Part shown: positions 1-64,000 of the stretch, piece after piece | How the letters are laid out: the number at the start of each line of letters is the position of its first letter | How positions within the stretch are numbered: position 1 is the first letter of the stretch | Assembly: GCA_945865885.1 (NCBI GenBank) | Contig: CAMBEZ010000003.1 | Span: 1-64,000 of the forward strand | DNA length: 64,000 nt | Reading direction: 5' to 3' | Origin: Owenweeksia hongkongensis DSM 17368 | Lineage (GTDB): Bacteria; Bacteroidota; Bacteroidia; Flavobacteriales; Schleiferiaceae | Translations under genes and position numbers: made by a program | The notes under the pieces: model-generated | What the model was told of the DNA's origin: nothing | Seen by the model: the letters and a program-made list of their open reading frames with translations, nothing else | The model's database searches: none

Positions 1-596
1 GCGGCAAAGGAACGAATTCTTCCGCCAACCGGGGAACTGGTGGACAGTAAACTTTCCACCCAAACACCGTTTTCGTCGATCAAAAACTTGTGAAAATTCC
101 AACGCACCTCGGCATTGGATACCCCGTTCTGTTCTTTCTGCGTCAACCAGGTGTAGAGCGGATGCTGTTTGGGGCCCTTGGTGGCCACCTTGGCCATCAT
201 CGGGAAGGAGACCCCGTAGTTTTTCTCGCAGAAATCTGCTACCTCTGCGTTGGACCCCGGCTCTTGCTGGCCAAAATCGTTGGCTGGAAATCCAATAATG
301 ACAAATTTTGAGGTGTCCACCAAACCCCAGAGCTCCTGGAGTTCCTTGTACTGCGGGGTGAAACCGCATTTGGACGCCGTATTTACAACCAAGACCCGCT
401 TGCCCCGCAAGCGCGAGAAATCAAACGTGCCGCCGTCCAGTGTTTCCACCTTAAACGAGTAAAAATCCACGGGAGCCGCTGAAGAAGCGGATGGAGCGGG
501 CGAATCTGCCGGAACGGCATCGGGAGCAGAGGACGGTTGGGCGCAAGCGCTTGCCGCGAACAACAAAGAGGCACCCAGAAGTAGAGCTGTTTTCAT
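1..596 (-). CDS. Glutathione peroxidase family protein, exported (3' end cut by window edge)
   Basis: Reduces peroxides with a thiol donor, often thioredoxin in bacterial members. The reading frame is open from ATG at 596 to base 1, so the C-terminus lies outside. The first ~20 residues form a signal peptide (MKTALLLGASLLFAASAC), with a weak lipobox ending at a Cys, then a Ser/Pro/Ala linker to about residue 40. The family signature NTASKCGFTPQYKELQ follows, with a peroxidatic Cys where some eukaryotic enzymes have Sec. FPANDFGQQEPGSN supplies the active-site Gln and RWNFHKFLID the Trp/Asn of the catalytic tetrad. A CTTTG run ends 4 nt before the ATG but lacks the TA of a full -7 box. It is transcribed divergently from ccmB. 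The family call is secure; lipidation is an inference. Confidence 0.93.
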   Translation of the reverse strand, partial: MKTALLLGASLLFAASACAQPSSAPDAVPADSPAPSASSAAPVDFYSFKVETLDGGTFDFSRLRGKRVLVVNTASKCGFTPQYKELQELWGLVDTSKFVIIGFPANDFGQQEPGSNAEVADFCEKNYGVSFPMMAKVATKGPKQHPLYTWLTQKEQNGVSNAEVRWNFHKFLIDENGVWVESLLSTSSPVGGRIRSFA

Positions 597-642
597 ACTG
601 CAAAGAACGGATGGAAATCGGAAATGTTCGGCACCCCACCCG

Positions 643-650
643 TACCTTTG
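643..650 (+). promoter_or_regulatory. -7 promoter element TACCTTTG of ccmB
   Basis: Perfect match to the Bacteroidota -7 consensus TAnnTTTG. It ends 4 nt before GTG at 655, the same spacing seen at panB, dapD and ruvX, which predicts a leaderless mRNA starting at the GTG. No convincing -33 TTG is visible at the usual distance. Confidence 0.75.
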
Positions 651-654
651 TACG

Positions 655-1317
655 GTGAAAAAGATGCGTCCGCTGTTTCGCGCCCTGCAACTGGAGTGGG
701 CCTTGGAATTCCGACAAAAGTCTGCCCTTCTTGCCGGCCTACTTTTTGTAGCCGGATCTGCTTTTTTAGCTTCCAAAACGTATTTGGGCACGCCCCCCTC
801 CAAGGCGTGGAATGCCTTGCTTTGGATCGTTTTGCTGTTCAGCGCACTACACGCCGCAACCCGAAGTTTTGCCGGAGTGCCGGCTGCACGTTGGTGGCTG
901 GTGGGTCAATGGATGACGCCGGTAACCTGGCTGTGGGCCAAGGGAATCGTTACAGCGTTTCAATTGGTGGTTTTGGGTGTGTTTAGCTTGGCGCTCTTCT
1001 CCTTTCTGCTGGGATTGCCTGTCGGCAACCCTTTTGGATTTTTGTTGGTGGTAGTTCTGGGGAGCGCGGGCTTGTCTGGTGTGCTCACTACCACCGCTGC
1101 CCTAGCGGCCCAAGTGGATGCCCGCGCCAGTTTGATGGCCGTCCTCAGTATTCCGCTTCTGCTCCCAACTTTGGCCACCATCCAACGTGCCGCGCTCTTG
1201 GCCACTGCGGGGGTCTCAACGGTGGATCTCTTAGCACCACTCGGTTCCGTGGCGCTGCTGGCCGGCGTTCCGGTGGTGTTGGGAACCCTGCTCTTCCCTT
1301 ACCTTTGGAAACCATGA
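655..1317 (+). CDS. ccmB: Heme exporter protein CcmB (ABC permease, cytochrome c maturation)
   Basis: Membrane subunit of the CcmABCD complex, which releases heme-loaded CcmE during cytochrome c maturation (System I). 220 aa, about six hydrophobic segments, with the N-terminal family pattern (LEWALEFRQKSALLAG, then LLFSALHAATRSF). I take GTG at 655 as the start because the -7 box ends 4 nt upstream; ATG at 664, three codons later, is the alternative. The stop overlaps the ccmC start (ATGA). The ATPase CcmA is not in this window. In the Bacteroidota-type cluster ccmB leads ccmC, D, E and F, as here. Confidence 0.92.
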   Translation: MKKMRPLFRALQLEWALEFRQKSALLAGLLFVAGSAFLASKTYLGTPPSKAWNALLWIVLLFSALHAATRSFAGVPAARWWLVGQWMTPVTWLWAKGIVTAFQLVVLGVFSLALFSFLLGLPVGNPFGFLLVVVLGSAGLSGVLTTTAALAAQVDARASLMAVLSIPLLLPTLATIQRAALLATAGVSTVDLLAPLGSVALLAGVPVVLGTLLFPYLWKP

Positions 1318-1973
1318 AAAACGCTTGGAACTACTTGGGATTGGCCTTGGTGGGCTACAGTCTGGTCTACGGCCTGATTTCCACAGTCCCCGCCTTGCCC
1401 ATCGTCAACGAAACCATCCGGAATTTGTACTACCACGTTCCCATGTGGTTCACCATGATTTCGTTGATGGGGGCGTCGTTTGGGTATAGTATAGGTGCAT
1501 TGCAGTCTAATTCTCTGAAAAAAGACCGCACTGCAGCAGCTTTTTCAGAGGTGGCCCTCGTGTTTGCGGCCGCAGGATTGTTGACAGGAATGCTGTGGGC
1601 CAAGTTTACCTGGGGTGCCTTTTGGACTCCGGACCCAAAACTGAACGGAACGGCCATCACCATCCTCATTTACTTGGCTTATTTCGTCTTACGCGGCAGC
1701 GTGGACGACCCCGAAAAACGGTTGCGACTGAGCGCCACCTACAACATCTTTGCCTTTGTGCTCATGCTGGTTTTTATTATGGTCTTGCCCCGTCTTACGG
1801 ACTCTTTGCACCCAGGAAACGGCGGAAATCCCGCCTTTGGAGCATACGATTTGGACAACACCATGCGTCTGGTGTTTTACCCCGCGGTGGTGGGTTGGAT
1901 TTTGGTGGGCTTTTGGATGGCCAGACTGCGCGCCCGCCTGGAAAACCTCCGCCAACCGCTGGACCTCCACTAA
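1314..1973 (+). CDS. ccmC: Heme handling protein CcmC
   Basis: Integral membrane protein that loads heme onto CcmE. 219 aa with six predicted membrane segments. It carries the tryptophan-rich periplasmic motif (KFTWGAFWTPDPKLNG, the WWD-type heme motif) and a conserved His in YYHVPMWF; the two flanking His are the expected axial heme ligands. The start at 1314 overlaps the ccmB stop. A perfect TACCTTTG at 1300-1307 inside the end of ccmB ends 6 nt before this ATG, so an internal leaderless promoter is possible in addition to read-through. Confidence 0.93.
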   Translation: MKNAWNYLGLALVGYSLVYGLISTVPALPIVNETIRNLYYHVPMWFTMISLMGASFGYSIGALQSNSLKKDRTAAAFSEVALVFAAAGLLTGMLWAKFTWGAFWTPDPKLNGTAITILIYLAYFVLRGSVDDPEKRLRLSATYNIFAFVLMLVFIMVLPRLTDSLHPGNGGNPAFGAYDLDNTMRLVFYPAVVGWILVGFWMARLRARLENLRQPLDLH

Positions 1974-1991
1974 TCCCAACACATAAGAACC

Positions 1992-2156
1992 ATGAACACT
2001 TTTCTGCAAACCTCTGTTGAAATGGCAGACGCCTTCCGTGAAGATGGCAAAATCTGGGTGGTCGTAGGCGTAATCGCCCTCGTATTCTTAGTCTTGGCCG
2101 GGTATTTGCTGTGGATGGACCGGCGATTGAGCGCGCTCGAAAAATCCAAAAAATGA
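1992..2156 (+). CDS. ccmD: CcmD family small membrane protein (54 aa)
   Basis: ATG at 1992, TGA at 2154-2156, 54 aa. A short soluble N-terminus (MNTFLQTSVEMADAFREDGK) precedes one membrane span (IWVVVGVIALVFLVLAGYLL) and a basic tail (DRRLSALEKSKK). Size, topology and position between ccmC and ccmE match the CcmD-like proteins of Bacteroidota (MADxLRxxGKIYVVV... pattern). In other bacteria CcmD stabilises CcmC-CcmE and assists release of holo-CcmE. The stop overlaps the ccmE start (ATGA), indicating translational coupling. Confidence 0.85.
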   Translation: MNTFLQTSVEMADAFREDGKIWVVVGVIALVFLVLAGYLLWMDRRLSALEKSKK

Positions 2157-2536
2157 AAAGAAACCACCTCCTGGGTTTGATCGTCTTGGCCGTTTTGGCG
2201 GGTGTCTTTTTAGCCACGTTCCAGGACGCCAGCACCTACCAAACCTTTCCCACGGCGGAAGGGCAAATGGGCGAAGAGTGCGTGGTCATTGGAACTTTGG
2301 ATCTCAACGACTCCATTGCGTTCAACAAAGACAAAATGTTGCTGCGGTTTACCGCCGTGGACAAGGATGGAAATTCCAGGACGGTGTACTACAACAAGCC
2401 CAAACCCACGGATTTTGAACGATCGGAGGAAATTACCCTGACCGGATTTGCTACGGACACGGCGTTTGTGACCACGAACATCCTGATGAAGTGCCCGTCT
2501 AAATACAAGGAGAAAGAAAAATTGCAACAAACATGA
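2153..2536 (+). CDS. ccmE: Heme chaperone CcmE, Cys-type
   Basis: Periplasmic heme chaperone passing heme from CcmC to CcmF. 127 aa: an N-terminal membrane anchor (HLLGLIVLAVLAGVFLATF) and a small beta-barrel domain. The heme-attachment site reads LMKCPSKY, with Cys at about residue 114 and Tyr at 118: a CxxxY motif in place of the classical HxxxY. Cys-type CcmE is known from other lineages, so this is a variant rather than a broken protein. The start was chosen at 2153 because it overlaps the ccmD stop; an in-frame extension upstream would lie inside ccmD. The stop overlaps the ccmF start. Confidence 0.92.
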   Translation: MKRNHLLGLIVLAVLAGVFLATFQDASTYQTFPTAEGQMGEECVVIGTLDLNDSIAFNKDKMLLRFTAVDKDGNSRTVYYNKPKPTDFERSEEITLTGFATDTAFVTTNILMKCPSKYKEKEKLQQT

Positions 2537-4968
2537 GCTACGTAGGCGAACACACTTGGGTCGGTGACTTGGGCCGACTGATGGTGGCCCTTTCCTTTGT
2601 GTGGGCCACTTTTTCGTCTGTGGCGTACGCCCTGCACCTGCGCCGGCCGCAGTCCCACTGGTTGGCTACGGCCCGTTGGAGCTTTCGCCTACACGCTTTG
2701 GCCGTGGTGGGCATCGTGGCCGTTCTATTTGTGGCCATTTGGAACCACTGGTTTGAATTTGACTACGTTTGGCGGCACAGCTCCACGGACCTCCCCCTTC
2801 GCTACATATTCTCCTGTTTTTGGGAAGGTCAAGAAGGCAGTTTCTTGCTGTGGACTTTCTGGCAGGCGGTATTGGGCTGGATATTGATCCACAAATCCCG
2901 CGAATGGGAAGCCGGAGTGATGCTCACCGTTGCTGCAGTTCAGGCGTTTTTGTCTTCCATGCTGTTGGGGGTTTATGTATTCGGCATCAAATTGGGCTCC
3001 AGTCCGTTTGTTTTGATTCGTGACTTGCCGGAAAATCTGGGCTTGCCGTGGACGCAAATGGCGGATTACCTGACTTCCTTTCCGGCGTTTCAGGAAGGCA
3101 ATGGCCTCAATCCCCTGCTGCAAAATTGGTGGATGACCATCCACCCCCCCACCCTGTTTTTGGGTTTTGCCTTGACAGTGGTTCCCTTCGCCTATGCGGT
3201 TGCTGGTTTGTTGACCAAACGTTATTCCGACTGGGTAAAGCCAGCCCTCTCCTGGACTTTTGCAGGAGTAGCCGTTTTGGGCGTGGGGATTTTGATGGGA
3301 GGGGCTTGGGCCTACGAAGCACTGAGTTTTGGCGGTTTCTGGGCTTGGGATCCCGTGGAAAACGCCTCGCTGGTACCTTGGTTGACTCTTGTAGCAGCGG
3401 GTCACTTGATGATGGTGGAAAAGCACAAGCATTCCGCCACGGGCATTACCCTATTTATGGCGTTGTTCACCTTTTGGCTGGTTCTTTATTCGACCTTCCT
3501 GACGCGCTCCGGGGTCTTGGGCGATTCCTCCGTCCACTCGTTTGTGGATTTGGGACTCAGCGGTCAGTTGCTGGTGTACCTGTTGTTTTTCGTGTTAGGA
3601 ACGGCTGCTTTGCTGGCGATTCGCTGGAAGTCGTTTCCAAAAAACGCCACCGACGAACTGTTGGGTTCGCGCGAGTTTTGGATGTTCATTGGCTCCATAA
3701 CCCTGCTCCTGTCCGCCCTCCAAATTGCCTTCTCCACCTCCCTGCCGGTATTCAATAAGTTGATTGGACCCGACGGCTGGATTCCTTTGCTGGGCGATGC
3801 CTTGGCTCCTCCCACCAACGCCAACGAACACTACAACCGGCTGCAAATGCCCTTTGCCATTGTGGTATCGGTATTGATGGCCGTAGGGCCCTTTTTGGTT
3901 TGGCGCTCCAACAGTCCGTTGTTTTGGAAACGCATTTTGCCTGCGGCAGCCGGGTCGGTGGTTTTGGGCGGTCTGATCGCGTGGGGCATGACCATCCAGC
4001 ATCCGGTGCACGTGGTGCTCCTGGTGGTTTCGCTCTTTTCGGCCTTGGCCAACGTGGACCTTTGGCTGCGACTCTGGCGCGGCAACTCGCGTCATTTGGG
4101 GATGACCACGGCCCACGTGGGGTTTGCCTTGGTGCTTTTGGGTTCCTTAGTCTCTCAAGGTAAAAAAGAGTTTTTGAGCGTCAACAAGTCCTTCATCCAC
4201 AAGGATTTTCCAGCCAACGAAAACTCCGTATTGGAACTCAAGGATACGGTGAGTATGGTTCCTTACTGGGTCACTTGGACGGGCGAACGCAGCGAAGGCC
4301 AAAATCACTACTACGACCTGACCTTCATGGAAAAACGCGGCGACACGGCCTTTACTTTGTCTCCGTTCATCCAAATGAACGAGCGCATGGGCAACGTTCC
4401 GGAGCCCGATACCCGTCATTTCTGGAACCGAGATATCTACACCCACGTGACCTTTGCCGATTTGCGCGATGTGCCGGACAGCACGCAATGGAAGCGTCCG
4501 TTGGAGGTTACCCTCAAAGCGGGTGAAGAAGCCATTGTGTACGACAACTTCATTCTGCACTGCGACACGTTGGAAGTGCGCGATGCAGTCTTTACGACGG
4601 ACGGCAGCAACATCAAGCGTTTGAACATGGCCCTGCAACTGCGGTTGGTGGCCATGGACGGCAGCGAAGAAGCCCTGCTCCCCATCTATTCCTTGGCAGG
4701 AGACCAATTGACGCAAACGGATGCCGTTGCCGAACGGAGCGGGGTGAAAGCCCGGTTTGCGTCGGTGGAAACGGAGGAAGGTCGATTCAAAATCCAGCTG
4801 TGGCGCCGCAGCGAGGAGGACCAACCGTTTATCCTCATTCAAGCCATTGCCTTTCCGTGGATTAACCTCTTGTGGTTGGGCAGTGTCTTGATGGGCTTGG
4901 GTTCTGCGCTTGCGGTGGTTCAACGCGTGCAACGCGACCGCGAAAAAGCTAAAAAAGCTTCGGCATGA
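2533..4968 (+). CDS. ccmF: Cytochrome c heme lyase CcmF
   Basis: Large polytopic protein that takes heme from CcmE and ligates it to apocytochrome c. 811 aa. Roughly the first 550 residues hold many membrane spans, with the WWD heme motif GGFWAWDPVENASLVPW at about residues 267-283. A hydrophilic periplasmic domain of ~230 residues follows, then a last membrane span (FPWINLLWLGSVLMGLGSAL) near the C-terminus. The length suits the Bacteroidota CcmF type. Both ends overlap neighbouring genes by 4 nt (ccmE, DUF2520 gene), so it belongs to one tightly coupled operon. No CcmG- or CcmH-like gene follows directly. Confidence 0.95.
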   Translation: MSYVGEHTWVGDLGRLMVALSFVWATFSSVAYALHLRRPQSHWLATARWSFRLHALAVVGIVAVLFVAIWNHWFEFDYVWRHSSTDLPLRYIFSCFWEGQEGSFLLWTFWQAVLGWILIHKSREWEAGVMLTVAAVQAFLSSMLLGVYVFGIKLGSSPFVLIRDLPENLGLPWTQMADYLTSFPAFQEGNGLNPLLQNWWMTIHPPTLFLGFALTVVPFAYAVAGLLTKRYSDWVKPALSWTFAGVAVLGVGILMGGAWAYEALSFGGFWAWDPVENASLVPWLTLVAAGHLMMVEKHKHSATGITLFMALFTFWLVLYSTFLTRSGVLGDSSVHSFVDLGLSGQLLVYLLFFVLGTAALLAIRWKSFPKNATDELLGSREFWMFIGSITLLLSALQIAFSTSLPVFNKLIGPDGWIPLLGDALAPPTNANEHYNRLQMPFAIVVSVLMAVGPFLVWRSNSPLFWKRILPAAAGSVVLGGLIAWGMTIQHPVHVVLLVVSLFSALANVDLWLRLWRGNSRHLGMTTAHVGFALVLLGSLVSQGKKEFLSVNKSFIHKDFPANENSVLELKDTVSMVPYWVTWTGERSEGQNHYYDLTFMEKRGDTAFTLSPFIQMNERMGNVPEPDTRHFWNRDIYTHVTFADLRDVPDSTQWKRPLEVTLKAGEEAIVYDNFILHCDTLEVRDAVFTTDGSNIKRLNMALQLRLVAMDGSEEALLPIYSLAGDQLTQTDAVAERSGVKARFASVETEEGRFKIQLWRRSEEDQPFILIQAIAFPWINLLWLGSVLMGLGSALAVVQRVQRDREKAKKASA

Positions 4969-5786
4969 AGTATGCTGTAGTGGGCAGCGGAAATGCCGCC
5001 TGGGTGGTGGCGCAGGCTTGGTCCGAGCGCGAAAACGCGTGCCACGGCGTTTTGTCCCGCGATGCAAAGAGCGGACAAGCACTGGCAAAAGCCCTGCACG
5101 CCCAAAACCTGCCTTTGTGGCCGACCAGCAATCCTTTTGCGGGAGTGGTGCTTTTGGCCGTCAGCGACGACGCGCTGCCCGAAGTGGCCCAAGAAGCTCG
5201 CCGTGCATTCCCCAACGCCCTGCTTCTGCACCTTTCCGGAGCCACAGACCGCAAGGTGCTTCCCGGCAGGTCCGCGGTGGTTTGGCCCATGGCCAGCCTG
5301 CAGCGCGGCGGACGTTTGAACCACAGCAAAACGCACGTTTACTGGGAGGTGTCGGACGAAGCGGACCGTGCAGAGGTGGAAAAATTGGCCCACGCCCTGT
5401 CCAACCACTGCCACGAGTTGCTTTCCGACGCTCGGTTGGCCCTGCACACCGCGGCGACCCTTTCCAATAACTTTGTGACCCACTTGTTGGTGGAATCCCG
5501 CCGCCTGTGCAACGAATTCAACGTGGACCCGCGATGGCTGCACGATTTATGGGAACAGACCGTAAAAATGCAGATCAACCACCCCACCGGGGACTGGCAA
5601 ACCGGTCCCGCCCGTCGAAGGGACGAACTAACGCTGTCTGCCCATTTGCGAATCTTGAACGAACGCCCGGAACTGGCCCAGGCCTACCAGGCGCTCACCG
5701 CCAGCATCCAAGCCGCCTACCCTTCCACCAGCGCAGATCCGTCGGTTACGGAAGATGCCTTGAAGCAAGCCCCAAATTCCTTGTAA
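4965..5786 (+). CDS. Rossmann-like plus DUF2520 domain protein
   Basis: 273 aa. The N-terminus has a nucleotide-binding fold start (MKYAVVGSGNAAW, GxGxxA type) resembling F420/NADP-dependent reductases. The second half matches DUF2520 (LALHTAATLSNNFVTHLL, then HPTGDWQTGPARRRD). Proteins of this architecture are widespread in Bacteroidota and usually sit directly before kdsC, as here. An NAD(P)-dependent reductase role is inferred from the fold; no substrate is established. It overlaps the ccmF stop by 4 nt. Confidence 0.85.
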   Translation: MKYAVVGSGNAAWVVAQAWSERENACHGVLSRDAKSGQALAKALHAQNLPLWPTSNPFAGVVLLAVSDDALPEVAQEARRAFPNALLLHLSGATDRKVLPGRSAVVWPMASLQRGGRLNHSKTHVYWEVSDEADRAEVEKLAHALSNHCHELLSDARLALHTAATLSNNFVTHLLVESRRLCNEFNVDPRWLHDLWEQTVKMQINHPTGDWQTGPARRRDELTLSAHLRILNERPELAQAYQALTASIQAAYPSTSADPSVTEDALKQAPNSL

Positions 5787-5825
5787 AATTCGGAACCTCC
5801 CGGCCAACACCCTGCCCGTTTTCGC

Positions 5826-6341
5826 ATGAACTACAAACAAAAACTCGCCCAGATTCGGCTCTTTGTCTTCGACGTTGACGGGGTCATGACGGATGGATCC
5901 GTTCACGCCCTCCCCGGCATGCAACCCTACCGCGTTTTCAACACCAAAGACGGCTACGCGGTGGCCCGCGCACTGGAACAAGGATTGGAAGTGGCCATCA
6001 TTTCCGGCGGACTTTCCGAAGCCGTACGCGAGCGGTTCCACAACCTCGGATGTCGGTTCATCTATTTGGGCAAGCGCGATAAAGTAGAACCGTTGGAAGA
6101 AATTCTCTTGGCCTTGGACCTGTCGGCCGAACACGTCGCTTACATGGGCGATGACTTGCCGGACCTCGCGCCCATGGCGCTCGTGGGTTTGCCGTGCGCC
6201 CCCCAAGACGCCGCTCCGGAGGTAAAGGAGGCTGCGCTCTACGTATCCCCCTACACCGGCGGCAAAGGCTGCGTACGCGACCTGATTGAACAAACACTTC
6301 GGGTGCAAGGGAAATGGGGCGTCGGTCCTTTGCCTCAATAA
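5826..6341 (+). CDS. kdsC: 3-deoxy-D-manno-octulosonate 8-phosphate phosphatase (KdsC type, HAD family)
   Basis: Dephosphorylates KDO-8-phosphate to KDO for LPS inner core synthesis. 171 aa, a cap-less HAD enzyme of typical KdsC length. HAD motif 1 is FVFDVDGVMTDG, motif 2 lies in VAIISGG, the Lys motif region is LGKRDK and motif 3 is YMGDDLPDLAPM. KdsC forms tetramers, consistent with the short C1-type fold. It stands 39 nt after the DUF2520 gene on the same strand. LpxK, LptB and a WaaE-like transferase elsewhere in the window confirm LPS production. Confidence 0.9.
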   Translation: MNYKQKLAQIRLFVFDVDGVMTDGSVHALPGMQPYRVFNTKDGYAVARALEQGLEVAIISGGLSEAVRERFHNLGCRFIYLGKRDKVEPLEEILLALDLSAEHVAYMGDDLPDLAPMALVGLPCAPQDAAPEVKEAALYVSPYTGGKGCVRDLIEQTLRVQGKWGVGPLPQ

Positions 6342-6357
6342 TTCGGATTGACTCGCT

Positions 6358-7221
6358 ATGAAAACAGTTGGTAGCACACCCCTTTGGGCAAGGCCACTCG
6401 CGCAAAACGTTGCCCTTCACTTTGCATTGTTGGTTGGCGGATTTTGGGCCCTGCACGCCGGTTATTTTGGCTGGGACGGATACCAAACGGCCCTAACCGG
6501 ATGGGAAATCGGTGCCGTCCACCTCTTCTTGCTGGGGTTGGTGGGCATCAGCGAAACCAGCCGCGGCACGGCAGAGTCTAGCGCCCAGGAGCAAAACGAC
6601 GCCGCTTACGACGAAACCGAGTACGCCGCTTGGGCGGCGTGGGGTTGCGCCGCAGTGGGGGCACTTCCGCTGATCTGGAACACGGACCTCACGTTTTTGA
6701 GCGGTCTGCTCCTGCTGTCTGTAGCTGCAGTATGGGGTTTTCGCTTGGCGCCTTGGCTCCTGATTCGTCGAATCTTGGCCCTCCTGCTGGGCGCCGGTTT
6801 CCCCTGGCTGGTCTGGACGCTGGACGTGGTCCCCACCCTCGCCTCCGACAACTACGAATTTCAACTGCAATCCGTCCCCGTGGTGGGCATGTTCTCGTTG
6901 TTCACCGCACTGGCGGCATGGGCCGGGCACGCCCATGCTGAGCCGTTTAAGGCTCCCGCGGTTCAACGTTTGGAGAAACCCTTGGCCTGGGGACTCTGGA
7001 GCGCCACCGCAACCGTTTACGCGATCTTGTTCGCCCAAATTGGCTTGTGGTCGGCATCCGTACCTGGTTTTCTTGCGGCGTCTGCGGCATTGCTTCTGGC
7101 GACCCCACTAGCGTCCGTTCGCACGACCAAATGGGGCGCATTTGCCGCGCAGCTATTTGCCTTGCTTTGGCTGCTTTGGACCACCGGTCTTCTACAAAAC
7201 GTAGAACCGGTCGTAGGATGA
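6358..7221 (+). CDS. Multi-span membrane protein of unknown function in the slot usually held by a UbiA-type prenyltransferase
   Basis: 287 aa with about nine hydrophobic segments (near residues 20-40, 51-66, 89-107, 113-131, 139-158, 172-193, 209-231, 235-252, 259-279). In many Bacteroidota the place between kdsC and maf holds a UbiA-family geranylgeranylglycerol-phosphate geranylgeranyltransferase. Here the two Asp-rich prenyl-diphosphate motifs (NDxxDxxxD and DxxDxxxD) are absent. Only NDAAYDETE, in the loop after span 2, faintly resembles the first, and the loop after span 6 has no Asp cluster. It could be a highly diverged UbiA fold or an unrelated membrane protein. The stop overlaps maf (ATGA). 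Confidence 0.6.
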   Translation: MKTVGSTPLWARPLAQNVALHFALLVGGFWALHAGYFGWDGYQTALTGWEIGAVHLFLLGLVGISETSRGTAESSAQEQNDAAYDETEYAAWAAWGCAAVGALPLIWNTDLTFLSGLLLLSVAAVWGFRLAPWLLIRRILALLLGAGFPWLVWTLDVVPTLASDNYEFQLQSVPVVGMFSLFTALAAWAGHAHAEPFKAPAVQRLEKPLAWGLWSATATVYAILFAQIGLWSASVPGFLAASAALLLATPLASVRTTKWGAFAAQLFALLWLLWTTGLLQNVEPVVG

Positions 7222-7817
7222 GCCCTTTTGCGCTAAAACCGGAGTTTTCTCTGGTGCTGGGATCCGGATCCCCGCGCAGAAAAGAACTGCTGGCGGCCGT
7301 CGGTTTAAAATTTACCGTGCGCACCTCCGACGCGGACGAAACGGCACCTTCCAACCTAACGGACTTGGAAACCGTACAATTTGTGGCTGAACAAAAAGCA
7401 AAAGATCTCCTTTCAACTTTGCGCGCGGGCGAAGTTCTGCTGTGTGCGGATACCGAAGTGTGGCAAAACGGTGAGCGCTTTGGAAAGCCCGTAGACCGCG
7501 CCGATGCCCTGCGCATGCTTCAGCGGTTGTCTGGCAGCACGCACCGCGTCATTTCCGCCGTTTGCGCCACAGACGGCACCCACTGGTCCCGCACCCACTG
7601 TATTACGGAAATCGAATTTCACCCGCTCCCGCTGGGCGTTTTGGAGCACTACGTAGACACGTATCGTCCGTTTGACAAAGCCGGTGCCTGGGGCGCACAA
7701 GAATTCATTGGCTACGTGGGCATCAAATCCCTAAACGGTAGCTACACCAATGTGGTGGGCCTTCCCGTCCCCGAAGCGCTGGAAGCCCTCCGTCCGTGGT
7801 GCGCGGAACCCAAATAA
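7218..7817 (+). CDS. maf: Maf family nucleoside triphosphate pyrophosphatase
   Basis: Hydrolyses non-canonical or pyrimidine nucleoside triphosphates to monophosphates (house-cleaning, division-related). 199 aa. Family motifs: LGSGSPRRKELL near the N-terminus (phosphate-binding SxSPRR), ADTEVWQNGERFGKP (catalytic Asp region, normally ADTVV...GKP), SGSTHRVISAV, and DKAGAWGAQEFIGYVGIKSLNGSYTNVVGLP. The Trp in DKAGAWGAQ, where Tyr is common, is conservative. The start at 7218 overlaps the preceding stop. The dTTP/UTP subtype is likely from DKAGAWGAQ but was not tested. Confidence 0.93.
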   Translation: MSPFALKPEFSLVLGSGSPRRKELLAAVGLKFTVRTSDADETAPSNLTDLETVQFVAEQKAKDLLSTLRAGEVLLCADTEVWQNGERFGKPVDRADALRMLQRLSGSTHRVISAVCATDGTHWSRTHCITEIEFHPLPLGVLEHYVDTYRPFDKAGAWGAQEFIGYVGIKSLNGSYTNVVGLPVPEALEALRPWCAEPK

Positions 7818-7833
7818 TCCGCATCTTTAAAGC

Positions 7834-9282
7834 ATGAAGTTTGTTCAACCCTCAGCCATCCCTTTGTGGGCGGCCCTTTTGCCTTTGTTTTTCTTGTTGG
7901 GTGCCCTTGCCTACAACGTGGGTTGGGTTTTTGGGGACGACGCCGTAGCCGGTTCCAACCAGTTGATTTTGCTGGCCAGTGCCTTTTTTGCCGCCGGCGT
8001 AGCCGCGTTTTTTGGCCGACGGTTCTCGGACTTGTTCGACGGAGTCGCCAACAATTTACGCGAAGCGGGCAAGGCCATGATCATCCTGCTCTTGATTGGC
8101 GCCCTGAGCGGCACGTGGCTGGTCAGCGGAGTCATTCCCACCCTGATTGCGTACGGAGTGGACCTCCTGGACCCCTCCTACTTTTTGGTAGCCACGGTCC
8201 TCTTTTGTTCGGTGGTCAGCATGGCCACCGGCAGCTCCTGGTCTACCAGCGCCACGGTGGGTATTGCCTTGATGGGGGTGGGCCAGGCCTTGGGTTTTCC
8301 GGCACCCGTGGTGGCCGGTGCCGTGATTTCCGGCGCCTACTTTGGCGACAAGCTCTCCCCCTTCTCAGACACCACCAACTTGGCACCGGCCATGGCGGGC
8401 ACGGACTTGTTTACCCACATCCGGTACATGACCATCACCACCGTTCCCAGTTACTTGGTGACGCTGCTCTTTTTTATTGGGTACACCCTGTGGTTTCCCG
8501 TGGAAGAAGCCAACATCTCTTTAAGTTGGCTCAACACCCTGCGCGAAACCATGAACCTCACCCCTTGGTTGTTGCTGGTTCCCGTGGCCAGTTTGGGACT
8601 CATGCTCTTTCGGGTTGACGCCTTGGTGGCCGTGGCCTTTGGGGCCGCTGCCGGGGCCGTTGCCGCGCTGTGGGCGCAACCGGAATTTGTTGCTTCCCTG
8701 GCCGGTGAAGGAATTCCCACCGCACACGCGGCGTACGCGGGCATCGTTCGGGCCCTGTACGACACGGTTCAAGTACCTTCAACCGACCCCATTGTGGCGG
8801 ACCTGCTGCAATCCAAAGGAATGGCCGGTATGCTCAGCACCGTTTGGCTGATCATCAGCGCCATGGCTTTTGGCGGGGTCATGGAAGCCGCAGGTTTTCT
8901 AACGCGGATTACGCAATCGTTGGTTTCCTTAGCGCACAGCACTGCGGGCCTTATTGGTGCCACGTTGGCCACATGCGGATTGATCAATGTCACCGCCGGC
9001 GATCAGTACCTCGCCATCGTGGTGCCCGGCCGCATGTTCAAAGACGCCTACCGTGAGCGCGGCCTAGCCCCCGAAAACCTATCCCGATGCTTGGAAGATT
9101 CCGGCACGGTAACGTCTGCATTGGTTCCGTGGAACACCTGCGGCGCCTACCAGAGTGCTACACTGGGGGTGGCCACCGGAGACTATTTTGTGTATGCCGT
9201 ATTCAATTGGGTCAGTCCTCTGATGAGTTGGATCATCGCCCTAATTGGTTTCCGCATCCGTAAATTGGGTTCGCAAAAATAA
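7834..9282 (+). CDS. nhaC: Na+/H+ antiporter, NhaC family
   Basis: Exports Na+ in exchange for H+. 482 aa, about 11-12 membrane spans. Family hallmarks are the Ser/Thr-rich MATGSSWSTSATVG segment, GAYFGDKLSPFSDTTNLAPA with its conserved Asp and Ser, and INVTAGDQYLAIVVPG in the C-terminal half. It fits a sodium economy together with the Na+-NQR operon at 54460-60354. A degenerate -7 box (CATCTTTA, 7822-7829) ends 4 nt before the ATG, so it may have its own weak promoter besides read-through from maf 16 nt away. Confidence 0.92.
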   Translation: MKFVQPSAIPLWAALLPLFFLLGALAYNVGWVFGDDAVAGSNQLILLASAFFAAGVAAFFGRRFSDLFDGVANNLREAGKAMIILLLIGALSGTWLVSGVIPTLIAYGVDLLDPSYFLVATVLFCSVVSMATGSSWSTSATVGIALMGVGQALGFPAPVVAGAVISGAYFGDKLSPFSDTTNLAPAMAGTDLFTHIRYMTITTVPSYLVTLLFFIGYTLWFPVEEANISLSWLNTLRETMNLTPWLLLVPVASLGLMLFRVDALVAVAFGAAAGAVAALWAQPEFVASLAGEGIPTAHAAYAGIVRALYDTVQVPSTDPIVADLLQSKGMAGMLSTVWLIISAMAFGGVMEAAGFLTRITQSLVSLAHSTAGLIGATLATCGLINVTAGDQYLAIVVPGRMFKDAYRERGLAPENLSRCLEDSGTVTSALVPWNTCGAYQSATLGVATGDYFVYAVFNWVSPLMSWIIALIGFRIRKLGSQK

Positions 9283-9348
9283 CCAAGATTCTGAAGCAGC
9301 AACGGTCTTTGGCTCCAGAGTCCAAACCACCGAAATCTGCCTCGCTGT

Positions 9349-10356
9349 TCACCACCAACCCTTGCGCTTGATCCACACCAGCATGGACACGGCGATGGTG
9401 GCCATGGCCAACAGTACGGCCGGATAACCCCAGGTGGCGCGCAGTTCGGGCATCCAGTCGAAGTTCATGCCGTAAACGCCCACAATGAACGTCAACGGCA
9501 TAAAAATGGTGCTGAATACCGTGAGGACCCGCATGACCTCGTTGGTTTTTTGGCTCAAAGCGCTCAGGTACAACGATTCTACCGAATCCAGCAACGTCCG
9601 AAGCGCCTCCATGCGTTCCAAAAGGTCCAGGGTTTTCTCCTTTAAATCGCGGAAATACGGCCGATTTTCTTCCTTCAGCACCGAAAACTGACCTTTTTCC
9701 AAGGCATTCACGGCATCCCGTAGCGGAATCAAGGCGCGGCGAAGTTGCGCCAAATCGCGCTTCAAGGCTTGCGCCACCACCAAAATGCGCCGGTTGGGAC
9801 GTTCCAGTACATCGTCCTCCAATCGGTCCACGGTCTCTTCCCAACGGCCCAGGACCGTACGGTACGGAACCAAAACGGCGTCCAGCAGTGTGTACAGCAG
9901 GTAATCTGCTGAACGCAACCGAACAACGCCCTTGCCCGCGCGCAGTCGGTCCCGCACACCGCCAAACAAATCCGCTGGCTTTTCTTGCACAGACCAAACC
10001 CCGCGCTCCAACAAAACAAAACCAATTTGCTCCAACTCCACGCGGCTTCCGCGATGGCGTTCAATGCTTTTCAAGGCAAAATAGAGCCCTTCCGGGTACT
10101 CCTCCACGGTTGGACGCTGGCTGGTGTCCAATAAATCATCCGCCGCGTGCAGCGGCAAACCCAGGGATTCGCACGTTTCCCGAATGGCCGAAGAATCGTC
10201 CAATCCGTGTACGTTGAGCCAGAAAACATCCTGCGCCTCCGTGGATTCTGGCGTTTGCGACGTTCGTCGGGCCTCCTCCCCAAACACCTCCGAACAATGC
10301 GTGGGGGAAAAGTTGAAACGCTGCCAATTTTGCTCCACAGAAGCGGGTGTTTCCAT
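9349..10356 (-). CDS. corA: CorA-type magnesium/cobalt transporter
   Basis: Divalent cation channel. 335 aa: a soluble alpha/beta domain (to ~150), long helices (residues ~160-270, seen as repeated [13 protein letters not shown] / [14 protein letters not shown] patterns) and two C-terminal membrane spans joined by the GMN selectivity motif ([12 protein letters not shown]). The reading frame is open for 456 nt upstream, but that part lies under the divergent GT2 gene. ATG at 10356 was chosen because the family N-terminus starts here and a -7-like TACCTTTC ends 4 nt before it. It ends on a basic tail (WIKRKGWW). Confidence 0.94.
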
Positions 10357-10360
10357 AGAG

Positions 10361-10390
10361 GAAAGGTACCCAAAAAAAGGCGTAATTTCG
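10361..10390. promoter_or_regulatory. Divergent promoter region corA / GT2
   Basis: In the 39 nt between the two start codons lie a minus-strand TACCTTTC (10361-10368, 4 nt before the corA ATG) and a plus-strand TAATTTCG (10383-10390, 5 nt before the GT2 ATG). Each is one mismatch from TAnnTTTG. Both transcripts are predicted to be leaderless. Confidence 0.55.
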
Positions 10391-10395
10391 CCGGC

Positions 10396-11115
10396 ATGAT
10401 TCGCACGCTCAGCATTGTTATGCCGGCCTACAACGAAGGCCCCACCATTCACCGCATCCTGGACAAGGTTCGCGCCGTCAACCTGCCCAACGGCATCCAA
10501 AAGGAGCTCATTGTGGTGAACGACTGTTCCAAGGACAACACCGAAGATGCCGTCTTGGCCTACCGAGACGCCCATCCAGACTTGCCCATCCACTACCTCA
10601 AGCACCCCGTCAACCAAGGCAAGGGCGCGGCCCTGCACACGGGAATTGCGGCGGCAACGGGAGAGTACCTCATCATCCAAGATGCGGATTTGGAGTACGA
10701 TCCGGAGGAATACCACCTGCTTTTGGCACCGGTATTGGCCGGTCATGCCGACGTGGTGTACGGTTCGCGTTTCACGGGCGGAAATGCCCACCGAATTTTG
10801 TTCTTTTGGCATTCCATCGGCAACAAAATGCTGACCTTCTTGTCCAACGCCACCACCAACCTCAACCTGACGGACATGGAAACCTGCTACAAGCTGTTCC
10901 GTCGGGATTTGGTGCAGTCGCTTTCGCTGAAGGAAAAGCGCTTTGGTTTTGAACCGGAGGTAACCGCCAAAATTGCTCGCATCCCCGGGGTCCGGATTTA
11001 CGAAGTGGGCATTTCCTACTACGGACGCACCTTTGAGGAGGGTAAGAAAATTGGCTGGCGCGACGGGTTCCGGGCCATTTACTGCATTCTGAAGTTCGGT
11101 CTGTTCAAAGGTTGA
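10396..11115 (+). CDS. Glycosyltransferase family 2 (dolichol-phosphate mannosyltransferase-like)
   Basis: 239 aa GT-A enzyme without membrane spans. It opens with the nucleotide-sugar fold ([17 protein letters not shown]), continues with [15 protein letters not shown] and [31 protein letters not shown] (DxD metal site), and has a GSRF motif. It resembles enzymes that move a sugar from a nucleotide to polyprenyl phosphate for envelope glycan synthesis; the exact donor and acceptor cannot be read. ATG 10396 was chosen since the family N-terminus begins there and an upstream extension would run over corA. A bidirectional terminator follows. Confidence 0.88.
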
Positions 11116-11150
11116 TTGGACGGATCAACGGAGTACTACTGATTTCCAAT

Positions 11151-11181
11151 AAAAAAAACCGGCGCTTGCGCCGGTTTTTTT
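11151..11181. terminator. Bidirectional intrinsic terminator between GT2 and dnaK
   Basis: Inverted repeat CCGGCGC-TT-GCGCCGG preceded by a run of A and followed by seven T, so it can end transcription of the GT2 gene (+) and of dnaK (-). Confidence 0.92.
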
Positions 11182-11198
11182 GTGTACCGCCCTCGGCG

Positions 11199-11225
11199 GG
11201 CGGCCTTCCCGCAGGGATGGCCGCC
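11199..11225. repeat. Nested GC-rich inverted repeat in the dnaK 3' region
   Basis: GGCGGCC (11199-11205) pairs with GGCCGCC (11219-11225); inside the loop CCC-gca-GGG pairs again. It lies between the terminator and the dnaK stop and could protect the dnaK mRNA 3' end or be a member of a dispersed repeat. No second copy is seen in this window. Confidence 0.5.
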
Positions 11226-11254
11226 TCCGTTTGGCAGATCGGAACCTAAGTCCC

Positions 11255-13162
11255 TTACTTCACTTCTTCAAATTCCACGTCCGTAACGTCTGCAGCTCCG
11301 TTGCCGGATCCACCTGCAGCATCACCGCCTGCTCCCGGCTCACCGCCTGCGCCGGCTTCTGCCTGTGCTTTATACAGCTCCTCAGATGCGTTTTTCCACG
11401 CCTCGTTGATCTGTTCCATGGCCGCATCAATGGCGCTGATCTCCTGGCTGGCGTGCGCCTTGCGCAAGTTCTCCAGTGCCGTTTCGATGGAAGCTTTTTT
11501 GTCGTCGGACAGCTTTTCGCCGAATTCCTTCAACTGCTTCTCCGTTTGGAAAATCATGGAATCCGCAGCATTGAACTTCTCTACGCGGTCCTTCGCCAGT
11601 CGGTCGGACTCCGCATTGACTTCCGCTTCCTGCTTCATTTTATCGATGTCTTCCTTGCTGAGACCAGAGGAAGCCTCAATCCGAATACTCTGCTCCTTAC
11701 CGGTGGCCTTGTCTTTGGCCGACACGTGCAACAAACCGTTGGCGTCGATGTCAAACGTCACCTCAACCTGTGGAACACCACGGGGTGCCGGCGGTAGGCC
11801 GTCCAAGTGGAAACGTCCGATGGTCTTGTTGTCCTTGGCCATGGGGCGCTCGCCTTGCAGCACGTGGATTTCAACCGACGGCTGACTGTCCGAAGCCGTA
11901 GAGAAGGTCTCCGACTTTTTCGTAGGAATGGTGGTGTTGGACTCAATCAAGCGCGTCATTACGCCGCCCATGGTCTCAATTCCCAGACTCAGCGGGGTTA
12001 CGTCCAGCAGTAGAACGTCCTTCACGTCGCCCGCCAAAACGCCCCCTTGGATGGCAGCGCCAATGGCCACAACCTCGTCCGGGTTCACGCCTCGGTTGGG
12101 CTCCTTGCCAAAAAACTTCTTGACGGCCTCTTGAATGGCCGGGATGCGGGTAGAACCGCCCACCAAAATGACCTCATCGATCTCCGACGTGCTCATGTTG
12201 GCGTTTTTCAGGGCCGTGCGGCAGGGAGCAATGGTGCGCTCCACCAAGTCCGCTACCAGGCGCTCAAAATCCGCGCGGCTCATCGTTTTCACAATGTGCT
12301 TGGGACCGCTCGCCGTAGCCGTGATGTACGGAAGGTTAATTTCCGTGGAACCGGCAGTGGACAATTCGATTTTGGCCTTTTCAGCAGCTTCTTTCAAGCG
12401 CTGCAACGCCATGGCGTCTTGCCGCAAATCCACGCCCTCCTCAGCTTTGAAACCGGCCACCAGCCATTCGATGATGCGCTCGTCAAAGTCGTCGCCGCCC
12501 AAGTGGGTGTCGCCGTCGGTGGATTTTACTTCAAACACACCGTCGCCCAGTTCCAAAACAGACACGTCGTGCGTACCGCCGCCGCAGTCAAACACCACAA
12601 TCTTTTGGTCCTTGCCTTGCTTGTCAATACCGTAGGCCAATGCGGCCGCAGTGGGTTCGTTGATGATGCGTCGAACCGTCAAGCCGGCAATTTCTCCGGC
12701 CTCCTTAGTGGCCTGACGCTGGGCGTCGTTGAAGTACGCGGGAACCGTGATGACGGCCTCGGTGACTTCCGTACCCAGGTAGTCCTCAGCGGTTTTCTTC
12801 ATTTTTTGCAGCACCATCGCCGAAATTTCTTGCGGCGTGTACAGGCGACCGTCGATGTCCACACGCGGGGTGTTGTTGTCCCCTTTCACCACGGAATAGG
12901 GCACGCGCGCGGTTTCCTTCGCCACGTTGTCGTAGGACTCGCCCATGAAACGTTTGATGGAGAAAATGGTCTTTTTGGGGTTGGTGATGGCTTGACGCTT
13001 GGCAGGATCGCCCACTTTGCGCTCTCCGCCTTCTACGAAACCAATGACGGACGGTGTGGTCCGTTTTCCTTCTGCATTGGGGATGACAACGGCTTCGTTG
13101 CCTTCCATGACGGCGACGCAGGAGTTGGTGGTTCCCAGGTCAATTCCGATGATTTTTCCCAT
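11255..13162 (-). CDS. dnaK: Molecular chaperone DnaK (Hsp70)
   Basis: ATP-dependent cytoplasmic chaperone. 635 aa, full length. The ATPase domain starts [19 protein letters not shown] with the adenosine-site motifs [15 protein letters not shown] (Cys in place of the usual Leu/Met) and [14 protein letters not shown]. The substrate-binding domain starts near residue 390 ([20 protein letters not shown]). The C-terminus is a Gly/Ala-rich linker ending DVEFEEVK, as usual. No DnaJ or GrpE gene adjoins it. No CIRCE repeat is visible upstream; a possible promoter is TTTGAC about 33-40 nt and TACCTTAT about 10 nt before the start codon. Confidence 0.99.
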
Positions 13163-13214
13163 GATTGAAATAAGGTATTTAGTGGTTCCGGTAGGTCAAA
13201 CCCCGTACCAAATG

Positions 13215-13242
13215 CAGAAGGCCGGGAAAACCCGGCCTTCTG
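13215..13242 (-). terminator. Terminator hairpin after the 13288-14337 lipoprotein gene
   Basis: Perfect 12-bp stem (CAGAAGGCCGGG / CCCGGCCTTCTG) with an AAAA loop on the plus strand. It lies between the end of the lipoprotein gene and the dnaK start, so it insulates dnaK. A strong T-tract is lacking, so efficiency is uncertain. Confidence 0.75.
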
Positions 13243-13287
13243 TCATTCATTTGCGACAATTTGTCAGTTTTGACCGCCCTACCGGAC

Positions 13288-14337
13288 TCAATTGCAGGTC
13301 AGGGTGTCAAAAACCGTGGTTTTGGCAAAGCGCAGCTTGCACGTTTTGCGGCTGTATACCAAGGAATCCAAACTGTTGTTGGAGATGTTGAGGTACGGAC
13401 GCACGTAGGTAGCGCGGCTCGCAAAAACGCCGGCTCCCCCCTGCACGTTGGTGAAAAACGGCTTGTCTTGAACGATGGAGTTGCTGGGTTGGCTGACGCT
13501 GATGTAGGTGGCCAAATCGTCCGATCCTGCTACCAAGTGCAGATCAATGCCCCGAAACCAACGAAGCACTCCGGGTTTCACGGGCAAAGCAGGGGTGTTT
13601 GCCAAAAAGTTGTAAAAATCCTCGTACCCCACGGCCGTGTTGATTTCGCCGTTGCCCAACAAATTATTTCCCAACAAGGTAGGAAGCGGGTAGTCCACCG
13701 AATAGCGGATGGAGTCGGCCAAATCGCCCCCTTCCACGGTTTCCGTCCAACGAAACCGCAGAAAGCCCTGGTACATCCTTGCGTTCACGGCCTGGTCCCA
13801 GCGAAACTTGGCGCCGTTCTTGGATCCAATGGGAATGCGCACCAAGGCCCCTCCCACGGGAGACGGCTCCCGCAGCACCCACGTGGAGGGTTTCACCAAA
13901 GGCGTGGTGGCCACCAACAGCGGTTCGGTCTGGTTTTCTTTGAAGGCCTTGACGCGGTAGGTGAAGTCCTCGTTCAGATTGCCAACCAATCGGTACGCTT
14001 TATAGCCGGTGGGTACAAAAGGGCCGTTGGTGTTCAAGACGACTTCCGACGCCTCCGGCAAAGTATAGGTGGCTCTCAATTGCCCGTTGGGACCCAGGGC
14101 TTCCACCACTACCGTGAGGTTGGTGTAGTACAAGCTGTCCGGGTGTTGCGTGCCTCCATCCGGTCCCTCGCTGCCCAGGTAAGCGCGCCCAATGCGCACG
14201 TAGTTGGTGTCCTCTGTGGGGTTCAACAAAGCAAACAACACCGGCGTTTCCTCCCACGGTGCGGTTACGTCCAGGGTATTGTCGCACGCGGCGAAGGCGA
14301 GTACGGCGGCCACTCCGGCCAATAGGTTTCTGCGCAT
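13288..14337 (-). CDS. DUF4249-like lipoprotein
   Basis: 349 aa. Lipoprotein signal peptide [18 protein letters not shown] with a lipobox Cys at about 18. An immunoglobulin-like N-terminal part follows ([25 protein letters not shown]), and a C-terminal region with [18 protein letters not shown], the GxGxF-type pattern found in DUF4249 proteins. Such proteins are common in Bacteroidota, often beside TonB-dependent receptors; none is here. Function unknown; outer-membrane surface attachment is inferred. A perfect -7 box (TACTTTTG) ends 5 nt before the ATG. It is divergent from panB, which has its own box 3 bp from this one. Confidence 0.72.
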
Positions 14338-14342
14338 ACGCG

Positions 14343-14361
14343 CAAAAGTACGTTACCTTTG
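14343..14361. promoter_or_regulatory. Back-to-back divergent -7 boxes, lipoprotein / panB
   Basis: CAAAAGTA-cgt-TACCTTTG: the minus-strand TACTTTTG (14343-14350) and plus-strand TACCTTTG (14354-14361) are only 3 bp apart. They end 5 nt and 4 nt from the start codons at 14337 and 14366. Both are perfect TAnnTTTG. Simultaneous RNA polymerase occupancy seems sterically impossible. Confidence 0.75.
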
Positions 14362-14365
14362 CCCC

Positions 14366-15181
14366 ATGTCCGTACACGCCGAATTCAAGAAAGTGACCAC
14401 GCACGCGCTGCAAGAAATGAAGCGCCAGGGAGAAAAGATCAGCATGCTGACCGCCTACGACTACACCATGGCCCTTTTGGTGGACCGCGCGGGTGTGGAT
14501 GTGGTGCTGGTGGGCGATTCCGCCAGCAACGTCATGGCTGGCCACGAAACCACCCTGCCCATTACCCTGGACCACATGATTTACCACGCCTCCAGCGTGG
14601 TGCGCGGCGTGGACCGGGCTTTGGTGGTGGTGGACATGCCTTTTGGTACCTACCAAGGAAATTCCAAAGAGGCCCTCTCCAGCGCGGTTCGCATCATGAA
14701 GGAATCCGGCGGGCACGCCGTTAAACTGGAAGGCGGTCAGGAAATTATCGACTCCATCGAGCGCATTTTGCGGGCGGGAATTCCCGTGATGGGCCACCTG
14801 GGCCTGACGCCGCAGAGTATCTACAAATTTGGCACCTACACCGTGCGGGCCAAGGAAGAGGCGGAAGCAGAAAAACTGATTGAAGACGCCTTGGCCTTGG
14901 AAAAGGCCGGCTGTTTTGCGCTGGTTTTGGAGAAAATCCCCGCTTCGTTGGCCAAAAAAGTGTCCGATGCGCTGGCCATTCCCGTCATCGGAATCGGTGC
15001 TGGACAGGGCGTTGACGGCCAAGTTTTGGTGTTGCACGACATGTTGGGCATGAACCACAACTTCAATCCGCGCTTTTTGCGCCGCTACGCTAATTTGGAC
15101 ACCGTCATCCACGATGCGGTTTCCCACTACGTTTCCGACGTGAAGGAGTTGAAGTTCCCGACGGATCAAGAGAGTTACTGA
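14366..15181 (+). CDS. panB: 3-methyl-2-oxobutanoate hydroxymethyltransferase (PanB)
   Basis: First committed step of pantothenate synthesis: adds a hydroxymethyl group from methylene-tetrahydrofolate to alpha-ketoisovalerate. 271 aa TIM-barrel of normal length. Motifs: [39 protein letters not shown] split over the N-terminal third, [26 protein letters not shown], and IPVIGIGAG. Asp and Glu metal ligands are present in LVGDS and the KLEGG region. The start at 14366 is set by the family N-terminus and the -7 box. The rluA-like gene follows after 4 nt. Confidence 0.97.
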
Positions 15182-15185
15182 GTCC

Positions 15186-15881
15186 ATGCCCAATTCCACC
15201 GCGCCCGAAGTTCTTTGGGAAGACAATCATTTGTTGGCCCTGAACAAGCCGGCCGGTTGGCTGGTGCAACCGGACCCGTCTGAGGCTTTTGCTCTGGAAC
15301 AGTGGGCGGAGCGCTGGGTGGCCAAACGAGCCGGCAAACCCAAGGCTTTCATTGGTGTACCCCATCGGTTGGACCGCCCCACTTCCGGCTTGGTGCTCTT
15401 GGCCAAAACGTCCAAAGCCTTGGCACGGCTCAACCAAGCATTCCACGACCGCACCGTAACCAAAACCTACTGGGCAGTGGTGGAGGGTTGCCCCAGCGCG
15501 CCGGAGGGACGGTTGGAGCACCGTTTGGCCCGGGACGGCAAAAACAACAAGTCTTTTGTAAGCCAACGGGCGGACGCCCAGCAAGCGGTTTTGCACTACC
15601 GAATCGTCACCAAAGGCGACCGGTACACCTTGGTGGAAGTAGACCTGGAAACGGGCCGGCACCACCAAATTCGGGTACAACTCGCGGCCCTAGGCCACCC
15701 CGTCAAAGGAGATTTGAAGTACGGAGCCAAGCGCTCCAATGCGGACGGAAGCATTCACCTCCACGCGCGGCGGGTTGCCCTAGCGCATCCGGTGGGCGGC
15801 ACTCCCTTGGTGGTGGTGGCACCCTTGCCCAAAGAAGCTCTCTGGCAAGCACTTGCGCCTGTTGATTCAACTATAGATTAA
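15186..15881 (+). CDS. RluA family pseudouridine synthase
   Basis: 231 aa. Converts uridine to pseudouridine in rRNA or tRNA; the target cannot be told from sequence. The catalytic motif HRLDRPTSGLVLLAKT holds the nucleophilic Asp, and GRHHQIRVQLAALGHPVKGD is the second family motif. There is no S4 RNA-binding domain, so it is one of the short RluA/TruC-like members. It is likely co-transcribed with panB. The stop codon TAA (15879-15881) and the priA stop on the other strand share the bases TTAA, so the two genes overlap tail to tail by 4 nt. Confidence 0.92.
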   Translation: MPNSTAPEVLWEDNHLLALNKPAGWLVQPDPSEAFALEQWAERWVAKRAGKPKAFIGVPHRLDRPTSGLVLLAKTSKALARLNQAFHDRTVTKTYWAVVEGCPSAPEGRLEHRLARDGKNNKSFVSQRADAQQAVLHYRIVTKGDRYTLVEVDLETGRHHQIRVQLAALGHPVKGDLKYGAKRSNADGSIHLHARRVALAHPVGGTPLVVVAPLPKEALWQALAPVDSTID

Positions 15882-18325
15882 ACGGGGTCGACGTCCAAAA
15901 CCGCGCGGACCGATCGGAATTCAGGATGCACCGAAAGCAACTGCAAACACTTGCGGATGCTTTGTTTGGACGCCTGCAGGGCGCCGTCTGCATCGATTTT
16001 CACGTAGAGTTGCTGCCGGTACTGCAGATTGATGCGGCCCACCGGCGGAATGTCTGGCCCCAAAATACCGCCACCCAACTGTTCGGTTAGGGTCTGAGTC
16101 AGCCAACGCGCGGCATCGCGAACGATTTCCGGATGTTTGTGGCTGAGCAGCACGTGGACCAAGCGCACAAAGGGCGGGTGAAAATGCTGCCTCCGTTCCA
16201 CCAATTGCTCGGCGGCCATTTCTTCGTAGCGGTGGTCGGACACCAATTGCAGTATTCGGTGGTCCGGTCGGTAGGTTTGGATGTACACCGTGCCCCTATC
16301 TGCCCTTCTTCCGGCGCGGCCCGCCACTTGGCTCAGCAGTTGGTAAGCACGCTCGTGGGCGCGAAAATCAGGATGGGACAACAGGCCGTCTGCCTGCGGC
16401 ACCACTACCAAGTCCACTCCGGGAAGGTCCCAGCCTTTGGCCACCATTTGGGTGCCCACCAGCAGGTCCAAAACGCCGTTGTGGGCGTCTTCCAACAAAC
16501 GGTGCAACGCGGTCTTGGACCGCGCGGTATCTGCGTCCAAACGTCCCAAAACAGCTTGCGGAAACAACGCCTTGAGTTCTTCTTCCAATTTTTCCGTACC
16601 CAATCCTTTGAGCACCACTTCCGGGCTGCCGCAGGCGCTGCAGCGCGGCGCTAAGGCTTGGGTTTGGCCGCAGTAGTGGCACTTCAAAACATTGGCCGCT
16701 TTGTGGTACGTTAAAGAGACGTCGCACCGAGTGCATTCCTCGGTGTGGCCGCAGGTAGAGCACATCGAAACCGGCGCAAATCCCCGACGGTTTTGCAGCA
16801 CCAGCACTTGCTTGCGGTCTGCCAGTCGTTCGGAAATACCTTCCGCCACCTCACGGGTCAGGGGTCCAACAGTATCGCCCCGGCGCTGGGCTTTGGCCCA
16901 GTCCACCAGAATGATATTCGGCAAGGGGGCTGCACCGTACCTCCGCTTCAGTACGGCTTTGGCAATTTTGCCCTGTTCGGCCCGATGCCACGTTTCCAAG
17001 GACGGTGTGGCGCTTCCCAGCACCAAGGGAATTTGGTGTTTAGCTGCCAGCCACAAAGCCACGTCCCGGGCGTGGTAGCGGGGCGCCGGTTCGCTCTGCT
17101 TGTAGGAGGCGTCGTGTTCTTCGTCCACCACCACCAATCCTACGCGGTTCCACGGTAAAAAAATACCGGAACGCGCGGCCAATACCACCGTGGGAGCAGA
17201 ATGGGCGTCCAAGAGCGAACGGTAGACGGCCAAGCGTTGGCGCTCGGAAACGCGTCCGTGGTAGGCGTGCACCCCTTCGCCCAAGGCCTTCCGGTAGCGC
17301 GCCAAAACCCCTTCCGTCAAAGAAACCTCCGGCAACAGAACCACGGCGTGGTGGCCCGCTGCCAGCGTTTCCTGAATGCGCTGGAGGTAAACCTCTGTTT
17401 TGCCCGACCCCGTGACGCCGTGCAGCAGCAGAGGCTGGTTCCCGGCTTTTCGCCAAATATCGGCCGCAGCGCGCTGTTCCTCGTTGAGCTCCGGAGCGGG
17501 GGGCGGTACCAATTCCAAATCGTGGAGTGCCACTTCAACGGAGCGTTGGCGCAGAATGCCCTTGTCTACCAGGGCTTTCCACGGCAAGCCGCGCAGCGCT
17601 CCGGTGGGCACCCAGGGAGCCACTGGAGACGCGGGTGCCCCGGGCTCTAATCCCAATTTAAAGTAATGCAATAAAGTCTCTGACTGCGCTTTAGCCCGTT
17701 TCAATTGACTAAAAACTTCAGCAGTTTGACGGTCGTCGTTCAGGCGGTGTACGTACTGAATCTCCGACCGCATGCGCGGGGGCGGAGTTGGTTCCACTTT
17801 TTCTTCCACCACCGCCCAACCCTGAGCTACCCAACGTTCCACGGTCCGCGCAGGAATGCCTTTGCCGGAAATGCGCCCATCGCGCTGCAGTTGCAGCAAA
17901 AACGGACGCTCTGCGGGAGTGGTGCTCGCCTCCTCCCAGTCCGCACCGGTGTAGTGTATTTCCGTCTCGCTGCTGGGACGCAGGGCCGCTGGCAGGGCCG
18001 CGGTCATGACCTCTCCAACCGAACACAGGTAGTAGTCCGCCATCCAAAACCAAAGCGCCAGTTGCGACGGGTGTACGCTGGGGGCGTCCTCCAGCAATTC
18101 CAAAACGGGCTTGGTTTCGTAATCCGGCGGGGTGGTTTGCACCTGAACCACAACTGCCGCGTACCGTTTCTTGGCGCCCAATTCCACCAAAAGACGCTGC
18201 CCCACTTGGGGTTCGGACGCAAACGGCCACGAATACGTGAAGGATCGATGCACCGGAACCGGCAACCAAACGTCTACCCACAGCGCTGATTGCGGTTCAC
18301 GGGAGGAGGTTGGGGAGTTGGGCAT
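15878..18325 (-). CDS. priA: Primosomal protein N' (replication restart helicase PriA)
   Basis: 3'-5' superfamily 2 helicase that reloads the replisome at stalled forks. 815 aa. N-terminal 3'-DNA-binding domain (from WVDVWLPVPVHRSFTYSWP), Walker A GVTGSGKTEVY at about residue 300, DEEH box in VVVDEEHDASYK at about 398, and a zinc-binding insertion with eight Cys between about 520 and 575 (CSTCGHTEECTRCD ... CHYCG ... CSACG). The C-terminal helicase half has GTQMVAKGWDLPGV and QVAGRAGR. Complete. It lies 63 nt downstream of pfkA and could be co-transcribed. Confidence 0.98.
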   Translation of the reverse strand: MPNSPTSSREPQSALWVDVWLPVPVHRSFTYSWPFASEPQVGQRLLVELGAKKRYAAVVVQVQTTPPDYETKPVLELLEDAPSVHPSQLALWFWMADYYLCSVGEVMTAALPAALRPSSETEIHYTGADWEEASTTPAERPFLLQLQRDGRISGKGIPARTVERWVAQGWAVVEEKVEPTPPPRMRSEIQYVHRLNDDRQTAEVFSQLKRAKAQSETLLHYFKLGLEPGAPASPVAPWVPTGALRGLPWKALVDKGILRQRSVEVALHDLELVPPPAPELNEEQRAAADIWRKAGNQPLLLHGVTGSGKTEVYLQRIQETLAAGHHAVVLLPEVSLTEGVLARYRKALGEGVHAYHGRVSERQRLAVYRSLLDAHSAPTVVLAARSGIFLPWNRVGLVVVDEEHDASYKQSEPAPRYHARDVALWLAAKHQIPLVLGSATPSLETWHRAEQGKIAKAVLKRRYGAAPLPNIILVDWAKAQRRGDTVGPLTREVAEGISERLADRKQVLVLQNRRGFAPVSMCSTCGHTEECTRCDVSLTYHKAANVLKCHYCGQTQALAPRCSACGSPEVVLKGLGTEKLEEELKALFPQAVLGRLDADTARSKTALHRLLEDAHNGVLDLLVGTQMVAKGWDLPGVDLVVVPQADGLLSHPDFRAHERAYQLLSQVAGRAGRRADRGTVYIQTYRPDHRILQLVSDHRYEEMAAEQLVERRQHFHPPFVRLVHVLLSHKHPEIVRDAARWLTQTLTEQLGGGILGPDIPPVGRINLQYRQQLYVKIDADGALQASKQSIRKCLQLLSVHPEFRSVRAVLDVDPV

Positions 18326-18388
18326 CCGGGTGATACTGGTGAATAAATCAGGTGGTGCGAAAGCAGGAAAGATGGGGATTCCTGGGCA

Positions 18389-19360
18389 TCATCCCAGGGC
18401 CTCCACCAGCTCCAATAAATACGGATTTATGGCTTGGTGGTGCTTGGTGGCTTGCTCAAAGGGAACGTAGACCACTTGACCGGACTGAACGCCTACCATG
18501 ACGCGGCTTTGGCCCTGGAGCAAGCCCAAAACGGCCCCGTGGCCCATGCGGCTGGCCAGGATGCGGTCCTGAGCGCTGGGTCTTCCGCCGCGCTGAATGT
18601 GGCCCAACACCGTCACTTTTGTTTCCCATTGGGGGAAACGCTCTTGAACTTTTCGCGCCACTTCAATCGCACCGCCGCCGTCGTCGCCTTCGGCCACCAC
18701 AATGATGCCGCTGCGCCTGCGTTCTTTCCAGTCCGTCTCTAGTTTTTGCACCAATTCGTCTATGTAGGTAGTGGTTTCTGGGATCAGAACAGCTTCTGCT
18801 CCGGCCGCTATTCCGGTACGAAGCGCAATGAATCCGGCGTCCCGCCCCATCACTTCCACAAAGAACAGACGGTTGTGCGAAGCGGCCGTGTCGCGGATTC
18901 GGTCCACTGCTTCAACCGCGGTATTGACTGCGGTGTCGTACCCAATGGTCAAGTCGGTTCCAAAAAGATCGTTGTCAATGGTGCCTGGGCAACCGATGAC
19001 CGGCAAATCTTCCATTTCGGCAGACAGTGCCGTGGCGCCGCGAAACGAACCGTCTCCGCCGATGACCACCAACGCGTCTATGCCCCGGGCGCGTAGGTTT
19101 GCAATGGCCTTTTGACGCCCTTCCGGCGTGCGAAATTCGTCGCTTCGCGCGGTCTTCAGCCACGTACCTCCGCGGTGAATGGTGTTCCGAACGTGGTCCC
19201 GATTGACCTCGATGATGTCGTCCTCTATCAACCCCTGGTAGCCGCGGTACACTCCAGAAACCCGGATGTTGTTCAATCCAGCGGTGCGCACCACGGCGCG
19301 AATGCAGGCGTTCATTCCGGGCGAATCGCCCCCAGAGGTCAAGACAGCAAGATGGTTCAT
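18389..19360 (-). CDS. pfkA: ATP-dependent 6-phosphofructokinase
   Basis: Commits fructose-6-phosphate to glycolysis. 323 aa, the usual bacterial length. Motifs: LTSGGDSPGMNACIRAVVR at the N-terminus, VIGGDGSFRGA (Gly after GGD indicates the ATP rather than the pyrophosphate type), GCPGTIDNDLFGTDLTIGYDTAVNT with the catalytic TIDND, and GHIQRGGRPSAQDR near the C-terminus. A perfect TACTTTTG ends 4 nt before the ATG at 19360. Confidence 0.97.
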   Translation of the reverse strand: MNHLAVLTSGGDSPGMNACIRAVVRTAGLNNIRVSGVYRGYQGLIEDDIIEVNRDHVRNTIHRGGTWLKTARSDEFRTPEGRQKAIANLRARGIDALVVIGGDGSFRGATALSAEMEDLPVIGCPGTIDNDLFGTDLTIGYDTAVNTAVEAVDRIRDTAASHNRLFFVEVMGRDAGFIALRTGIAAGAEAVLIPETTTYIDELVQKLETDWKERRRSGIIVVAEGDDGGGAIEVARKVQERFPQWETKVTVLGHIQRGGRPSAQDRILASRMGHGAVLGLLQGQSRVMVGVQSGQVVYVPFEQATKHHQAINPYLLELVEALG

Positions 19361-19364
19361 GAAA

Positions 19365-19372
19365 CAAAAGTA
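19365..19372 (-). promoter_or_regulatory. -7 element TACTTTTG of pfkA
   Basis: Reverse complement CAAAAGTA on the plus strand. It ends 4 nt (TTTC) before the pfkA ATG, predicting a leaderless mRNA. Confidence 0.72.
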
Positions 19373-19398
19373 CGCATTACCCTGCCGCTCCGGGTGGG

Positions 19399-20547
19399 TT
19401 ATTCGGGAATGCGAATGCCCACCAAATCGCAGTCCAAATCACCGTTTTTCAACGGAATTCGCTTGAAGATGTCCCAGCCCGCTCGGCGCAAGGCCTCGCG
19501 GTCCGCAGACAAAATCCACGCCTCCCAGCCGGAATACCCCCGGTGCAAAGTCTCCGCCATGCCGCGGTACAAAGCCTCTGTATCCGCTTGAATTTTAATG
19601 TTGTAAGGCGGATTCACCACCAAAAGTCCACGTTCCGTTGGCTTTTCGGATCCAATAAACGTTTGGCGTTTCCACTGGATGCGTTCGTCCACCACGGCGG
19701 CCTCTGCATTCTTCCGGGCTTTCACCAGCATATACGCCTCGCGGTCCCAACCAAAAATGGGGGCCAAGCCCTCGCGACCTTTTTTCAGAACACTTTCCTC
19801 AATCTTGGCGTGCAAGTCTTCGGAATAATCGGACCAGGACTGAAATGCAAATTTGTCCCGGAACAAACCCGGTGCCATTCGGTCTGCCTGCAAAGCGGCC
19901 TCAATGGGAAACGTTCCAGAGCCGCACATGGGGTCCAACAAGGGTCGATCGCCGCGGTACCCCACCAAGCGAAGGATGCCGGCCGCCAATACCTCAGACA
20001 TGGGCGCAGCACCCACTTCCTGGCGGTAACCGCGGCGGTGCAGCGAATGACCGGAACTGTCCAAAGACAAGTACGCGCGATGCGGGGTCAGCCGAACGTC
20101 AATCACAATGTCCGGATTTTCCTTGCCCACGTCCGGCCGACGGCCGAATTTTTTGCGAAAAGAATCTGCAACGGCGTCCTTCACCACCAGGGCCGCAAAG
20201 CCCGAGTGTGTAAACGCCGGATGCGCTCCAGAACACCGCACCACAAAGGTAGAATCGGGCGAGAACCAGTCCGGCCAAGCCACTTCCAAACTGCCCCGGT
20301 AGAGGTCTTCCTTGGTCAATACCCCAAATTCGTGAATGGGGCGCAACACCCTGAGGGCCGTGGTCAGCATCAAGTTGGCCTTGTACATAAAGCCCAGATC
20401 GCCCACAAAGGTGACCGCGCGGGAGACTGTTTTTACATCTTTGGCGCCCAACAAACGCAGTTCGTCGGCCAACACCCCTTCCAATCCGAAGAGGGTTTTT
20501 GCCACCAGGGATTCGTCCCTTCCGGCACCCGGAACTACAACGCTCAT
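19399..20547 (-). CDS. THUMP-domain class I SAM RNA methyltransferase (RlmL N-terminal type)
   Basis: 382 aa. N-terminal ferredoxin-like and THUMP RNA-binding part (LFGLEGVLADELRLLGAKDV, then VRCSGAHPAFTHSGFAALVVKDAVADSF), then a Rossmann methyltransferase with LLDPMCGSGTFPIEAAL and the catalytic VNPPYNIKI (N-P-P-Y, amino-methylating type). It matches the half of RlmL that makes m2G in 23S rRNA; family members are often mislabelled as DNA adenine methylases. The C-terminal RlmK half is missing, which is normal in Bacteroidota. The start overlaps the preceding lipoprotein stop by 4 nt. Confidence 0.88.
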   Translation of the reverse strand: MSVVVPGAGRDESLVAKTLFGLEGVLADELRLLGAKDVKTVSRAVTFVGDLGFMYKANLMLTTALRVLRPIHEFGVLTKEDLYRGSLEVAWPDWFSPDSTFVVRCSGAHPAFTHSGFAALVVKDAVADSFRKKFGRRPDVGKENPDIVIDVRLTPHRAYLSLDSSGHSLHRRGYRQEVGAAPMSEVLAAGILRLVGYRGDRPLLDPMCGSGTFPIEAALQADRMAPGLFRDKFAFQSWSDYSEDLHAKIEESVLKKGREGLAPIFGWDREAYMLVKARKNAEAAVVDERIQWKRQTFIGSEKPTERGLLVVNPPYNIKIQADTEALYRGMAETLHRGYSGWEAWILSADREALRRAGWDIFKRIPLKNGDLDCDLVGIRIPE

Positions 20548-20891
20548 CGACGGTTGCGCGGCAACAACGCCGCTTTAAATGCAGGTATGCCGCGCGTCAC
20601 ACGGGCTTCCGGGAACACCACCTCGGTTTCCACCGTATCGCCGGTCAGCGCATAAAAACCGGTGGAATCGCTGTAAGCGGCACCGTCCTGCTCCAAAGAG
20701 GCCGTCAGCACCAAAAAGGTATCCGGGCCGGGGTTGATGGCCCGCATGCGCACCGAATACACGGGCTCAATGCCTATTTCCAGGGTGTCCAAGCGCGCGG
20801 ACTCCAACGCGTAGTCTCCTCCATCTGGGGAACATCCCACCGCTGCTGCACCGGCAACGGCCGCAACCCACATCCATCCTTTTCTCTGCAT
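20544..20891 (-). CDS. Small lipoprotein of unknown function (115 aa)
   Basis: Signal peptide MQRKGWMWVAAVAGAAAVGC with lipobox AVGC. The ~95-residue mature part alternates in a beta-sandwich-like pattern (IEPVYSVRMRAINPGPDTFLVLTASL). I do not recognise the family. It is translationally coupled (ATGA) to the methyltransferase gene downstream. A perfect -7 box TACTTTTG ends 5 nt before the ATG, so it is the promoter-proximal gene of a two-gene unit. Divergent from the TauE-like gene. Confidence 0.75.
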   Translation of the reverse strand: MQRKGWMWVAAVAGAAAVGCSPDGGDYALESARLDTLEIGIEPVYSVRMRAINPGPDTFLVLTASLEQDGAAYSDSTGFYALTGDTVETEVVFPEARVTRGIPAFKAALLPRNRR

Positions 20892-20896
20892 GGTTG

Positions 20897-20922
20897 CAAA
20901 AGTACGCCTTCTCCTACCTTTG
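20897..20922. promoter_or_regulatory. Divergent -7 boxes, lipoprotein / TauE-like transporter
   Basis: Minus-strand TACTTTTG (20897-20904) and plus-strand TACCTTTG (20915-20922), 10 bp apart. They end 5 nt and 4 nt from the start codons at 20891 and 20927. Both are perfect and both predict leaderless transcripts. Confidence 0.72.
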
Positions 20923-20926
20923 TACC

Positions 20927-21697
20927 ATGACCGTTTGGGAAGGAGCAGCCTTAGTGGCCGGTGGATTTGCCGCCGGAATCATCAACACGCTCGCCGGGAA
21001 CGGTTCTGCCATCACCCTGAGCCTGCTGTTGGCGGGCGGAATGGGCGGTCAAGCCGCCAACGCCACCAACCGCGTGGGCGTGCTGCTGCAAACATTGGCC
21101 TCCCTCACCGGATTGCGCAAAAGCCGCAAAAAATCGTTCTTGCTGCACCAAGGTCAAATCCTGTACGCCCCCACCGTTGCCGTAGGGTCGCTCGTGGGTG
21201 CTTGGTTTTCCCTGCAACTGCCCGACGCCGCCTTGGAGTCCGTCATTGGGTTCATCATGCTCGCGCTGTTGTTTACCCTCGCCATCGACCCCAAACGTTG
21301 GAAACGTCCGTCCGCAATCCGCCGGCCGCTCCCCCCCTACCTGCGCCACCTCCTGTACTTGGGTGTTGGATTCTACGGAGGTTTTGTGCAAATGGGCATT
21401 GGACTCGTGTTGCTGGCCGCGCTGGTCTTGGCCGAACATTGGAGCCTTCGGGACGGCAACACCATCAAATTGCTCTTGGCCTTTGTAGTGGTGGTGCCCG
21501 CATTTTTCTTGTTTTTCTGGCTGGGCGAAATCCACTGGCTGCCCGGCGGATTGTTGGCTCTGGGGAGTGCCTCTGGGGCCAGCTTGGCCGCGCGGTACTG
21601 GGTTCGGGACCCACGTTGGCAACCCTTGGTGCGGGGTGTTCTGATGCTGGCCTTGGCCGTGGGCGCGTGGCGCACATTAACTCCGTATCTTTGGTAG
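20927..21697 (+). CDS. TauE/SafE family membrane transporter
   Basis: 256 aa, about eight membrane spans in two halves. Each half carries the family pattern: GGFAAGIINTLAGNGSAITLSLLLAGG near the N-terminus and GVGFYGGFVQMGIGLVLLAALVL in the middle. Family members export or import small sulfur anions or organic acids; the substrate here is not deducible. The start at 20927 is fixed by the TACCTTTG box 4 nt upstream; the in-frame ATG at 20894 would lie upstream of the box. Confidence 0.87.
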   Translation: MTVWEGAALVAGGFAAGIINTLAGNGSAITLSLLLAGGMGGQAANATNRVGVLLQTLASLTGLRKSRKKSFLLHQGQILYAPTVAVGSLVGAWFSLQLPDAALESVIGFIMLALLFTLAIDPKRWKRPSAIRRPLPPYLRHLLYLGVGFYGGFVQMGIGLVLLAALVLAEHWSLRDGNTIKLLLAFVVVVPAFFLFFWLGEIHWLPGGLLALGSASGASLAARYWVRDPRWQPLVRGVLMLALAVGAWRTLTPYLW

Positions 21698-21813
21698 TAG
21701 GCAGCCGACGGTAAATCCATGCGAAGCCAGGCAAAAGCCTGTCCACTGTTTTCCGCCGCAATACCTTTTTCTACTGCACTAAGTATCCCGCACTAATTCC
21801 CAACACCAACCCC

Positions 21814-22590
21814 GTGAACGCATTGACTTTGGAATGGATGGCCCTGTTGCTTGCGCTGGGCGTATGGGGCGGTGCCGCCCTGGTGGAGTGGGGATTCAAA
21901 ACCTTTACGCCGTCTGCCAAGCTCTTGTTGGCTTTTTCCGGCGCCTTTTTGTTCAGCACCACCGTATTCGTGTGGCTCCCAGAAGTTTTTGCCGGGGCCG
22001 ACGGTTCCCTGCACGGGGCCGCTCATGATGCACACCACCACGCACACGGAGCTGCAGACTCCCTACTCTCCGCAGGCACCTGGGTCATGGTGGGTTTCTT
22101 GGTGCAGTATCTTTTGGACTTTGCCACGCGCGGACTGGAACACGGCCACGTGCACCACGGAGGCAGCCCGTGGGGAGCACTCGCGGGATTGGTGATCCAC
22201 TCCACCTTGGAAGGTCTGCCCCTGGCGGGCATGGTCCCGGAGCAACGATTGGCATTTGGTGCCGCGATTGCCCTGCACAACCTTCCGGTAAGTATGGTGG
22301 TGGCCATTTGGCTGCGCGAAAGCGGTTTGTCCGCCCGCACAAGATGGACGGCCATCAGCTTGTTTGCCCTATCTACCCCGGTCGGTGCCCTCCTGGGACA
22401 GCTCTGGAATCAGCCCGACGCCCCATTCCATAGTGCGGCCATGGGTTTGGTTGCCGGTATCTTCCTCCATGTGTCTACCACCATTTTGTTTGAAAACCAG
22501 AAAGACCACAAATTCAACGCCGAAAAATTGGCCGTGGTGCTGCTGGGTACGGCCCTAGCGTGGTCCAGTCAACTGGTTTTGGGGCACTGA
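21814..22590 (+). CDS. ZIP family metal transporter
   Basis: 258 aa with about eight membrane spans. Between spans 2 and 3 is a His-rich loop (HDAHHHAHG, then GHVHHGG after span 3) typical of zinc/iron transporters. The metal-site helices are LVIHSTLEGLPLAG (HSxxEG) and AIALHNLPVSMVVAIWL, where the usual HNxPEG is HNLPVS, so one acidic ligand is replaced. The 116 nt before it hold nothing clear beyond a short AGGC-aaaa-GCCT hairpin. Direction and metal cannot be decided from sequence. Confidence 0.88.
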   Translation: MNALTLEWMALLLALGVWGGAALVEWGFKTFTPSAKLLLAFSGAFLFSTTVFVWLPEVFAGADGSLHGAAHDAHHHAHGAADSLLSAGTWVMVGFLVQYLLDFATRGLEHGHVHHGGSPWGALAGLVIHSTLEGLPLAGMVPEQRLAFGAAIALHNLPVSMVVAIWLRESGLSARTRWTAISLFALSTPVGALLGQLWNQPDAPFHSAAMGLVAGIFLHVSTTILFENQKDHKFNAEKLAVVLLGTALAWSSQLVLGH

Positions 22591-22703
22591 GCGCGCTGCA
22601 CCTTGATTAGCCTTAACCTGGGAGGCCAGCACCTTACCCATAGAGCCCCCCTTGGGCCGATTGATTTTCCCAATTGAACCCACCGTAATCCAAAGGGGTC
22701 CCC

Positions 22704-22711
22704 TACCTTTG
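22704..22711 (+). promoter_or_regulatory. -7 element TACCTTTG of the peroxiredoxin gene
   Basis: It ends 26 nt before the ATG, giving a leader of about 20 nt that is A-rich, unlike the leaderless genes. CAAAGG at 22691 and CCTTTG in the box form a short inverted repeat around GGTCCCCTA, a possible operator. The rest of the 147-nt gap after the ZIP gene shows nothing recognisable. Confidence 0.7.
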
Positions 22712-22737
22712 CAGGAATCAACTTAAAAATCACACCC

Positions 22738-23367
22738 ATGAGCGTTTTGGTAGGCAAACAAGCCCCGGACTTCAATGCCAAAGCCGTCATCAACGGCGAG
22801 GAGATTGTAGACAATTTTACCCTGAGCCAGTTTCGCGGCAAATACGTTGTGCTGTTCTTCTACCCGAAGGACTTTACCTTCGTTTGCCCTACGGAATTGC
22901 ACGCTTTTGAAGCCAAAAAAGCGGAATTCGAAGCTAAAAACGTGCAGCTGATAGCCGTTTCCACAGACACCGAGCAATCCCACTGGGGTTGGTTGCAGTT
23001 GTCCAAGAAAGAGGGCGGGATCCAAGGCGTAACCTACCCCATCGTTGCAGACACGAACAAAGTCATCAGCCACAATTTCGACGTTTTGGCCGGTACGTGG
23101 GGCTACGACGAGGACGATCAGTTGGTAGCTGAAGGCGAATTGGTTGCCTACCGCGGTTTGTTCCTGATCGATTGCGAAGGCAAAGTACGCCACCAGTTGG
23201 TGAACGATATGCCTTTGGGACGCAACGTGGACGAAGCATTGCGCATGGTTGATGCCCTGCAGCACTTGGAAAAACACGGCGAGGTTTGCCCTGCAAACTG
23301 GAAGCCAGGCCAAGACGCCATGAACGCCACGCACAGCGGTGTTGCCAGCTACTTGGAGAAACACTAA
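22738..23367 (+). CDS. Typical 2-Cys peroxiredoxin (AhpC/Prx1 type)
   Basis: Thiol peroxidase for hydrogen peroxide and alkyl hydroperoxides. 209 aa. The peroxidatic Cys is in DFTFVCPTELHAF (residue ~50) and the resolving Cys in HGEVCPANWKPG (~175), followed by the C-terminal tail of Prx1 enzymes (YLEKH). The partner reductase is probably thioredoxin; a small thioredoxin and a DUF6952-like gene, usually directly downstream in Flavobacteriia, lie at 24655-25215 on the other strand here. It has its own leader-bearing promoter and a strong terminator. Confidence 0.95.
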   Translation: MSVLVGKQAPDFNAKAVINGEEIVDNFTLSQFRGKYVVLFFYPKDFTFVCPTELHAFEAKKAEFEAKNVQLIAVSTDTEQSHWGWLQLSKKEGGIQGVTYPIVADTNKVISHNFDVLAGTWGYDEDDQLVAEGELVAYRGLFLIDCEGKVRHQLVNDMPLGRNVDEALRMVDALQHLEKHGEVCPANWKPGQDAMNATHSGVASYLEKH

Positions 23368-23388
23368 AATTTAGTTTGTTCACACACC

Positions 23389-23420
23389 ACCGCCCCGGCT
23401 CCGCCGGGGCGGTTTTTTTT
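23389..23420 (+). terminator. Intrinsic terminator of the peroxiredoxin gene
   Basis: 11-bp perfect stem ACCGCCCCGGC / GCCGGGGCGGT with loop TCC, followed by eight T. Confidence 0.95.
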
Positions 23421-23437
23421 GTGCCCGAACGGAGCGC

Positions 23438-24643
23438 CTACTTCGCGGAAGCGGGCTTGTCCGGCTGCAGGGCGCTGCCCTCCGGTTGGCGTAAAACCGC
23501 CCAAACATAGGCGGCCGCAAATCGCTCGCGCCAAGCCCGTTCGTTGTGGGGAGCTTTGGGGTCCAAAACCCACCGGTAATCCACCTCCGGCGTGCGGCCA
23601 GACTTTTGCAAACCGCGCAGCAATCGATCGATGCCCGGTTGAAGTTCCGTTTCCAAGCCCACGCCGCCGTTGTCCAGGTACACCGGCCGCGGCCAAGGCC
23701 GTCCGGCTCGTTCCCAGTCGGTCAGCAAATCCACCACCAATCCGTTCCCGGATTTCACCCGAACCGCCGGAGAAAAGGCCAATGCTGCACCAAAGACGTC
23801 GGGCCGATACGTCGCCAAGTAGAACGAAGATGCGCCGCCCATGGACGACCCAGCAATCAGGGTGTTTTCCGGCCCGGTCAGAGTTCGGTAGGTGGAGTTG
23901 ATGGTGGGCACCACGGACTCCAAGAAATACCGACGGTACGCGTCGCCATCCGGGGTATTGCTGTATTCGCGCCGACGCAATTGACCGTCGGGCGCGCAGA
24001 AAACCCCCACCGCAATAACCGGGGGATAGCCCTCCTTGCGGATCAGCGAATCCAGGGTTTCGTCTACGGCCCAATCCACTCCGCCGGACGCGGTATTCGG
24101 GTCAAAGAGGTTCTGTCCGTCGTGGAAATAAAGTACGGGGAAGTGCCGGGTTCGGTCTTCAAAGTACTGCGGGGGCAGCCAGACCACCACGTCCCGGGCG
24201 GAAACCGTTTTGGCGGCGTCCGGCACGGCCACCAAGGTGTGAACAGTACCGGTGATTTGACCGTCTAAGGTGTACTGGGCCGGGCCAAAATCCACAATGC
24301 GGTGCAGGGTGTCCCTTCCGCGCTGGCCCACCAAATCCATCCAGGGCTTGGCACCGGCCACTCGGGCCTCCGCGTCCCAGGAGCCCAAGGTGAATTTGTA
24401 GGCAAAGCCCCGCGGCAAACCGCGAACGGACACCGTCCAAAGGGTGTCGTTGACGCGCTTCATTGGAACCTTATTGGGTTTCCAGCCGCCCAAGGCTTCC
24501 GGCCCTCCGGCAATAAAAACGGTGTCGGTGGGGGCTAGGTTGAGTTTAGCCACCGCCGACACCGTCGTGGTTTTTTGGGGGAATCCGGGAGCGCACGAGG
24601 CCAAAAGCCCCACCACCGCTCCCCAAAACAAGCGATGCGCCAT
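23438..24643 (-). CDS. Lipoprotein esterase with carbohydrate-binding-like domain
   Basis: 401 aa. Lipoprotein signal MAHRLFWGAVVGLLASC. Residues ~30-130 look like a CBM20/CBM48-type starch-binding fold (VFIAGGPEALGGWKPNKVPM ... WTVSVRGLPRGFAYKFTLG). Residues ~145-380 form an esterase D/enterochelin-esterase alpha/beta hydrolase (VLYFHDGQNLFDP, nucleophile elbow LIAGSSMGGASSFYLA, late His in DPKAPHNERAW). Known relatives hydrolyse siderophore or acylated carbohydrate esters; the substrate is not evident. It breaks the common prx-trx-DUF6952 neighbourhood. Confidence 0.85.
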   Translation of the reverse strand: MAHRLFWGAVVGLLASCAPGFPQKTTTVSAVAKLNLAPTDTVFIAGGPEALGGWKPNKVPMKRVNDTLWTVSVRGLPRGFAYKFTLGSWDAEARVAGAKPWMDLVGQRGRDTLHRIVDFGPAQYTLDGQITGTVHTLVAVPDAAKTVSARDVVVWLPPQYFEDRTRHFPVLYFHDGQNLFDPNTASGGVDWAVDETLDSLIRKEGYPPVIAVGVFCAPDGQLRRREYSNTPDGDAYRRYFLESVVPTINSTYRTLTGPENTLIAGSSMGGASSFYLATYRPDVFGAALAFSPAVRVKSGNGLVVDLLTDWERAGRPWPRPVYLDNGGVGLETELQPGIDRLLRGLQKSGRTPEVDYRWVLDPKAPHNERAWRERFAAAYVWAVLRQPEGSALQPDKPASAK

Positions 24644-24654
24644 GCGTGGGGAAT

Positions 24655-24894
24655 TTATCCGATGCTGTTGCGAACGCGTTGACCAAAAGCACGAAGGGCT
24701 TCGCGCTCGTCTTGTCCGGCGGCCACCGCACGAACCACGTCCAAAGCCCCTAAGATATGGGTATATTGCTCGCCTTCATCCACCCCGTCTACCGAAAAGG
24801 GCAACGCTTCTCCTTCCAAAAGCGCTGCTTCCGCGGACAACAACTCAGCCTCCGTGTGCGCTGCGGCCAAAGCACGAATGATAGGTAATTTCAC
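24655..24894 (-). CDS. DUF6952-like small protein (79 aa)
   Basis: Starts MKLPIIRALAAAHTEAELLSAE and ends REALRAFGQRVRNSIG. The N- and C-terminal signatures (MKLPvIkxL..., ...ALxxFmQRVxxSI) match a small flavobacterial family that normally follows thioredoxin, and here it does, 3 nt downstream. Acidic, without Cys or membrane spans. Function unknown; the link to thioredoxin suggests a redox-related role, which is inference. Confidence 0.78.
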   Translation of the reverse strand: MKLPIIRALAAAHTEAELLSAEAALLEGEALPFSVDGVDEGEQYTHILGALDVVRAVAAGQDEREALRAFGQRVRNSIG

Positions 24895-24897
24895 GGC

Positions 24898-25215
24898 TCA
24901 GCGAATTTGGTCCAACAACTCGCGCACCACTTCTTCCTTGGACGTGGCCAAGCCCGCCACCAACTGTCCGTCTTTGAAGACGGCAAAATAGGGCAAGTTG
25001 TCAATGGAAGCCAACGAACGAGCCGCCGGATTCTCTTCCGCATTGACGTCTACAAAGGCAATGCTCGCGTTGGTTTCCTCTTCGGACATGCGGCGAAACT
25101 TGGGAGTAAACAGCTTGCAGGAACCGCACCAGTCTGCGTAGAACTTCACCACCGTTGGGGCTCCTGAAGCGAGGTGGGCGCCAAAATCAGCGTCGGTCAT
25201 TAACGATACAGCCAT
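24898..25215 (-). CDS. Thioredoxin family protein
   Basis: 105 aa single-domain thioredoxin fold. The active site is FYADWCGSCKLFTPKF (CGSC instead of CGPC), the cis-Pro is in DNLPYFAVFKDG, and DVNAEENP lies between. The start at 25215 (MAVSLMTD) fits the family; an in-frame upstream extension to 25272 would add an unrelated N-terminus and overlap the putative promoter (TATTTTTA, 25241-25248). No signal peptide, so cytoplasmic. Likely reductant partner for peroxiredoxin; adjacent to the DUF6952-like gene. Confidence 0.92.
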   Translation of the reverse strand: MAVSLMTDADFGAHLASGAPTVVKFYADWCGSCKLFTPKFRRMSEEETNASIAFVDVNAEENPAARSLASIDNLPYFAVFKDGQLVAGLATSKEEVVRELLDQIR

Positions 25216-25336
25216 GTCTTGGGTAGTTGGATTAGAGGTGTAAAAATACGAACGCTTGTTGGCGGCATTCATCGATTTTATTGATGACCGATCAGCAAAG
25301 GACGCGACGGAGCGCTGGGCAAGGCCGGCGCTGCGG

Positions 25337-26254
25337 TCAACGAAGCCCTGCTTCCCAGTCCGCCTTGAACGAGCGGTGGTACACGTCCCGCACCAAACCG
25401 TCGGCCACCCCTATTTTGGGGACGTAAATCCACCGGCATCCGGCCCGACGCATGACGCGCTGGTATATTTCCAATGCCGGCACCAGGACGTCCGCCCGGT
25501 CCACGTTGAGGCCCAATTCCAAGACCATTTGATCCATCGACAAGGCAGACAAGGTCTTGATTTGCTGGCTGAGGTAGAGGGAAGACAAGGGCTCTCCGCC
25601 CTGCCGACCGCTCATTTTGTAGAGCTTGTTGATGTTGCCCCCGGACCCAATGGCCGCCAACGGGCCGCGCTCCGGATGCGCATGGCCGTCGATCCAAGCG
25701 TCCATGCGCTCCCAGGTGCCTTCGGGAATGCCTTGGGAGAACCGTCGAACCGTTCCCAGGGGAAGCGAAAGGGAATCCACTGCCCGTCCCTCTTCAAAAA
25801 GGGTCAGCTCCGTGGAACCGCCGCCAACGTCTATGAACAAAAAGCGCGACTCGTCCGGTTGAATTTTGTCGAAGATTTTGCTGGAAAACACCAATCGAGC
25901 TTCCTCCTGACCGTCGATCACCTCAATGGAAATTCCGGTCTCCCGACGCACCGTTTCCACCCAATAAATGCTGTTCTCGGCCTCCCGCATGGCGGAGGTG
26001 GCGCAGGCCCGGAAACCGGCAACGCCGTGCACGGTAAAAATGTGACCGTAGGCCTTCAAACCGTGCAGCAGCCGTTCCCCCGTTTCGTCGGAAATCCGGC
26101 CGGTTGCAAAAACATCCGCCCCCAAGCGCACCGGCAAGCGCGTCATGGACGCCTTTTTGTAGTGGGTATAGGTTGGGGTTGGGATGACGTTGACCACCAA
26201 ACAACGAATGGAATTGGAACCCAAGTCCAACGCGCCCAATTTCAGAAAATTCAT
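25337..26254 (-). CDS. ppx: Ppx/GppA family exopolyphosphatase
   Basis: 305 aa ASKHA-fold phosphatase. Motifs: LGALDLGSNSIRCLVV (phosphate 1), FRACATSAMREAEN, IDGQEEARLVF (catalytic Glu region) and FIDVGGGSTELTLFE (phosphate 2). This is the short form consisting of the two actin-like domains only. It degrades polyphosphate chains or (p)ppGpp. The start overlaps the ppk stop (ATGA), so synthesis and degradation of polyphosphate are made from one transcript. Confidence 0.92.
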   Translation of the reverse strand: MNFLKLGALDLGSNSIRCLVVNVIPTPTYTHYKKASMTRLPVRLGADVFATGRISDETGERLLHGLKAYGHIFTVHGVAGFRACATSAMREAENSIYWVETVRRETGISIEVIDGQEEARLVFSSKIFDKIQPDESRFLFIDVGGGSTELTLFEEGRAVDSLSLPLGTVRRFSQGIPEGTWERMDAWIDGHAHPERGPLAAIGSGGNINKLYKMSGRQGGEPLSSLYLSQQIKTLSALSMDQMVLELGLNVDRADVLVPALEIYQRVMRRAGCRWIYVPKIGVADGLVRDVYHRSFKADWEAGLR

Positions 26255-28323
26255 GCTGGGCGTCCCTTTTTCAGTTGATCCTGCACGTATTCGCGCAGCG
26301 CCATTTGACCCCGAACCTTGGGACCGGACGTGTGCCGGTATTCGCTTTCCACCGCATCGTTGTGCCGCCGCGCCTTAACGTTGTCTTTCCACAAGATTTC
26401 CATGTGGTCGCGGATTTCGCGTTGCACGGCCAAACTGTAAACAGGAACGCCCACCTCCACACGGTAATCCAGGTTCCGCGTCATGAGGTCAAAAGATGCG
26501 ATGTAGCACTCCGGAGAACCGTCGTTTTCAAACCAATACACCCTACTGTGTTCCAAGTAGCGGTCCACAATGCTGATGGCTTCAATATTTTCCGACATGC
26601 CCTCCACCCCGGGAATCAAGCAACAAATACCCCGTACGATGAGTCGAATGCGCACACCGGCCTGGCTGGCTTCGTAGAGTTTTTCGCAAAAATCGTACGA
26701 GGACAAACTGTTTATTTTAAAGAAAAGGGCCGCCTTTTTTCCGGCCCGCGCATTTTTGATTTCGCGGTCTATACGCTGCTCAATGCCCTTTCGGGTAAAT
26801 TGCGGCGAAACCAACAAATGCTTGAATTTGCGCACCGTGTACGGCGCTAAAATGAAATCAAATACATCCACCACTTCTTTGGTGATGCGCTTGTCCGCGG
26901 TCAACAAGTGGTAGTCCGTGTAGAGTTTGGCCGTGCCCTCGTGAAAATTTCCGGTGCCCACCACCGCAAAACGCTCCAACTTTTCTCCCGGGGCCTGGCG
27001 TTCCACCAACACTACTTTGGAATGAACTTTTAATCCTGGAACACCGGAAAGCACCTCAATGCCTTCCTGGCGCATTTTTTCCGTGTAGTGGATGTTGTTT
27101 TCCTCGTCAAACCGAGCCTGCAGCTCAATGATGACGCGCACTTTTTTGCCGTTCTTGGCCGCATTGATCAACGCAGAAACCACGCGAGACTGGTCCGCCA
27201 AACGGTACAAGGTCATGTTGATGCGCGTAACGGACGGATCCATGGCCGCTTCTCGCAAGAACCGGATGATGTAGGAGAAATTGTGGTAGGGCGAGAAAAT
27301 TAAGACGTCTTTTTGGCGAACTACCTGCAAAATGGAGCGATCCAAACTCAAATCTGGGTGCGCCAAAGGTTCAAACTTGGTATGCTCCAGTTCCGGGCCG
27401 CCCACATTCGGAAACTTGATCAAATCTTTCTTGTTGTGGTACCTGCCGCCCGGCAGCAAACTGTCTATTTCCTCGATGCGTAAATTATGGCTCAAATAGG
27501 CCAAAAAGTCCGGGTCAATGGCGCGGTCGTACACCAAACGAACGGGATCGCCAATCTCCCGAACGGCCAATCCCTGCTGAACTTTTTCCAACGTGGTTTT
27601 GGAGATGTCGTTGTCTAAATCCAGCTCCGCATCCCGCGTAATTTTGACGGTGTAGGCCTCAATTCGGTCCGACGGAAAAATAAAATAGGCGTACTCCAAA
27701 TTGTACCGAATGACGTCGTCCAAATACATCAGGTACTGACGTCCGTATTTGGGGAGCACCACAAACCGACCGATGAGGTCCGACGGCAACTCAATCAAGG
27801 AGTATATAGGATTCTTGTCCTCCCCTTTGGGCTGCAACAGGACCGCCAAGTAAATGGACTTGTCTTTGAGCTCCAGGAACGGCTTCCCTTCGCGGGGCAA
27901 GACCACAAAAACCGACGGACTGACTTTGTCGATGTAAAAGCGGCGTACAAAATCTTTCTGGCCTTGCGTCAGTTGGGTTTCGTCGATGATGGAAATGCCT
28001 TTGGCGTCTAATTCCACCATCAAATCGGCGTAAATAGCTTCCGCGCGCGCTTGCTGTTGCGCCACCACGGCATTGATCTCGTGCATCAAAGCCTCCGGTT
28101 CCCAACCGCCCAGCTGTTGTTTCACCTTTTTGACCGGCAAGCGGCTAAGGCGTTGAATACTGGCGTAGCGAACCCGGAAAAACTCGTCCAAATTGTTGGA
28201 AAAAATGCCCAAGAACCGAATGCGTTCAATCAGTGGAACGCTGGCATCCAACGCTTCTTGCAGCACCCGACCGTTAAAACGGAGCCAACTGAGGTCGCGG
28301 TTGATGTAACGGAATTCGGCCAT
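26251..28323 (-). CDS. ppk1: Polyphosphate kinase 1
   Basis: Reversibly polymerises the ATP gamma-phosphate into polyphosphate. 690 aa, full length. The N-domain starts FRYINRDLSWLRFNGRVLQEA. The two phospholipase-D-like halves show the autophosphorylated His in LKVHSKVVLVER and GTGNFHEGTAKLYTDYHLL, and the second site in CYIASFDLMTRNLDYRVEVG. ATG at 28323 was preferred to an in-frame start nine codons upstream because the family begins at MAEFRYINRDL; a degenerate box GACCTTTA ends 4 nt before it. Confidence 0.97.
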   Translation of the reverse strand: MAEFRYINRDLSWLRFNGRVLQEALDASVPLIERIRFLGIFSNNLDEFFRVRYASIQRLSRLPVKKVKQQLGGWEPEALMHEINAVVAQQQARAEAIYADLMVELDAKGISIIDETQLTQGQKDFVRRFYIDKVSPSVFVVLPREGKPFLELKDKSIYLAVLLQPKGEDKNPIYSLIELPSDLIGRFVVLPKYGRQYLMYLDDVIRYNLEYAYFIFPSDRIEAYTVKITRDAELDLDNDISKTTLEKVQQGLAVREIGDPVRLVYDRAIDPDFLAYLSHNLRIEEIDSLLPGGRYHNKKDLIKFPNVGGPELEHTKFEPLAHPDLSLDRSILQVVRQKDVLIFSPYHNFSYIIRFLREAAMDPSVTRINMTLYRLADQSRVVSALINAAKNGKKVRVIIELQARFDEENNIHYTEKMRQEGIEVLSGVPGLKVHSKVVLVERQAPGEKLERFAVVGTGNFHEGTAKLYTDYHLLTADKRITKEVVDVFDFILAPYTVRKFKHLLVSPQFTRKGIEQRIDREIKNARAGKKAALFFKINSLSSYDFCEKLYEASQAGVRIRLIVRGICCLIPGVEGMSENIEAISIVDRYLEHSRVYWFENDGSPECYIASFDLMTRNLDYRVEVGVPVYSLAVQREIRDHMEILWKDNVKARRHNDAVESEYRHTSGPKVRGQMALREYVQDQLKKGRPA

Positions 28324-28357
28324 GGTGTAAAGGTCGGGAACCGGGGCCAATAAAGAA

Positions 28358-29140
28358 TTAACGTTCGGTTAATTTAACCCGATTCCAGTAGGTTTCCCAG
28401 GCGGCCAGATCCAAATCGGACGGAGCCTTCCCGTCTGCAGCGGCCAGGCGCTCCATGGCTTCAAAACGGGTCTGAAACTTGGTATTGGCGCGGGACAAGG
28501 CCAGGTCCGGATCCACACCCGCATGGCGTGCGTAGTTGACCAAACTGAAGAAAACGTCCCCCAGTTCACTTTCCATGGCGGCGGAATCGCCTTGTTCTTC
28601 AGCAGCGCGAAATTCCCCCAACTCTTCTTCTACTTTAGCCCAAACCTCGGCCTTGTGGGGCCAATCAAATCCAACTCCTTTGACCTTGTCTTGCAACCGG
28701 TTGGCCTTGATCAAAGCCGGCAAGGATTTGGGTACCCCTTCCAACACGGATTTTTTACCTTCTTTCAATTTGATGGCCTCCCAATTTGCTTTGACGGCGT
28801 CCGCATCGTCTGCGCGCACGTCGCCGTAAATGTGCGGGTGGCGGTGGATCAACTTGGCGGAAATGCCTTCCAACACATCCACAACATCAAACGCACCTAC
28901 CTCAGAGCCCAGTTTGGCGTAAAACACCAAGTGCAAAAACAAGTCCCCCAATTCCTTTTGGGTCTCCTTCAAGTCCCCTGCGGCCAGCGCATCGGCCAGT
29001 TCGTAGGTTTCCTCAACGGTCAGGTGGCGCAGGGATTCAAACGTTTGCTCCCGATCCCACGGGCACTTAGCCCTCAGGTCGTCCATGATGTCCAGCAGGC
29101 GGCCGAAGGCCGCCATCGCCTCTTCCCTACGGACGCTCAT
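28358..29140 (-). CDS. mazG: Nucleoside triphosphate pyrophosphohydrolase MazG
   Basis: 260 aa with two MazG repeats. First EExxE cluster in LTVEETYELADALAAGDLKETQKELGDLFLHLV with upstream CPWDREQT; second in AKVEEELGEFRAAEEQGD with ELGDVFFSLVNYARH. Removes aberrant (d)NTPs and may influence ppGpp. It overlaps the stop of the DUF5606 gene by 4 nt and lies 34 nt before ppk, so all four genes (DUF5606, mazG, ppk, ppx) may form one unit. Confidence 0.96.
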   Translation of the reverse strand: MSVRREEAMAAFGRLLDIMDDLRAKCPWDREQTFESLRHLTVEETYELADALAAGDLKETQKELGDLFLHLVFYAKLGSEVGAFDVVDVLEGISAKLIHRHPHIYGDVRADDADAVKANWEAIKLKEGKKSVLEGVPKSLPALIKANRLQDKVKGVGFDWPHKAEVWAKVEEELGEFRAAEEQGDSAAMESELGDVFFSLVNYARHAGVDPDLALSRANTKFQTRFEAMERLAAADGKAPSDLDLAAWETYWNRVKLTER

Positions 29141-29649
29141 TCAGCGGCGGCGTCATCCGTATTTTCTACGGAAGCGGCGTCCAGAGCCACTGGGGCAGCA
29201 GGAGCGGCTTTCTTCTTGGTGGCTTTAGCCGCTTTTGCAGGAACTTCTTCCGAAGCTTCAGCAACTTCCGCAAAGAAACCGTGGTCCACCAAAGTATTGA
29301 ACCAAGTCACTGCTTTGCGCATGTCGGAACCGTAAACGCGTTCGGCATCAAAGTTCGGTACGTGCTTCGCAAAAAAGGCGTGCAAAGCCGCCGGATCTTG
29401 TTTGGGATGCGGTCCGTGTTGCCCTCCGGTATCCGCTGCCATGGATTCAAAAATCTCCTTCAACGGACGCTCGCCGGCGTCGGTGTAAATCGCAATTTCG
29501 CCCAAGGCACTCACCTGCTGCTGCGCGCTGATGGACATGCGCTTGCGGTCTGCCATATTTTCCACCACAATGCCCGTACGGGTTTGCGCAACCAATTGGT
29601 ACAAACCTGATTTTCCGGCAATGGCCAGAACGCCTTTCAACTCTTTCAT
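29137..29649 (-). CDS. DUF5606 domain protein
   Basis: 170 aa. The N-terminal ~70 residues (MKELKGVLAIAGKSGLYQLV, then GIVVENMADRKRMSISAQQQVSAL) form the conserved DUF5606 core of Bacteroidota. A helical middle part (residues ~90-135) follows, then a low-complexity Ala/Lys/Pro tail (KAAKATKKKAAPAAP) ending acidic. Function unknown. A box TAATTTTT ends 4 nt before the ATG; its first three bases are the stop codon of the upstream lipoprotein gene. Confidence 0.85.
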   Translation of the reverse strand: MKELKGVLAIAGKSGLYQLVAQTRTGIVVENMADRKRMSISAQQQVSALGEIAIYTDAGERPLKEIFESMAADTGGQHGPHPKQDPAALHAFFAKHVPNFDAERVYGSDMRKAVTWFNTLVDHGFFAEVAEASEEVPAKAAKATKKKAAPAAPVALDAASVENTDDAAAE

Positions 29650-29658
29650 GCGTAAAAA

Positions 29659-30186
29659 TTATCGTTTAGGGATTGATTGAACTCGAGCTCTTTTTTGCCA
29701 TTCCGGCAGCACTTGCCATACGGCATTGTCCGACGCCGCTAAAAACCGCAAATCCTCCGCTTGTTTCGCAAGGGGATGGTTGGGGTAGGTATCCAAAAAT
29801 AGCGTGTAAGCGCGGCCTGCCAAGGCCCGATTGCCCACAACTTCGTCAAATGTCAAGGCCATGGAAAACAAGGCCAGTGCCCCTTCCGGGCGATCCGAAT
29901 ACCTACGGTAGACGGTGTCGTACTGAGCAATAGCGAACAGCGCTCGTCCGGGCCGATTGCGTTCCAAGTCCCCTGCCATCAAGGCGTACCGCGGGGCCAG
30001 GGTATCCTCCGGATTCTCTGCTGCGAAGGTTTGAAAAGTTTCCGCTGCACGCGCCACCAAGGCCGTATCTTCTTCGATGGTTTCCAGTTGGCGCACTTGG
30101 GCCTCCAAGGATTGCAATTCTTCCACCGGATCGGTGCAACCCCAAACCGCGGCGAGCACAATGCACCCCAACACAAATGCCCTCAT
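29659..30186 (-). CDS. TPR-like lipoprotein
   Basis: 175 aa. Lipoprotein signal MRAFVLGCIVLAAVWGC, a short coiled coil (EELQSLEAQVRQLETIEED) and then helical pairs that look like tetratricopeptide repeats (LVARAAETFQTFAAENPEDTL, ALFAIAQYDTVYRRYSDRPEGAL, RAYTLFLDTYPNHPLAKQAEDL), as in outer-membrane assembly lipoproteins. Function unknown. The start at 30186 overlaps the def stop; a longer in-frame extension is inside def and is rejected. Confidence 0.8.
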   Translation of the reverse strand: MRAFVLGCIVLAAVWGCTDPVEELQSLEAQVRQLETIEEDTALVARAAETFQTFAAENPEDTLAPRYALMAGDLERNRPGRALFAIAQYDTVYRRYSDRPEGALALFSMALTFDEVVGNRALAGRAYTLFLDTYPNHPLAKQAEDLRFLAASDNAVWQVLPEWQKRARVQSIPKR

Positions 30187-30761
30187 CGGGCCTGAGGAAA
30201 TTTCATGCGGTACCCCACTTGAATCAATCCTTTGGCAATAGTACCCAAACGCCCCTGAAGCAAGCGCTTGCGCAGCGCCGAAAGTCGGTCCGTGAACAGA
30301 ACTCCTTCGATGTGGTCGTACTCGTGCTGAAAAATACGTGCGGCCAATCCGTCCAACTGCATTTCTTCCCAAGAACCGTCCAGCAGTTGATGCTTGAAGC
30401 GAACCACCGGCTTGCGGTGCACGGTTTCGTGAACGTCCGGGATGCTCAAGCAACCTTCCTCAAATCCCCACAACTCGCCCGACTCTTCCAAAACCTCTGG
30501 GTTGAAAAAAGCACGCTTAAACGCTTTAATGACTTCCTCTTGCGCGGCATTTTCTGCGTCTTCCGCAAACGGACTTCCGTCCACCACAAAAAGCCGAACG
30601 CTCAAGCCTACCTGAGGAGCCGCCAAACCCACCCCTTTAGCGTTGTACATGGTTTCAAAAAGGTTCTCCACGAGCGCGGGCAAGGCCGGATCTGCTAAGT
30701 CTACCGGTGCGGCGCGGCGCTTCAAAACGGGGTCTCCGTAGGCTACAATGGGCAGTACCAT
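30183..30761 (-). CDS. def: Peptide deformylase
   Basis: Removes the formyl group from nascent proteins. 192 aa. All three motifs are intact: GVGLAAPQVG, EEGCLSIP (metal Cys) and FQHEYDHIEGVLF (HExxH, written HEYDH). It starts MVLPIVAYGDPVLKRRA. ATG 30761 was chosen because a perfect TACCTTTG ends 4 nt upstream; the longer open frame to 30989 runs over ruvX. It shares a 27-bp divergent control region with ruvX. Confidence 0.97.
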   Translation of the reverse strand: MVLPIVAYGDPVLKRRAAPVDLADPALPALVENLFETMYNAKGVGLAAPQVGLSVRLFVVDGSPFAEDAENAAQEEVIKAFKRAFFNPEVLEESGELWGFEEGCLSIPDVHETVHRKPVVRFKHQLLDGSWEEMQLDGLAARIFQHEYDHIEGVLFTDRLSALRKRLLQGRLGTIAKGLIQVGYRMKFPQAR

Positions 30762-30765
30762 GCCG

Positions 30766-30784
30766 CAAAGGTACGCTATCTTTG
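30766..30784. promoter_or_regulatory. Back-to-back divergent -7 boxes, def / ruvX
   Basis: CAAAGGTA-cgc-TATCTTTG: minus-strand TACCTTTG (30766-30773) and plus-strand TATCTTTG (30777-30784), 3 bp apart. Each ends exactly 4 nt from its start codon (30761 and 30789). Same geometry as 14343-14361. Confidence 0.78.
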
Positions 30785-30788
30785 GCGG

Positions 30789-31205
30789 ATGAGTATTTGG
30801 ATTGGGATAGACCCGGGCGGAGCCCGAACCGGATTGGCGGAGAGCGACGCCACAGCGTCCATGGCCTTTCCGTGGACCACCGTCCCCTCCCAGCAGGTAG
30901 TAGAGGTGTTGAAAAAGAGGCATGCCTTGGAGCCTTTGGCAGGATTCGTGGTGGGTACACCGCACCGGTGGGACGGCAGTCCTACGCACGGCACCCCCTT
31001 AGCAGACCAGATGGCGGGCGCTCTCCAAGCCGCCTTCCCAGAACTTCCGGTTCACCGGATATCGGAGCAGTTCACCTCCAAAATTGCCTCCCGCGCAGCG
31101 CATGCAGCAGGAGCCTCCAAGCGCGTCAAAAAGGACAAGGGCCTATTGGATGCTGCGTCGGCATCGGTATTGCTGCAGGATTTTCTGAGCAACCGGCCGG
31201 CTTGA
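30789..31205 (+). CDS. ruvX: Putative Holliday junction resolvase / pre-16S rRNA nuclease YqgF
   Basis: 138 aa RNase H-fold protein of typical length. IWIGIDPGGARTGLAESD holds the first catalytic Asp, FVVGTPHRWDGSPTH replaces the usual VGLP, VHRISEQFTSKIA has the Glu, and KKDKGLLDAASASVLLQDFL the final Asp. YqgF proteins process the 5' end of 16S rRNA; the resolvase role is historical. The start at 30789 is fixed by the -7 box 4 nt upstream. dapD follows with its own promoter. Confidence 0.92.
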   Translation: MSIWIGIDPGGARTGLAESDATASMAFPWTTVPSQQVVEVLKKRHALEPLAGFVVGTPHRWDGSPTHGTPLADQMAGALQAAFPELPVHRISEQFTSKIASRAAHAAGASKRVKKDKGLLDAASASVLLQDFLSNRPA

Positions 31206-31232
31206 TCCGCGTAGGGTCGCAAGCGAAAAACG

Positions 31233-31240
31233 TACCTTTG
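31233..31240 (+). promoter_or_regulatory. -7 element TACCTTTG of dapD
   Basis: Perfect match ending 4 nt (TGTC) before the ATG at 31245; leaderless transcript predicted. Confidence 0.75.
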
Positions 31241-31244
31241 TGTC

Positions 31245-32066
31245 ATGCACTACCAATCCGCACAACCCCTCATAGAAGCTGCCTGGGAAGATCGGTCGCT
31301 CTTGTCCCAATCGGAAACCCGCTTGGCGATTGAATCGGTTATTGAAGCACTGGACTCCGGCATACTTCGGGTGGCTGAACCTTCGGAGCGCGGGTGGCGA
31401 GTTAACGATTGGGTAAAAAAAGCAGTCATCCTGTACTTTCCCATCCGGTCCATGGAAACCTTGGAAGCCGGGCCCTTGGAATTTCACGACAAAATGGCCC
31501 TGAAGCGCAACTACGCAGACCTCAACGTACGGGTGGTACCGCATGCGGTGGCGCGCTACGGTGCCTACTTGGCACCTGGTGTCATCTTGATGCCCAGCTA
31601 CGTGAACATTGGTGCTTACGTGGGCGCCAACACCATGGTGGACACCTGGGCAACGGTGGGATCCTGCGCACAAATTGGTGCCAACGTACACCTTTCCGGG
31701 GGCGTGGGCATTGGTGGTGTTTTGGAACCCGTTCAAGCAGCTCCGGTGATCGTTGAAGACGGTTGCTTCATTGGCTCGCGTTGCATTGTGGTGGAGGGTG
31801 TTCGCGTGGAACGCGAAGCCGTCTTGGGCGCCAACGTGGTCCTAACCGCCTCCACGCGGATCATCGACGTTACCGGCTCAGAACCGATTGAATACAAAGG
31901 CGTAGTACCCGCTCGTAGCGTGGTCATTCCGGGCAGTTTGCCCAAAGAATTTGGCGCAGGTACCTACCACGTTCCGTGCGCACTGATTATTGGCCAACGC
32001 AAAGCATCCACGGACTTGAAAACCAGCCTGAACGATGCCTTGCGCCACTACGACGTTGCCGTCTGA
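31245..32066 (+). CDS. dapD: 2,3,4,5-tetrahydropyridine-2,6-dicarboxylate N-succinyltransferase (DapD)
   Basis: Succinylates tetrahydrodipicolinate in the succinylase branch of lysine/diaminopimelate synthesis. 273 aa. An N-terminal helical domain (to ~100) leads to a left-handed beta-helix of hexapeptide repeats (VRVVPHAVARYGAYLAPGVI ... NIGAYVGANTMVDTWATVGS, ARIGANVHLSGGVGIGGVLEP-like region, EDGCFIGSRCIVVEGVRVE), the hallmark of the family. The length agrees with E. coli DapD. Feeds peptidoglycan together with murB. Confidence 0.97.
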   Translation: MHYQSAQPLIEAAWEDRSLLSQSETRLAIESVIEALDSGILRVAEPSERGWRVNDWVKKAVILYFPIRSMETLEAGPLEFHDKMALKRNYADLNVRVVPHAVARYGAYLAPGVILMPSYVNIGAYVGANTMVDTWATVGSCAQIGANVHLSGGVGIGGVLEPVQAAPVIVEDGCFIGSRCIVVEGVRVEREAVLGANVVLTASTRIIDVTGSEPIEYKGVVPARSVVIPGSLPKEFGAGTYHVPCALIIGQRKASTDLKTSLNDALRHYDVAV

Positions 32067-32072
32067 TTCTTT

Positions 32073-32867
32073 TTGGCTGTGCTGACCCTGTTGGTCCCAA
32101 CGTTCAACGAAGCCGATTGCCTGGAACGGTGTCTGGCGTCGGCCGTGGGCCTGGCGGACGAGGTCCTGGTGGTGGACTCTTTCAGTACGGACCGTACTTT
32201 GGAAATCGCCCGCGCCTTTGGGGCGCGCATCCTCCAGCGGGAATACGAAAACTCCGCTTCCCAAAAAAACTGGGCCATACCACAAGCCACGCATCCGTGG
32301 ATTTTGCTTTTGGACGCAGACGAGTGGCTTTCTCCGGAGCTGCGCGAGGAACTAGCCGCGTGGAAAAAAGCACCCAAATCGGCCGTTCACGGCTACTGGA
32401 TGTACCGGGCCAATCATTTCATGGGCCAACGCATCCGATTTTCCGGCTGGCAGAATGATAAAGTCATCCGACTTTTTCAGCGGGACACCTGCCGGTACGA
32501 GCCCAAGAACGTACACGCAGAAATCATTCCCAACGGCCCCGTTTCCGTGCTCCGGCATCGGCTGTTCCACGACACCTACAAAGGATTGGAGCACCACCGC
32601 CTAAAGTTGGACCGCTACGCCGCTTGGCAAGCCAAAGACTACCACGATCGAACCGGGCACATAACAGCCTACCACACCCTCCTAAAACCCGTCTACCGCT
32701 TTTTTCGTCAGTTCATCCTCCAAGGAGGGATTCTGGACGGTTATCCGGGTTTTGTGGTGGCGCGATTTGGCGCCTACGCTGTACGCGCTCGTTACCGCGA
32801 ACTGGCCCGATGGCGCAAGGCAAATGACGTACCTTTGCCGCCGCTCAAAAAAGATTCGTCGCCATGA
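32073..32867 (+). CDS. Glycosyltransferase family 2, WaaE/KdtX-like
   Basis: 264 aa. LTLLVPTFNEADCLERCLAS at the start, VDSFSTDRTLEIARAFGARI and SQKNWAIPQATHPWILLLDADEW (DxD) are typical of the WaaE/KdtX group that adds a sugar to the LPS inner core. The C-terminal half (YEPKNVHAEII ... LFHDTYKGLEHHRLKLDRYA) also fits. The start is not ATG: TTG 32073 or GTG 32079, both in frame and right at the family N-terminus. The 3' end overlaps cca by 4 nt and contains a perfect TACCTTTG (32830-32837) that may drive cca. Confidence 0.87.
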   Translation: MAVLTLLVPTFNEADCLERCLASAVGLADEVLVVDSFSTDRTLEIARAFGARILQREYENSASQKNWAIPQATHPWILLLDADEWLSPELREELAAWKKAPKSAVHGYWMYRANHFMGQRIRFSGWQNDKVIRLFQRDTCRYEPKNVHAEIIPNGPVSVLRHRLFHDTYKGLEHHRLKLDRYAAWQAKDYHDRTGHITAYHTLLKPVYRFFRQFILQGGILDGYPGFVVARFGAYAVRARYRELARWRKANDVPLPPLKKDSSP

Positions 32868-34294
32868 AACCCGCACATCCCGAACGCTGGATAGACACCC
32901 CGGCCCTGCGCGCCGTCTCCGAAGGAGCGGATGCTCTGGGGGTGGCTGCCTACGTGGTGGGCGGTTACGTTCGGGACCATTTCCTGGGCAGAAGCACCGG
33001 TCACGACGTAGACGTGGTGGTCCTGGGCGACGCCGAACCCCTAGCGCGTTGGGTGGCCCAAAAATTGGGCGGAACCAAAGTATCGGTTTTCAAATCCTAC
33101 GGCACGGCCCACACCAAAACCCCCCACGGAGAATTGGAATTTGTTCGGGCCCGTAAAGAAAGTTACCGGCCAGACAGCCGCAACCCGCATGTTGCGCCCG
33201 GATCCCTGAACGACGACCAGTTGCGTCGGGACTTCACCATCAACGCTTTGGCTATAGGCCTTCATGCGGCCGAACGGGGCCATTTACTGGATCCGTTCAA
33301 CGGCCAGGCCGATCTGCGCCAGCGCATCTTGCGCACCCCGCTCGCGCCGGAAGCAACCTTTTCAGACGATCCCTTGCGCATGTTGCGCGCGGTTAGATTT
33401 GCCGCACAACTGGATTTCTCCCTGCATCCGGACGTGGAAGAAGCGTTAAAAACACAAGCGGAGCGCATTTCCATCATTACCGGAGAACGCGTTCACGACG
33501 AACTGAACAAATTGCTGCGAACGCCCAAACCGTCTTTGGGACTGGGGCCCCTGTACACCAGCGGATTACTGGCCCACCTGCTCCCAGAAGTGGCGGCGTT
33601 GGCCGGAGTAGACGAAGTGGAAGGACATCTGCATAAAGATAATTTTTGGCACACGTTGGAAGTGGTGGACAACGTCGCACGCGCGTCGGACAACGTTTGG
33701 TTGCGTTGGGCGGCCCTGCTGCACGACATCGGAAAACCGGTCACCAAACGCTTCATCAAAGGCGTGGGTTGGACCTTCCACAACCACGAATTCGTGGGCG
33801 GGAAAATGACCAAAAAACTCTTTCAACGGCTGCGTCTGCCCCTGAACGAGAAAATGGACTTCGTGGTCAAAATGGTGCAGATGAGCTCCCGCCCCATTGC
33901 CGTGGTGTCCAACGAAACCACCGATTCTGCGGTTCGTCGCCTGTTGTTCGACGCCGGATCAGACATTGAGGACCTCATGCATTTGTGCGAGGCAGACATC
34001 ACCACGAAAAACCCCAGCAAAAAGCGTCGGTACCTGGAAAACTTTCAAGGCGTGCGCATTCGTTTGGTGGAAGTGGAGGAAAAGGACCGACTCCGCAATT
34101 GGCAGCCGCCCTTGGACGGAGCGCAATTGATGGCTTGGTTCAACCTCCAACCGGGTCCGGAAATTGGAATCTTGAAAAATGCCATTCGCGAAGCAATCTT
34201 GGATGGTGAAATAGACAATACCTTTGAATCTGCTCGCGCTTTGGCCTACCGACGCGCCGTTGAACTTGGACTAACCCCTGCAATCCCCCTTTGA
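32864..34294 (+). CDS. cca: CCA tRNA nucleotidyltransferase / poly(A) polymerase family with HD domain
   Basis: Adds or repairs the 3' CCA of tRNA. 476 aa. The nucleotidyltransferase head (VVGGYVRDHFLGRSTGHDVDVVV, catalytic DxD) is followed by LNDDQLRRDFTINALAIGL, DPLRMLRAVRFAAQLDF (template for nucleotide selection) and, in the second half, an HD domain (LRWAALLHDIGKPVTK). ATG 32864 overlaps the GT2 stop. A promoter inside the GT2 gene would give a leader of about 22 nt. Confidence 0.95.
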   Translation: MKPAHPERWIDTPALRAVSEGADALGVAAYVVGGYVRDHFLGRSTGHDVDVVVLGDAEPLARWVAQKLGGTKVSVFKSYGTAHTKTPHGELEFVRARKESYRPDSRNPHVAPGSLNDDQLRRDFTINALAIGLHAAERGHLLDPFNGQADLRQRILRTPLAPEATFSDDPLRMLRAVRFAAQLDFSLHPDVEEALKTQAERISIITGERVHDELNKLLRTPKPSLGLGPLYTSGLLAHLLPEVAALAGVDEVEGHLHKDNFWHTLEVVDNVARASDNVWLRWAALLHDIGKPVTKRFIKGVGWTFHNHEFVGGKMTKKLFQRLRLPLNEKMDFVVKMVQMSSRPIAVVSNETTDSAVRRLLFDAGSDIEDLMHLCEADITTKNPSKKRRYLENFQGVRIRLVEVEEKDRLRNWQPPLDGAQLMAWFNLQPGPEIGILKNAIREAILDGEIDNTFESARALAYRRAVELGLTPAIPL

Positions 34295-34296
34295 CC

Positions 34297-34863
34297 ATGG
34301 CAACCTTGGTTGTACGCGCCATTTTGGATACCAAAGACGATATTTTCCGCGATCTGGAATTGCCGGAAAACGCCACCCTGGAAGATGTTCACCACGCTGT
34401 GGTGGGTGCCTTTGGCATTGAGCCCGGTGAAATGGCCTCCTTTTACACCACCAACGATCAGTGGGACCAGCTCCAAGAAATTCCGCTGGTGGGTTTGGGA
34501 GGTGAAGCCAACGCCTTCGGCTCCACCGAAGAAGACGCGCCGTTGGCCGAAATGGCAGCACATCCAGCCGCCAGCCTATTGGGCCAGCGCGGTCAACGCC
34601 TGCTGTACGTATACGATTTCTTGTCCTTGTGGACGTTTTTCATCGAACACGTCGGCCCGGGAAAACAAAGTGAATTAACCGCACCGCAGGTGGTCATGTC
34701 CTATGGAATTGCCCCCAAGGAAGCGCCCGGAAAAGATTTTGGCACCGACGAAGGACGTTCCGCGCGGGATCCCTTTGACGAAGACGAAGAAGAGGACGAC
34801 GATGAATTCGGTTTCAACGACGACGAATTCGACGAAAACAGCTACACCACTGAAGAATGGTGA
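34297..34863 (+). CDS. pRiA4b ORF-3-like protein (IS1096 passenger TnpR-like fold)
   Basis: 188 aa. The first ~130 residues follow the pRiA4b ORF-3 pattern (ILDTKDDIFRDLELPENATLEDVHHAVVGAFG ... MASFYTTNDQWD ... LLYVYDFLSLWTFFIEHVG). The tail is strongly acidic (FDEDEEEDDDEFGFNDDEFDE). Relatives carry a TnpR-like name from a plasmid/IS context, but nothing mobile is visible here; it sits 2 nt after cca in a core-gene operon, so the name should not be read as a transposon remnant. Function unknown. ATG 34297 chosen; TTG 34291 is possible. Confidence 0.82.
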   Translation: MATLVVRAILDTKDDIFRDLELPENATLEDVHHAVVGAFGIEPGEMASFYTTNDQWDQLQEIPLVGLGGEANAFGSTEEDAPLAEMAAHPAASLLGQRGQRLLYVYDFLSLWTFFIEHVGPGKQSELTAPQVVMSYGIAPKEAPGKDFGTDEGRSARDPFDEDEEEDDDEFGFNDDEFDENSYTTEEW

Positions 34864-35156
34864 TTGTCTGGGAAGGTAATTCGCGCTACCCGGTGCACCG
34901 GAAGCGTCATTCCTTCCTTAAATACCACCACGTGGGCGGTACTTGCCCAGACCGTGGTGTGCAAGACCTTGCAACCCAAAGCGTCCCAAAATTCAACGCG
35001 AACCTTGGTGCGGGAAAGATTGCCCAACTGGGTAGCCCGATGCAAATCAGTCCGGCGAGCCGATTTCTCCTCCGGTGTGGTGAGTACATCGGCCTCCGGA
35101 AACGTCAACTCCGAAAGATCGAATCGCTCAACAACGGGACAATTCATGGGTTCCAT
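34842..35156 (-). CDS. Conserved Bacteroidota protein of unknown function (104 aa)
   Basis: The core reads RRTDLHRATQLGNLSRTKVRVEF, then LHTTVWASTAHVVVFKEGMTLPVHRVARI, a pattern I know from small flavobacterial hypothetical proteins (HRAxxLGNxxKxKVxIxF ... TTIWATTxxxIxLKxGxxIPIHRI). No catalytic residues, membrane spans or Cys cluster stand out; a small beta-barrel is likely. A box TATATTCG (one mismatch) ends 4 nt before the ATG. Its 3' end overlaps the pRiA4b-like gene by 22 nt tail to tail. It separates two plus-strand gene groups. Confidence 0.75.
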   Translation of the reverse strand: MEPMNCPVVERFDLSELTFPEADVLTTPEEKSARRTDLHRATQLGNLSRTKVRVEFWDALGCKVLHTTVWASTAHVVVFKEGMTLPVHRVARITFPDNHHSSVV

Positions 35157-35191
35157 CTACCGAATATAGTTATTTTTTGGAACATTTCCCC

Positions 35192-36094
35192 ATGATGGAA
35201 GCTGAGATTCTGCATTTTAGCGTTCCCGGTGGAACGCCTGAGCTTCCGGTGGTACACGCCGTGGTGGGCCCCACCGCCAGCGGCAAAACCGCCTGGGGGA
35301 TCCAATGGGCCCTTCAACTCCAAACGGAAATCATCAACGCCGACGCTCGTCAGGTGTACGCCGAGATGCGCATTGGCGTTGCCCGGCCTTCGGAGGAGGA
35401 GCTGAGGGCCGTTCCGCACCATTTAATCGGCCACCGAAGCATCCACCAACCCTATACGGCCGCGGATTACGCGCGCGAAGCGCGCGAGGCGCTGCAGCAC
35501 GTGGTGGCCAAAACCGGTACGGCGGTGGTGGTGGGGGGAAGCGGATTGTACCTGCTCGCCGCTTTAGAAGGCCTGGACGAGGTTCCGCCCACGCCGCCTG
35601 AGGTACGGGGCCACTGGGAAGCGGTGTTCGCCGCAGAGGGACTCCAAGGATTGCAACGTCGGGTGGCAGACCGGGACCCGGACTATTGGGCCACCGTAGA
35701 CCAAAAAAACCCGCGGCGCCTGTTGCGCGCTTTGGAGGTGATGGAGCAAACCGGGGCAACGTTTTCCGAGCTGCGGCGCGGACGCGTCGGGGACCGTCCT
35801 TTTGCGGTGGCGTACCATCGATTGGTGCCGGATCGCGCAGCATTGCGGCAACGCATCGAACGTCGGGTTGCTGCCATGGCTGGGGCCGGGTTGGTACAGG
35901 AGGTGCGCAACCTGGAGCCCTTCAAGGAACTGACTGCGCTCCAAACCGTGGGGTACCGGGAGTTTTACCAGACCTGGGATGCCGGCGGATCGGACCAAAC
36001 GGCATTGGATTTGGTGGCCCTGCGCACCGCCCAATACGCTCGTCGCCAGGAAACTTGGTTGAATAAATACGTTGGGAGCCCTTCGGCGCGTTAA
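35192..36094 (+). CDS. miaA: tRNA dimethylallyltransferase (MiaA)
   Basis: Adds a dimethylallyl group to A37 of tRNAs reading UNN codons. 300 aa. P-loop VVGPTASGKTAWGIQWA, EIINADARQVYAEMRIGVARPS (normally ADSxQxYxxxxIGTAKPS, so GVARP is a mild variant), VVGGSGLYLLAALEGLDEVP and LTALQTVGYREF. The last motif of the family, near the C-terminus, is reduced but present (RRQETWLNK). Start at 35192 or 35195 (two consecutive ATGs); the first is used. Confidence 0.95.
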   Translation: MMEAEILHFSVPGGTPELPVVHAVVGPTASGKTAWGIQWALQLQTEIINADARQVYAEMRIGVARPSEEELRAVPHHLIGHRSIHQPYTAADYAREAREALQHVVAKTGTAVVVGGSGLYLLAALEGLDEVPPTPPEVRGHWEAVFAAEGLQGLQRRVADRDPDYWATVDQKNPRRLLRALEVMEQTGATFSELRRGRVGDRPFAVAYHRLVPDRAALRQRIERRVAAMAGAGLVQEVRNLEPFKELTALQTVGYREFYQTWDAGGSDQTALDLVALRTAQYARRQETWLNKYVGSPSAR

Positions 36095-36138
36095 TTTTGG
36101 GAACAACCGAGGCCGGCCCCCCTTGGCGCCAACAACCC

Positions 36139-37299
36139 GTGGAACGTCCCAATAAATCCCCCTATTCCGCTGTGCGAAAGCGCTGGAATCCGGCGCAGCT
36201 GCCCTGGAAAGGTCTTTGGCGCTGCGCGGCGTATCCGGTGGCTGGATTGTACGGTGTTGGGATTTTGGCGCACCGGATGTGGACCGTTGGCACCTTCGCC
36301 CTCGTAAAACTTTTTGGATTTGGAGCTCCCGTTCCGAAGGTCAAGAGCATCGGCATTGGTAATGTGCACGTGGGCGGTACCGGAAAAACCCCCTTGGCGC
36401 TGTGGCTGCTGCGCGCGCTGGAAGCACGCCATCCGGGCGAAAAATGGGGGTACCTCAGCCGCGGTTACGGCCGGGATTCCAGCGGATGGCAACGGGTCGC
36501 TGCGGATTCAATGCCCCAAGATTCGGGCGACGAAGCTTTGTTGGTGGCGCACCAATCCCCAAACACCCCAGTGGGCGTATGCGCAGACCGGCGCGAAGGA
36601 CTGCGCCAACTGGGTCAACTGGGCTGCACGGGAGTGGTACTGGACGACGTGCTCCAGCACCGACGGGTTCGGCCGCAAGCCCTGATTGTGGCTTGTCCGT
36701 GGGACCGACCTTGGGATGAGGAGGCGCTGCTTCCTTTGGGCACCTTGCGTGATTTTGTGGGCAGTGTGCGCCGAGCGCAGGCCGTGGTGGTTACCGGTAC
36801 ACCGGAAGGCACAACCGGGGCCGACTGGAGCGAACGGGCCGCGCGCCTGCGGCGCGCGGCCTCCCTCCCCGCTACGTGCCCCATCTACTTCACCCGGTGG
36901 AAGTACGGAACCCTACGGCCTTGGGATCCCACCGCCGAAGTACCGCTGCCCAATAAGGTGGTGTGCGTCAGCGGGATCGCCCAACCGGAACGGTTTGCAA
37001 ATGCCGTGGCGCAACAACATACCGTGGTCAACGAATTGCGCTTTTCGGACCACGCCCAGCTCCCGTTGGAAGCACTCTTGGATGCCGCCGCTGAATCAGC
37101 AACCTGCGATTTGGTGCTTACCGCCAAAGACGCAGCCCGTATGCGCCAAACTTGGTCCCAAGGGGTACCCGCCCAGCAACTTTGTGCCGCCGGAATACAG
37201 CTCTGGATTTTGCCTGTGGAATTGACCTTCTTGGCCGGACCCGACGGCGGAGAAGCGGACGCATTGGCGTACCTTTGCGCCCATGTCGGACTTTCCTAA
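36139..37299 (+). CDS. lpxK: Tetraacyldisaccharide 4'-kinase (LpxK)
   Basis: Phosphorylates the lipid A disaccharide at the 4' position at the inner membrane. 386 aa from the GTG used here. An N-terminal membrane-associated helix (AAYPVAGLYGVGILAHRMW) precedes IGIGNVHVGGTGKTPLALWLL with the P-loop, LSRGYGR, DSGDEALLVAH and VVLDDVLQHRRV (family: DDGfQHr). The start is uncertain: a perfect TAATTTTG at 36092-36099 (sharing its TAA with the miaA stop) implies transcription begins near 36104, and the first in-frame start codon after that is GTG 36139. A TTG at 36097 lies inside the box. Confidence 0.92.
   Translation: MERPNKSPYSAVRKRWNPAQLPWKGLWRCAAYPVAGLYGVGILAHRMWTVGTFALVKLFGFGAPVPKVKSIGIGNVHVGGTGKTPLALWLLRALEARHPGEKWGYLSRGYGRDSSGWQRVAADSMPQDSGDEALLVAHQSPNTPVGVCADRREGLRQLGQLGCTGVVLDDVLQHRRVRPQALIVACPWDRPWDEEALLPLGTLRDFVGSVRRAQAVVVTGTPEGTTGADWSERAARLRRAASLPATCPIYFTRWKYGTLRPWDPTAEVPLPNKVVCVSGIAQPERFANAVAQQHTVVNELRFSDHAQLPLEALLDAAAESATCDLVLTAKDAARMRQTWSQGVPAQQLCAAGIQLWILPVELTFLAGPDGGEADALAYLCAHVGLS
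37270..37277 (+). promoter_or_regulatory. -7 element TACCTTTG of gatB
   Basis: Perfect box inside the 3' end of lpxK, ending 5 nt before the gatB ATG. Predicts an internal leaderless promoter in addition to read-through. Confidence 0.68.
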
Positions 37300-38731
37300 C
37301 TACGAAACCGTTATCGGTCTGGAAGTGCACGTGCAATTGAGCACCGCCTCCAAGGCCTACGCGTCGGATTCTACGGATTTTGGTGCATCGCCCAATACCT
37401 TGGTGAGCCCCATTACCCTGGGACATCCGGGAACCTTGCCCAAAGCCAATACCGCCGTGGTAGAAAGCGCCGTTCAGTTGGGACTTGCTTGCGGCTGTAC
37501 CATCCGAGAGCACAACCTCTACGCCCGTAAAAATTACTTTTACGCGGACTTGCCCAAGGGCTACCAAATCACCCAAGACACCACCCCCATTTGCACGGGT
37601 GGCGGTGTAAACATTCGATTGTCCGACGGTACCGAGCGAACCATCCGCTTGACCCGAATCCACATGGAAGAGGACACCGGAAAATCCCTGCACGATCTGG
37701 ACCCCTTCCACACCTTGATTGACCTCAACCGGGCCGGCGTTCCTTTGTTGGAAATCGTGTCGGAAGCCGATTTTCGGTCCGGGGAAGAAGCCTACCAGTA
37801 CCTCTCCGAGATTCGCAAGCTGGTCCGCTACTTGGACATTTCCGACGGCAACATGGAGGAGGGTTCGCTTCGCTGCGACGTCAACATATCCGTGCGCCCG
37901 GTGGGTCAAGAGCGCTTTGGCACCAAAGTGGAAGTGAAGAACATGAATTCCTTCCGCAACGTCCAGAAAGCCATTGACTTCGAAACGGAACGCCAAATTA
38001 CCGCCATCCGCAACGGCCACACCATTGCGCAAGAAACCCGCATGTTCGACGCCGCCAAAGGGGCCACCATTCTCATGCGCACCAAGGAAGACGCCCACGA
38101 CTACCGGTACTTTATTGAGCCGGATTTACCGCCCGTGGTGGTGACCCAAGCAGCCGTTGCGCGCATCCAAGCCGATCTTCCGGAATTGCCTCAAGCCCGC
38201 TGGGAACGCTACCAAAAAGAACTTCAACTCTCGGATTACGACGCCTCTTTACTTACGGAAAATCGAGCAACGGCTGATTTTTATGAGTCCTTGGTAGGGT
38301 CCGGTTGCACCCCAAAATCAGCCGCCAATTGGGTGATGGGACCGGTGCGCAGCTGGCTGAACGAGCGCGCCCTTCGCGTGGAAGATTTTCCGCTCACGGT
38401 TACGGCCTTGGCCGCACTCATTTCCTTGGTGGAAGCAGAAACCGTCAGTTACTCCGCGGCGCAACAGCGCCTGTTTCCCGCCCTGATGGAGCAGCCGCAC
38501 GCCGCGCCGGCAGACTTGGCGCAGGCCTTGGGCATTGTACAGCAAAAAGACGCTGGTGCTTTGGAAGTTCACGTAGATGCCGTTTTGGCGGATTGGCCGG
38601 ATAAAGTGGCCGAATACCGCACCGGTAAAAAAGGACTCATTGGCTTGTTCATGGGCGAAGTCATGAAGCGCTCCGGCGGATCCGCTGACCCCAAAACCAC
38701 CACCGCCCTGCTCCGTTCAAAACTGGACTGA
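37283..38731 (+). CDS. gatB: Asp-tRNA(Asn)/Glu-tRNA(Gln) amidotransferase subunit B
   Basis: Kinase/tRNA-binding subunit of GatCAB, which amidates mischarged Glu-tRNA(Gln) or Asp-tRNA(Asn). 482 aa, full length. YETVIGLEVHVQLSTASKAY at the start, LGHPGTLPKANTAVVESAVQLG, RKNYFYADLPKGYQITQ, RIHMEEDTGK, DLNRAGVPLLEIV and the C-terminal YqeY-like tail (TGKKGLIGLFMGEVMKRSGGSADP). GatA and GatC are not in the window. It overlaps the lpxK end by 17 nt. Confidence 0.98.
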   Translation: MSDFPNYETVIGLEVHVQLSTASKAYASDSTDFGASPNTLVSPITLGHPGTLPKANTAVVESAVQLGLACGCTIREHNLYARKNYFYADLPKGYQITQDTTPICTGGGVNIRLSDGTERTIRLTRIHMEEDTGKSLHDLDPFHTLIDLNRAGVPLLEIVSEADFRSGEEAYQYLSEIRKLVRYLDISDGNMEEGSLRCDVNISVRPVGQERFGTKVEVKNMNSFRNVQKAIDFETERQITAIRNGHTIAQETRMFDAAKGATILMRTKEDAHDYRYFIEPDLPPVVVTQAAVARIQADLPELPQARWERYQKELQLSDYDASLLTENRATADFYESLVGSGCTPKSAANWVMGPVRSWLNERALRVEDFPLTVTALAALISLVEAETVSYSAAQQRLFPALMEQPHAAPADLAQALGIVQQKDAGALEVHVDAVLADWPDKVAEYRTGKKGLIGLFMGEVMKRSGGSADPKTTTALLRSKLD

Positions 38732-38736
38732 TTCCC

Positions 38737-39933
38737 ATGAAAAATACCTTTGTTTGGGCCACATCCCTCCTGGCCCTTGTCGCTGCAACGTCGGCCTGTT
38801 CCAACTCCGATGAAGTTGCGGTAGTGGGAAAAGTGGAAGGCGCAGACACCCTGTACATCACCCGCGTCACCGCTCAAAAAGTGGTGCCCGTGGACACCGT
38901 CGTCCTCACCGGAGGGTTTAAAATCAACTTGCCCACGGACAGCGGCCGAGTTGCCTTTTACAACCTGCGTTTCAATACCCAAGCCAGCGTTCGCATTGGG
39001 GTAGCTCCCGGCGACGCCCCCGTTTTGGACATCGATGCCCGCCAGTACCTTGCCACCTACACCGTAAGCGGCAGCGCTCATTCGGAGCAACTGGCCCGGC
39101 TCTATGCCCCGCTGCGCCGCGCGATGCTGGACCTGGACTCTTTGGACCAAGTCAACCAATTGTACCGAGACTCGGCCAACTACCGGGACATCGTCAACGG
39201 CCTCAACATCCTCTTTGGCCAGACCCTGGAGCGGCACCGCGGACAATTGATTGCCGCCATGAACCAAGACACCACTTCCCTGTCCAACCTCTTCGCCTTC
39301 TACCAAGGCATTGCGCAAAACAACACCCTGGTGCCGGAGCGGGATTTGGACCTCTTTGTAAAAACGAACGAACGCCTCAACCGCCACCACCCTGGCCACC
39401 CCTTAGTTAAACGTTTTGATCAAGACGTTAAGGCCTTGCAAACCGCTGCCGACCGCGGAAAACAAGTGTCGCAAGCCAAAGAATCTATAGTACCCGGTGC
39501 CGCATTTCCTTGGCAAGCCCTCAAAGGAAAAAAAACGGACGGCAGCACCTTCCTTCCCGCCGCCGTTCAAGGAAAATCGAAGTACCTGTTGATCGACGTT
39601 TGGGCCGCTTGGTGTCCTCCGTGCCGCACCCAGAACCGCGCCTGGGCAATCCTGTACGCTAAATACGGGGGTACTGCGCTTCAAATCATCTCCTACTCCT
39701 TGGACGGAACCCCCAACCAAGCCAATGCACAGGAAGAATGGATTTCCGCAATCCAAGCCGACGGTTTGGTATGGCCGCACCAAGTCAGCAGTCTTCAAGG
39801 ATGGGAAGACCCCCTCGTGGGTGCATTGGGTATTGAATCCTTGCCGTTTAGCCTGCTCGTGGACCAAAAAGGAACCATCGTGTTGCGCAATCCTTCCCCA
39901 GAGGAAGTGGCCCGCAAACTTGCAGGGAAATAG
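38737..39933 (+). CDS. TlpA-like thioredoxin lipoprotein with DUF4369-like N-terminal domain
   Basis: 398 aa. Lipoprotein signal MKNTFVWATSLLALVAATSAC. The N-terminal half (residues ~30-100, VVGKVEGADTLYITRVTAQK, then VLTGGFKINLP) resembles DUF4369, common in Bacteroidota disulfide reductases. A helical middle follows, then a C-terminal thioredoxin fold with the redox site DVWAAWCPPCRTQNRAW (WCPPC) and cis-Pro in IESLPFSLLVDQKG. Likely acts in the periplasm on cytochrome c or other secreted thiols. It begins 5 nt after gatB and ends in a strong terminator. Confidence 0.9.
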   Translation: MKNTFVWATSLLALVAATSACSNSDEVAVVGKVEGADTLYITRVTAQKVVPVDTVVLTGGFKINLPTDSGRVAFYNLRFNTQASVRIGVAPGDAPVLDIDARQYLATYTVSGSAHSEQLARLYAPLRRAMLDLDSLDQVNQLYRDSANYRDIVNGLNILFGQTLERHRGQLIAAMNQDTTSLSNLFAFYQGIAQNNTLVPERDLDLFVKTNERLNRHHPGHPLVKRFDQDVKALQTAADRGKQVSQAKESIVPGAAFPWQALKGKKTDGSTFLPAAVQGKSKYLLIDVWAAWCPPCRTQNRAWAILYAKYGGTALQIISYSLDGTPNQANAQEEWISAIQADGLVWPHQVSSLQGWEDPLVGALGIESLPFSLLVDQKGTIVLRNPSPEEVARKLAGK

Positions 39934-39962
39934 ACTACGAAACACGATCGAAACCAATGTCC

Positions 39963-39991
39963 ATCCCCGGCTACCGCCGGGGATTTTTTTT
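39963..39991 (+). terminator. Intrinsic terminator of the TlpA-like gene
   Basis: 9-bp stem ATCCCCGGC / GCCGGGGAT, loop TACC, then eight T on the plus strand. Confidence 0.93.
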
Positions 39992-40052
39992 GACACCAAC
40001 AGCGCTTCCACACAAGCACCGAAATGCCGAACAACCTGGAGTGCAATCGCCT

Positions 40053-40090
40053 CAAAACAAAACGAGCCGCTTCGTTTCCGAAGCGGCTCG
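40053..40090 (-). terminator. Intrinsic terminator of the T9SS cargo gene
   Basis: Perfect 12-bp stem CGAGCCGCTTCG / CGAAGCGGCTCG (40063-40074 and 40079-40090), loop TTTC. Read on the minus strand it is followed by TTTTGTTTTG. With the previous hairpin it insulates two convergent genes; the rest of the 187-nt gap is featureless. Confidence 0.9.
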
Positions 40091-40120
40091 CTGCTAAGAT
40101 GCGCACGAAGGCGCAAACTA

Positions 40121-43100
40121 CTACTGTACGACCAGCGACGTGCTTTGAACGCGCTCACCCGCTTGCACGGTGAGGACGTAGTGTCCTGGGCGCACGCCCT
40201 GAACGTCCAAAGCAACCTTCTCAACGTCTGAGCCCAAGCGACCCAAACGCACCTGCTTGACCAAACGTCCGTCCACGGCGCGCAAGGTCAGCACTACATC
40301 GCTCGCAGAAGCCAAATCCAAACGCACTTGAACTTTATCCGTTGCTGGGTTCGGGTAGACCTGCAAAGCATTGCGGTCTGCATTTCCGGCTGCAGGGCGC
40401 TCGTTCAAGCCTACCGGACGATTTACCGAGGTGGAACCCGTGCGGTAAAAACCGCGGCCGTGGGTGGCAATGTACAATTCGCCTTCTGTAGCCTGAGAAC
40501 CCGGGGTAGCGGGATTGTACAAATCGTCGGTGCGGTACTGACGAATGCCGAATACTGCCACGCGTCCCAAGCCGGTATTTTCTTCACTCCACGAAGGAGT
40601 GGTTGAAATGTTGGCACAGGAGTACATGCCCAATTCCGTACCAACATAAACCGTGTTGGGGTTGGCTTTGTCAAACGTAATGCTGTAGGCAGGCGTGGCC
40701 GGAAGCGCAGAGGCACCAGATCCCTGCTTTGGGGTAAAACTAACGCCCGAAGCGGCCAGCGCGTTGGAAGAAAACTGAACGTACGTGCTGTTGCCGTAGT
40801 TACCGAGCGAAACAGCAACACGATCCGTGTTGGTGGGGTCTACGGCAATGCCGGTAACGGCACGGCCGTTGAAGTTGGCAATTTGCGTCACCGTCAACAC
40901 TTTTTTGGAAACGGAGTCGATGTGGGCCTGAGCCTGTTTGCGTGCAGCCAACAAGTTGCTGATGCGGAATACAAATCCTCCGTTGGTTCCCACGAACAAA
41001 TGGTTGCCATCCTTGGAGATTTCCATGCTCAAAGGCTCACCCTTGCCGGGCAAGTGCGCAACTTGCCACCATTGTGGGGTGTTGGAGAAATCATGCACCT
41101 TGCGGGTCATGAAGATGCCGCCCAACTTCAAACCCGTCGAAGCGTCGTTGTGGGAATTCAAGCCCACGAAGAACATGGACTGAATTTTGTCTTGAACCTT
41201 CACCACATCGCCTACGTCCAAACGACTTGGGGTGGTGAACGGAATGGGCAAACCACCGATGTTGGAAGACATCACAATCTTCGAAGCCGCTGGGATGTAT
41301 ACATCGCAGGTCAAAATCACCTCCGCCAAAGGAGGGTTGTTGAAGGTGATTTCAAAGTAGGCGGAATCCGGGTAAAACTTACCCGTACCGTCGCCAGAAA
41401 CATTGCCTTGCGCGTCTGCGGTCATGGTGTATGGACCCGCGAATACCTTAAAACCACCGGCAATGAATTTTGCGGTTGGCTGAGAATGGGAAATTTTTCC
41501 TTTGAACACCTTTTTGATTCCATCGCCAAAGCCCATGGAGCGTATGCCTTTGATGAGCTCAAAACGAGCAGAGTCCACGCTGCCTGGATCGTTCGTAGTC
41601 TCCCACAATTTGTAGGGCATGATCCAATTGGATAGGGAGAATCCACGGCTTTCCGCCGCCGTCATGATGGGGGAATAGAAACGCTGGAACGTCTCGCCGT
41701 CGTCGTCGGACCGTCCCAAATCGCCGTTTTGGTTTTCCGCGAACATCACTTTGGGACGCAGCCAAGAAATATCGGCTTGGCCGCCGTCTGCGTAGGCGTT
41801 GTTGATCAACAAGCGCTTGCCAGCAGCGGGAGAATTGCCCCGACCGTCGATGTACGCAGTTCCGTTGTCTTGCGTGCCACCAATCAACTTACGGTCACGT
41901 CCCATGCCAAAGGCATAAAACTGGTACGTACGGTAGTCGTAGTTGCGTTCGGTCCACGTAAAACCGTGGTCCGAAGATTTGAAGATACCGCCGTCGTTGC
42001 CGATGTAGGCCACGTTCGGATTCTTGGGGTCAAACACCATTTCGTGGTTGTCTGAGTGCAAATAGAAAGGATTCGCGCCCGCAAAACCGGAGGTGGTAGA
42101 CGTTTGGCGCCAGCCCGCTGTTTGGTTCCAGTCCCATACGGTAATACCGCCCAACCAAATTTGGTTGGCATCCTTGGGGGATACCGCAAACAAGAAATCG
42201 TACTCACCCTGGCAACGGCCGGACTGGCACATGGGGTCAAAAAACGCGCTCTTTTGGCCAATCTTGGACCAAGTAGCTCCGTTGTCCGCAGAACGATACA
42301 CCGCACTCAATGCGTCTCCGCTCAACTGCGCCACATACACAATGTCGTTGTTTTGGGGGGAAACCGCAATCCGCGTGCGGGAGGTGCGGCGGGGCAAACC
42401 GGTGGTACCGGGCGTGGGCGTGGATTTTTCAACCCAAGTCAAGCCCTCGTCGTTGGAGTACATGACTTTACCCCCGTTGGACACCCACAAGGCGCCGCCG
42501 GACGAGATGGTCATGTCCCGAACCAAACCGGACAAGGTTGTGGTCCACGTGAGGCCACCGTCGTTGGAGCGCTTGAATCCACCTGTAGTTCCTGCGTAAA
42601 TAACGTTGGCATTCGTGGGGTGCGCTTCCATGCGCGCAACCGAAGTCCATTCGCCACCTGGCGTTGCAGACGTCGGAACGGTGGAAGCCAAACGCGTCCA
42701 CGTCAATCCGCGGTCCGTTGACTTGAACATGCCTCCGCCAATGAAAGAAGGAGTAGAGGATGCTCCGCCACCGCCGTAACCGATGTAGGGAAATTCACCC
42801 GTACCGTAGTACAAATCGCCGTTTGCTGCCTGACAAATGGACACCACCGCCAAATTGTGTGTCGGGTCGCTCATGGATTTCCACGTGGCTCCGCCGTTGC
42901 GGGACTTGAAGAAACCACCGGAGACACTACCTACATACACCACATTGCTGGAATCACGATCCACCAGCAGTGCACGGGTACGTCCGCCTCCGTTGTCCGG
43001 ACCAACACTTTCCCATTCCAAGGAAGCCGTTTTGCCCGCGGCCAAACGATCCGCTTGTTCTTGCGCAGCCAGAATCCACGCCGGATCCACTTCGCCCGTT

Positions 43101-43279
43101 ACTTGATTCGCACGGAGCGAATGCAAATAGGCCAAGGCACCGTGGATTCCTTGCTCCACAAAAACTCCTTCACGAGGCTGATAATGAGGTACTTCCTCCT
43201 GAATCATCACAACGGCAGCTGTTCCCAAGGCAACAGTACCGACCGCGGCAGCGGCCCAACGCTTAGTAAATAGGGTCAT
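40121..43279 (-). CDS. Large secreted BNR/sortilin-like repeat protein with T9SS type A sorting domain
   Basis: 1052 aa. N-terminal signal-like segment (MTLFTKRWAAAAVGTVALGTAAVVM). Residues ~55-530 hold repeated beta-propeller motifs of the Asp-box/BNR kind (FKSRNGGATWKSM, FKSTDRGLTWTRL, KRSNDGGLTWTTT, YRSADNGATWSKI, FKSSDHGFTWTER), as in sialidases and VPS10/sortilin. The C-terminal ~75 residues form a T9SS type A domain (LQVYPNPATDKVQVRLDL ... GHYVLTVQAGERVQSTSLVVQ). It should be exported by Sec, then moved to the cell surface by T9SS. Enzymatic activity is not implied by the repeats. ATG 43279 is preferred over GTG 43300; an A-rich leader precedes it. Confidence 0.9.
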   Translation of the reverse strand: MTLFTKRWAAAAVGTVALGTAAVVMIQEEVPHYQPREGVFVEQGIHGALAYLHSLRANQVTGEVDPAWILAAQEQADRLAAGKTASLEWESVGPDNGGGRTRALLVDRDSSNVVYVGSVSGGFFKSRNGGATWKSMSDPTHNLAVVSICQAANGDLYYGTGEFPYIGYGGGGASSTPSFIGGGMFKSTDRGLTWTRLASTVPTSATPGGEWTSVARMEAHPTNANVIYAGTTGGFKRSNDGGLTWTTTLSGLVRDMTISSGGALWVSNGGKVMYSNDEGLTWVEKSTPTPGTTGLPRRTSRTRIAVSPQNNDIVYVAQLSGDALSAVYRSADNGATWSKIGQKSAFFDPMCQSGRCQGEYDFLFAVSPKDANQIWLGGITVWDWNQTAGWRQTSTTSGFAGANPFYLHSDNHEMVFDPKNPNVAYIGNDGGIFKSSDHGFTWTERNYDYRTYQFYAFGMGRDRKLIGGTQDNGTAYIDGRGNSPAAGKRLLINNAYADGGQADISWLRPKVMFAENQNGDLGRSDDDGETFQRFYSPIMTAAESRGFSLSNWIMPYKLWETTNDPGSVDSARFELIKGIRSMGFGDGIKKVFKGKISHSQPTAKFIAGGFKVFAGPYTMTADAQGNVSGDGTGKFYPDSAYFEITFNNPPLAEVILTCDVYIPAASKIVMSSNIGGLPIPFTTPSRLDVGDVVKVQDKIQSMFFVGLNSHNDASTGLKLGGIFMTRKVHDFSNTPQWWQVAHLPGKGEPLSMEISKDGNHLFVGTNGGFVFRISNLLAARKQAQAHIDSVSKKVLTVTQIANFNGRAVTGIAVDPTNTDRVAVSLGNYGNSTYVQFSSNALAASGVSFTPKQGSGASALPATPAYSITFDKANPNTVYVGTELGMYSCANISTTPSWSEENTGLGRVAVFGIRQYRTDDLYNPATPGSQATEGELYIATHGRGFYRTGSTSVNRPVGLNERPAAGNADRNALQVYPNPATDKVQVRLDLASASDVVLTLRAVDGRLVKQVRLGRLGSDVEKVALDVQGVRPGHYVLTVQAGERVQSTSLVVQ

Positions 43280-43330
43280 ATTAAATAACAATTTGTTCAC
43301 TTGAAAGTGCGTAAATGTAAGGTAAAAACG

Positions 43331-44230
43331 TCAATGAATATGCTTTTCAGCGTGGTACGACGACCGAACCAACGGTCCGCTTTCCACGTGCCGGAAACCC
43401 ATTTTTTTACCCGCCACATGGAGTTCCTCAAATACTTTGGGCTCAATGAATTCAACAACGGGTAAGTGCTTGGGGGAGGGCTGCAGGTACTGGCCCAAAG
43501 TGACAATGTCTACGCGGGCCGCGGCCAATTCCTCCATCGTAGCCAAGACCTCTTCGACGGTCTCGCCCAAGCCCAACATAATTCCGCTTTTGGTTCGGGG
43601 CACGCGCCCTTCTTCCTTGAGGTAGCGCAGGACTTCCAAGCTGCGGTCAAACTGCGCTTGGATGCGCACCTTTCGGGTCAGGCGTCGGACCGTTTCCATG
43701 TTGTGGGAAACCACCTCCGGCGCAACTTCTGCAATGCGGTCCAGAGCATTGGTATCTCCTTTGAAATCCGGAATGAGGGTCTCCATGGTGGTGCCGGGGC
43801 TCATGCGGCGAATGGCGCGAACTACCTCAGCCCACAGGGTTGATCCACCGTCCGGCAAATCATCGCGGTCCACGCTGGTCAAAACGGCGTGTTTGATTTT
43901 CATCAACCGAATGGAACGCGCAACGCGCTCGGGCTCATCCCAATCTACTGCGTCCGGACGTCCGGTGGCCACGTTGCAGAAACCGCAGGATCGCGTGCAC
44001 GTGTTTCCCAAGATCATGAAGGTTGCGGTTCCTTCGCCCCAGCATTCGCCCATGTTGGGGCACCGACCGCTCTCGCAAATGGTGTGCAGCTTGTAGTTGT
44101 CTACCAATCCGCGAACCTTGCGGTAGTTGTCGCCCGTAGGCAACTTGACGCGCAGCCAATTGGGTTTGCGCACCGGTGCGGGCAAGGCCAACGGTGAATC
44201 GATTGTTTCGGGGGGAAGTACGGGTTCCAT
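43331..44230 (-). CDS. lipA: Lipoyl synthase
   Basis: Radical SAM enzyme inserting two sulfurs into octanoyl groups of 2-oxoacid dehydrogenases and GcvH. 299 aa. Auxiliary cluster [12 protein letters not shown], radical SAM cluster CTRSCGFC, and the C-terminal RSSYHAE with the conserved Ser that ligates the auxiliary cluster. All ligands are present. LipB is not adjacent. ATG at 44230; no strong -7 box is seen. Confidence 0.98.
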
Positions 44231-44256
44231 ACGTAATACTTAAACAACGAAAGCAA

Positions 44257-44586
44257 TCAGAAAGTTTGCGCCCAATGCTGAATCGTTTCGCCGTTGACCG
44301 AGTCGTGCGAGACGTTTGCCACGGCATTGCCGCGAACCACCAAAATCAGTTGAGGGCTCTCGTGCTGTACGTCCAACCGTCGGGCCAATTCCTGGGAAAA
44401 AGATCGCTGAGCCACCACGTCTACCTCCAACAGACGCCATGGAAGGGGTTGACTGGACTGCAAGGCTCGTTTGGCCCACGTGCTGACGGGGCAGCGCGGG
44501 CTGTGTTTGTAAAGGAGAAAAGCTTCTGGGGAATCCCCGGAGAGCGTGGGCCATTGGTCCTCGCTCAGAAATTCCCATGAACTCAT
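44257..44586 (-). CDS. ytxJ: Bacillithiol system redox-active protein YtxJ (DUF2847)
   Basis: 109 aa thioredoxin-fold protein. FLLYKHSPRCPVSTWAKRAL carries the single active-site Cys of the family, VDVVAQRSFSQELARRLDVQHESPQLILVV contains the cis-Pro HESPQ signature, and a C-terminal SHDSV follows. YtxJ proteins are thought to be monothiol bacilliredoxins acting with bacillithiol. It overlaps the stop of a 42-aa lipoprotein gene (ATGA). Bacillithiol use is an inference; no bsh genes are in this window. Confidence 0.9.
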   Translation of the reverse strand: MSSWEFLSEDQWPTLSGDSPEAFLLYKHSPRCPVSTWAKRALQSSQPLPWRLLEVDVVAQRSFSQELARRLDVQHESPQLILVVRGNAVANVSHDSVNGETIQHWAQTF

Positions 44587-44711
44587 GCCCGCACGGCAGG
44601 CGCAGTCTGCGCACTTCCGGTAAATGCAGGGCAGGGATCATGCGATCCACAGGCGGAAGCAGCGGCGGCCAAGGCTACCAATACTGCAAAAGCAATCAAG
44701 CGCTTTTTCAT
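44583..44711 (-). CDS. Tiny lipoprotein (42 aa) coupled to ytxJ
   Basis: ATG 44711, TGA 44583-44585. MKKRLIAFAVLVALAAAASAC is a textbook lipoprotein signal with the lipidated Cys at 21. The mature peptide is only 22 residues (GSHDPCPAFTGSAQTAPAVRA after the Cys), with a second Cys in a CPAF motif. The stop overlaps the ytxJ start. A near-match box AATATTTG ends 4 nt before the ATG. Similar short lipoproteins ending soon after a CPAY/CPAF motif occur in Bacteroidota; function unknown. Confidence 0.78.
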   Translation of the reverse strand: MKKRLIAFAVLVALAAAASACGSHDPCPAFTGSAQTAPAVRA

Positions 44712-44752
44712 GAGACAAATATTTGCCCAAAAATAAGGAAATTTGCTGCTTC

Positions 44753-45418
44753 ATGAAGTCGTTTCCCAAAGAAGTTGTTGCCGCTTGGCCCTGCCTGGCC
44801 GGATTGTGGCCCGTTTTGGACCGGCTGTGTGAGGAGGAAGCTACTGGAAATGAGGTGTTTCCACCCGAAATAGCGCGCTATGCTGCGCTCACCACAACCC
44901 CGTTTGCGTCCACCCGCGTGGTGGTTTTGGGGCAAGACCCCTACCACGGTCCCGGACAAGCCAACGGTTTGGCGTTCTCGGTGCACGGAAACACTCCCCT
45001 CCCCCCCTCCCTGAAAAATATTTTTCAGGAATTGCAGTCCGACTGCGGCGGCACGCGTCGAACCGGTGGAGATTTGACGGATTGGGCCGCTCAAGGAGTT
45101 TTGTTGCTGAACACGGCCTGGAGTGTTGCTCCCGGCATGCCCGGGTCCCACGGCAAATGGGGCTGGAACGAACCCGTGGACTGTCTGCTGAATGCCCTCA
45201 ACCAAGGAGAAAATCGGATTGTATTCCTCGCTTGGGGCAAACCTGCGCAGCTGCGCTTAAAGGGAATCAACCTCAACCGCCACGCCGTTTTGGCCAGCCC
45301 CCACCCCTCGCCCTTGGGCGCGTATCGGGGATTTTGGGGCAGTAAGCCGTTCAGCAAAACCAACGAGCTATTGGCCTCTTGGGGAGCATCTCCCATCGAT
45401 TGGAATGGCTACCTTTAA
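44753..45418 (+). CDS. ung: Uracil-DNA glycosylase, family 1
   Basis: Removes uracil from DNA. 221 aa. Water-activating motif VVVLGQDPYHGPGQANGLAFS, uracil-binding LLLNTAWSV (usual LLLNxxLTV, so AWSV is a variant), and the minor-groove loop ASPHPSPLGAYRGFWGSKPFS. ATG 44753 was chosen over an upstream in-frame codon because the family starts at FPKEW-like sequence (here KSFPKEVVAAWPCL). The stop is part of the TACCTTTA box of rmuC. Confidence 0.96.
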   Translation: MKSFPKEVVAAWPCLAGLWPVLDRLCEEEATGNEVFPPEIARYAALTTTPFASTRVVVLGQDPYHGPGQANGLAFSVHGNTPLPPSLKNIFQELQSDCGGTRRTGGDLTDWAAQGVLLLNTAWSVAPGMPGSHGKWGWNEPVDCLLNALNQGENRIVFLAWGKPAQLRLKGINLNRHAVLASPHPSPLGAYRGFWGSKPFSKTNELLASWGASPIDWNGYL

Positions 45419-45421
45419 GGC

Positions 45422-46774
45422 ATGAACGAGACGGTGTCCCTTTTGATTGCCCTGGTGGGTGCAAGCCTGGCATTGCTGAGCTTTTGGTTTCGGAAAAATG
45501 CGTCGGCCAGCGGAGGAAACGGGACTGCAGACCATCGCCAGCTGGAGACGGACCTGGCCACCCAACAGGCGTACTTGGCCAGCGAGAAACAGCGCACCGC
45601 GGAATTGACCGCTGAGGTGAGCCGACTGAACGGTGAACTGCGCCTGGCGGAAGCAGATTTGGCCCGACTGCGCGAAAAAACCGAAAATCAGACTGCGGTT
45701 CAGGAACAAATGAAGAACGAGTTCAAGGTGCTCGCGCAAGAAGTGGTGCAGCGGGCGTCGGCCCAAGTAACCGAGCAACTCAAGGAAGGGAACAAATCCC
45801 AACTGGACTTGGTGCTGGCCCCCTTTAAAGAGCGTCTGGAGCTCTTTGCCAAGCGCGTAGACGACACCCACTTGCAAGGACAAAACGAGCGTATTTCCTT
45901 GAAAACCGAACTGCAAAGACTGGTGGAACAGAACGAAAAGCTCAACCGCGAGGCTGCGTCGCTCACCAAAGCGCTCCGAGGCGACGTCAAAATGCAGGGG
46001 AATTGGGGCGAAATGATTTTGGAGCAAATGCTAGAGAAATCAGGCTTGACCAAGGGCGTGGAGTACGAAGTGCAACACAGCGTCACTACCGAAGACGGCA
46101 AGCGCTACCAACCGGATGTCTTGCTGCATCTTCCCGAAGGAAAGCAGTTGATCATTGATTCCAAGGTGAGTTTGGTTGCTTTTGATCGGTTTGTCAACGC
46201 CGAGAACGACGACTTGCAAAAGGCAGCGCTCAAAGAACACGTGCAATCCCTGCGCAACCACATCAAAGGACTGGCGGACAAGAACTACCAAGACCTAAAG
46301 AAAGGCAGCCTGGATTTTGTGTTTTTGTTCGTCCCCATTGAAGGGGCCTACGCGGCCGCCCTCCAAGCGGAACCCGCTTTGTACCAAGAGGCGTACGACA
46401 AAAACATTGTATTGGTGAGTACGGCAAACTTGTGGGCCACGTTGCGAACCATCGCCATGGTGTGGCGCCAAGAAAAGCAAAACGCCAACGTGCAAGAAAT
46501 CATCCGCCAGGCCTCCGGCTTGTACGACAAATTCGTGGGCTTCACGGACGATTTGCGCAAGATGGGCAGCAAAATGGACGAGGCCAAAAACTTCTACATC
46601 GACGGAATGAAAAAACTGACGGAAGGACGTGGGAATTTGGTCACCAGCGTAGAGAAGCTCCGGTTGCTGGGGCTCAAGAATTCCAAGGTGCAAAACCCGG
46701 CCTTGTTGGACCGTGCCTTAGCCCAAGAAATAGACCTCAACGAAACTACAGAACTACCCGAAACGGACGCATGA
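45422..46774 (+). CDS. rmuC: DNA recombination protein RmuC
   Basis: 450 aa. One N-terminal membrane span (VSLLIALVGASLALLSFWF), a long coiled coil (residues ~40-180), then the RmuC nuclease-like core (QGNWGEMILEQMLEKSGL ... YQPDVLLHLPEGKQLIIDSKVSLVAFDRFV, with the D...EGK/DSK pattern of PD-(D/E)XK enzymes). RmuC limits inversions at short repeats. A box TACCTTTA (45410-45417) ends 4 nt before the ATG and shares the stop codon of ung. It overlaps rlmB by 4 nt. Confidence 0.95.
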   Translation: MNETVSLLIALVGASLALLSFWFRKNASASGGNGTADHRQLETDLATQQAYLASEKQRTAELTAEVSRLNGELRLAEADLARLREKTENQTAVQEQMKNEFKVLAQEVVQRASAQVTEQLKEGNKSQLDLVLAPFKERLELFAKRVDDTHLQGQNERISLKTELQRLVEQNEKLNREAASLTKALRGDVKMQGNWGEMILEQMLEKSGLTKGVEYEVQHSVTTEDGKRYQPDVLLHLPEGKQLIIDSKVSLVAFDRFVNAENDDLQKAALKEHVQSLRNHIKGLADKNYQDLKKGSLDFVFLFVPIEGAYAAALQAEPALYQEAYDKNIVLVSTANLWATLRTIAMVWRQEKQNANVQEIIRQASGLYDKFVGFTDDLRKMGSKMDEAKNFYIDGMKKLTEGRGNLVTSVEKLRLLGLKNSKVQNPALLDRALAQEIDLNETTELPETDA

Positions 46775-47517
46775 ACGAAGAACTAATCTACGGGATGCAC
46801 CCCGTGCTGGAGGCCATAGCTGCCGGCAAAGAAATCGATCGAATTTTTGTGCAACAGGGATTGCGCGGCGCGGCCTTTCAGGAATTGTGGGGAGCTATTA
46901 AAGAGCACAGCCTGGCGTTTAAATACGTACCCATTGAAAAACTGAATCGACTGACCCGCAAGAATCACCAAGGAATTATTGCCTTTGTGTCCCAAGTGGA
47001 GTACCAACTTTTGGAGGAGATTGTTCCCATGGTGTACGACCGGGGCGAAACACCTCTGTTGCTGGCGCTGGACCGCGTGACCGACGTTCGAAATGCCGGT
47101 GCCATTGCGCGCAGCATTGAATGCGTGGGCGGTCATGCCCTGATCATGGGGGAGAAAAACGCAGCCCCCATGAACGGAGACGCCGTCAAGGCTTCCGCCG
47201 GAGCACTGCTTCGACTGCCGGTGTGCCGGGAAAAATCGCTGGTTCGTGCGCTGGAACAACTGGCCCAAGACGGACTCCAAATTATAGGCATCACGGAAAA
47301 GGCGTCGCAAACCCTTCCGGAAATTGACTTTACGCTACCGTCTGTTTTGGTGATGGGCTCTGAAGAGGATGGATTGTCTCCGGAGGTGATGCGTACCTGC
47401 CACGTGCGGGCCAAAATTCCCATGATGGGACACGTGGCTTCATTGAACGTATCCGTTGCCGCAGGCATGGCAATGTACGAGGCACAACGGCAACGAATGG
47501 CCCAAGGACAGGTTTGA
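46771..47517 (+). CDS. rlmB: 23S rRNA (guanosine-2'-O-)-methyltransferase RlmB / SpoU family
   Basis: 248 aa SPOUT methyltransferase. The N-terminal substrate-binding domain starts ELIYGMHPVLEAIAAGKEIDRIFVQ. The knot shows DRVTDVRNAGAIARSIECVG (motif 1), VLVMGSEEDGLSPEV (motif 2) and MGHVASLNVSVAAGMAMYEA (motif 3). It methylates G2251-equivalent in 23S rRNA in characterised members. The start at 46771 overlaps the rmuC stop; upstream in-frame sequence is inside rmuC and rejected. Confidence 0.95.
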   Translation: MNEELIYGMHPVLEAIAAGKEIDRIFVQQGLRGAAFQELWGAIKEHSLAFKYVPIEKLNRLTRKNHQGIIAFVSQVEYQLLEEIVPMVYDRGETPLLLALDRVTDVRNAGAIARSIECVGGHALIMGEKNAAPMNGDAVKASAGALLRLPVCREKSLVRALEQLAQDGLQIIGITEKASQTLPEIDFTLPSVLVMGSEEDGLSPEVMRTCHVRAKIPMMGHVASLNVSVAAGMAMYEAQRQRMAQGQV

Positions 47518-47609
47518 GCCTCCCCTAGCCAAGGAATTGAATCTGCCATGCGGTTGGTGCCTTTCGGCAACACCACCCTGGAGGCCGTTTTTCAACCTTA
47601 ATTTGGCCG

Positions 47610-50228
47610 TTAACCCTTCAGTACTTCTTGCAGCAAGGCCATTTTGGACTCCGCGTCCGCCAATTTCTTGCGTTCGTTGTCGATCACGGAAGCCGGTGCA
47701 CCGGACACAAAGCGCTCGTTGCTCAACTTGGCCTGGATGCTCTTGGCAAATCCCTGCAAGTAAACCAGGTCCTTTTCCGCCTTTTCACGCTCGTTGGCGG
47801 CATCCGCTTCGGAAACCGTAAGAACCACATGAAATTCGCGCGTTCCCGCGCGTACCGCGGTGGTGTCCGTGGGGGCCTCCAGGCAGGACTCAAAACGCGA
47901 CAGGTTCGTGAGTTTCTGAATCAAGGCAGCGCCCGCAGGTTCCGCGCCGGTGTAGTAAACGTCCAAAGCTTCTTTGAACGGAACGTTCTTGTCTTTGCGC
48001 AAGGTGCGCAGCGCGGTGACTACCCCTTCCAAAGAAGTAAAGTCCGCAAGCAGGCTGCGGTCCGCGGTGCTTGGTGCGGGCCACGCTGCGTGGTTGATGG
48101 TGCTGCCTTCCGGACGCTCCGCCAATACGTGGTACACCTCTTCGGTGATGAACGGCATAAACGGGTGCAGCAAGATCATTAATTCTTCAAAGAATGCGAC
48201 GGTTGCTGCCAAGGTACTGGCTGCAATGGGCGCGCCGTAGGCGGGCTTCACGGCCTCCAAATACCAAGCGCAGAAATCGTCCCATACCAATTTGTAAGTG
48301 CGCATGAGCGCCTCGGAAAGGCGGTACTTGTCAAAATCATCGTTCAGATCCGCAACGGCTTGAGCCAGAACTTGCTCAAACCAACGAACAGCCCACTCGG
48401 AGGCGGCGTCGGCAGGCACCTCCGCCACTTCCCAACCCTTTACCAAACGCAAGGCGTTCCACACCTTGTTGGTGAAGTTTCGGCCCGTAACGCACAAATC
48501 CTCGTCAAAGGGCAAATCGTTCCCGGCGGGGGAGGTCAACAGCATGCCCATGCGCACGCCGTCGGCACTGTACTGATCAATCAAAACCAAGGGATCCGGT
48601 GAATTGCCCAATGATTTGGACATCTTACGACCCTGTTTGTCCCGCACAATTCCGGTGAGGTACACATTCTCAAACGGACGTTTTCCGGTGTATTCGTATC
48701 CGGCCATGGCCATGCGCGCCACCCAAAAGAAAAGAATCTCCGGAGCGGTCACCAAGTCCTGCGTGGGGTAGTAGTAGGCCATTTCGGGATTGTCCGGACG
48801 GTTGATGCCGTCGAATACGGAAATGGGCCACAACCAGCTGGAAAACCAGGTATCCAAACAGTCCGCGTCCTGACGCAAATCGCTAGCCGCCAAAGAAGGA
48901 TTTCCGGAGGCGGAGCGCGCTTTTTCCAGGGCATCCTCCGCGCTCAGGGCCACCACAAAATCGTTCTCGCCGGTGCCGTAGAAATACGCCGGGATGCGGT
49001 GTCCCCACCACAACTGGCGGGAAATGCACCAATCCTTAACGTTTTCCATCCAGTGGCGGTACGTGTTCTTGAATTTTTCCGGAATCAAGCGGATTTCGTT
49101 GGACTCCACCGCTTCCAAAGCAGGTTTCGCCAATTCCGGCATGCGAATCCACCACTGCAAGGACAGACGCGGCTCCACAACCGCCCCGGTGCGCTCGGAC
49201 GTGCCCACCGAAGAAGCGTACTCCTCCACCTTGGCCAACAATCCATTGGCCTCTAAGTCCGCCGCCACCTGCTTGCGCGCCGCAAAGCGATCCATTCCGG
49301 CGTACTGCAGCCCGTGGGCGCTCAACGTACCGTCTTCGTTCAAAACGTCCAAGGTCTCCAGGCCGTGCTTCTGACCAATGGCAAAGTCATTCCAATCGTG
49401 GGCGGGCGTCACCTTCAAGCAACCCGTTCCAAAATCCGTAGCCACGTAATCGTCCGCCACAATGGGGATCAGTCGGTCCCCCACCGGAACGCGCACGCGC
49501 TTGCCGTGCAGGTGCCGATACCGCTCGTCCTTGGGATTGACCGCAATGGCCACATCGCCCATGATCGTTTCCGGGCGCGACGTTGCCACCGTCAGGTAGG
49601 TCCCCGGCGCGTCTTCCAATTCGTAGCGCACGTGGTAGAGTTTGGCTTGGATGTCCTTGTGGATCACCTCCTCATCAGACAAGGACGTTTTGGCTTCCGG
49701 ATCCCAGTGCACCATGCGCAAGCCGCGGTAGATGAACCCTTTTTCGTAGAGGTCCACAAATACTTTGTACACGCTGTCCGACCGTTCTTCGTCCAGGGTG
49801 AAGGCAGTACGGTCCCAGTCGCAGCTGGCCCCCAACTTCTTCAATTGGTCCAAAATGATTCCGCCGTGTTTGTGGGTCCAGTCCCAAGCGTGTTCCAGGA
49901 ACGCATCGCGGGTCAGGTCAGACTTCTTGATGCCTTCTGCCCGAAGCTTTTGCACCACCTTCGCCTCCGTCGCAATGGACGCGTGGTCCGTTCCCGGAAC
50001 CCAGCAAGCATTAAAACCGCGCAATCGTGCACGACGCACCAAAACGTCTTGAATGGTGTTGTTCAGCATGTGCCCCATGTGCAGCACGCCCGTGACGTTG
50101 GGCGGCGGGATGACGATGGTGTAGGCGGGCCGACCGTCCGGAATGGACTTAAAATGTTGATTCTGCAACCAGTAGGCGTACCATTTTGCTTCAATGGCCT
50201 GGGGGGCGTATTTGCTGGGGAGTTCCAT
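47610..50228 (-). CDS. valS: Valine--tRNA ligase
   Basis: Class I aminoacyl-tRNA synthetase. 872 aa. HIGH motif written HMGHML (PPPNVTGVLHMGHMLNNT), KMSKS in GRKMSKSLGNSPDPL, editing domain between (TYLTVATSRPETIMGD), anticodon-binding domain and the C-terminal coiled-coil arm of ValS (VYLQGFAKSIQAKLSNERF, then ERKKLADAESKM). ATG 50228 was chosen: a perfect TACTTTTG ends 6 nt upstream. The 92-nt gap to rlmB (convergent) shows only a weak hairpin. Confidence 0.98.
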   Translation of the reverse strand: MELPSKYAPQAIEAKWYAYWLQNQHFKSIPDGRPAYTIVIPPPNVTGVLHMGHMLNNTIQDVLVRRARLRGFNACWVPGTDHASIATEAKVVQKLRAEGIKKSDLTRDAFLEHAWDWTHKHGGIILDQLKKLGASCDWDRTAFTLDEERSDSVYKVFVDLYEKGFIYRGLRMVHWDPEAKTSLSDEEVIHKDIQAKLYHVRYELEDAPGTYLTVATSRPETIMGDVAIAVNPKDERYRHLHGKRVRVPVGDRLIPIVADDYVATDFGTGCLKVTPAHDWNDFAIGQKHGLETLDVLNEDGTLSAHGLQYAGMDRFAARKQVAADLEANGLLAKVEEYASSVGTSERTGAVVEPRLSLQWWIRMPELAKPALEAVESNEIRLIPEKFKNTYRHWMENVKDWCISRQLWWGHRIPAYFYGTGENDFVVALSAEDALEKARSASGNPSLAASDLRQDADCLDTWFSSWLWPISVFDGINRPDNPEMAYYYPTQDLVTAPEILFFWVARMAMAGYEYTGKRPFENVYLTGIVRDKQGRKMSKSLGNSPDPLVLIDQYSADGVRMGMLLTSPAGNDLPFDEDLCVTGRNFTNKVWNALRLVKGWEVAEVPADAASEWAVRWFEQVLAQAVADLNDDFDKYRLSEALMRTYKLVWDDFCAWYLEAVKPAYGAPIAASTLAATVAFFEELMILLHPFMPFITEEVYHVLAERPEGSTINHAAWPAPSTADRSLLADFTSLEGVVTALRTLRKDKNVPFKEALDVYYTGAEPAGAALIQKLTNLSRFESCLEAPTDTTAVRAGTREFHVVLTVSEADAANEREKAEKDLVYLQGFAKSIQAKLSNERFVSGAPASVIDNERKKLADAESKMALLQEVLKG

Positions 50229-50234
50229 AGTTTG

Positions 50235-50242
50235 CAAAAGTA
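50235..50242 (-). promoter_or_regulatory. -7 element TACTTTTG of valS
   Basis: CAAAAGTA on the plus strand, ending 6 nt before the valS ATG. Predicts a leader of 0-2 nt. Confidence 0.7.
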
Positions 50243-50290
50243 CGCTTTGGCACCGTTTTTGAATGCACTTGTGGATGTTGTGCCAATGTG

Positions 50291-50298
50291 TACATTTG
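50291..50298 (+). promoter_or_regulatory. -7 element TACATTTG of the DUF1573 gene
   Basis: Perfect TAnnTTTG, 35 nt before the ATG at 50334. A TTG-rich stretch (TTGTGGATGTTG) lies about 12-25 nt upstream as a possible -33 region. The leader is very A-rich (AAAAAATTAAAATC), as in well-translated Bacteroidota mRNAs lacking a Shine-Dalgarno. Confidence 0.7.
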
Positions 50299-50333
50299 TT
50301 TCGCTTTCGAAAAAATTAAAATCAAAGTCCACC

Positions 50334-50789
50334 ATGAAAAACATTTTCCTCACCGCTGCTTTCGCCTTGGGTTCCTTGAGCTTCGCGTTCGCTCAAAGCA
50401 CGCCAGCAACCAATCCAAACGCTGCAGAAGTCGCGTTTGAAAAAGAAATCGTCGACTACGGCAAAATTACCAAAGGAGCCAATGGCGAGCGTGAGTTTGT
50501 GTTCAAGAACACCGGCAAAGAGCCGTTGATCATCAACAATTGCTATGGATCTTGCGGTTGCACGGTTCCAGAATGGCCCCGCACCCCCATTGCTCCCGGT
50601 GCAAAAGCATCCATTAAAGTGAAGTACGACACCCAGCGTCTGGGCGCGTTTACCAAGACTGTTACCGTTCAATCGAACGCCAAGTCTGCCACCAAGGTAT
50701 TGACCATCAAAGGCGATGTGACTGATGCCCCTCAGCCGATTACCACGCCCGTCAACGACAAGGGCACCGGCTCCAAGGTGAGCAAATAA
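50334..50789 (+). CDS. Exported DUF1573 domain protein
   Basis: 151 aa. Signal peptide MKNIFLTAAFALGSLSFAFAQ. The mature part is one ASH/DUF1573 beta-sandwich: FEKEIVDYGKITKGANGEREFVFKNTG, then NNCYGSCGCTVPEWPRTPIAPG with three Cys (CxxxCGC), then VKYDTQRLGAFTKTVTVQSNA. Very common and often abundant in Bacteroidota; function unknown. It has its own promoter with leader and a strong terminator, so it is a monocistronic gene. Longer in-frame extension upstream is antisense to valS and is rejected. Confidence 0.92.
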   Translation: MKNIFLTAAFALGSLSFAFAQSTPATNPNAAEVAFEKEIVDYGKITKGANGEREFVFKNTGKEPLIINNCYGSCGCTVPEWPRTPIAPGAKASIKVKYDTQRLGAFTKTVTVQSNAKSATKVLTIKGDVTDAPQPITTPVNDKGTGSKVSK

Positions 50790-50825
50790 TCTTCTGATTT
50801 TCCGGAATTCCTTTCCGACCTTTGT

Positions 50826-50859
50826 ACCCGCTGCCGTTCCGGCAGCGGGTTTTTTATTT
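50826..50859 (+). terminator. Intrinsic terminator of the DUF1573 gene, abutting the next gene's start
   Basis: Perfect 11-bp stem ACCCGCTGCCG / CGGCAGCGGGT, loop TTC, T-rich tail to 50860. The aminotransferase ATG is at 50864. The -7-like GACCTTTG at 50817-50824 just upstream would start transcription within the stem. Confidence 0.92.
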
Positions 50860-50863
50860 TGTC

Positions 50864-52063
50864 ATGCCCAAACTCTCCGCCAAAGGCGCCGCCTTGCCCG
50901 CCTCCCCTATTCGAAAATTAGTTCCCTTTGCCGAAGGCGCTGCCCAACGGGGCACGGAAGTCTTGTACCTGAACATTGGCCAGCCGGACATCCCCACCCC
51001 ACAAGTAGCATTGGACGCGGTCTCCAACCACACCGTCAAGGTGTTGGCTTATTCACACTCGGCGGGCTTTGAGTCCTACCGACGCGGACTGTTGACGTAC
51101 TACGCGCAACACAACATCGCTTTGGAATTGGGCGACGTCATGATCACCACGGGCGGTTCGGAAGCCCTGCTCTTTGCCATGGGAACGATCTTGGACGCCG
51201 GGGACGAAATCATCATCCCGGAACCGTACTACGCCAATTACTCCAGTTTTGCGCAAAGCAGTGGCGCCGTAGTGGTGCCTGTGGCAAGCGGTATTGAAGA
51301 CGGTTTTGCCCTACCCCCCATTGCGCAGATTGAGCCGCTGATCACCGAGCGCACTCGCGCCCTACTCATTTGCCATCCCGGCAATCCCACCGGTTATTTG
51401 TACACGCCGGAGGAGTTGAATCAGCTGAAGGAGCTCGTGTTGAAACACGATCTGTTTTTGATCTCCGACGAGGTCTACCGCGAGTTTGTGTACGACGGCA
51501 AAAAGCACACGTCCGTCATGAGTTTGGCCGGCTTGGAAGAAAACGCCGTTTTGATTGACTCCGTTTCCAAGCGCTACTCCATGTGCGGCGCCCGTATTGG
51601 CACCTTGGCCAGCAAGAACAAGGCCTTCATGGCCACGGCCCTCAAATTTGCGCAAGCTCGTTTGAGCCCACCCACCTTTGCCCAAATTGCCTCCGAAGCG
51701 GCCTTGCAGACGCCGGCCAGTTATTTTGAAGGAGTACTGGCCGAATACACTCGCCGGCGCGACGTTTTGGTGGCGGGACTGAATCAAATCCCCGGCGTAT
51801 TCTGCCCTCTGCCCTCCGGCGCTTTCTATGCCGTAGCGCAACTTCCCGTAGACAGTGCGGATCGATTTGCGGAATGGATCTTGAGCGACTTTTCGTTTGA
51901 GGGCGCTACCGTCATGATGGCCCCAGCCTCCGGATTCTATACAGACCCTGCTTTGGGTGCGAAACAAGTGCGCTTGGCGTACGTGTTGGAGGTGGGAAAA
52001 CTGCAGCAGGCCCTGCGCGTATTGGCTGCAGCGCTGGATGCCTATCCCGGAACCCAGCGTTGA
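50864..52063 (+). CDS. PLP-dependent aminotransferase, class I/II
   Basis: 399 aa fold-type I enzyme. YLNIGQPDIPTPQVAL at the start, TTGGSEALLFAMGTILDAGDEIIIPEPYYANY (PLP phosphate and ring contacts), LICHPGNPTGYLYTPEEL, LISDEVYREFVYDG, and the Schiff-base Lys in LIDSVSKRYSMCGARIGTL. Closest in look to aspartate/aromatic aminotransferases; substrate not determinable. It begins directly after a terminator; the promoter is unclear (see findings). murB follows after 1 nt. Confidence 0.9.
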   Translation: MPKLSAKGAALPASPIRKLVPFAEGAAQRGTEVLYLNIGQPDIPTPQVALDAVSNHTVKVLAYSHSAGFESYRRGLLTYYAQHNIALELGDVMITTGGSEALLFAMGTILDAGDEIIIPEPYYANYSSFAQSSGAVVVPVASGIEDGFALPPIAQIEPLITERTRALLICHPGNPTGYLYTPEELNQLKELVLKHDLFLISDEVYREFVYDGKKHTSVMSLAGLEENAVLIDSVSKRYSMCGARIGTLASKNKAFMATALKFAQARLSPPTFAQIASEAALQTPASYFEGVLAEYTRRRDVLVAGLNQIPGVFCPLPSGAFYAVAQLPVDSADRFAEWILSDFSFEGATVMMAPASGFYTDPALGAKQVRLAYVLEVGKLQQALRVLAAALDAYPGTQR

Positions 52064-52064
52064 G

Positions 52065-53102
52065 ATGGCCTTGCACGAAGCGCTCTCCGTCGATTTAAAA
52101 CCGTTCAACACCTTTGGGCTGTCCTGCATTGCGGAACGTGTACTTACGGCTACCGCGGAAGATGACGTTCGCGATGCCGTGGGAACGGTTGCTGCCAATG
52201 AGGCCCTATCTCTGGTATTGGGCGGCGGCAGTAATTTACTCTTCACCCAGGAACGCCTCACCGGAACGGTTCTGCACATCAACCTTCTGGGCAAGCACGT
52301 GGTGAGCGAAACCGACGACGCCGTGGTGGTGGAAGCTGCCGCCGGCGAACCTTGGCACCCCTTTGTCCTGTGGACGCTTGAGAACGGTTGGGGCGGATTG
52401 GAGAACCTTTCCCTCATCCCCGGCAACGTGGGCACCACGCCCGTGCAAAATGTGGGCGCTTACGGCGTAGAAACCAAAGATGTGTGCACCGAGGTTCGCT
52501 TTGTGGAGCGCGGCACCGGTGCCGTGCACACCTTTTCTGCGGCCGACTGTGCCTTTGGCTACCGCGATTCGGTGTTCAAGGGCCCTTGGCGCAACCGCGC
52601 CGTGATTACAGCGGTGCGCTTTCACCTGACCAAAAGAAACCACACCCTGAAGACGCACTACGGCTCCGTAGACGCTGAATTGGAGGCCGCTGGTATTCAA
52701 CCTTCACCCCAAAGCATTTCCGATGCCGTGGTGCGCATCCGTCGTTCCAAATTACCCGACCCCGCCGAATTGGGAAACAGCGGCAGTTTTTTCAAAAACC
52801 CCACCGTAAGCGCTGAGGAATACGCGCGGCTGCGCGCCTTGAAGTCAGACGCGCCCGGATACCCTCAGGCAGACGGTCGCGTGAAGTTGGCGGCCGGTTG
52901 GTTGATTGAGCAAGCCGGATGGAAAGGGTACCGTCGGGGCGATGCAGGCGTTCACGCCAAACAAGCATTGGTTTTGGTGAACTACGGCCGTGCCACGGGG
53001 CCGGAAATCTGGCAGTTGGCCCAAGACGTAGTGGCCGACGTACACGCAAAATTTGGTGTTTCGTTGGAACCGGAAGTTAATCTGGTGGGAGGCGGTTTGT
53101 GA
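52065..53102 (+). CDS. murB: UDP-N-acetylmuramate dehydrogenase (MurB, type I)
   Basis: Reduces UDP-GlcNAc-enolpyruvate to UDP-MurNAc with NADPH and FAD. 345 aa, E. coli-like length. It starts LSVDLKPFNTFGLSC, with LVLGGGSNLLF, LIPGNVGTTPVQNVGAYGVET (FAD), FGYRDSVFK (type I Tyr-loop region), LGNSGSFFKNP with the catalytic Ser, and LAAGWLIEQAGWKG. ATG 52065 is 1 nt after the aminotransferase stop; upstream frame is inside that gene. Confidence 0.96.
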   Translation: MALHEALSVDLKPFNTFGLSCIAERVLTATAEDDVRDAVGTVAANEALSLVLGGGSNLLFTQERLTGTVLHINLLGKHVVSETDDAVVVEAAAGEPWHPFVLWTLENGWGGLENLSLIPGNVGTTPVQNVGAYGVETKDVCTEVRFVERGTGAVHTFSAADCAFGYRDSVFKGPWRNRAVITAVRFHLTKRNHTLKTHYGSVDAELEAAGIQPSPQSISDAVVRIRRSKLPDPAELGNSGSFFKNPTVSAEEYARLRALKSDAPGYPQADGRVKLAAGWLIEQAGWKGYRRGDAGVHAKQALVLVNYGRATGPEIWQLAQDVVADVHAKFGVSLEPEVNLVGGGL

Positions 53103-53134
53103 TCCACAGCACCGCATAAAATGGGTTTGCATTG

Positions 53135-53142
53135 TACCTTTG
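53135..53142 (+). promoter_or_regulatory. -7 element TACCTTTG of the small Cys-rich membrane protein gene
   Basis: Perfect box ending 19 nt before the ATG at 53162, giving a leader of about 15 nt (AACAAATCACAAACCC). Confidence 0.72.
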
Positions 53143-53161
53143 CCCAACAAATCACAAACCC

Positions 53162-53371
53162 ATGGCCCTTTTAAAACTTTTCGGAATTGCAGTAGTACTC
53201 ATCGCATTGGCGGGATTGGGTATGGCCATTAAGATTTGGGGCAAAAAAGGGGGTGAGTTTACGGGTACCTGCGCCAGCAACAGCCCGTTCTTAAACAAAG
53301 AAGGTGCCTCGTGCGCTTTGTGTGGAGCAGCCCCCGCTGAACAGTGTAAAAACACGGAAAGCCCCGCTTGA
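53162..53371 (+). CDS. Small Cys-rich membrane protein of Bacteroidota (69 aa)
   Basis: One N-terminal membrane span (LFGIAVVLIALAGLGMAIKIW), a basic stretch (GKKGG), and a tail with four Cys: GEFTGTCASNSPFLNKEGASCALCGAAPAEQC. The FxGTCAS...LNKEG..C..CG signature is conserved in Flavobacteriia, where the gene is typically near apbE and nqr, as here. The CxxC plus two Cys suggests a metal or Fe-S site or redox function on the cytoplasmic or periplasmic face; this is inference. Longer in-frame start at 53132 precedes the promoter and is rejected. Confidence 0.82.
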   Translation: MALLKLFGIAVVLIALAGLGMAIKIWGKKGGEFTGTCASNSPFLNKEGASCALCGAAPAEQCKNTESPA

Positions 53372-53424
53372 TCGCGCTTTTTTTACGGACCTTAAGGAGA
53401 CTCGCTTTTTTGGACTCAGGTTGG

Positions 53425-53447
53425 GTTTATTCCAGTGTGGAATAAAC
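53425..53447. repeat. Perfect AT-rich inverted repeat spanning the apbE stop codon
   Basis: GTTTATTCCA-GTG-TGGAATAAAC: two 10-bp arms with a 3-bp centre, located at the convergent junction of the small Cys-rich gene and apbE. No T-tract follows on either strand, so it is not a classical terminator; it could act as an operator or a 3' mRNA hairpin. Confidence 0.6.
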
Positions 53448-54395
53448 TTCCCAAACTCCCGAAGGATTGCTGTAAACCAGCACCACGTCCCATTCGGGGT
53501 GTTTTTGAACCAATTCCTTTGCCTTATTCAACCCCATCGCCATTAGCGCAGTAGCCACACCGTCTGCCTCCGAAGAGGATGGAGCCAATACGGTGGCGCT
53601 CAACAAATCGGTTCGGGCGGTCCACCCCGTAAACGGATTGAGTGTGTGCCCGTAGCGCATTCCGGATTTTGGATCCACCTGGAACTTCCGGTAATTACCG
53701 GACGTAGCCATTCCTCTGTTCTTCAATCCCACTACCGTTATCGGTTTGCCTTTGCGAACTTCGGTTGGCGCATCAACAGCAACCTGAAAGTCGCTGCCGT
53801 CGGGCCTGCCGCCCAAAGCATACAACTCGCCTCCGATTTCCACCAAGGCATGTGCTGTACCAAAATGTTTGAGGATCTGCGCCACTCCGTCCACCGACCG
53901 ACCTTGTGCATAAGCATTGACGTCGTAGATGGGTTTGGTCAACCCCATCAGCTCCCGGATCCGTGCAGAATCTGCGGAGGGATTGCCCGTTCCCAAGACG
54001 GCCTTCTGACCGTTAAAACCCCAGTCGGTTGTAAAACGGCCTACCTGTGGATCCATCCAGCCGTTGGTGAGGTTCTTGATTCGCTGTCCCTCCTGGAGCA
54101 AACGATTCCATTCGACGGGCTCGCCATCGCGAAAAACCATTCCGCGGTTCCATCGACTGATCACGCTGCCCGTGTCCCAGGCAGACGCCACCTTGTTGAA
54201 GGCAACCAAATACCGTTGGATGGAATCTGCTACTCGCTCAGATGCAGGGGTTTCTGAAACAGGCCAGTAGGTAATTGCGAAGGTGGTTCCTTGGGCTTCA
54301 CCTTGCAAAACGACCGGTTCTCCGGTTTTTGGCGCAGTTGTACAACCTACGGTCACCAAAAGTCCACAGAGCACCACCAGCGGAGCCAATCCCAC
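53427..54395 (-). CDS. apbE: FAD:protein FMN transferase (ApbE), lipoprotein
   Basis: Covalently attaches FMN to Thr in NqrB and NqrC. 322 aa from GTG 54395. Lipoprotein signal (GLAPLVVLCGLLVTVGC), then QGEAQGTTFAITYW, FTTDWGFNGQ, DVNAYAQGRSVDGVAQIL, ALVEIGGELYALG, GMATSGNYRKF and TLNPFTGWTARTDLLSATVLA, the last containing the metal and flavin site. The frame is open to 54476, but that part is encoded by the nqrF terminator hairpin, so a start after it is required; GTG 54395 is the best candidate and gives no N-terminal positive charge, so the start is uncertain. Confidence 0.9.
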   Translation of the reverse strand: MGLAPLVVLCGLLVTVGCTTAPKTGEPVVLQGEAQGTTFAITYWPVSETPASERVADSIQRYLVAFNKVASAWDTGSVISRWNRGMVFRDGEPVEWNRLLQEGQRIKNLTNGWMDPQVGRFTTDWGFNGQKAVLGTGNPSADSARIRELMGLTKPIYDVNAYAQGRSVDGVAQILKHFGTAHALVEIGGELYALGGRPDGSDFQVAVDAPTEVRKGKPITVVGLKNRGMATSGNYRKFQVDPKSGMRYGHTLNPFTGWTARTDLLSATVLAPSSSEADGVATALMAMGLNKAKELVQKHPEWDVVLVYSNPSGVWEVYSTLE

Positions 54396-54412
54396 GTTGC
54401 ATAGGCTGGAAA

Positions 54413-54446
54413 CAAAAAAAAGGCTACCCTGCGGGTAGCCTTTTTT
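54413..54446 (-). terminator. Hairpin terminator between nqrF and apbE
   Basis: Stem GGCTACCC / GGGTAGCC (54422-54429, 54433-54440) flanked by A and T runs, so it works in both directions but lies downstream of nqrF. Its minus-strand T run sits just before apbE. Partial read-through would give less ApbE than Nqr. Confidence 0.9.
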
Positions 54447-54459
54447 ACGTTGAGCGAAA

Positions 54460-55767
54460 TTACCCTCCAAAATCATCGAAGGCTACGTTTTCGGTCGGGA
54501 CGCCAAAGTCATCCACCATCTTCAAAACGGCAGCATTCATCATGGGCGGTCCGCAGAAATAGAACTCAATATCCTCAGGAGCATCGTGCTTGCCTAAGTA
54601 ATTGTCAATCAGTGCTTGGTGAACAAAGCCTACAAAACCGTCGCCGGCTTGGTCGTCCATGCTCGTCTTAGCTACCCAATTGTCTTCGGGCAGGGGCTCA
54701 GACAACACCATGTTGAAGGTGAAGTTTGAGAACTCCTTTTCGATGTTCTGGAAGTCGTCGATGTAGAACAACTCCCGACGCGAACGACCGCCGTACCAGT
54801 ACGACACCTTACGGCCCGTCTTCAGCGTGTGGAACAAATGAAACAGGTGCGAACGCATGGGAGCCATGCCAGCGCCACCCCCAATGTAAATCATTTCCGC
54901 TTCCGTCTCCTTGATGTGGAACTCGCCGTAAGGACCGGAAATGGTCACCTTGTCACCCGGCTTCAGGTTGAAGACATAGGAAGAACACACGCCCGGATTG
55001 ACGTCTGCCCAGCCGCCCTTGGCGCGATCCCACGGCGGTGTGGCAATACGAATGTTCAGCATGACGATGTTGCCCTCTGCGGGGTGGTTGGCCATGGAGT
55101 AAGCGCGGAACAACGGCTCGTCGTTCTTCATCTTTAAATCCCACAACTTGAACTTATCCCACTCGCCTTGGAACTCATTCGCTTGCTTGCCCAAACGCGG
55201 GTGCGCAGTGATGTCGAAGTTCGTGTAATCTACCTCAACGGCAGGGACGTCGATCTGGATGTATCCACCCGCCAAGAAATCCAAATTCTCACCTTCCGGC
55301 AATTTCACCACAAACTCCTTGATGAACGACGCCACGTTGTAGTTGGAAACTACTTCGCATTCCCACTTTTTGATGCCGAAAATCTCTTCCGGTACCTTCA
55401 CGGTCATGTCGCCTTTCACCTTCACTTGGCAACCCAAGCGCCAGTTGTCCTGGATTTGTTTCCGGTTGAAAAAGCCCGTTTCCGTGGGGAGAATTTCGCC
55501 TCCTCCATCGGTTACTTGGCAACGGCACATGCCGCAAGTACCTCCGCCACCGCATGCGGAAGGCAAAAAGATCTTGTTGTTGCTCAAAGTAGACAGCAAG
55601 GTGCTTCCGGATTCAACCTCCGAGATTTCACCGTTGATGTTCAATTTTACCGGTCCCGAAGGAGACAACTTGGACTTGGCAAAAAGCAGAATCCAGACCA
55701 GCAGGATGGTCACCAAGGTAAAAACCCCGATGCTCGTCAATACCGTAGATGCGGTCGATAAAAACAT
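54460..55767 (-). CDS. nqrF: Na+-NQR subunit F (NADH-binding, FAD, 2Fe-2S)
   Basis: Electron entry subunit of the sodium-pumping NADH:quinone oxidoreductase. 435 aa. An N-terminal membrane span ([18 protein letters not shown]), then a 2Fe-2S ferredoxin domain with [14 protein letters not shown] ... LGCQVKV, an FAD domain ([12 protein letters not shown]) and an NADH-binding domain ([17 protein letters not shown]; terminal [22 protein letters not shown]). Complete. Gap of 12 nt to nqrE. Confidence 0.98.
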
Positions 55768-55779
55768 ACGAACGAAAGA

Positions 55780-56397
55780 TTAAAGTTTGATCCCCATGAA
55801 ACCCATGAACGCCATGCCCATGAGACCGGTGATGATGAACGTAATGCCCAATCCGCGCAGCGGAGCCGGTACGTGGCTGTACTGCAAGCGTTCGCGAATG
55901 GCTGCCACGGCTACAATTGCCAACATCCAACCCACACCGCTTCCCACGCCAAATACCGTTGCTTCTGCCAACGACTGGTAGCCACGCTCTTGAACAAACA
56001 AGGCAGCACCCAAAATGGAACAGTTTACGGCAATCAACGGCAAGAAAATTCCCAATGCGTTGTACAGGGCTGGGGCAAAACGCTCCACCGCCATCTCCAC
56101 CAACTGGACCATGGCCGCAATGATGGCAATGAACATGATGAAGCTCAAAAAGCTCAAGTCGTACTGGGCCAATTCAGGATCGATCCACGCCATGGCACCT
56201 GCTTTTAGCAACCGGGTGTCCAACAAGTAGTTGACGGGGACGGTGATGAGCAACACAAACGTTACCGCAATCCCCAAACCCAGGGCTGTTTTGACCGTCT
56301 TGGACACGGCCAAGTACGAGCACATGCCCAAAAAGAAAGCAAAGATCATGTTCTCAATGAACACGCTCTTGATGAAGATATTAATCAGTTCTCCCAT
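55780..56397 (-). CDS. nqrE: Na+-NQR subunit E
   Basis: Polytopic subunit forming, with NqrD, the membrane 2Fe-2S site and sodium path. 205 aa, six spans. It has the conserved inward Cys segment [20 protein letters not shown] and [20 protein letters not shown], the second Cys. Gap of 6 nt to nqrD. Confidence 0.97.
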
Positions 56398-56403
56398 GGC
56401 GAA

Positions 56404-57081
56404 TTACTTTTCAATAAGGTCTTTAAATTTGCTGCGCTGCACCCAAATAATTATGGCTACGACAATCAAAGCCATGGGCGGCAACAACATCATTCCGTTG
56501 TTGCTGTAGAAACCGGTACCTGTTTCTGGATTCAAATACCAATCCGTCGGAACCACTTGGTATCCATAAAGCTGGCCCGAACCCAACAACTCCCGAATGA
56601 AGGCAATAACAATCAATACAACCGCATAGCCCGCACCGTTGCCAATGCCGTCCAGGAATGATTTCCATGGGGTATTGCCCAAAGCAAAGGCTTCAATCCG
56701 GCCCATCAGGATGCAGTTGGTGATGATCAAACCAACAAACACGGAAAGCTGCTTACTGACGTCGTACACATACGCCTTGAGGATCTGATCCACAATGATA
56801 ACCAATGCAGCTACAACAACCAGCTGGACAATGATTCGAATTCGGTTGGGAATCAAATTCCGAAGCAACGAGGTAATCAGGTTGGAAAACGCCGTTACGA
56901 CCAAAACGGACACCCCCATTACGATGGCAGGCTGCAACTTTACCGTAATGGCCAATGAAGAACAAATACCCAAAACCTGAACCGTTACCGGATTCTGCAT
57001 GTTGAAGGGATCCGCCAACAGTTTCCGATTTTCCTTCGAAAACAAGCCCGATTTGGGCTTGGACTGTTCGTTTGAACTCAT
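56404..57081 (-). CDS. nqrD: Na+-NQR subunit D
   Basis: 225 aa, paralogue of NqrE with six spans. Cys-bearing segments VQVLGICSSLAITVKLQPAI and GLIITNCILMGRIEAFALG match the pseudo-symmetric Fe-S site shared with NqrE. Overlaps nqrC by 4 nt. Confidence 0.97.
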   Translation of the reverse strand: MSSNEQSKPKSGLFSKENRKLLADPFNMQNPVTVQVLGICSSLAITVKLQPAIVMGVSVLVVTAFSNLITSLLRNLIPNRIRIIVQLVVVAALVIIVDQILKAYVYDVSKQLSVFVGLIITNCILMGRIEAFALGNTPWKSFLDGIGNGAGYAVVLIVIAFIRELLGSGQLYGYQVVPTDWYLNPETGTGFYSNNGMMLLPPMALIVVAIIIWVQRSKFKDLIEK

Positions 57082-57830
57082 AATGAAGATACTTCTGCAG
57101 TTAATGTATCCGCCGAAACCGGTGCTGGTGCAACCGCGCTGCCGAACGTTTTCAAATACTCAATGTAAGGAGCCAAGCAGTCTTGAATCATGCTCTGTAC
57201 CCCCACGGAGGTAATGGTTCCTCCGCTGATTCCTTGAACTTCGTGTTCGGATGAAGTTTTGCCTTTAACCACCGCAATGGAGACAAAATTACTTCCATTC
57301 AAAATCTTCTTGCCAACAAATTGACCTGAAAAAAGTACCGTGGAAATTTCAGCTCCCAATCCCGGTGTTTCGCTTTTGTGGCCAAAAGAAGCACCAAAAA
57401 CGGTGTTACCGTCTTTTTCCAAAGACAAGTTACCCCATACCGGGCCCCACAATCCTTTGCCCCGCATGGGAATGATGTAAAATTCCTTTCCACCGACGTT
57501 GGCGACGTAGAGCGGGACTTCGCGGGTTTCCAGCGGCTGCGAAACGGCAGCAGCTAAATCGATGTTGAACGCCGGCTGTGTGGGGTTTTCAACAATTTTA
57601 CCGTTGCGGATGACCAGGGACTGTTTGATGTACTGGTCAAAGGCAGGACCCGCCGAATCGCGCTGAACAACAACGTTAATGGACGACAAGATCTCCTGCT
57701 TCTTTTCCAATTCAATATTGGCATCCTGAGCAGGCTTCAAGGCAATCGCCGCATAGGAAAGCATGGCTGCCACAATCACCACCATAACGATGGAGAACAG
57801 GTAGGTGTATTTATTGCTATTGATGTCCAT
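57078..57830 (-). CDS. nqrC: Na+-NQR subunit C (covalent FMN)
   Basis: 250 aa: one N-terminal span (YLFSIVMVVIVAAMLSYAAIAL) and a periplasmic flavin domain. The FMN attachment motif is GISGGTITSVGVQSMI; family consensus is SGATxT, here SGGT, with the acceptor Thr retained. FMN is attached by ApbE, whose gene lies downstream in the same cluster. Gap of 4 nt to nqrB. Confidence 0.97.
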   Translation of the reverse strand: MDINSNKYTYLFSIVMVVIVAAMLSYAAIALKPAQDANIELEKKQEILSSINVVVQRDSAGPAFDQYIKQSLVIRNGKIVENPTQPAFNIDLAAAVSQPLETREVPLYVANVGGKEFYIIPMRGKGLWGPVWGNLSLEKDGNTVFGASFGHKSETPGLGAEISTVLFSGQFVGKKILNGSNFVSIAVVKGKTSSEHEVQGISGGTITSVGVQSMIQDCLAPYIEYLKTFGSAVAPAPVSADTLTAEVSSL

Positions 57831-57834
57831 TTTT

Positions 57835-58998
57835 TCAGGCTTTAGCGCGCTTCAAGCGCTTTTGGATATTGGAGTCTACAACATAATAATCCACGAGCGG
57901 AGCCAAAGTGTTCATCAACAAAATGGCCAGCATCCAACCTTCCGGATAGGCCGGATTGAAGACGCGTATCAAAATGCCCAAAATACCGATCATAAATCCA
58001 TAAATCCATTTGCCCGTTTCGGTGTGTGCTGCAGAAACAGGGTCCGTTGCCATAAAGACCAAAGCAAACGCGGCAGAGCCAAACACCAAGTGAAAATGAG
58101 GCGGAATGGACATGTACTCCTTCATGGGACCGGGGTCCATGGAGCCGGATACGGAATTGAAGATGAAGGCCATGGTCAATGCGCCCAACGCTCCCGAAAG
58201 CATGATTTTCCAACTGCCAACCCCAGAGTAAATCAGGTAAGCAGCTCCAATCAAGATGGCTACGGCGCTGGTTTCTCCGATGGAACCCGGAATGAAACCC
58301 AGAAACGCATCCCAAGCGCTGTAGGAAGTAGTACCGGTGGTGGCGTACTGGCCCAGCGCGGTTGCTCCTGAAAAACCATCCACTTTTTGCGCCAAATCGG
58401 CCGAATCTCCAATCCAAACCTTGTCACCAGACATGTAGGTTGGGTAAGCGAAGAACGCAAAAGCCCGCGCAGTCAATGCCGGATTCAGCACGTTCATGCC
58501 CGTTCCACCAAACACCTCTTTGCCAAACAACACGGCGAATGCGGTAGAAATGGCAACCATCCACAAAGGAATATCGATGGGCATGATCAACGGAATCAAC
58601 ATTCCGGAAACCAAGAAACCTTCGTTGACCGCATGTTTGTTGATGTAGGCAAAGTAAATTTCAATGCTCAAACCCGCAATGTACGTTACCGCAATCATGG
58701 GCATAATGCGCATGGCACCGTACATCAAGTTGTCCATGGTCCAAAAAGCAAGATCCGGGCTCAACCAACGGTAGTGCTGGTATCCTGCATTGAACATGCC
58801 AAAAACCAAGGCGGGTAGCAACGCAATGATCACCGTGAACATGGTCCGCTTCAGGTCAATGGCGTCGCGGACATGAGCTCCGCTGTGCGTGGTGTGGCCC
58901 GGCACAAACAAGAACGTCTCTATGGCGTTGTGCAGGGTGTACATCGGGCTGGTTTCAGCCGGACGTATTTTCTCGAGAAAGTTGTGTAAAAATTTCAT
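57835..58998 (-). CDS. nqrB: Na+-NQR subunit B (covalent FMN, riboflavin)
   Basis: 387 aa, about ten spans. The FMN acceptor Thr is in KVDGFSGATALGQY (SGAT). The N-terminal pattern ending in HVRDAIDLKRTM and the LNPALTARAFAFFAYPTYMSGD segment are typical. Together with NqrD/E it forms the Na+ channel; quinone is reduced here. Gap of 9 nt to nqrA. Confidence 0.97.
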   Translation of the reverse strand: MKFLHNFLEKIRPAETSPMYTLHNAIETFLFVPGHTTHSGAHVRDAIDLKRTMFTVIIALLPALVFGMFNAGYQHYRWLSPDLAFWTMDNLMYGAMRIMPMIAVTYIAGLSIEIYFAYINKHAVNEGFLVSGMLIPLIMPIDIPLWMVAISTAFAVLFGKEVFGGTGMNVLNPALTARAFAFFAYPTYMSGDKVWIGDSADLAQKVDGFSGATALGQYATTGTTSYSAWDAFLGFIPGSIGETSAVAILIGAAYLIYSGVGSWKIMLSGALGALTMAFIFNSVSGSMDPGPMKEYMSIPPHFHLVFGSAAFALVFMATDPVSAAHTETGKWIYGFMIGILGILIRVFNPAYPEGWMLAILLMNTLAPLVDYYVVDSNIQKRLKRAKA

Positions 58999-59007
58999 CG
59001 TCCCGAA

Positions 59008-60354
59008 TTAATTCATTTCTGTGTAGACGGTGTCCAAAGCCTCGCGAACCAATTCTTGAAGCGGTTGTTTGGACGTACAAATCACTTCGCAAAGGGCGAA
59101 ATCTTCCTCAACCACTTCGTAAATGCCCAGCTGTTCCATTTTATCGATGTCGCTGGCCCACATGGCCTTGAGCAGTTGCAATGGGTAGATGTCAAATGGG
59201 AATACGCGATCGTACTGTCCGGTCATGACAAAATTCCGCTCTTCACCGTGCATGTTGGTGTCTAAGGCAAATGTTTTACTGGGTGTTAACCAGCTGAAAA
59301 ACGTGCGCGACAGGGAGAACTTACCAAAGCCGGGAAGCAACCAACCTAAGAAATCGGGCTGATCTCCTTCGGGCAAGGTTGCAATTTGGTGGTGGTAATA
59401 ATGAAGAGCATCCTCTTTACCTACGTGAATTCCCGTCAGTACGTTTCCGCTGATGATGCGGATCCCGTCTGCTTGGATTTGGTTGGCCAAAATTCCACTC
59501 AGTGCGCTTCCGGGAAGAACTTGAATGTGCTTGGGCTCGCCAACACCACTTCCCGTGAGACTGATCACGCGTTCCATTCGGCACGTGCCCGTTGAAAACA
59601 ACTCGCCCAACACGCAAACGTCTTGTGCGGTAAGCGTCCAGATCACCTCACCCTTGTTCAGCGGAGAAATTTGTTGGATGTGCAGGCTCGTATTTCCGGA
59701 AGGGTGTGGACCACTAAATGCATGTATTTCAACACCATTTAGGGATTCAAAAACCGGCAAAGAGCTGCCTTCACGAACGGTTAGTACCGTGCGGTCGGAC
59801 AATCGCTTGACAACTTCCATGCCCTCCACAAACGATGACTCGCGACCCGCCAACTGTACGTCGATGTGCGGAGCGTGCGGTGCGGTGTCCATGCTGTTCA
59901 CAAATACTGCTTTCGGCTGATCACCGGGCTTGGCCACAACGCCGTACGGACGCATTTGAACCAAGGACCAAACACCCGAGGCCTTTAGTTTTTCTAAAAT
60001 TTGCGCACGGTCCAGGTCCGAAGGTTTGGCGGCGCCAAAATCGCGGTATTCGTTGACGGCATCGGGCGCAATCTCTACAAAATGCAGAACGCGCTTTTCG
60101 CCGCGCAAAACCCGGGAAACGGTGCCGCTCACCGGAGACGGAACCACCACCGAAGCGTCGGTCTTGGAATAAAAGATGGCATCGCCGGCCAAAATTCGAT
60201 CTCCTTCCTTGACGGAAAGTTTCGGCGAGAACCCTTTGAAATCTTCAGGGTAGAGTGTAACTCTTTGTGGTTGAGGGGCTACAACTAAAGCACTGGACGG
60301 AGCGCCGATCAGTTTTAGGTCGTAACCCTTGCGAACGCGGTGGACTTTTGCCAT
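59008..60354 (-). CDS. nqrA: Na+-NQR subunit A
   Basis: First gene of the operon, 448 aa, a peripheral cytoplasmic subunit without flavin or Fe-S ligands. It starts MAKVHRVRKGYDLKLIGAPS, then the biotinyl-lipoyl-like SVKEGDRILAGDAIFYSKTD ... VVPSPVSGTVSRVLRGEKR. ATG 60354 chosen; the frame extends to 60414 but passes the -7 box. The operon order A-B-C-D-E-F is the standard one. Confidence 0.97.
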   Translation of the reverse strand: MAKVHRVRKGYDLKLIGAPSSALVVAPQPQRVTLYPEDFKGFSPKLSVKEGDRILAGDAIFYSKTDASVVVPSPVSGTVSRVLRGEKRVLHFVEIAPDAVNEYRDFGAAKPSDLDRAQILEKLKASGVWSLVQMRPYGVVAKPGDQPKAVFVNSMDTAPHAPHIDVQLAGRESSFVEGMEVVKRLSDRTVLTVREGSSLPVFESLNGVEIHAFSGPHPSGNTSLHIQQISPLNKGEVIWTLTAQDVCVLGELFSTGTCRMERVISLTGSGVGEPKHIQVLPGSALSGILANQIQADGIRIISGNVLTGIHVGKEDALHYYHHQIATLPEGDQPDFLGWLLPGFGKFSLSRTFFSWLTPSKTFALDTNMHGEERNFVMTGQYDRVFPFDIYPLQLLKAMWASDIDKMEQLGIYEVVEEDFALCEVICTSKQPLQELVREALDTVYTEMN

Positions 60355-60388
60355 ATGAAGCGATCGAAGTTGAACTATTTTTCGCCGC

Positions 60389-60396
60389 CAAAAGTA
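60389..60396 (-). promoter_or_regulatory. -7 element TACTTTTG of the nqr operon
   Basis: CAAAAGTA on the plus strand. The box ends 34 nt before the nqrA ATG, so the leader is about 30 nt. TTTTGCG is a possible -33 element about 20 nt further upstream. It lies in the divergent region shared with the T9SS plug gene. Confidence 0.72.
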
Positions 60397-60475
60397 CAAA
60401 GCAAAGGCTCGCAAAAGGCAGTCAGTACCCTTTTTTTTTCGACCTTTGGTAAAATACTCGTTGATATACCAAGCT

Positions 60476-61732
60476 ATGCGTTTCCGTTTGATTTTACTGC
60501 TGTCGTTGTGCTTGGTTCCTTGGCTCCGTTTGCCTGTTTTGGCGCAGTCCGCGTCGGACTACCGAGCGGAAGGCCTAGCCACCGTACTGGCGCATCCGGC
60601 GGGCCGCCCCAGCGAGTTGCCCGTGGTGCGTTGGAACACCTCCGGTGCGCTCAAATTTTCGTTCGACGACCTCTACCAACGCAGCCAAGTCCTGCAGTAC
60701 ACCTTGGTCCTGTGTTCGCACGACTGGATCCCGTCGGACCTTCTGAGCAGCGACTACCTCGCTGGATACTTGCAGGAGCCCCTTCCCAGCGGGCAAATTG
60801 CCTTCAACACCTACGTTCCCTACACCCACTTTGAGGCAATGTTGCCTACCTCTACTTTGCGTCCCACGCGGTCCGGAAACTACTTGTTGGTGGTTTTTGA
60901 AGACGACCCCTCCACTCCCCTGCTCACCCAGCGCGTGGTATTTTATGAAGAACTCGCCAGTGTGGCCGTCGACGTTCATCGGGCCCTGACCCCCGAGACG
61001 CAAAAAACCCACCAAGAAGTTGATTTTACGGTGGGCGTGAATCAGTACCCCGTTCCTCAGCCCTTCCAAGATATTCGCGCCGTAGTGTACCAAAACCTGG
61101 ACTTCTCCGAGCAACCCCGTTCCTTCAGCCCTCGGTTCGTGCGGAACGACCTGTTGGACTTCAACTTCGACAACGGCGAGAACCAGTTTCCTGGGGTCCA
61201 CGAATTTCGCGAATGGGACACCAAAAATACCCAAGTACCTTCTCTCTTCGTTCGACGTTTTGACCTGGTGGATGGGGTGTGGAATGCCTACGTGGCTGCC
61301 GAACCCCTGCGCGGTTTGGAGCGCTACCTGTTCAAGCAAGACGCGGACGGCGTTGCTCTCCCCCGCAAACAAAACGCCAACGCCAACGTGGAAGCAGATT
61401 ACCTCTGGGTGGACCTGGCCCTGGACGACCTGGAAAAAACAGGCCAGCGGCGCATTTTTGCGGTAGGTGCCTTCAACGGTTTTCGGCCGCGTCCGGAAGA
61501 CGAAATGAAGTACGACCCCACCACCCAACAGTACCGCGGTCGGGTCCTGAGCAAACAGGGGTACTTCAACTACTGGTACGTGGAAAAGACCGACGACGGT
61601 TGGGACTACTCCGTTACGGAGGGAAACCACTGGGAAACCCAAAATACCTACACCGTTTTGATTTACCACCGGGAGTGGGTTCGTCGGTACGACCGCGTCA
61701 TTGGCCAGGCGGTGGTGCGGTTCCCCCGGTAA
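60476..61732 (+). CDS. Type IX secretion system plug protein (DUF5103)
   Basis: 418 aa. Signal peptide MRFRLILLLSLCLVPWLRLPVLAQS. The N-terminal domain (VVRWNTSGALKFSFDDLYQRSQVLQYTLVLCSHDWIPSDLLSSDYLAGY) and middle (FEAMLPTSTLRPTRSGNYLLVVF) match DUF5103, the plug that closes the SprA translocon of T9SS when it is not bound to the PorV shuttle. The C-terminus has FAVGAFNGFRPRPEDEMKYDP and YFNYWYV. It supports a functional T9SS, as does the T9SS cargo at 40121. ATG 60476 chosen; a box GACCTTTG (60441-60448, one mismatch) would give a leader of ~23 nt. Confidence 0.9.
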   Translation: MRFRLILLLSLCLVPWLRLPVLAQSASDYRAEGLATVLAHPAGRPSELPVVRWNTSGALKFSFDDLYQRSQVLQYTLVLCSHDWIPSDLLSSDYLAGYLQEPLPSGQIAFNTYVPYTHFEAMLPTSTLRPTRSGNYLLVVFEDDPSTPLLTQRVVFYEELASVAVDVHRALTPETQKTHQEVDFTVGVNQYPVPQPFQDIRAVVYQNLDFSEQPRSFSPRFVRNDLLDFNFDNGENQFPGVHEFREWDTKNTQVPSLFVRRFDLVDGVWNAYVAAEPLRGLERYLFKQDADGVALPRKQNANANVEADYLWVDLALDDLEKTGQRRIFAVGAFNGFRPRPEDEMKYDPTTQQYRGRVLSKQGYFNYWYVEKTDDGWDYSVTEGNHWETQNTYTVLIYHREWVRRYDRVIGQAVVRFPR

Positions 61733-61809
61733 CTTGCGCAACCAACCGTTCTGTGATGCACCGAGCGGGCGGAGTTCAACGTATTTTTGCCGCTCCGAAT
61801 AAAATCACC

Positions 61810-62808
61810 GTGAACCTACCCAACAACCTCCCACCTCTGCCCTTTGCAACACAATTGGGCAGCTCCGTGGAACAGGCATTGGAATGGCTCCGAGCCGGTG
61901 AACCGGTGGCACTGCCCACCGAAACGGTGTACGGCCTGGCCGGGAATGCGCTGGACGTACGAGCGGCAGCCCAAATCTTTGCCGCCAAAAACCGCCCGTC
62001 TTTTGACCCCCTGCTGGTGCACGTGGACTCCGTTGCGTCGGCACGGAAGTACGCTATCCTGCCAGACTGGGTGGAACGGGCGATGGAGTCGAACGGCCCG
62101 GGACCCTTGACCTTTGTGGTGCCCAAAAAAGACTGCATCCCGGATTTGGTCACGTCTGGCTTGCCCACCGTAGGCATCCGCATCCCCAACCATCCGCTTT
62201 TTTTGGAGGTGCTGCGGCAGCTTCCCTTCCCGTTGGCGGCACCGTCGGCCAATCCGTTTGGGTACATCAGCCCCACCACCGCCCAACACGTTTGGGATCA
62301 ATTGAACGGGAAAATACCGTATATATTGGACGGAGGAGCGTGTACGGTTGGCGTTGAATCCACCATTGTGGACGCCACGTTGCCCGTTCCCGCGGTGGTG
62401 CGCTTGGGCGGCACAACAGTAGAACAAGTGGAGGCCCTGCTGGGACGAACGGTAGAAGTGCGTACCCACAGCAGCAGCCGTCCGCAAGCGCCCGGCCTGC
62501 TGGAAAGCCATTATGCCCCGCGGATTCCCTTAATCCTGGTGGACGAGCAAGATGTTGTGGAGGTACCGTGCGGTTGGGCGGTCGTAGGGTACCGGAATAT
62601 CGCCCATTGGATTCAGGTGGACCCCGAACGATCATGGTTGCTATCGCCCCAGAACAACGATTGCGAGGCGGCAGCGAATCTATTTGCCTTTTTGCGCGCG
62701 GCAGATTCCTCAGGCGCCCAGGGCATTGTAGCCTCCCGCGCGCCGCATCACGGTTTGGGACCGGCCATCAACGATCGGTTGCAGCGTGCTGCACATTTTC
62801 CCGCCTAA
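61810..62808 (+). CDS. L-threonylcarbamoyladenylate synthase, two-domain Sua5 type
   Basis: Makes threonylcarbamoyl-AMP for t6A37 of tRNA. 332 aa: YrdC/TsaC domain to ~200 (ALPTETVYGLAGNALD, AAQIFAAKNRPSFDPLLVHV, APSANPFGYISPTTA, GVESTIVD) and the C-terminal Sua5 domain (QAPGLLESHYAPRIPLILV onwards). Start uncertain: a perfect TATTTTTG at 61782-61789 predicts transcription from ~61794, and the first in-frame start codon after it is GTG 61810, which fits the family N-terminus. ATG 61756 would lie upstream of the box. Confidence 0.93.
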   Translation: MNLPNNLPPLPFATQLGSSVEQALEWLRAGEPVALPTETVYGLAGNALDVRAAAQIFAAKNRPSFDPLLVHVDSVASARKYAILPDWVERAMESNGPGPLTFVVPKKDCIPDLVTSGLPTVGIRIPNHPLFLEVLRQLPFPLAAPSANPFGYISPTTAQHVWDQLNGKIPYILDGGACTVGVESTIVDATLPVPAVVRLGGTTVEQVEALLGRTVEVRTHSSSRPQAPGLLESHYAPRIPLILVDEQDVVEVPCGWAVVGYRNIAHWIQVDPERSWLLSPQNNDCEAAANLFAFLRAADSSGAQGIVASRAPHHGLGPAINDRLQRAAHFPA

Positions 62809-62831
62809 CAAATGACGCTCAGCTGGCGTTG

Positions 62832-63566
62832 CTAACGTTTGCGCAAAACAAAGTTTTGCCCCAAATAAACCTTCCGCACCTGAGGATCTTCCGCCAACTC
62901 CTCGGCCGTGCCGCTTTTTAGGATTTTTCCTTCAAACATCAGGTACGCGCGGTCCGTAATGGCCAGTGTTTCTTGCACGTTGTGGTCCGTAATGAGCACC
63001 CCAATGCCCTTTTCCTTGAGCTTGAGGACAATGGCCTGAATGTCTTCCACGGCGATTGGATCCACCCCGGCAAAGGGTTCGTCCAGTAAAATAAACTGGG
63101 GATTGGCGGCCAAGCAGCGCGCAATTTCGGTGCGTCGGCGTTCGCCCCCGGAAAGCAGATCGCCCCGCGTTTTGCGCAACGAAGTGAGTCCAAATTCTTC
63201 CAGCAGTTCGGTGCATCGGCTGCGGTGTTCCTCTGGAGTGCCCGGTTGGAACTCCAAAATAGCAAGCACGTTGTCTTCAACGGTCATTTTTCGAAAAACC
63301 GACGGTTCCTGCGCCAAGTACCCAATGCCTGCTTGAGCGCGCTGGTACATGGGGGAATTCGTCAGGTCCACGTCGTCCAAAAGCACCGTGCCGGCATCCG
63401 GCCGAATCAGCCCCACCACCGTGTAAAAACTGGTGGTTTTGCCTGCACCGTTGGGCCCGAGCAGCCCCACGATTTCGCCTTGCGCCACTTCAAAGGAAAT
63501 TCCATGCACCACGGCCCGGCCGCGGTAGTGCTTTTCCAAGTTCAATGCGCGAAGTACCTTATTCAT
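62832..63566 (-). CDS. lptB: LPS export ABC transporter ATP-binding protein LptB
   Basis: 244 aa ATPase of LptBFG, which powers LPS transport to the outer membrane. Walker [22 protein letters not shown]-loop YLAQEPSVF, signature [14 protein letters not shown], Walker [13 protein letters not shown], switch His in [11 protein letters not shown]: the LptB-specific pattern. ATG 63566 overlaps the tatC stop by 8 nt, so translation is probably coupled. Confidence 0.96.
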
Positions 63567-64000
63567 GAGCTGATTTTTCAACGCGTCGAACCACCACGAT
63601 TCCTACCTCGTACAGGAGCATGATGGGCACCGTGACCACCAATTGACTCAATACGTCGGGCGGCGTAATGACTGCGGCCACAAACAAAATCAAGACCAAG
63701 GCCACCCGTCGTTGTTCGGCCAAAAAAGCGGCCGTTACAATACCCATTCGGCCCAAAAAGTAGAGCAAGATGGGCAATTCAAAGAGCAGGCCGCACGCCA
63801 AGGTAACGCTGGCCACCATGGACAAATAGGATCCGACGTCGATCATGTTTTGAATTTCCGTGGACACGTTATAATGGGACAAGAACTGCACGGAGAGCGG
63901 GACGATGAGGAAGTACCCAAAAGCAGCTCCACTGAAGAACAAGGAAGAAACGGAACCCAAAAAGAACCGCGATGCTTTGCGTTCTTTGGCCGTGAGCCCC
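63559..64000 (-). CDS. tatC: Twin-arginine translocase subunit TatC (5' end outside window)
   Basis: The frame is open from base 64000 ([20 protein letters not shown]...) to the stop at 63559-63561; 146 residues of the C-terminal part are present. [40 protein letters not shown] and [27 protein letters not shown] are hallmark TatC segments covering the last four membrane spans with the conserved Glu in FELP. The family call is certain; the start is not visible. Confidence 0.96.

Follow-up and report, generated by a model that had tools for sequence, protein, structure and literature searches.

The 28 bp between the start codons of a putative lipoprotein gene (ATG 14337, minus strand) and panB (ATG 14366, plus strand) carry two outward-facing -7 boxes only 3 bp apart. 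An earlier note on this DNA had described two such boxes almost filling the gap, and this description is exact: the boxes and the cgt between them occupy 19 of the 28 bp. We are fairly confident that they are back-to-back, one-way promoters of the primary sigma factor, which would yield leaderless mRNAs from a compacted gap and leave the two genes nearly independent in expression at ordinary promoter strength. The arrangement is common in this genome and the locus is one of its tighter examples rather than a special case; the leaderless pattern at the genus level is a stronger finding than the single locus. Boxes, spacing, conservation, synteny and recurrence across the genome were read from the sequence. 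The features of the locus, together with two further box pairs in the window (the whole stretch of 64,000 nucleotides analysed), are listed in Table 1.

Table 1. Coordinates of the lipoprotein/panB locus, its neighbours and the other box pairs of the window.
Feature	Position	Strand	Remarks
dnaK, downstream of lipoprotein gene	11255..13162	-	named by eye; tblastn match in 30/30 family loci
Conserved putative lipoprotein, 349 aa, distant DUF4249 relative	13288..14337	-	lipobox read by eye
Box-to-ATG stretch, lipoprotein side	14338..14342	-	5 nt; predicted TSS at or next to A of ATG 14337
-7 box, lipoprotein promoter	14343..14350	-	CAAAAGTA on plus strand, TACTTTTG on minus strand; ends 5 nt before ATG; identical in G006
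Spacer between boxes	14351..14353		3 bp, cgt; agt in G006
-7 box, panB promoter	14354..14361	+	TACCTTTG; ends 4 nt before ATG; identical in G006
Box-to-ATG stretch, panB side	14362..14365	+	4 nt, cccc; predicted TSS at A of ATG 14366
panB, ketopantoate hydroxymethyltransferase	14366..15181	+	PF02548, E = 2.4e-116
Pseudouridine synthase gene	15186..15881	+	PF00849, E = 9.7e-36; 4 bp after panB
Third box pair of the window	20897..20922		gap 10 bp; both sides leaderless
Second box pair with 3-bp gap	30766..30784		leaderless on both sides, each box 4 nt from its ATG; 19 bp identical in G006

Both boxes fit the Bacteroidota -7 element TAnnTTTG as well as TAHHTTTG, the refined consensus reported for F. 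johnsoniae (PMC6847099). According to the same report, the TSS of probable F. johnsoniae promoters follows the box at a distance of 4 or 5 nt, and given the position of the boxes here, both mRNAs are predicted to be leaderless, as the earlier note had proposed; the claim is thus supported as a prediction. Each promoter box lies directly upstream of its start codon, as in leaderless genes, and this position is kept in the same-genus genome G006. Promoter activity, the exact TSSs and leaderless translation are predicted on these grounds, with a distance of approximately 29 bp between the two predicted TSSs. RNA polymerase with the housekeeping primary sigma would bind either of the two -7 boxes and initiate on or beside the A of the ATG 4–5 nt downstream, giving two leaderless mRNAs.

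The genome contains a single PF00140 sigma match, a protein of 287 aa with regions 1.2, 2, 3 and 4 only and without a Pfam match for region 1.1, and this fits the short primary sigma of the Bacteroidota type. The sigma-ABfr promoters of F. johnsoniae, F. psychrophilum and B. thetaiotaomicron likewise have the -7 box TAnnTTTG and are served by a short primary sigma. The present locus has no room for a Shine-Dalgarno leader. The -33 region of each promoter does lie within the opposite gene, as the earlier note had stated, but this holds for the position and not for the element: TTG, and with it the -33 TTTG/TTG element, is absent from -45 to -13 in both promoters, and no -33 motif was found in 37 unpaired leaderless promoters of the genome. 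Because this element is described as far less pronounced in F. johnsoniae (PMC6847099), it is a weak criterion, and membership of the class rests on the -7 element. Among the same 37 promoters, a weak excess of TTG at -43 to -40 (12 of 37) was noticed post hoc, and the base preceding TA was G in 54% and A in 3%.

Paired boxes recur far beyond chance expectation. The sequence CAAANNTANNNTANNTTTG occurs twice in the window (at 14343 and 30766), against 0.00 expected from 100 shuffles, and box pairs with gaps of 0–30 bp occur three times, against a mean of 0.07 and a maximum of 1 in 100 first-order Markov simulations. Across the genome (1.81 Mb in 51 contigs), 41 such pairs were found, compared with 3 for a reversed-pattern control. 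Their gaps were 2–5, 6–15 and 16–30 bp at 12, 16 and 13 sites, respectively, and none was 0 or 1 bp. When an ATG was counted only if it opened a frame of at least 50 codons, both boxes were followed by an ATG after 3–7 nt at 12 of the 41 sites here, compared with 20 of 42 in G006; 5 of the 12 own-genome sites that are leaderless on both sides had gaps of 2–4 bp. The earlier note had called the locus unusually compressed, which cannot be maintained for its own genome, where 12 of 41 pairs are as tight as 2–5 bp, although such pairs are rare in other Bacteroidota. Among 191 sites listed from six genomes (including 33 of 37 from G007 and 26 of 29 from G049), which are partly orthologous and not independent, 39 had gaps of 2–5 bp and one, without a flanking ATG, had a gap of 0–1 bp; by eye, no clear period indicative of helical phasing was seen in the gaps of these sites.

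Relatives were compared at the same gene pair and at orthologous sites. At lipoprotein/panB, G006 keeps the 3-bp gap between its identical boxes, with an ATG 4 nt past each. Read by eye, 14 of 25 divergent lipoprotein/panB loci had both exact boxes, and the other 11 lacked at least one. The gap was 3 bp in G000 and G006, 16 or 19 bp in most loci of genus g16 and approximately 31 bp in one; boxes 16 or 19 bp apart at the same gene pair point to compaction. For 28 of the 41 sites, G006 has orthologous divergent genes with both boxes, and 27 of 28 leaderless sides were leaderless there as well. Since G006 sites could be found only if they still matched the pattern, box conservation in this comparison is inflated and sites that lack a box are missed. 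Most of this bias is avoided by setting the free NN bases of the boxes, which match G006 at 100 of 112 positions, against the spacers, counted solely in equal-gap orthologous pairs, which match at 85 of 139 (p = 3e-7).

The gap was unchanged in 9 of 10 orthologous pairs at 2–5 bp and in 8 of 18 wider ones (p = 0.04). Per base, however, the tight gaps showed 1 change over 37 bp, where the rate in wide gaps predicts 1.35, and with equal rates the length of the gap alone explains why tight gaps are retained. The pattern fits compaction without selection on the gap, a direction of change that we infer from the comparison with g16. The tight fit would then result from the compaction of intergenic regions in a lineage with small genomes and heavy reliance on leaderless starts, and the divergent order of dnaK-lipoprotein and panB-rlu in the family is probably older than the 3-bp gap. 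A selected spacing of exactly 3 bp, a candidate prompted by the two 3-bp sites of the window, was rejected, as the own-genome gaps range from 2 to 30 bp and gap length accounts for the retention of tight gaps.

Judging from the size of a typical footprint, two polymerases could not occupy both boxes at once. Simultaneous binding would be sterically unfavourable and is unlikely, and this part of the earlier note's argument stands; its conclusion that firing of one promoter must block the other does not follow. In E. coli, all five bidirectional promoters reported as tested had a basal activity too low for competition, and competition arose only once one direction was strongly raised (PMC12825309). 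On this analogy, near-independent expression is expected, with interference only if one side is strongly active: the lipoprotein and panB are probably expressed independently at ordinary promoter strength, whereas strong promoters at this locus would interfere. The lack of interference is extrapolated from E. coli, whose results may not be transferable to the RNA polymerase of this organism. The dozens of back-to-back promoters in this genus (g1) and in g16 constitute a natural test set for how close promoters can be before their polymerases interfere.

Bidirectional promoters of prokaryotes were reportedly described by Warman et al. in 2021, as related by papers that cite them (PMC10268837, PMC12825309). 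They resemble the present locus in that divergent transcription arises from one short segment without double polymerase binding. Their -10 positions, however, overlap, with divergent TSSs reported to be 7–25 bp apart (PMC10268837), the separation given as most frequent being 18 bp, whereas the boxes here are 3 bp apart with more widely separated predicted TSSs. The term bidirectional promoter, used in the earlier note, is therefore not appropriate in the sense of a shared element, as the locus has two adjacent, non-overlapping boxes instead; separate divergent promoters are, by one account, not counted as bidirectional (PMC12825309). The shared-TA form CAAANNTANNTTTG, which in Bacteroidota would correspond to the bidirectional promoter of E. 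coli, was also considered and dropped: this palindrome was not enriched in the own genome (4 vs 5 in the control), in g1 (14 vs 16) or in the 22 genomes of g16 (62 vs 54).

A wider reading, which we regard as doubtful, holds that compact Flavobacteriales-like lineages have moved to largely leaderless transcription and evolved a distinct class of divergent promoters, two non-overlapping -7 boxes set back to back, with a floor of approximately 2 bp to the gap, N-terminal codons that double as promoter DNA and strong pairs coupled by exclusion. If it were true, each start codon would lie inside the polymerase footprint of the other promoter. A floor at approximately 2 bp may exist: in the own genome, the gap bins from 2 to 5 average 3 sites each and bins 0 and 1 are empty. 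The rarity of A and the frequency of G before TA would presumably disfavour a gap of 0.

Less probable still is a mutual-exclusion switch between the lipoprotein and panB transcripts, with a 3-bp spacing selected for that purpose. The complete overlap that the two polymerase footprints would have, the gap of 3 bp kept in G006 and the more frequent exact retention of tight gaps would agree with it, but tight gaps change no less per base than wide ones, the same gene pair stands at 16 or 19 bp in g16, equal tightness is found at other gene pairs, and the E. coli promoters compete only under strong activation. We give a slightly smaller chance to the boxes or ATGs being partly coincidental, with a different promoter as the main source of transcripts for one or both genes. 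In its favour, 54 codons above ATG 14366 are open in the panB frame; however, the alignments of panB relatives begin at residues 1–8 of the start at this ATG, and on the other side (CAT at 14335–14337, the ATG of the minus-strand lipoprotein gene) the frame has just 5 open codons above the ATG. The excess of 41 sites over 3 across the genome, the preservation of boxes, spacing and both ATGs in G006, and a box-to-ATG distance that peaks at 4–5 nt, the known spacing from -7 box to TSS, oppose coincidence. Finally, an operator for a dimeric regulator of both genes is very improbable, as the near-symmetry of the 19-bp sequence across both boxes, CAAAAGTACGTTACCTTTG, arises because two -7 boxes face outward, and gaps of 2–30 bp in the genome, spacers less conserved than boxes and flanking ORFs that vary between sites (judged by ORF lengths) are unlike an operator of fixed spacing.

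The preferred reading of back-to-back leaderless promoters is in line with the box-to-ATG distances of the genome as a whole. In the own genome, TACCTTTG was followed by an ATG at 3–6 nt in 71 cases (6 in the control) and at 11–40 nt in 90 cases (26 in the control), and among the first 100 of 155 matches, the distances peaked at 4 (25), 5 (12) and 6 nt (8). Counts from 88 genomes were pooled per genus to estimate what share of the excess of ATG-proximal TACCTTTG is leaderless, with nine genera giving no measurable value; based on one box variant and a rough measure, these shares rank the genera and are not true fractions. They were 0.50 in g1 (3 genomes) and 0.45 in g16 (22 genomes), compared with 0.11 in g5, 0.17 in g17, 0.20 in g3, 0.23 in g15, 0.24 in g2, 0.25 in g7 and 0.31 in g18. 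Genus g13 reached 0.57, but its excess was small and its paired sites were not enriched (31 vs 35). Leaderless panB is not family-wide, since panB is often leadered in g16 (in L102, for example, the box is 16 nt before the ATG).

In the Bacteroidota transcriptomes published so far, most mRNAs have leaders and 4–13% are leaderless: in F. johnsoniae, 87% of leaders are reported to be longer than 10 nt and approximately 13% to measure 10 nt or less (PMC6847099), F. psychrophilum has 5.5% leaderless transcripts, and 3.7% of the 5' UTRs of B. thetaiotaomicron are shorter than 10 nt. The own genus g1 and g16, another compact genus, look approximately half leaderless in the excess at the commonest box and contrast with these, and their leaderless genes form a test set for how Bacteroidota ribosomes initiate on leaderless mRNA. 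A survey in which only Pribnow-like boxes were sought reports that, of 37 Bacteroidetes/Chlorobi genomes, one had leaderless genes, at 2.4% (PMC3160421). The leaderless genes it describes in Actinobacteria and Deinococcus-Thermus are like those here in having the promoter box a few nt from the start codon.

The pair is embedded in a conserved neighbourhood. Neither Pfam nor NCBIfam gave a match for the lipoprotein itself, but 11 of its 13 aligned relatives match PF14054 (DUF4249); its AlphaFold model has a mean pLDDT of 79.6 and a pTM of 0.73. It was found in 82 of 88 family genomes, the six misses being genomes of at most 84% completeness; no match to it was obtained in G007, the third genome of g1. 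The nearest panB relatives in named genomes are from Flavobacteriales MAGs (UBA7878 at 81%, the next at 77%). Among the 30 fetched loci, dnaK adjoins the lipoprotein gene in all 30, panB lies upstream in 25 and is divergent in all 25 of these, and the pseudouridine synthase gene, which is probably cotranscribed with panB, is near the pair in 24; no panB match was present in the sequence stretches examined for L101, L118, L119, L121 and L122. Nothing was found that would connect the lipoprotein functionally with panB. Most family loci examined keep the gene order seen at 11255–15881, with dnaK and the DUF4249-like lipoprotein gene on one side and, divergent from them, panB and the pseudouridine synthase gene. 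Between the lipoprotein gene and dnaK, an 11-bp GC-rich hairpin (13216–13241, minus strand) is not followed by a clear T-run; it may form the end of the lipoprotein transcript, and cotranscription of the lipoprotein gene with dnaK may also be considered.

Beyond the family, the pattern CAAANNTAN{0,8}TANNTTTGN{3,6}ATG was sought in 395 sampled genomes of the phylum. On inspection of the counts, the own genome had both the highest count (18, with 0 in the control) and the highest density, and the next counts were obtained in larger genomes, namely G430 (16), G171 (15), G462 (12) and G472 (10). Several matches with zero in the control also occurred in G364 (8), G247 (9) and G196 (7). In the titles and abstract openings of the open-access literature, we recognised no description of back-to-back leaderless promoters in Bacteroidota. 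The paired boxes of G430, G171 and G462 are repeated in near-identical copies, several of them near contig ends, and look like a mobile element that carries the pattern.

Follow-up and report, generated by a model that had tools for sequence, protein, structure and literature searches.

A compact divergent pair of putative core promoters between def and ruvX

The 27-bp gap between the start codons of def and ruvX is very probably a compact divergent pair of core promoters for the primary sigma factor of the Bacteroidota, from which both genes would be expressed as leaderless mRNAs and which would have arisen by compaction in the lineage. The gap lies in the window, the whole stretch of 64,000 nucleotides analysed here. 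At 30762-30788 it reads CAAAGGTA-cgc-TATCTTTG, each box standing 4 nt from its ATG. The preliminary description had given this same geometry (two boxes, a 3-bp spacer, 4 nt on each side and 27 bp in all), and the sequence matches it exactly.

The boxes of the def/ruvX gap

The features of the locus are as follows.

30183..30761, - strand: def, peptide deformylase, 192 aa, ATG at 30761 (Pfam Pep_deformylase, 1.3e-47)
30759-30761, - strand: start codon of def (CAT)
30762-30765: GCCG, from the def start codon to its box
30766-30773, - strand: putative -7 box of the def promoter, CAAAGGTA (TACCTTTG on the - strand); exact TAnnTTTG, 4 nt from the ATG, identical in congeners
30774-30776: spacer cgc, 3 bp, between the boxes; identical in the congeners G001 and G002, 11 bp in the sister genus
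30777-30784, + strand: putative -7 box of the ruvX promoter, TATCTTTG; exact TAnnTTTG, 4 nt from the ATG, conserved in congeners
30785-30788: GCGG, from the box to the ruvX ATG
30789..31205, + strand: ruvX, Holliday junction resolvase homologue, 138 aa (Pfam RuvX, 3.1e-23)

Which polymerase might use these boxes? The -7 element of primary-sigma promoters in Flavobacterium johnsoniae is TAnnTTTG, 4-5 nt from the start site, and is accompanied by a weak -33 element (PMC6847099); in Bacteroidota primary-sigma (sigma-ABfr) promoters the -33 motif is weak or absent (PMC6847099, PMC7366714). At def/ruvX the element TAnnTTTG occurs exactly on both strands, and the 4-nt gap to each ATG matches the F. 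johnsoniae distance. By eye, no -33 TTTG element precedes either box, and no -33 motif emerged from 80 aligned promoters of the source-genome sample; such an element, weak in F. johnsoniae too, is not a strict requirement. The genome contains one RpoD-type sigma factor (a single PF00140 match), a 287-aa ORF with a short N-terminus ahead of region 1.2. That N-terminus, as judged by its length, fits a short RpoD-type sigma lacking region 1.1. Of the same 80 promoters, 60% have a G immediately before the leaderless box and just 2% an A, and this G is the sole clear upstream signal. The leaderless boxes are mostly TAC(C/T)TTTG which, with the preceding G, apparently constitutes a lineage-specific extended -7 element.

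Since the boxes match the primary-sigma -7 element, and since the 4-nt gap equals the distance published for Flavobacterium (4-5 nt), both the def and the ruvX mRNAs should be leaderless. By analogy with F. johnsoniae, the ruvX +1 is predicted at the A of its ATG. Each promoter would then consist essentially of the -7 box TAnnTTTG alone, with no recognisable -33 element, and transcription would begin at the A of each ATG, so that the starts of def and ruvX would lie about 28 bp apart on opposite strands. Judging from the size of the polymerase footprint, the two footprints would overlap, and only one polymerase could occupy the site at a time. In the bidirectional promoters of E. coli such competition makes a difference only if one of the two sides is strongly active (PMC12825309); the same limit likely applies by analogy to def/ruvX.

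Abundance and conservation of back-to-back boxes

How often do two such boxes stand back to back? Across the source genome (1.81 Mb, 51 contigs) we counted the pattern CAAANNTAN{0,14}TANNTTTG and compared it with a backward-pattern control. Spacers of 0-14 bp were found at 26 sites versus 2 in the control, and spacers of 15-45 bp at 21 versus 3, the short ones being about 2.5-fold denser per bp. From the density of boxes one expects about 0.1 pair per spacer length genome-wide, or 1.5 for the range 0-14 bp. A start codon lies 3-9 nt from both boxes at 15 of the 26 short-spacer sites. Two congeners gave similar counts (26 vs 4 and 24 vs 1 in the control). In a census of 60 genomes from the family, the source genus (g1) and g12 show a clear excess and g6 a weaker one, most of the others being near the control. 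We conclude that the back-to-back boxes are non-random.

Two further pairs in the window had been described previously, and both are present as described.

14343..14361: second back-to-back site, CAAAAGTA-cgt-TACCTTTG, 3-bp spacer, between a 349-aa gene (- strand) and panB (+ strand)
20897..20922: third site, CAAAAGTA-N10-TACCTTTG, between a 115-aa ORF (- strand) and a TauE/SafE-like gene (+ strand)

The 'weaker' pair reported at corA/GT2 was not identified in the window.

The pairs are strongly conserved. For 15 of the short pairs an orthologous site can be recognised in the congener G001, and an exact box pair is present there in all 15, a retention that is inflated inasmuch as some G001 contigs were chosen for carrying a box pair; three pairs on G001 contigs fetched irrespective of box pairs were also retained. 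At eight of the orthologous sites the flanking proteins average 66% identity, while fourfold-degenerate sites are only 30% identical, that is, saturated. The variable nn positions of the boxes are identical at 53 of 60 positions, as against 43 of 73 spacer bases in pairs of equal length (p 2e-4). Because their identity of 59% exceeds the 30% of the saturated fourfold sites, the spacers are not fully free either. At def/ruvX itself, box, spacer and box are identical at 19 of 19 positions in both G001 and G002.

The def protein is 95% identical to that of a Flavobacteriales MAG, 72% to that of a MAG labelled Owenweeksia hongkongensis and 66% to that of Cryomorphaceae BACL7; going by such named relatives, the family is probably Schleiferiaceae-like. 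In about 14 of the relatives compared, the two genes are codirectional, with ruvX immediately upstream of def. The two genes are divergent in the source genus, with a 3-bp spacer, and in g12 and BACL7, with one of 11 bp. This distribution, set against the codirectional order of most other relatives, indicates that the genes probably became divergent in an ancestor common to the source genus, g12 and BACL7, the spacing differing among them. The ruvX promoter of BACL7 and g12 is of the leaderless type (4 nt), and def has a leader of 15 nt there; this state is possibly an intermediate stage of leader loss.

Spacing and symmetry of the paired boxes

Is a spacing of 3 bp special? The preliminary description took its recurrence at two unrelated loci for a preferred architecture, and one could suppose that a 3-bp module sets the helical phase, or the coupling, of the two polymerases. 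Two of the three window sites do have 3-bp spacers, and all four 3-bp sites of the genome, that at panB among them, are still 3 bp long in G001 despite changes of base (ctc to gca, acc to gag). The distribution of lengths argues otherwise. The 26 genome sites have spacers of 2, 3, 4, 5, 7, 8, 10, 12, 13 and 14 bp, with counts of 2, 4, 2, 4, 1, 4, 3, 2, 1 and 3, respectively, so that 3, 5 and 8 bp are tied. The probability of four or more sites at 3 bp is 0.135, and that of any length reaching four is 0.94. For periods of 10-11 bp there is no signal of helical phase (Rayleigh p 0.35-0.43 in the genome, 0.60-0.72 with G001 added). Two of three sites would share one spacer length about 32% of the time under the genome's own distribution, which makes the coincidence in the window an ordinary one. 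Spacers of 0 or 1 bp are absent from the source genome, and this may mark a physical minimum, although the numbers are small.

Nor do orthologous sites hold their lengths fixed. Length is kept in 12 of the 15 short spacers and altered in three (14 to 12, 7 to 8 and 5 to 11 bp), as it is in three of five long pairs; the more frequent change in long pairs is what indels in proportion to length would produce. The longer the spacer, the less often its length is retained (8/9 at 5 bp or less, 2/5 at 15 bp or more), as random indels alone would predict, and def/ruvX itself has 11 bp in the sister genus. With neither an excess of one spacer length nor a helical phase, a 3-bp module is quite improbable, and the data do not support def/ruvX as a dedicated regulatory device of fixed 3-bp geometry. 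The earlier reading stands as to paired promoters, short-spacer enrichment and location between divergent genes; the preferred 3-bp spacer and the helical phase, which it had proposed to look for by counting spacer lengths, fall away.

Might the two genes instead share a single symmetric element that serves both directions, as in the bidirectional promoters of E. coli? There the element is one symmetric -10 whose two starts are separated by 10, 18 or 23 bp (PMC12825309), and the opposed -7 boxes of def/ruvX, with predicted starts 28 bp apart, have some resemblance to it. As in the bidirectional promoters of E. coli and other prokaryotes (Warman and colleagues), opposed promoters would here be too close for two polymerases to bind simultaneously. 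But def/ruvX has two complete -7 boxes, separate and non-overlapping, with a spacer that varies between sites, and no common symmetric core; the form in which the boxes share their TA, CAAANNTANNTTTG, is not enriched in the genome (4 vs 5 in the control). We consider a shared promoter of the E. coli type highly improbable. It is scarcely credible that CAAAG-N9-CTTTG is a palindromic operator for a dimeric regulator and not two promoters: the imperfect palindrome is indeed fully conserved in both congeners, but its half-site is the known -7 box, a single half occurs 4 nt before the ATG of many lone genes, and the spacing of half-sites ranges from 2 to 14 bp across 26 unrelated gene pairs, a variability that rules out any operator with fixed half-site spacing.

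On the favoured reading, two independent core promoters would have been brought together by compaction. Many genes of the lineage would have lost their leaders altogether while its divergent gaps became tight, so that two -7 boxes often come to stand back to back; leaderless starts and tight divergent gaps in a compact genome lead to just this arrangement. No functional link between def and ruvX is obvious, so compaction explains their pairing better than co-regulation does.

Leaderless starts in the lineage

How general would such leaderless starts be? We compiled gene-start statistics for about 36% of the genome, a 651-kb sample (the window, L016-L035 and L092-L101), using a simple gene caller that called starts independently of the box and miscalled some of them, so that the counts are approximate. 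An ATG exactly 4 nt past a box was counted 38 times, as compared with 6 for the backward pattern (88 vs 16 genome-wide). At the heads of transcription units the box lies 3-8 nt from the start in 37 cases, 9-14 nt in none, 15-40 nt in 41 and 41-70 nt in 15. The distribution is thus bimodal, with nothing at 9-14 nt, which looks like avoidance of very short leaders. The leaderless type makes up about 40% of the exact boxes at unit heads in the sample. With roughly half of the gene-head exact boxes lying 15-40 nt upstream, leaderless starts appear, on sequence grounds, to be a large minority and not the rule.

The corresponding counts at 3-8, 9-14 and 15-40 nt are 29/1/23 in a congener, 20/2/26 in g12 and 6/2/20 in the large-genome relative G005. 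Median divergent gaps are 106, 74 and 109 bp in the source genome, congener and g12, respectively, as opposed to 302 bp in G005. Short divergent gaps of the def/ruvX kind are common in the small-genome lineage.

Among the Bacteroidota studied, leaderless mRNAs amount to 5.5% in F. psychrophilum, and leaders under 10 nt to about 3.7% in B. thetaiotaomicron; the average leader is 33 nt in F. johnsoniae, and leaders in the species studied are mostly longer than 10 nt. In a 2011 survey based on a Pribnow-type search, just one Bacteroidetes/Chlorobi genome of 37 yielded leaderless genes (PMC3160421). RNA mapping in Bacteroides and Flavobacterium puts leaderless mRNAs at 4-6%; the share of unit-head exact boxes that abut an ATG here is about 40%. 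A core promoter that abuts the ORF and yields a leaderless mRNA has a counterpart in Deinococcus-Thermus, where the -10 region is adjacent to ORFs (PMC12340547), although the sigma consensus and the phylum are different; the words 'divergent' and 'bidirectional' do not appear in that paper.

The 3-bp spacing is in itself unimportant. It is the setting, the leaderless fraction, that may matter, being less ordinary. Whether the streamlined aquatic Flavobacteriales lineage (g1 and g12) has come to express a large part of its genes without leaders, from minimal promoters that have only a -7 box, is in our judgement evenly balanced. If it has, recruitment of ribosomes to a 5'-terminal AUG would rank among the main routes in a phylum with supposedly almost no leaderless mRNAs, and polymerases that exclude one another would serve dozens of divergent pairs. 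Should RNA mapping confirm the starts, the box could serve as an anchor for annotating gene starts in aquatic MAGs of the clade, and the clade as a test case for streamlining that removes leaders and brings opposed promoters together.

Other boxes of the window touch on the same subject. Just past the ruvX stop codon, in a 39-bp gap (31206-31247 with the start codon), dapD (ATG 31245) has its own box at 31233-31240, TACCTTTG-tgtc-ATG, which gives the ruvX strand a second promoter of the leaderless type. Another divergent pair, at 50235-50298, has a 48-bp spacer between TACTTTTG (- strand) and TACATTTG (+ strand). At 37270-37285 the box of a 482-aa gene, TACCTTTG-cgccc-ATG, falls within the 3' end of an upstream ORF that overlaps the gene, from which it follows that a leaderless-type promoter can occur within coding sequence.
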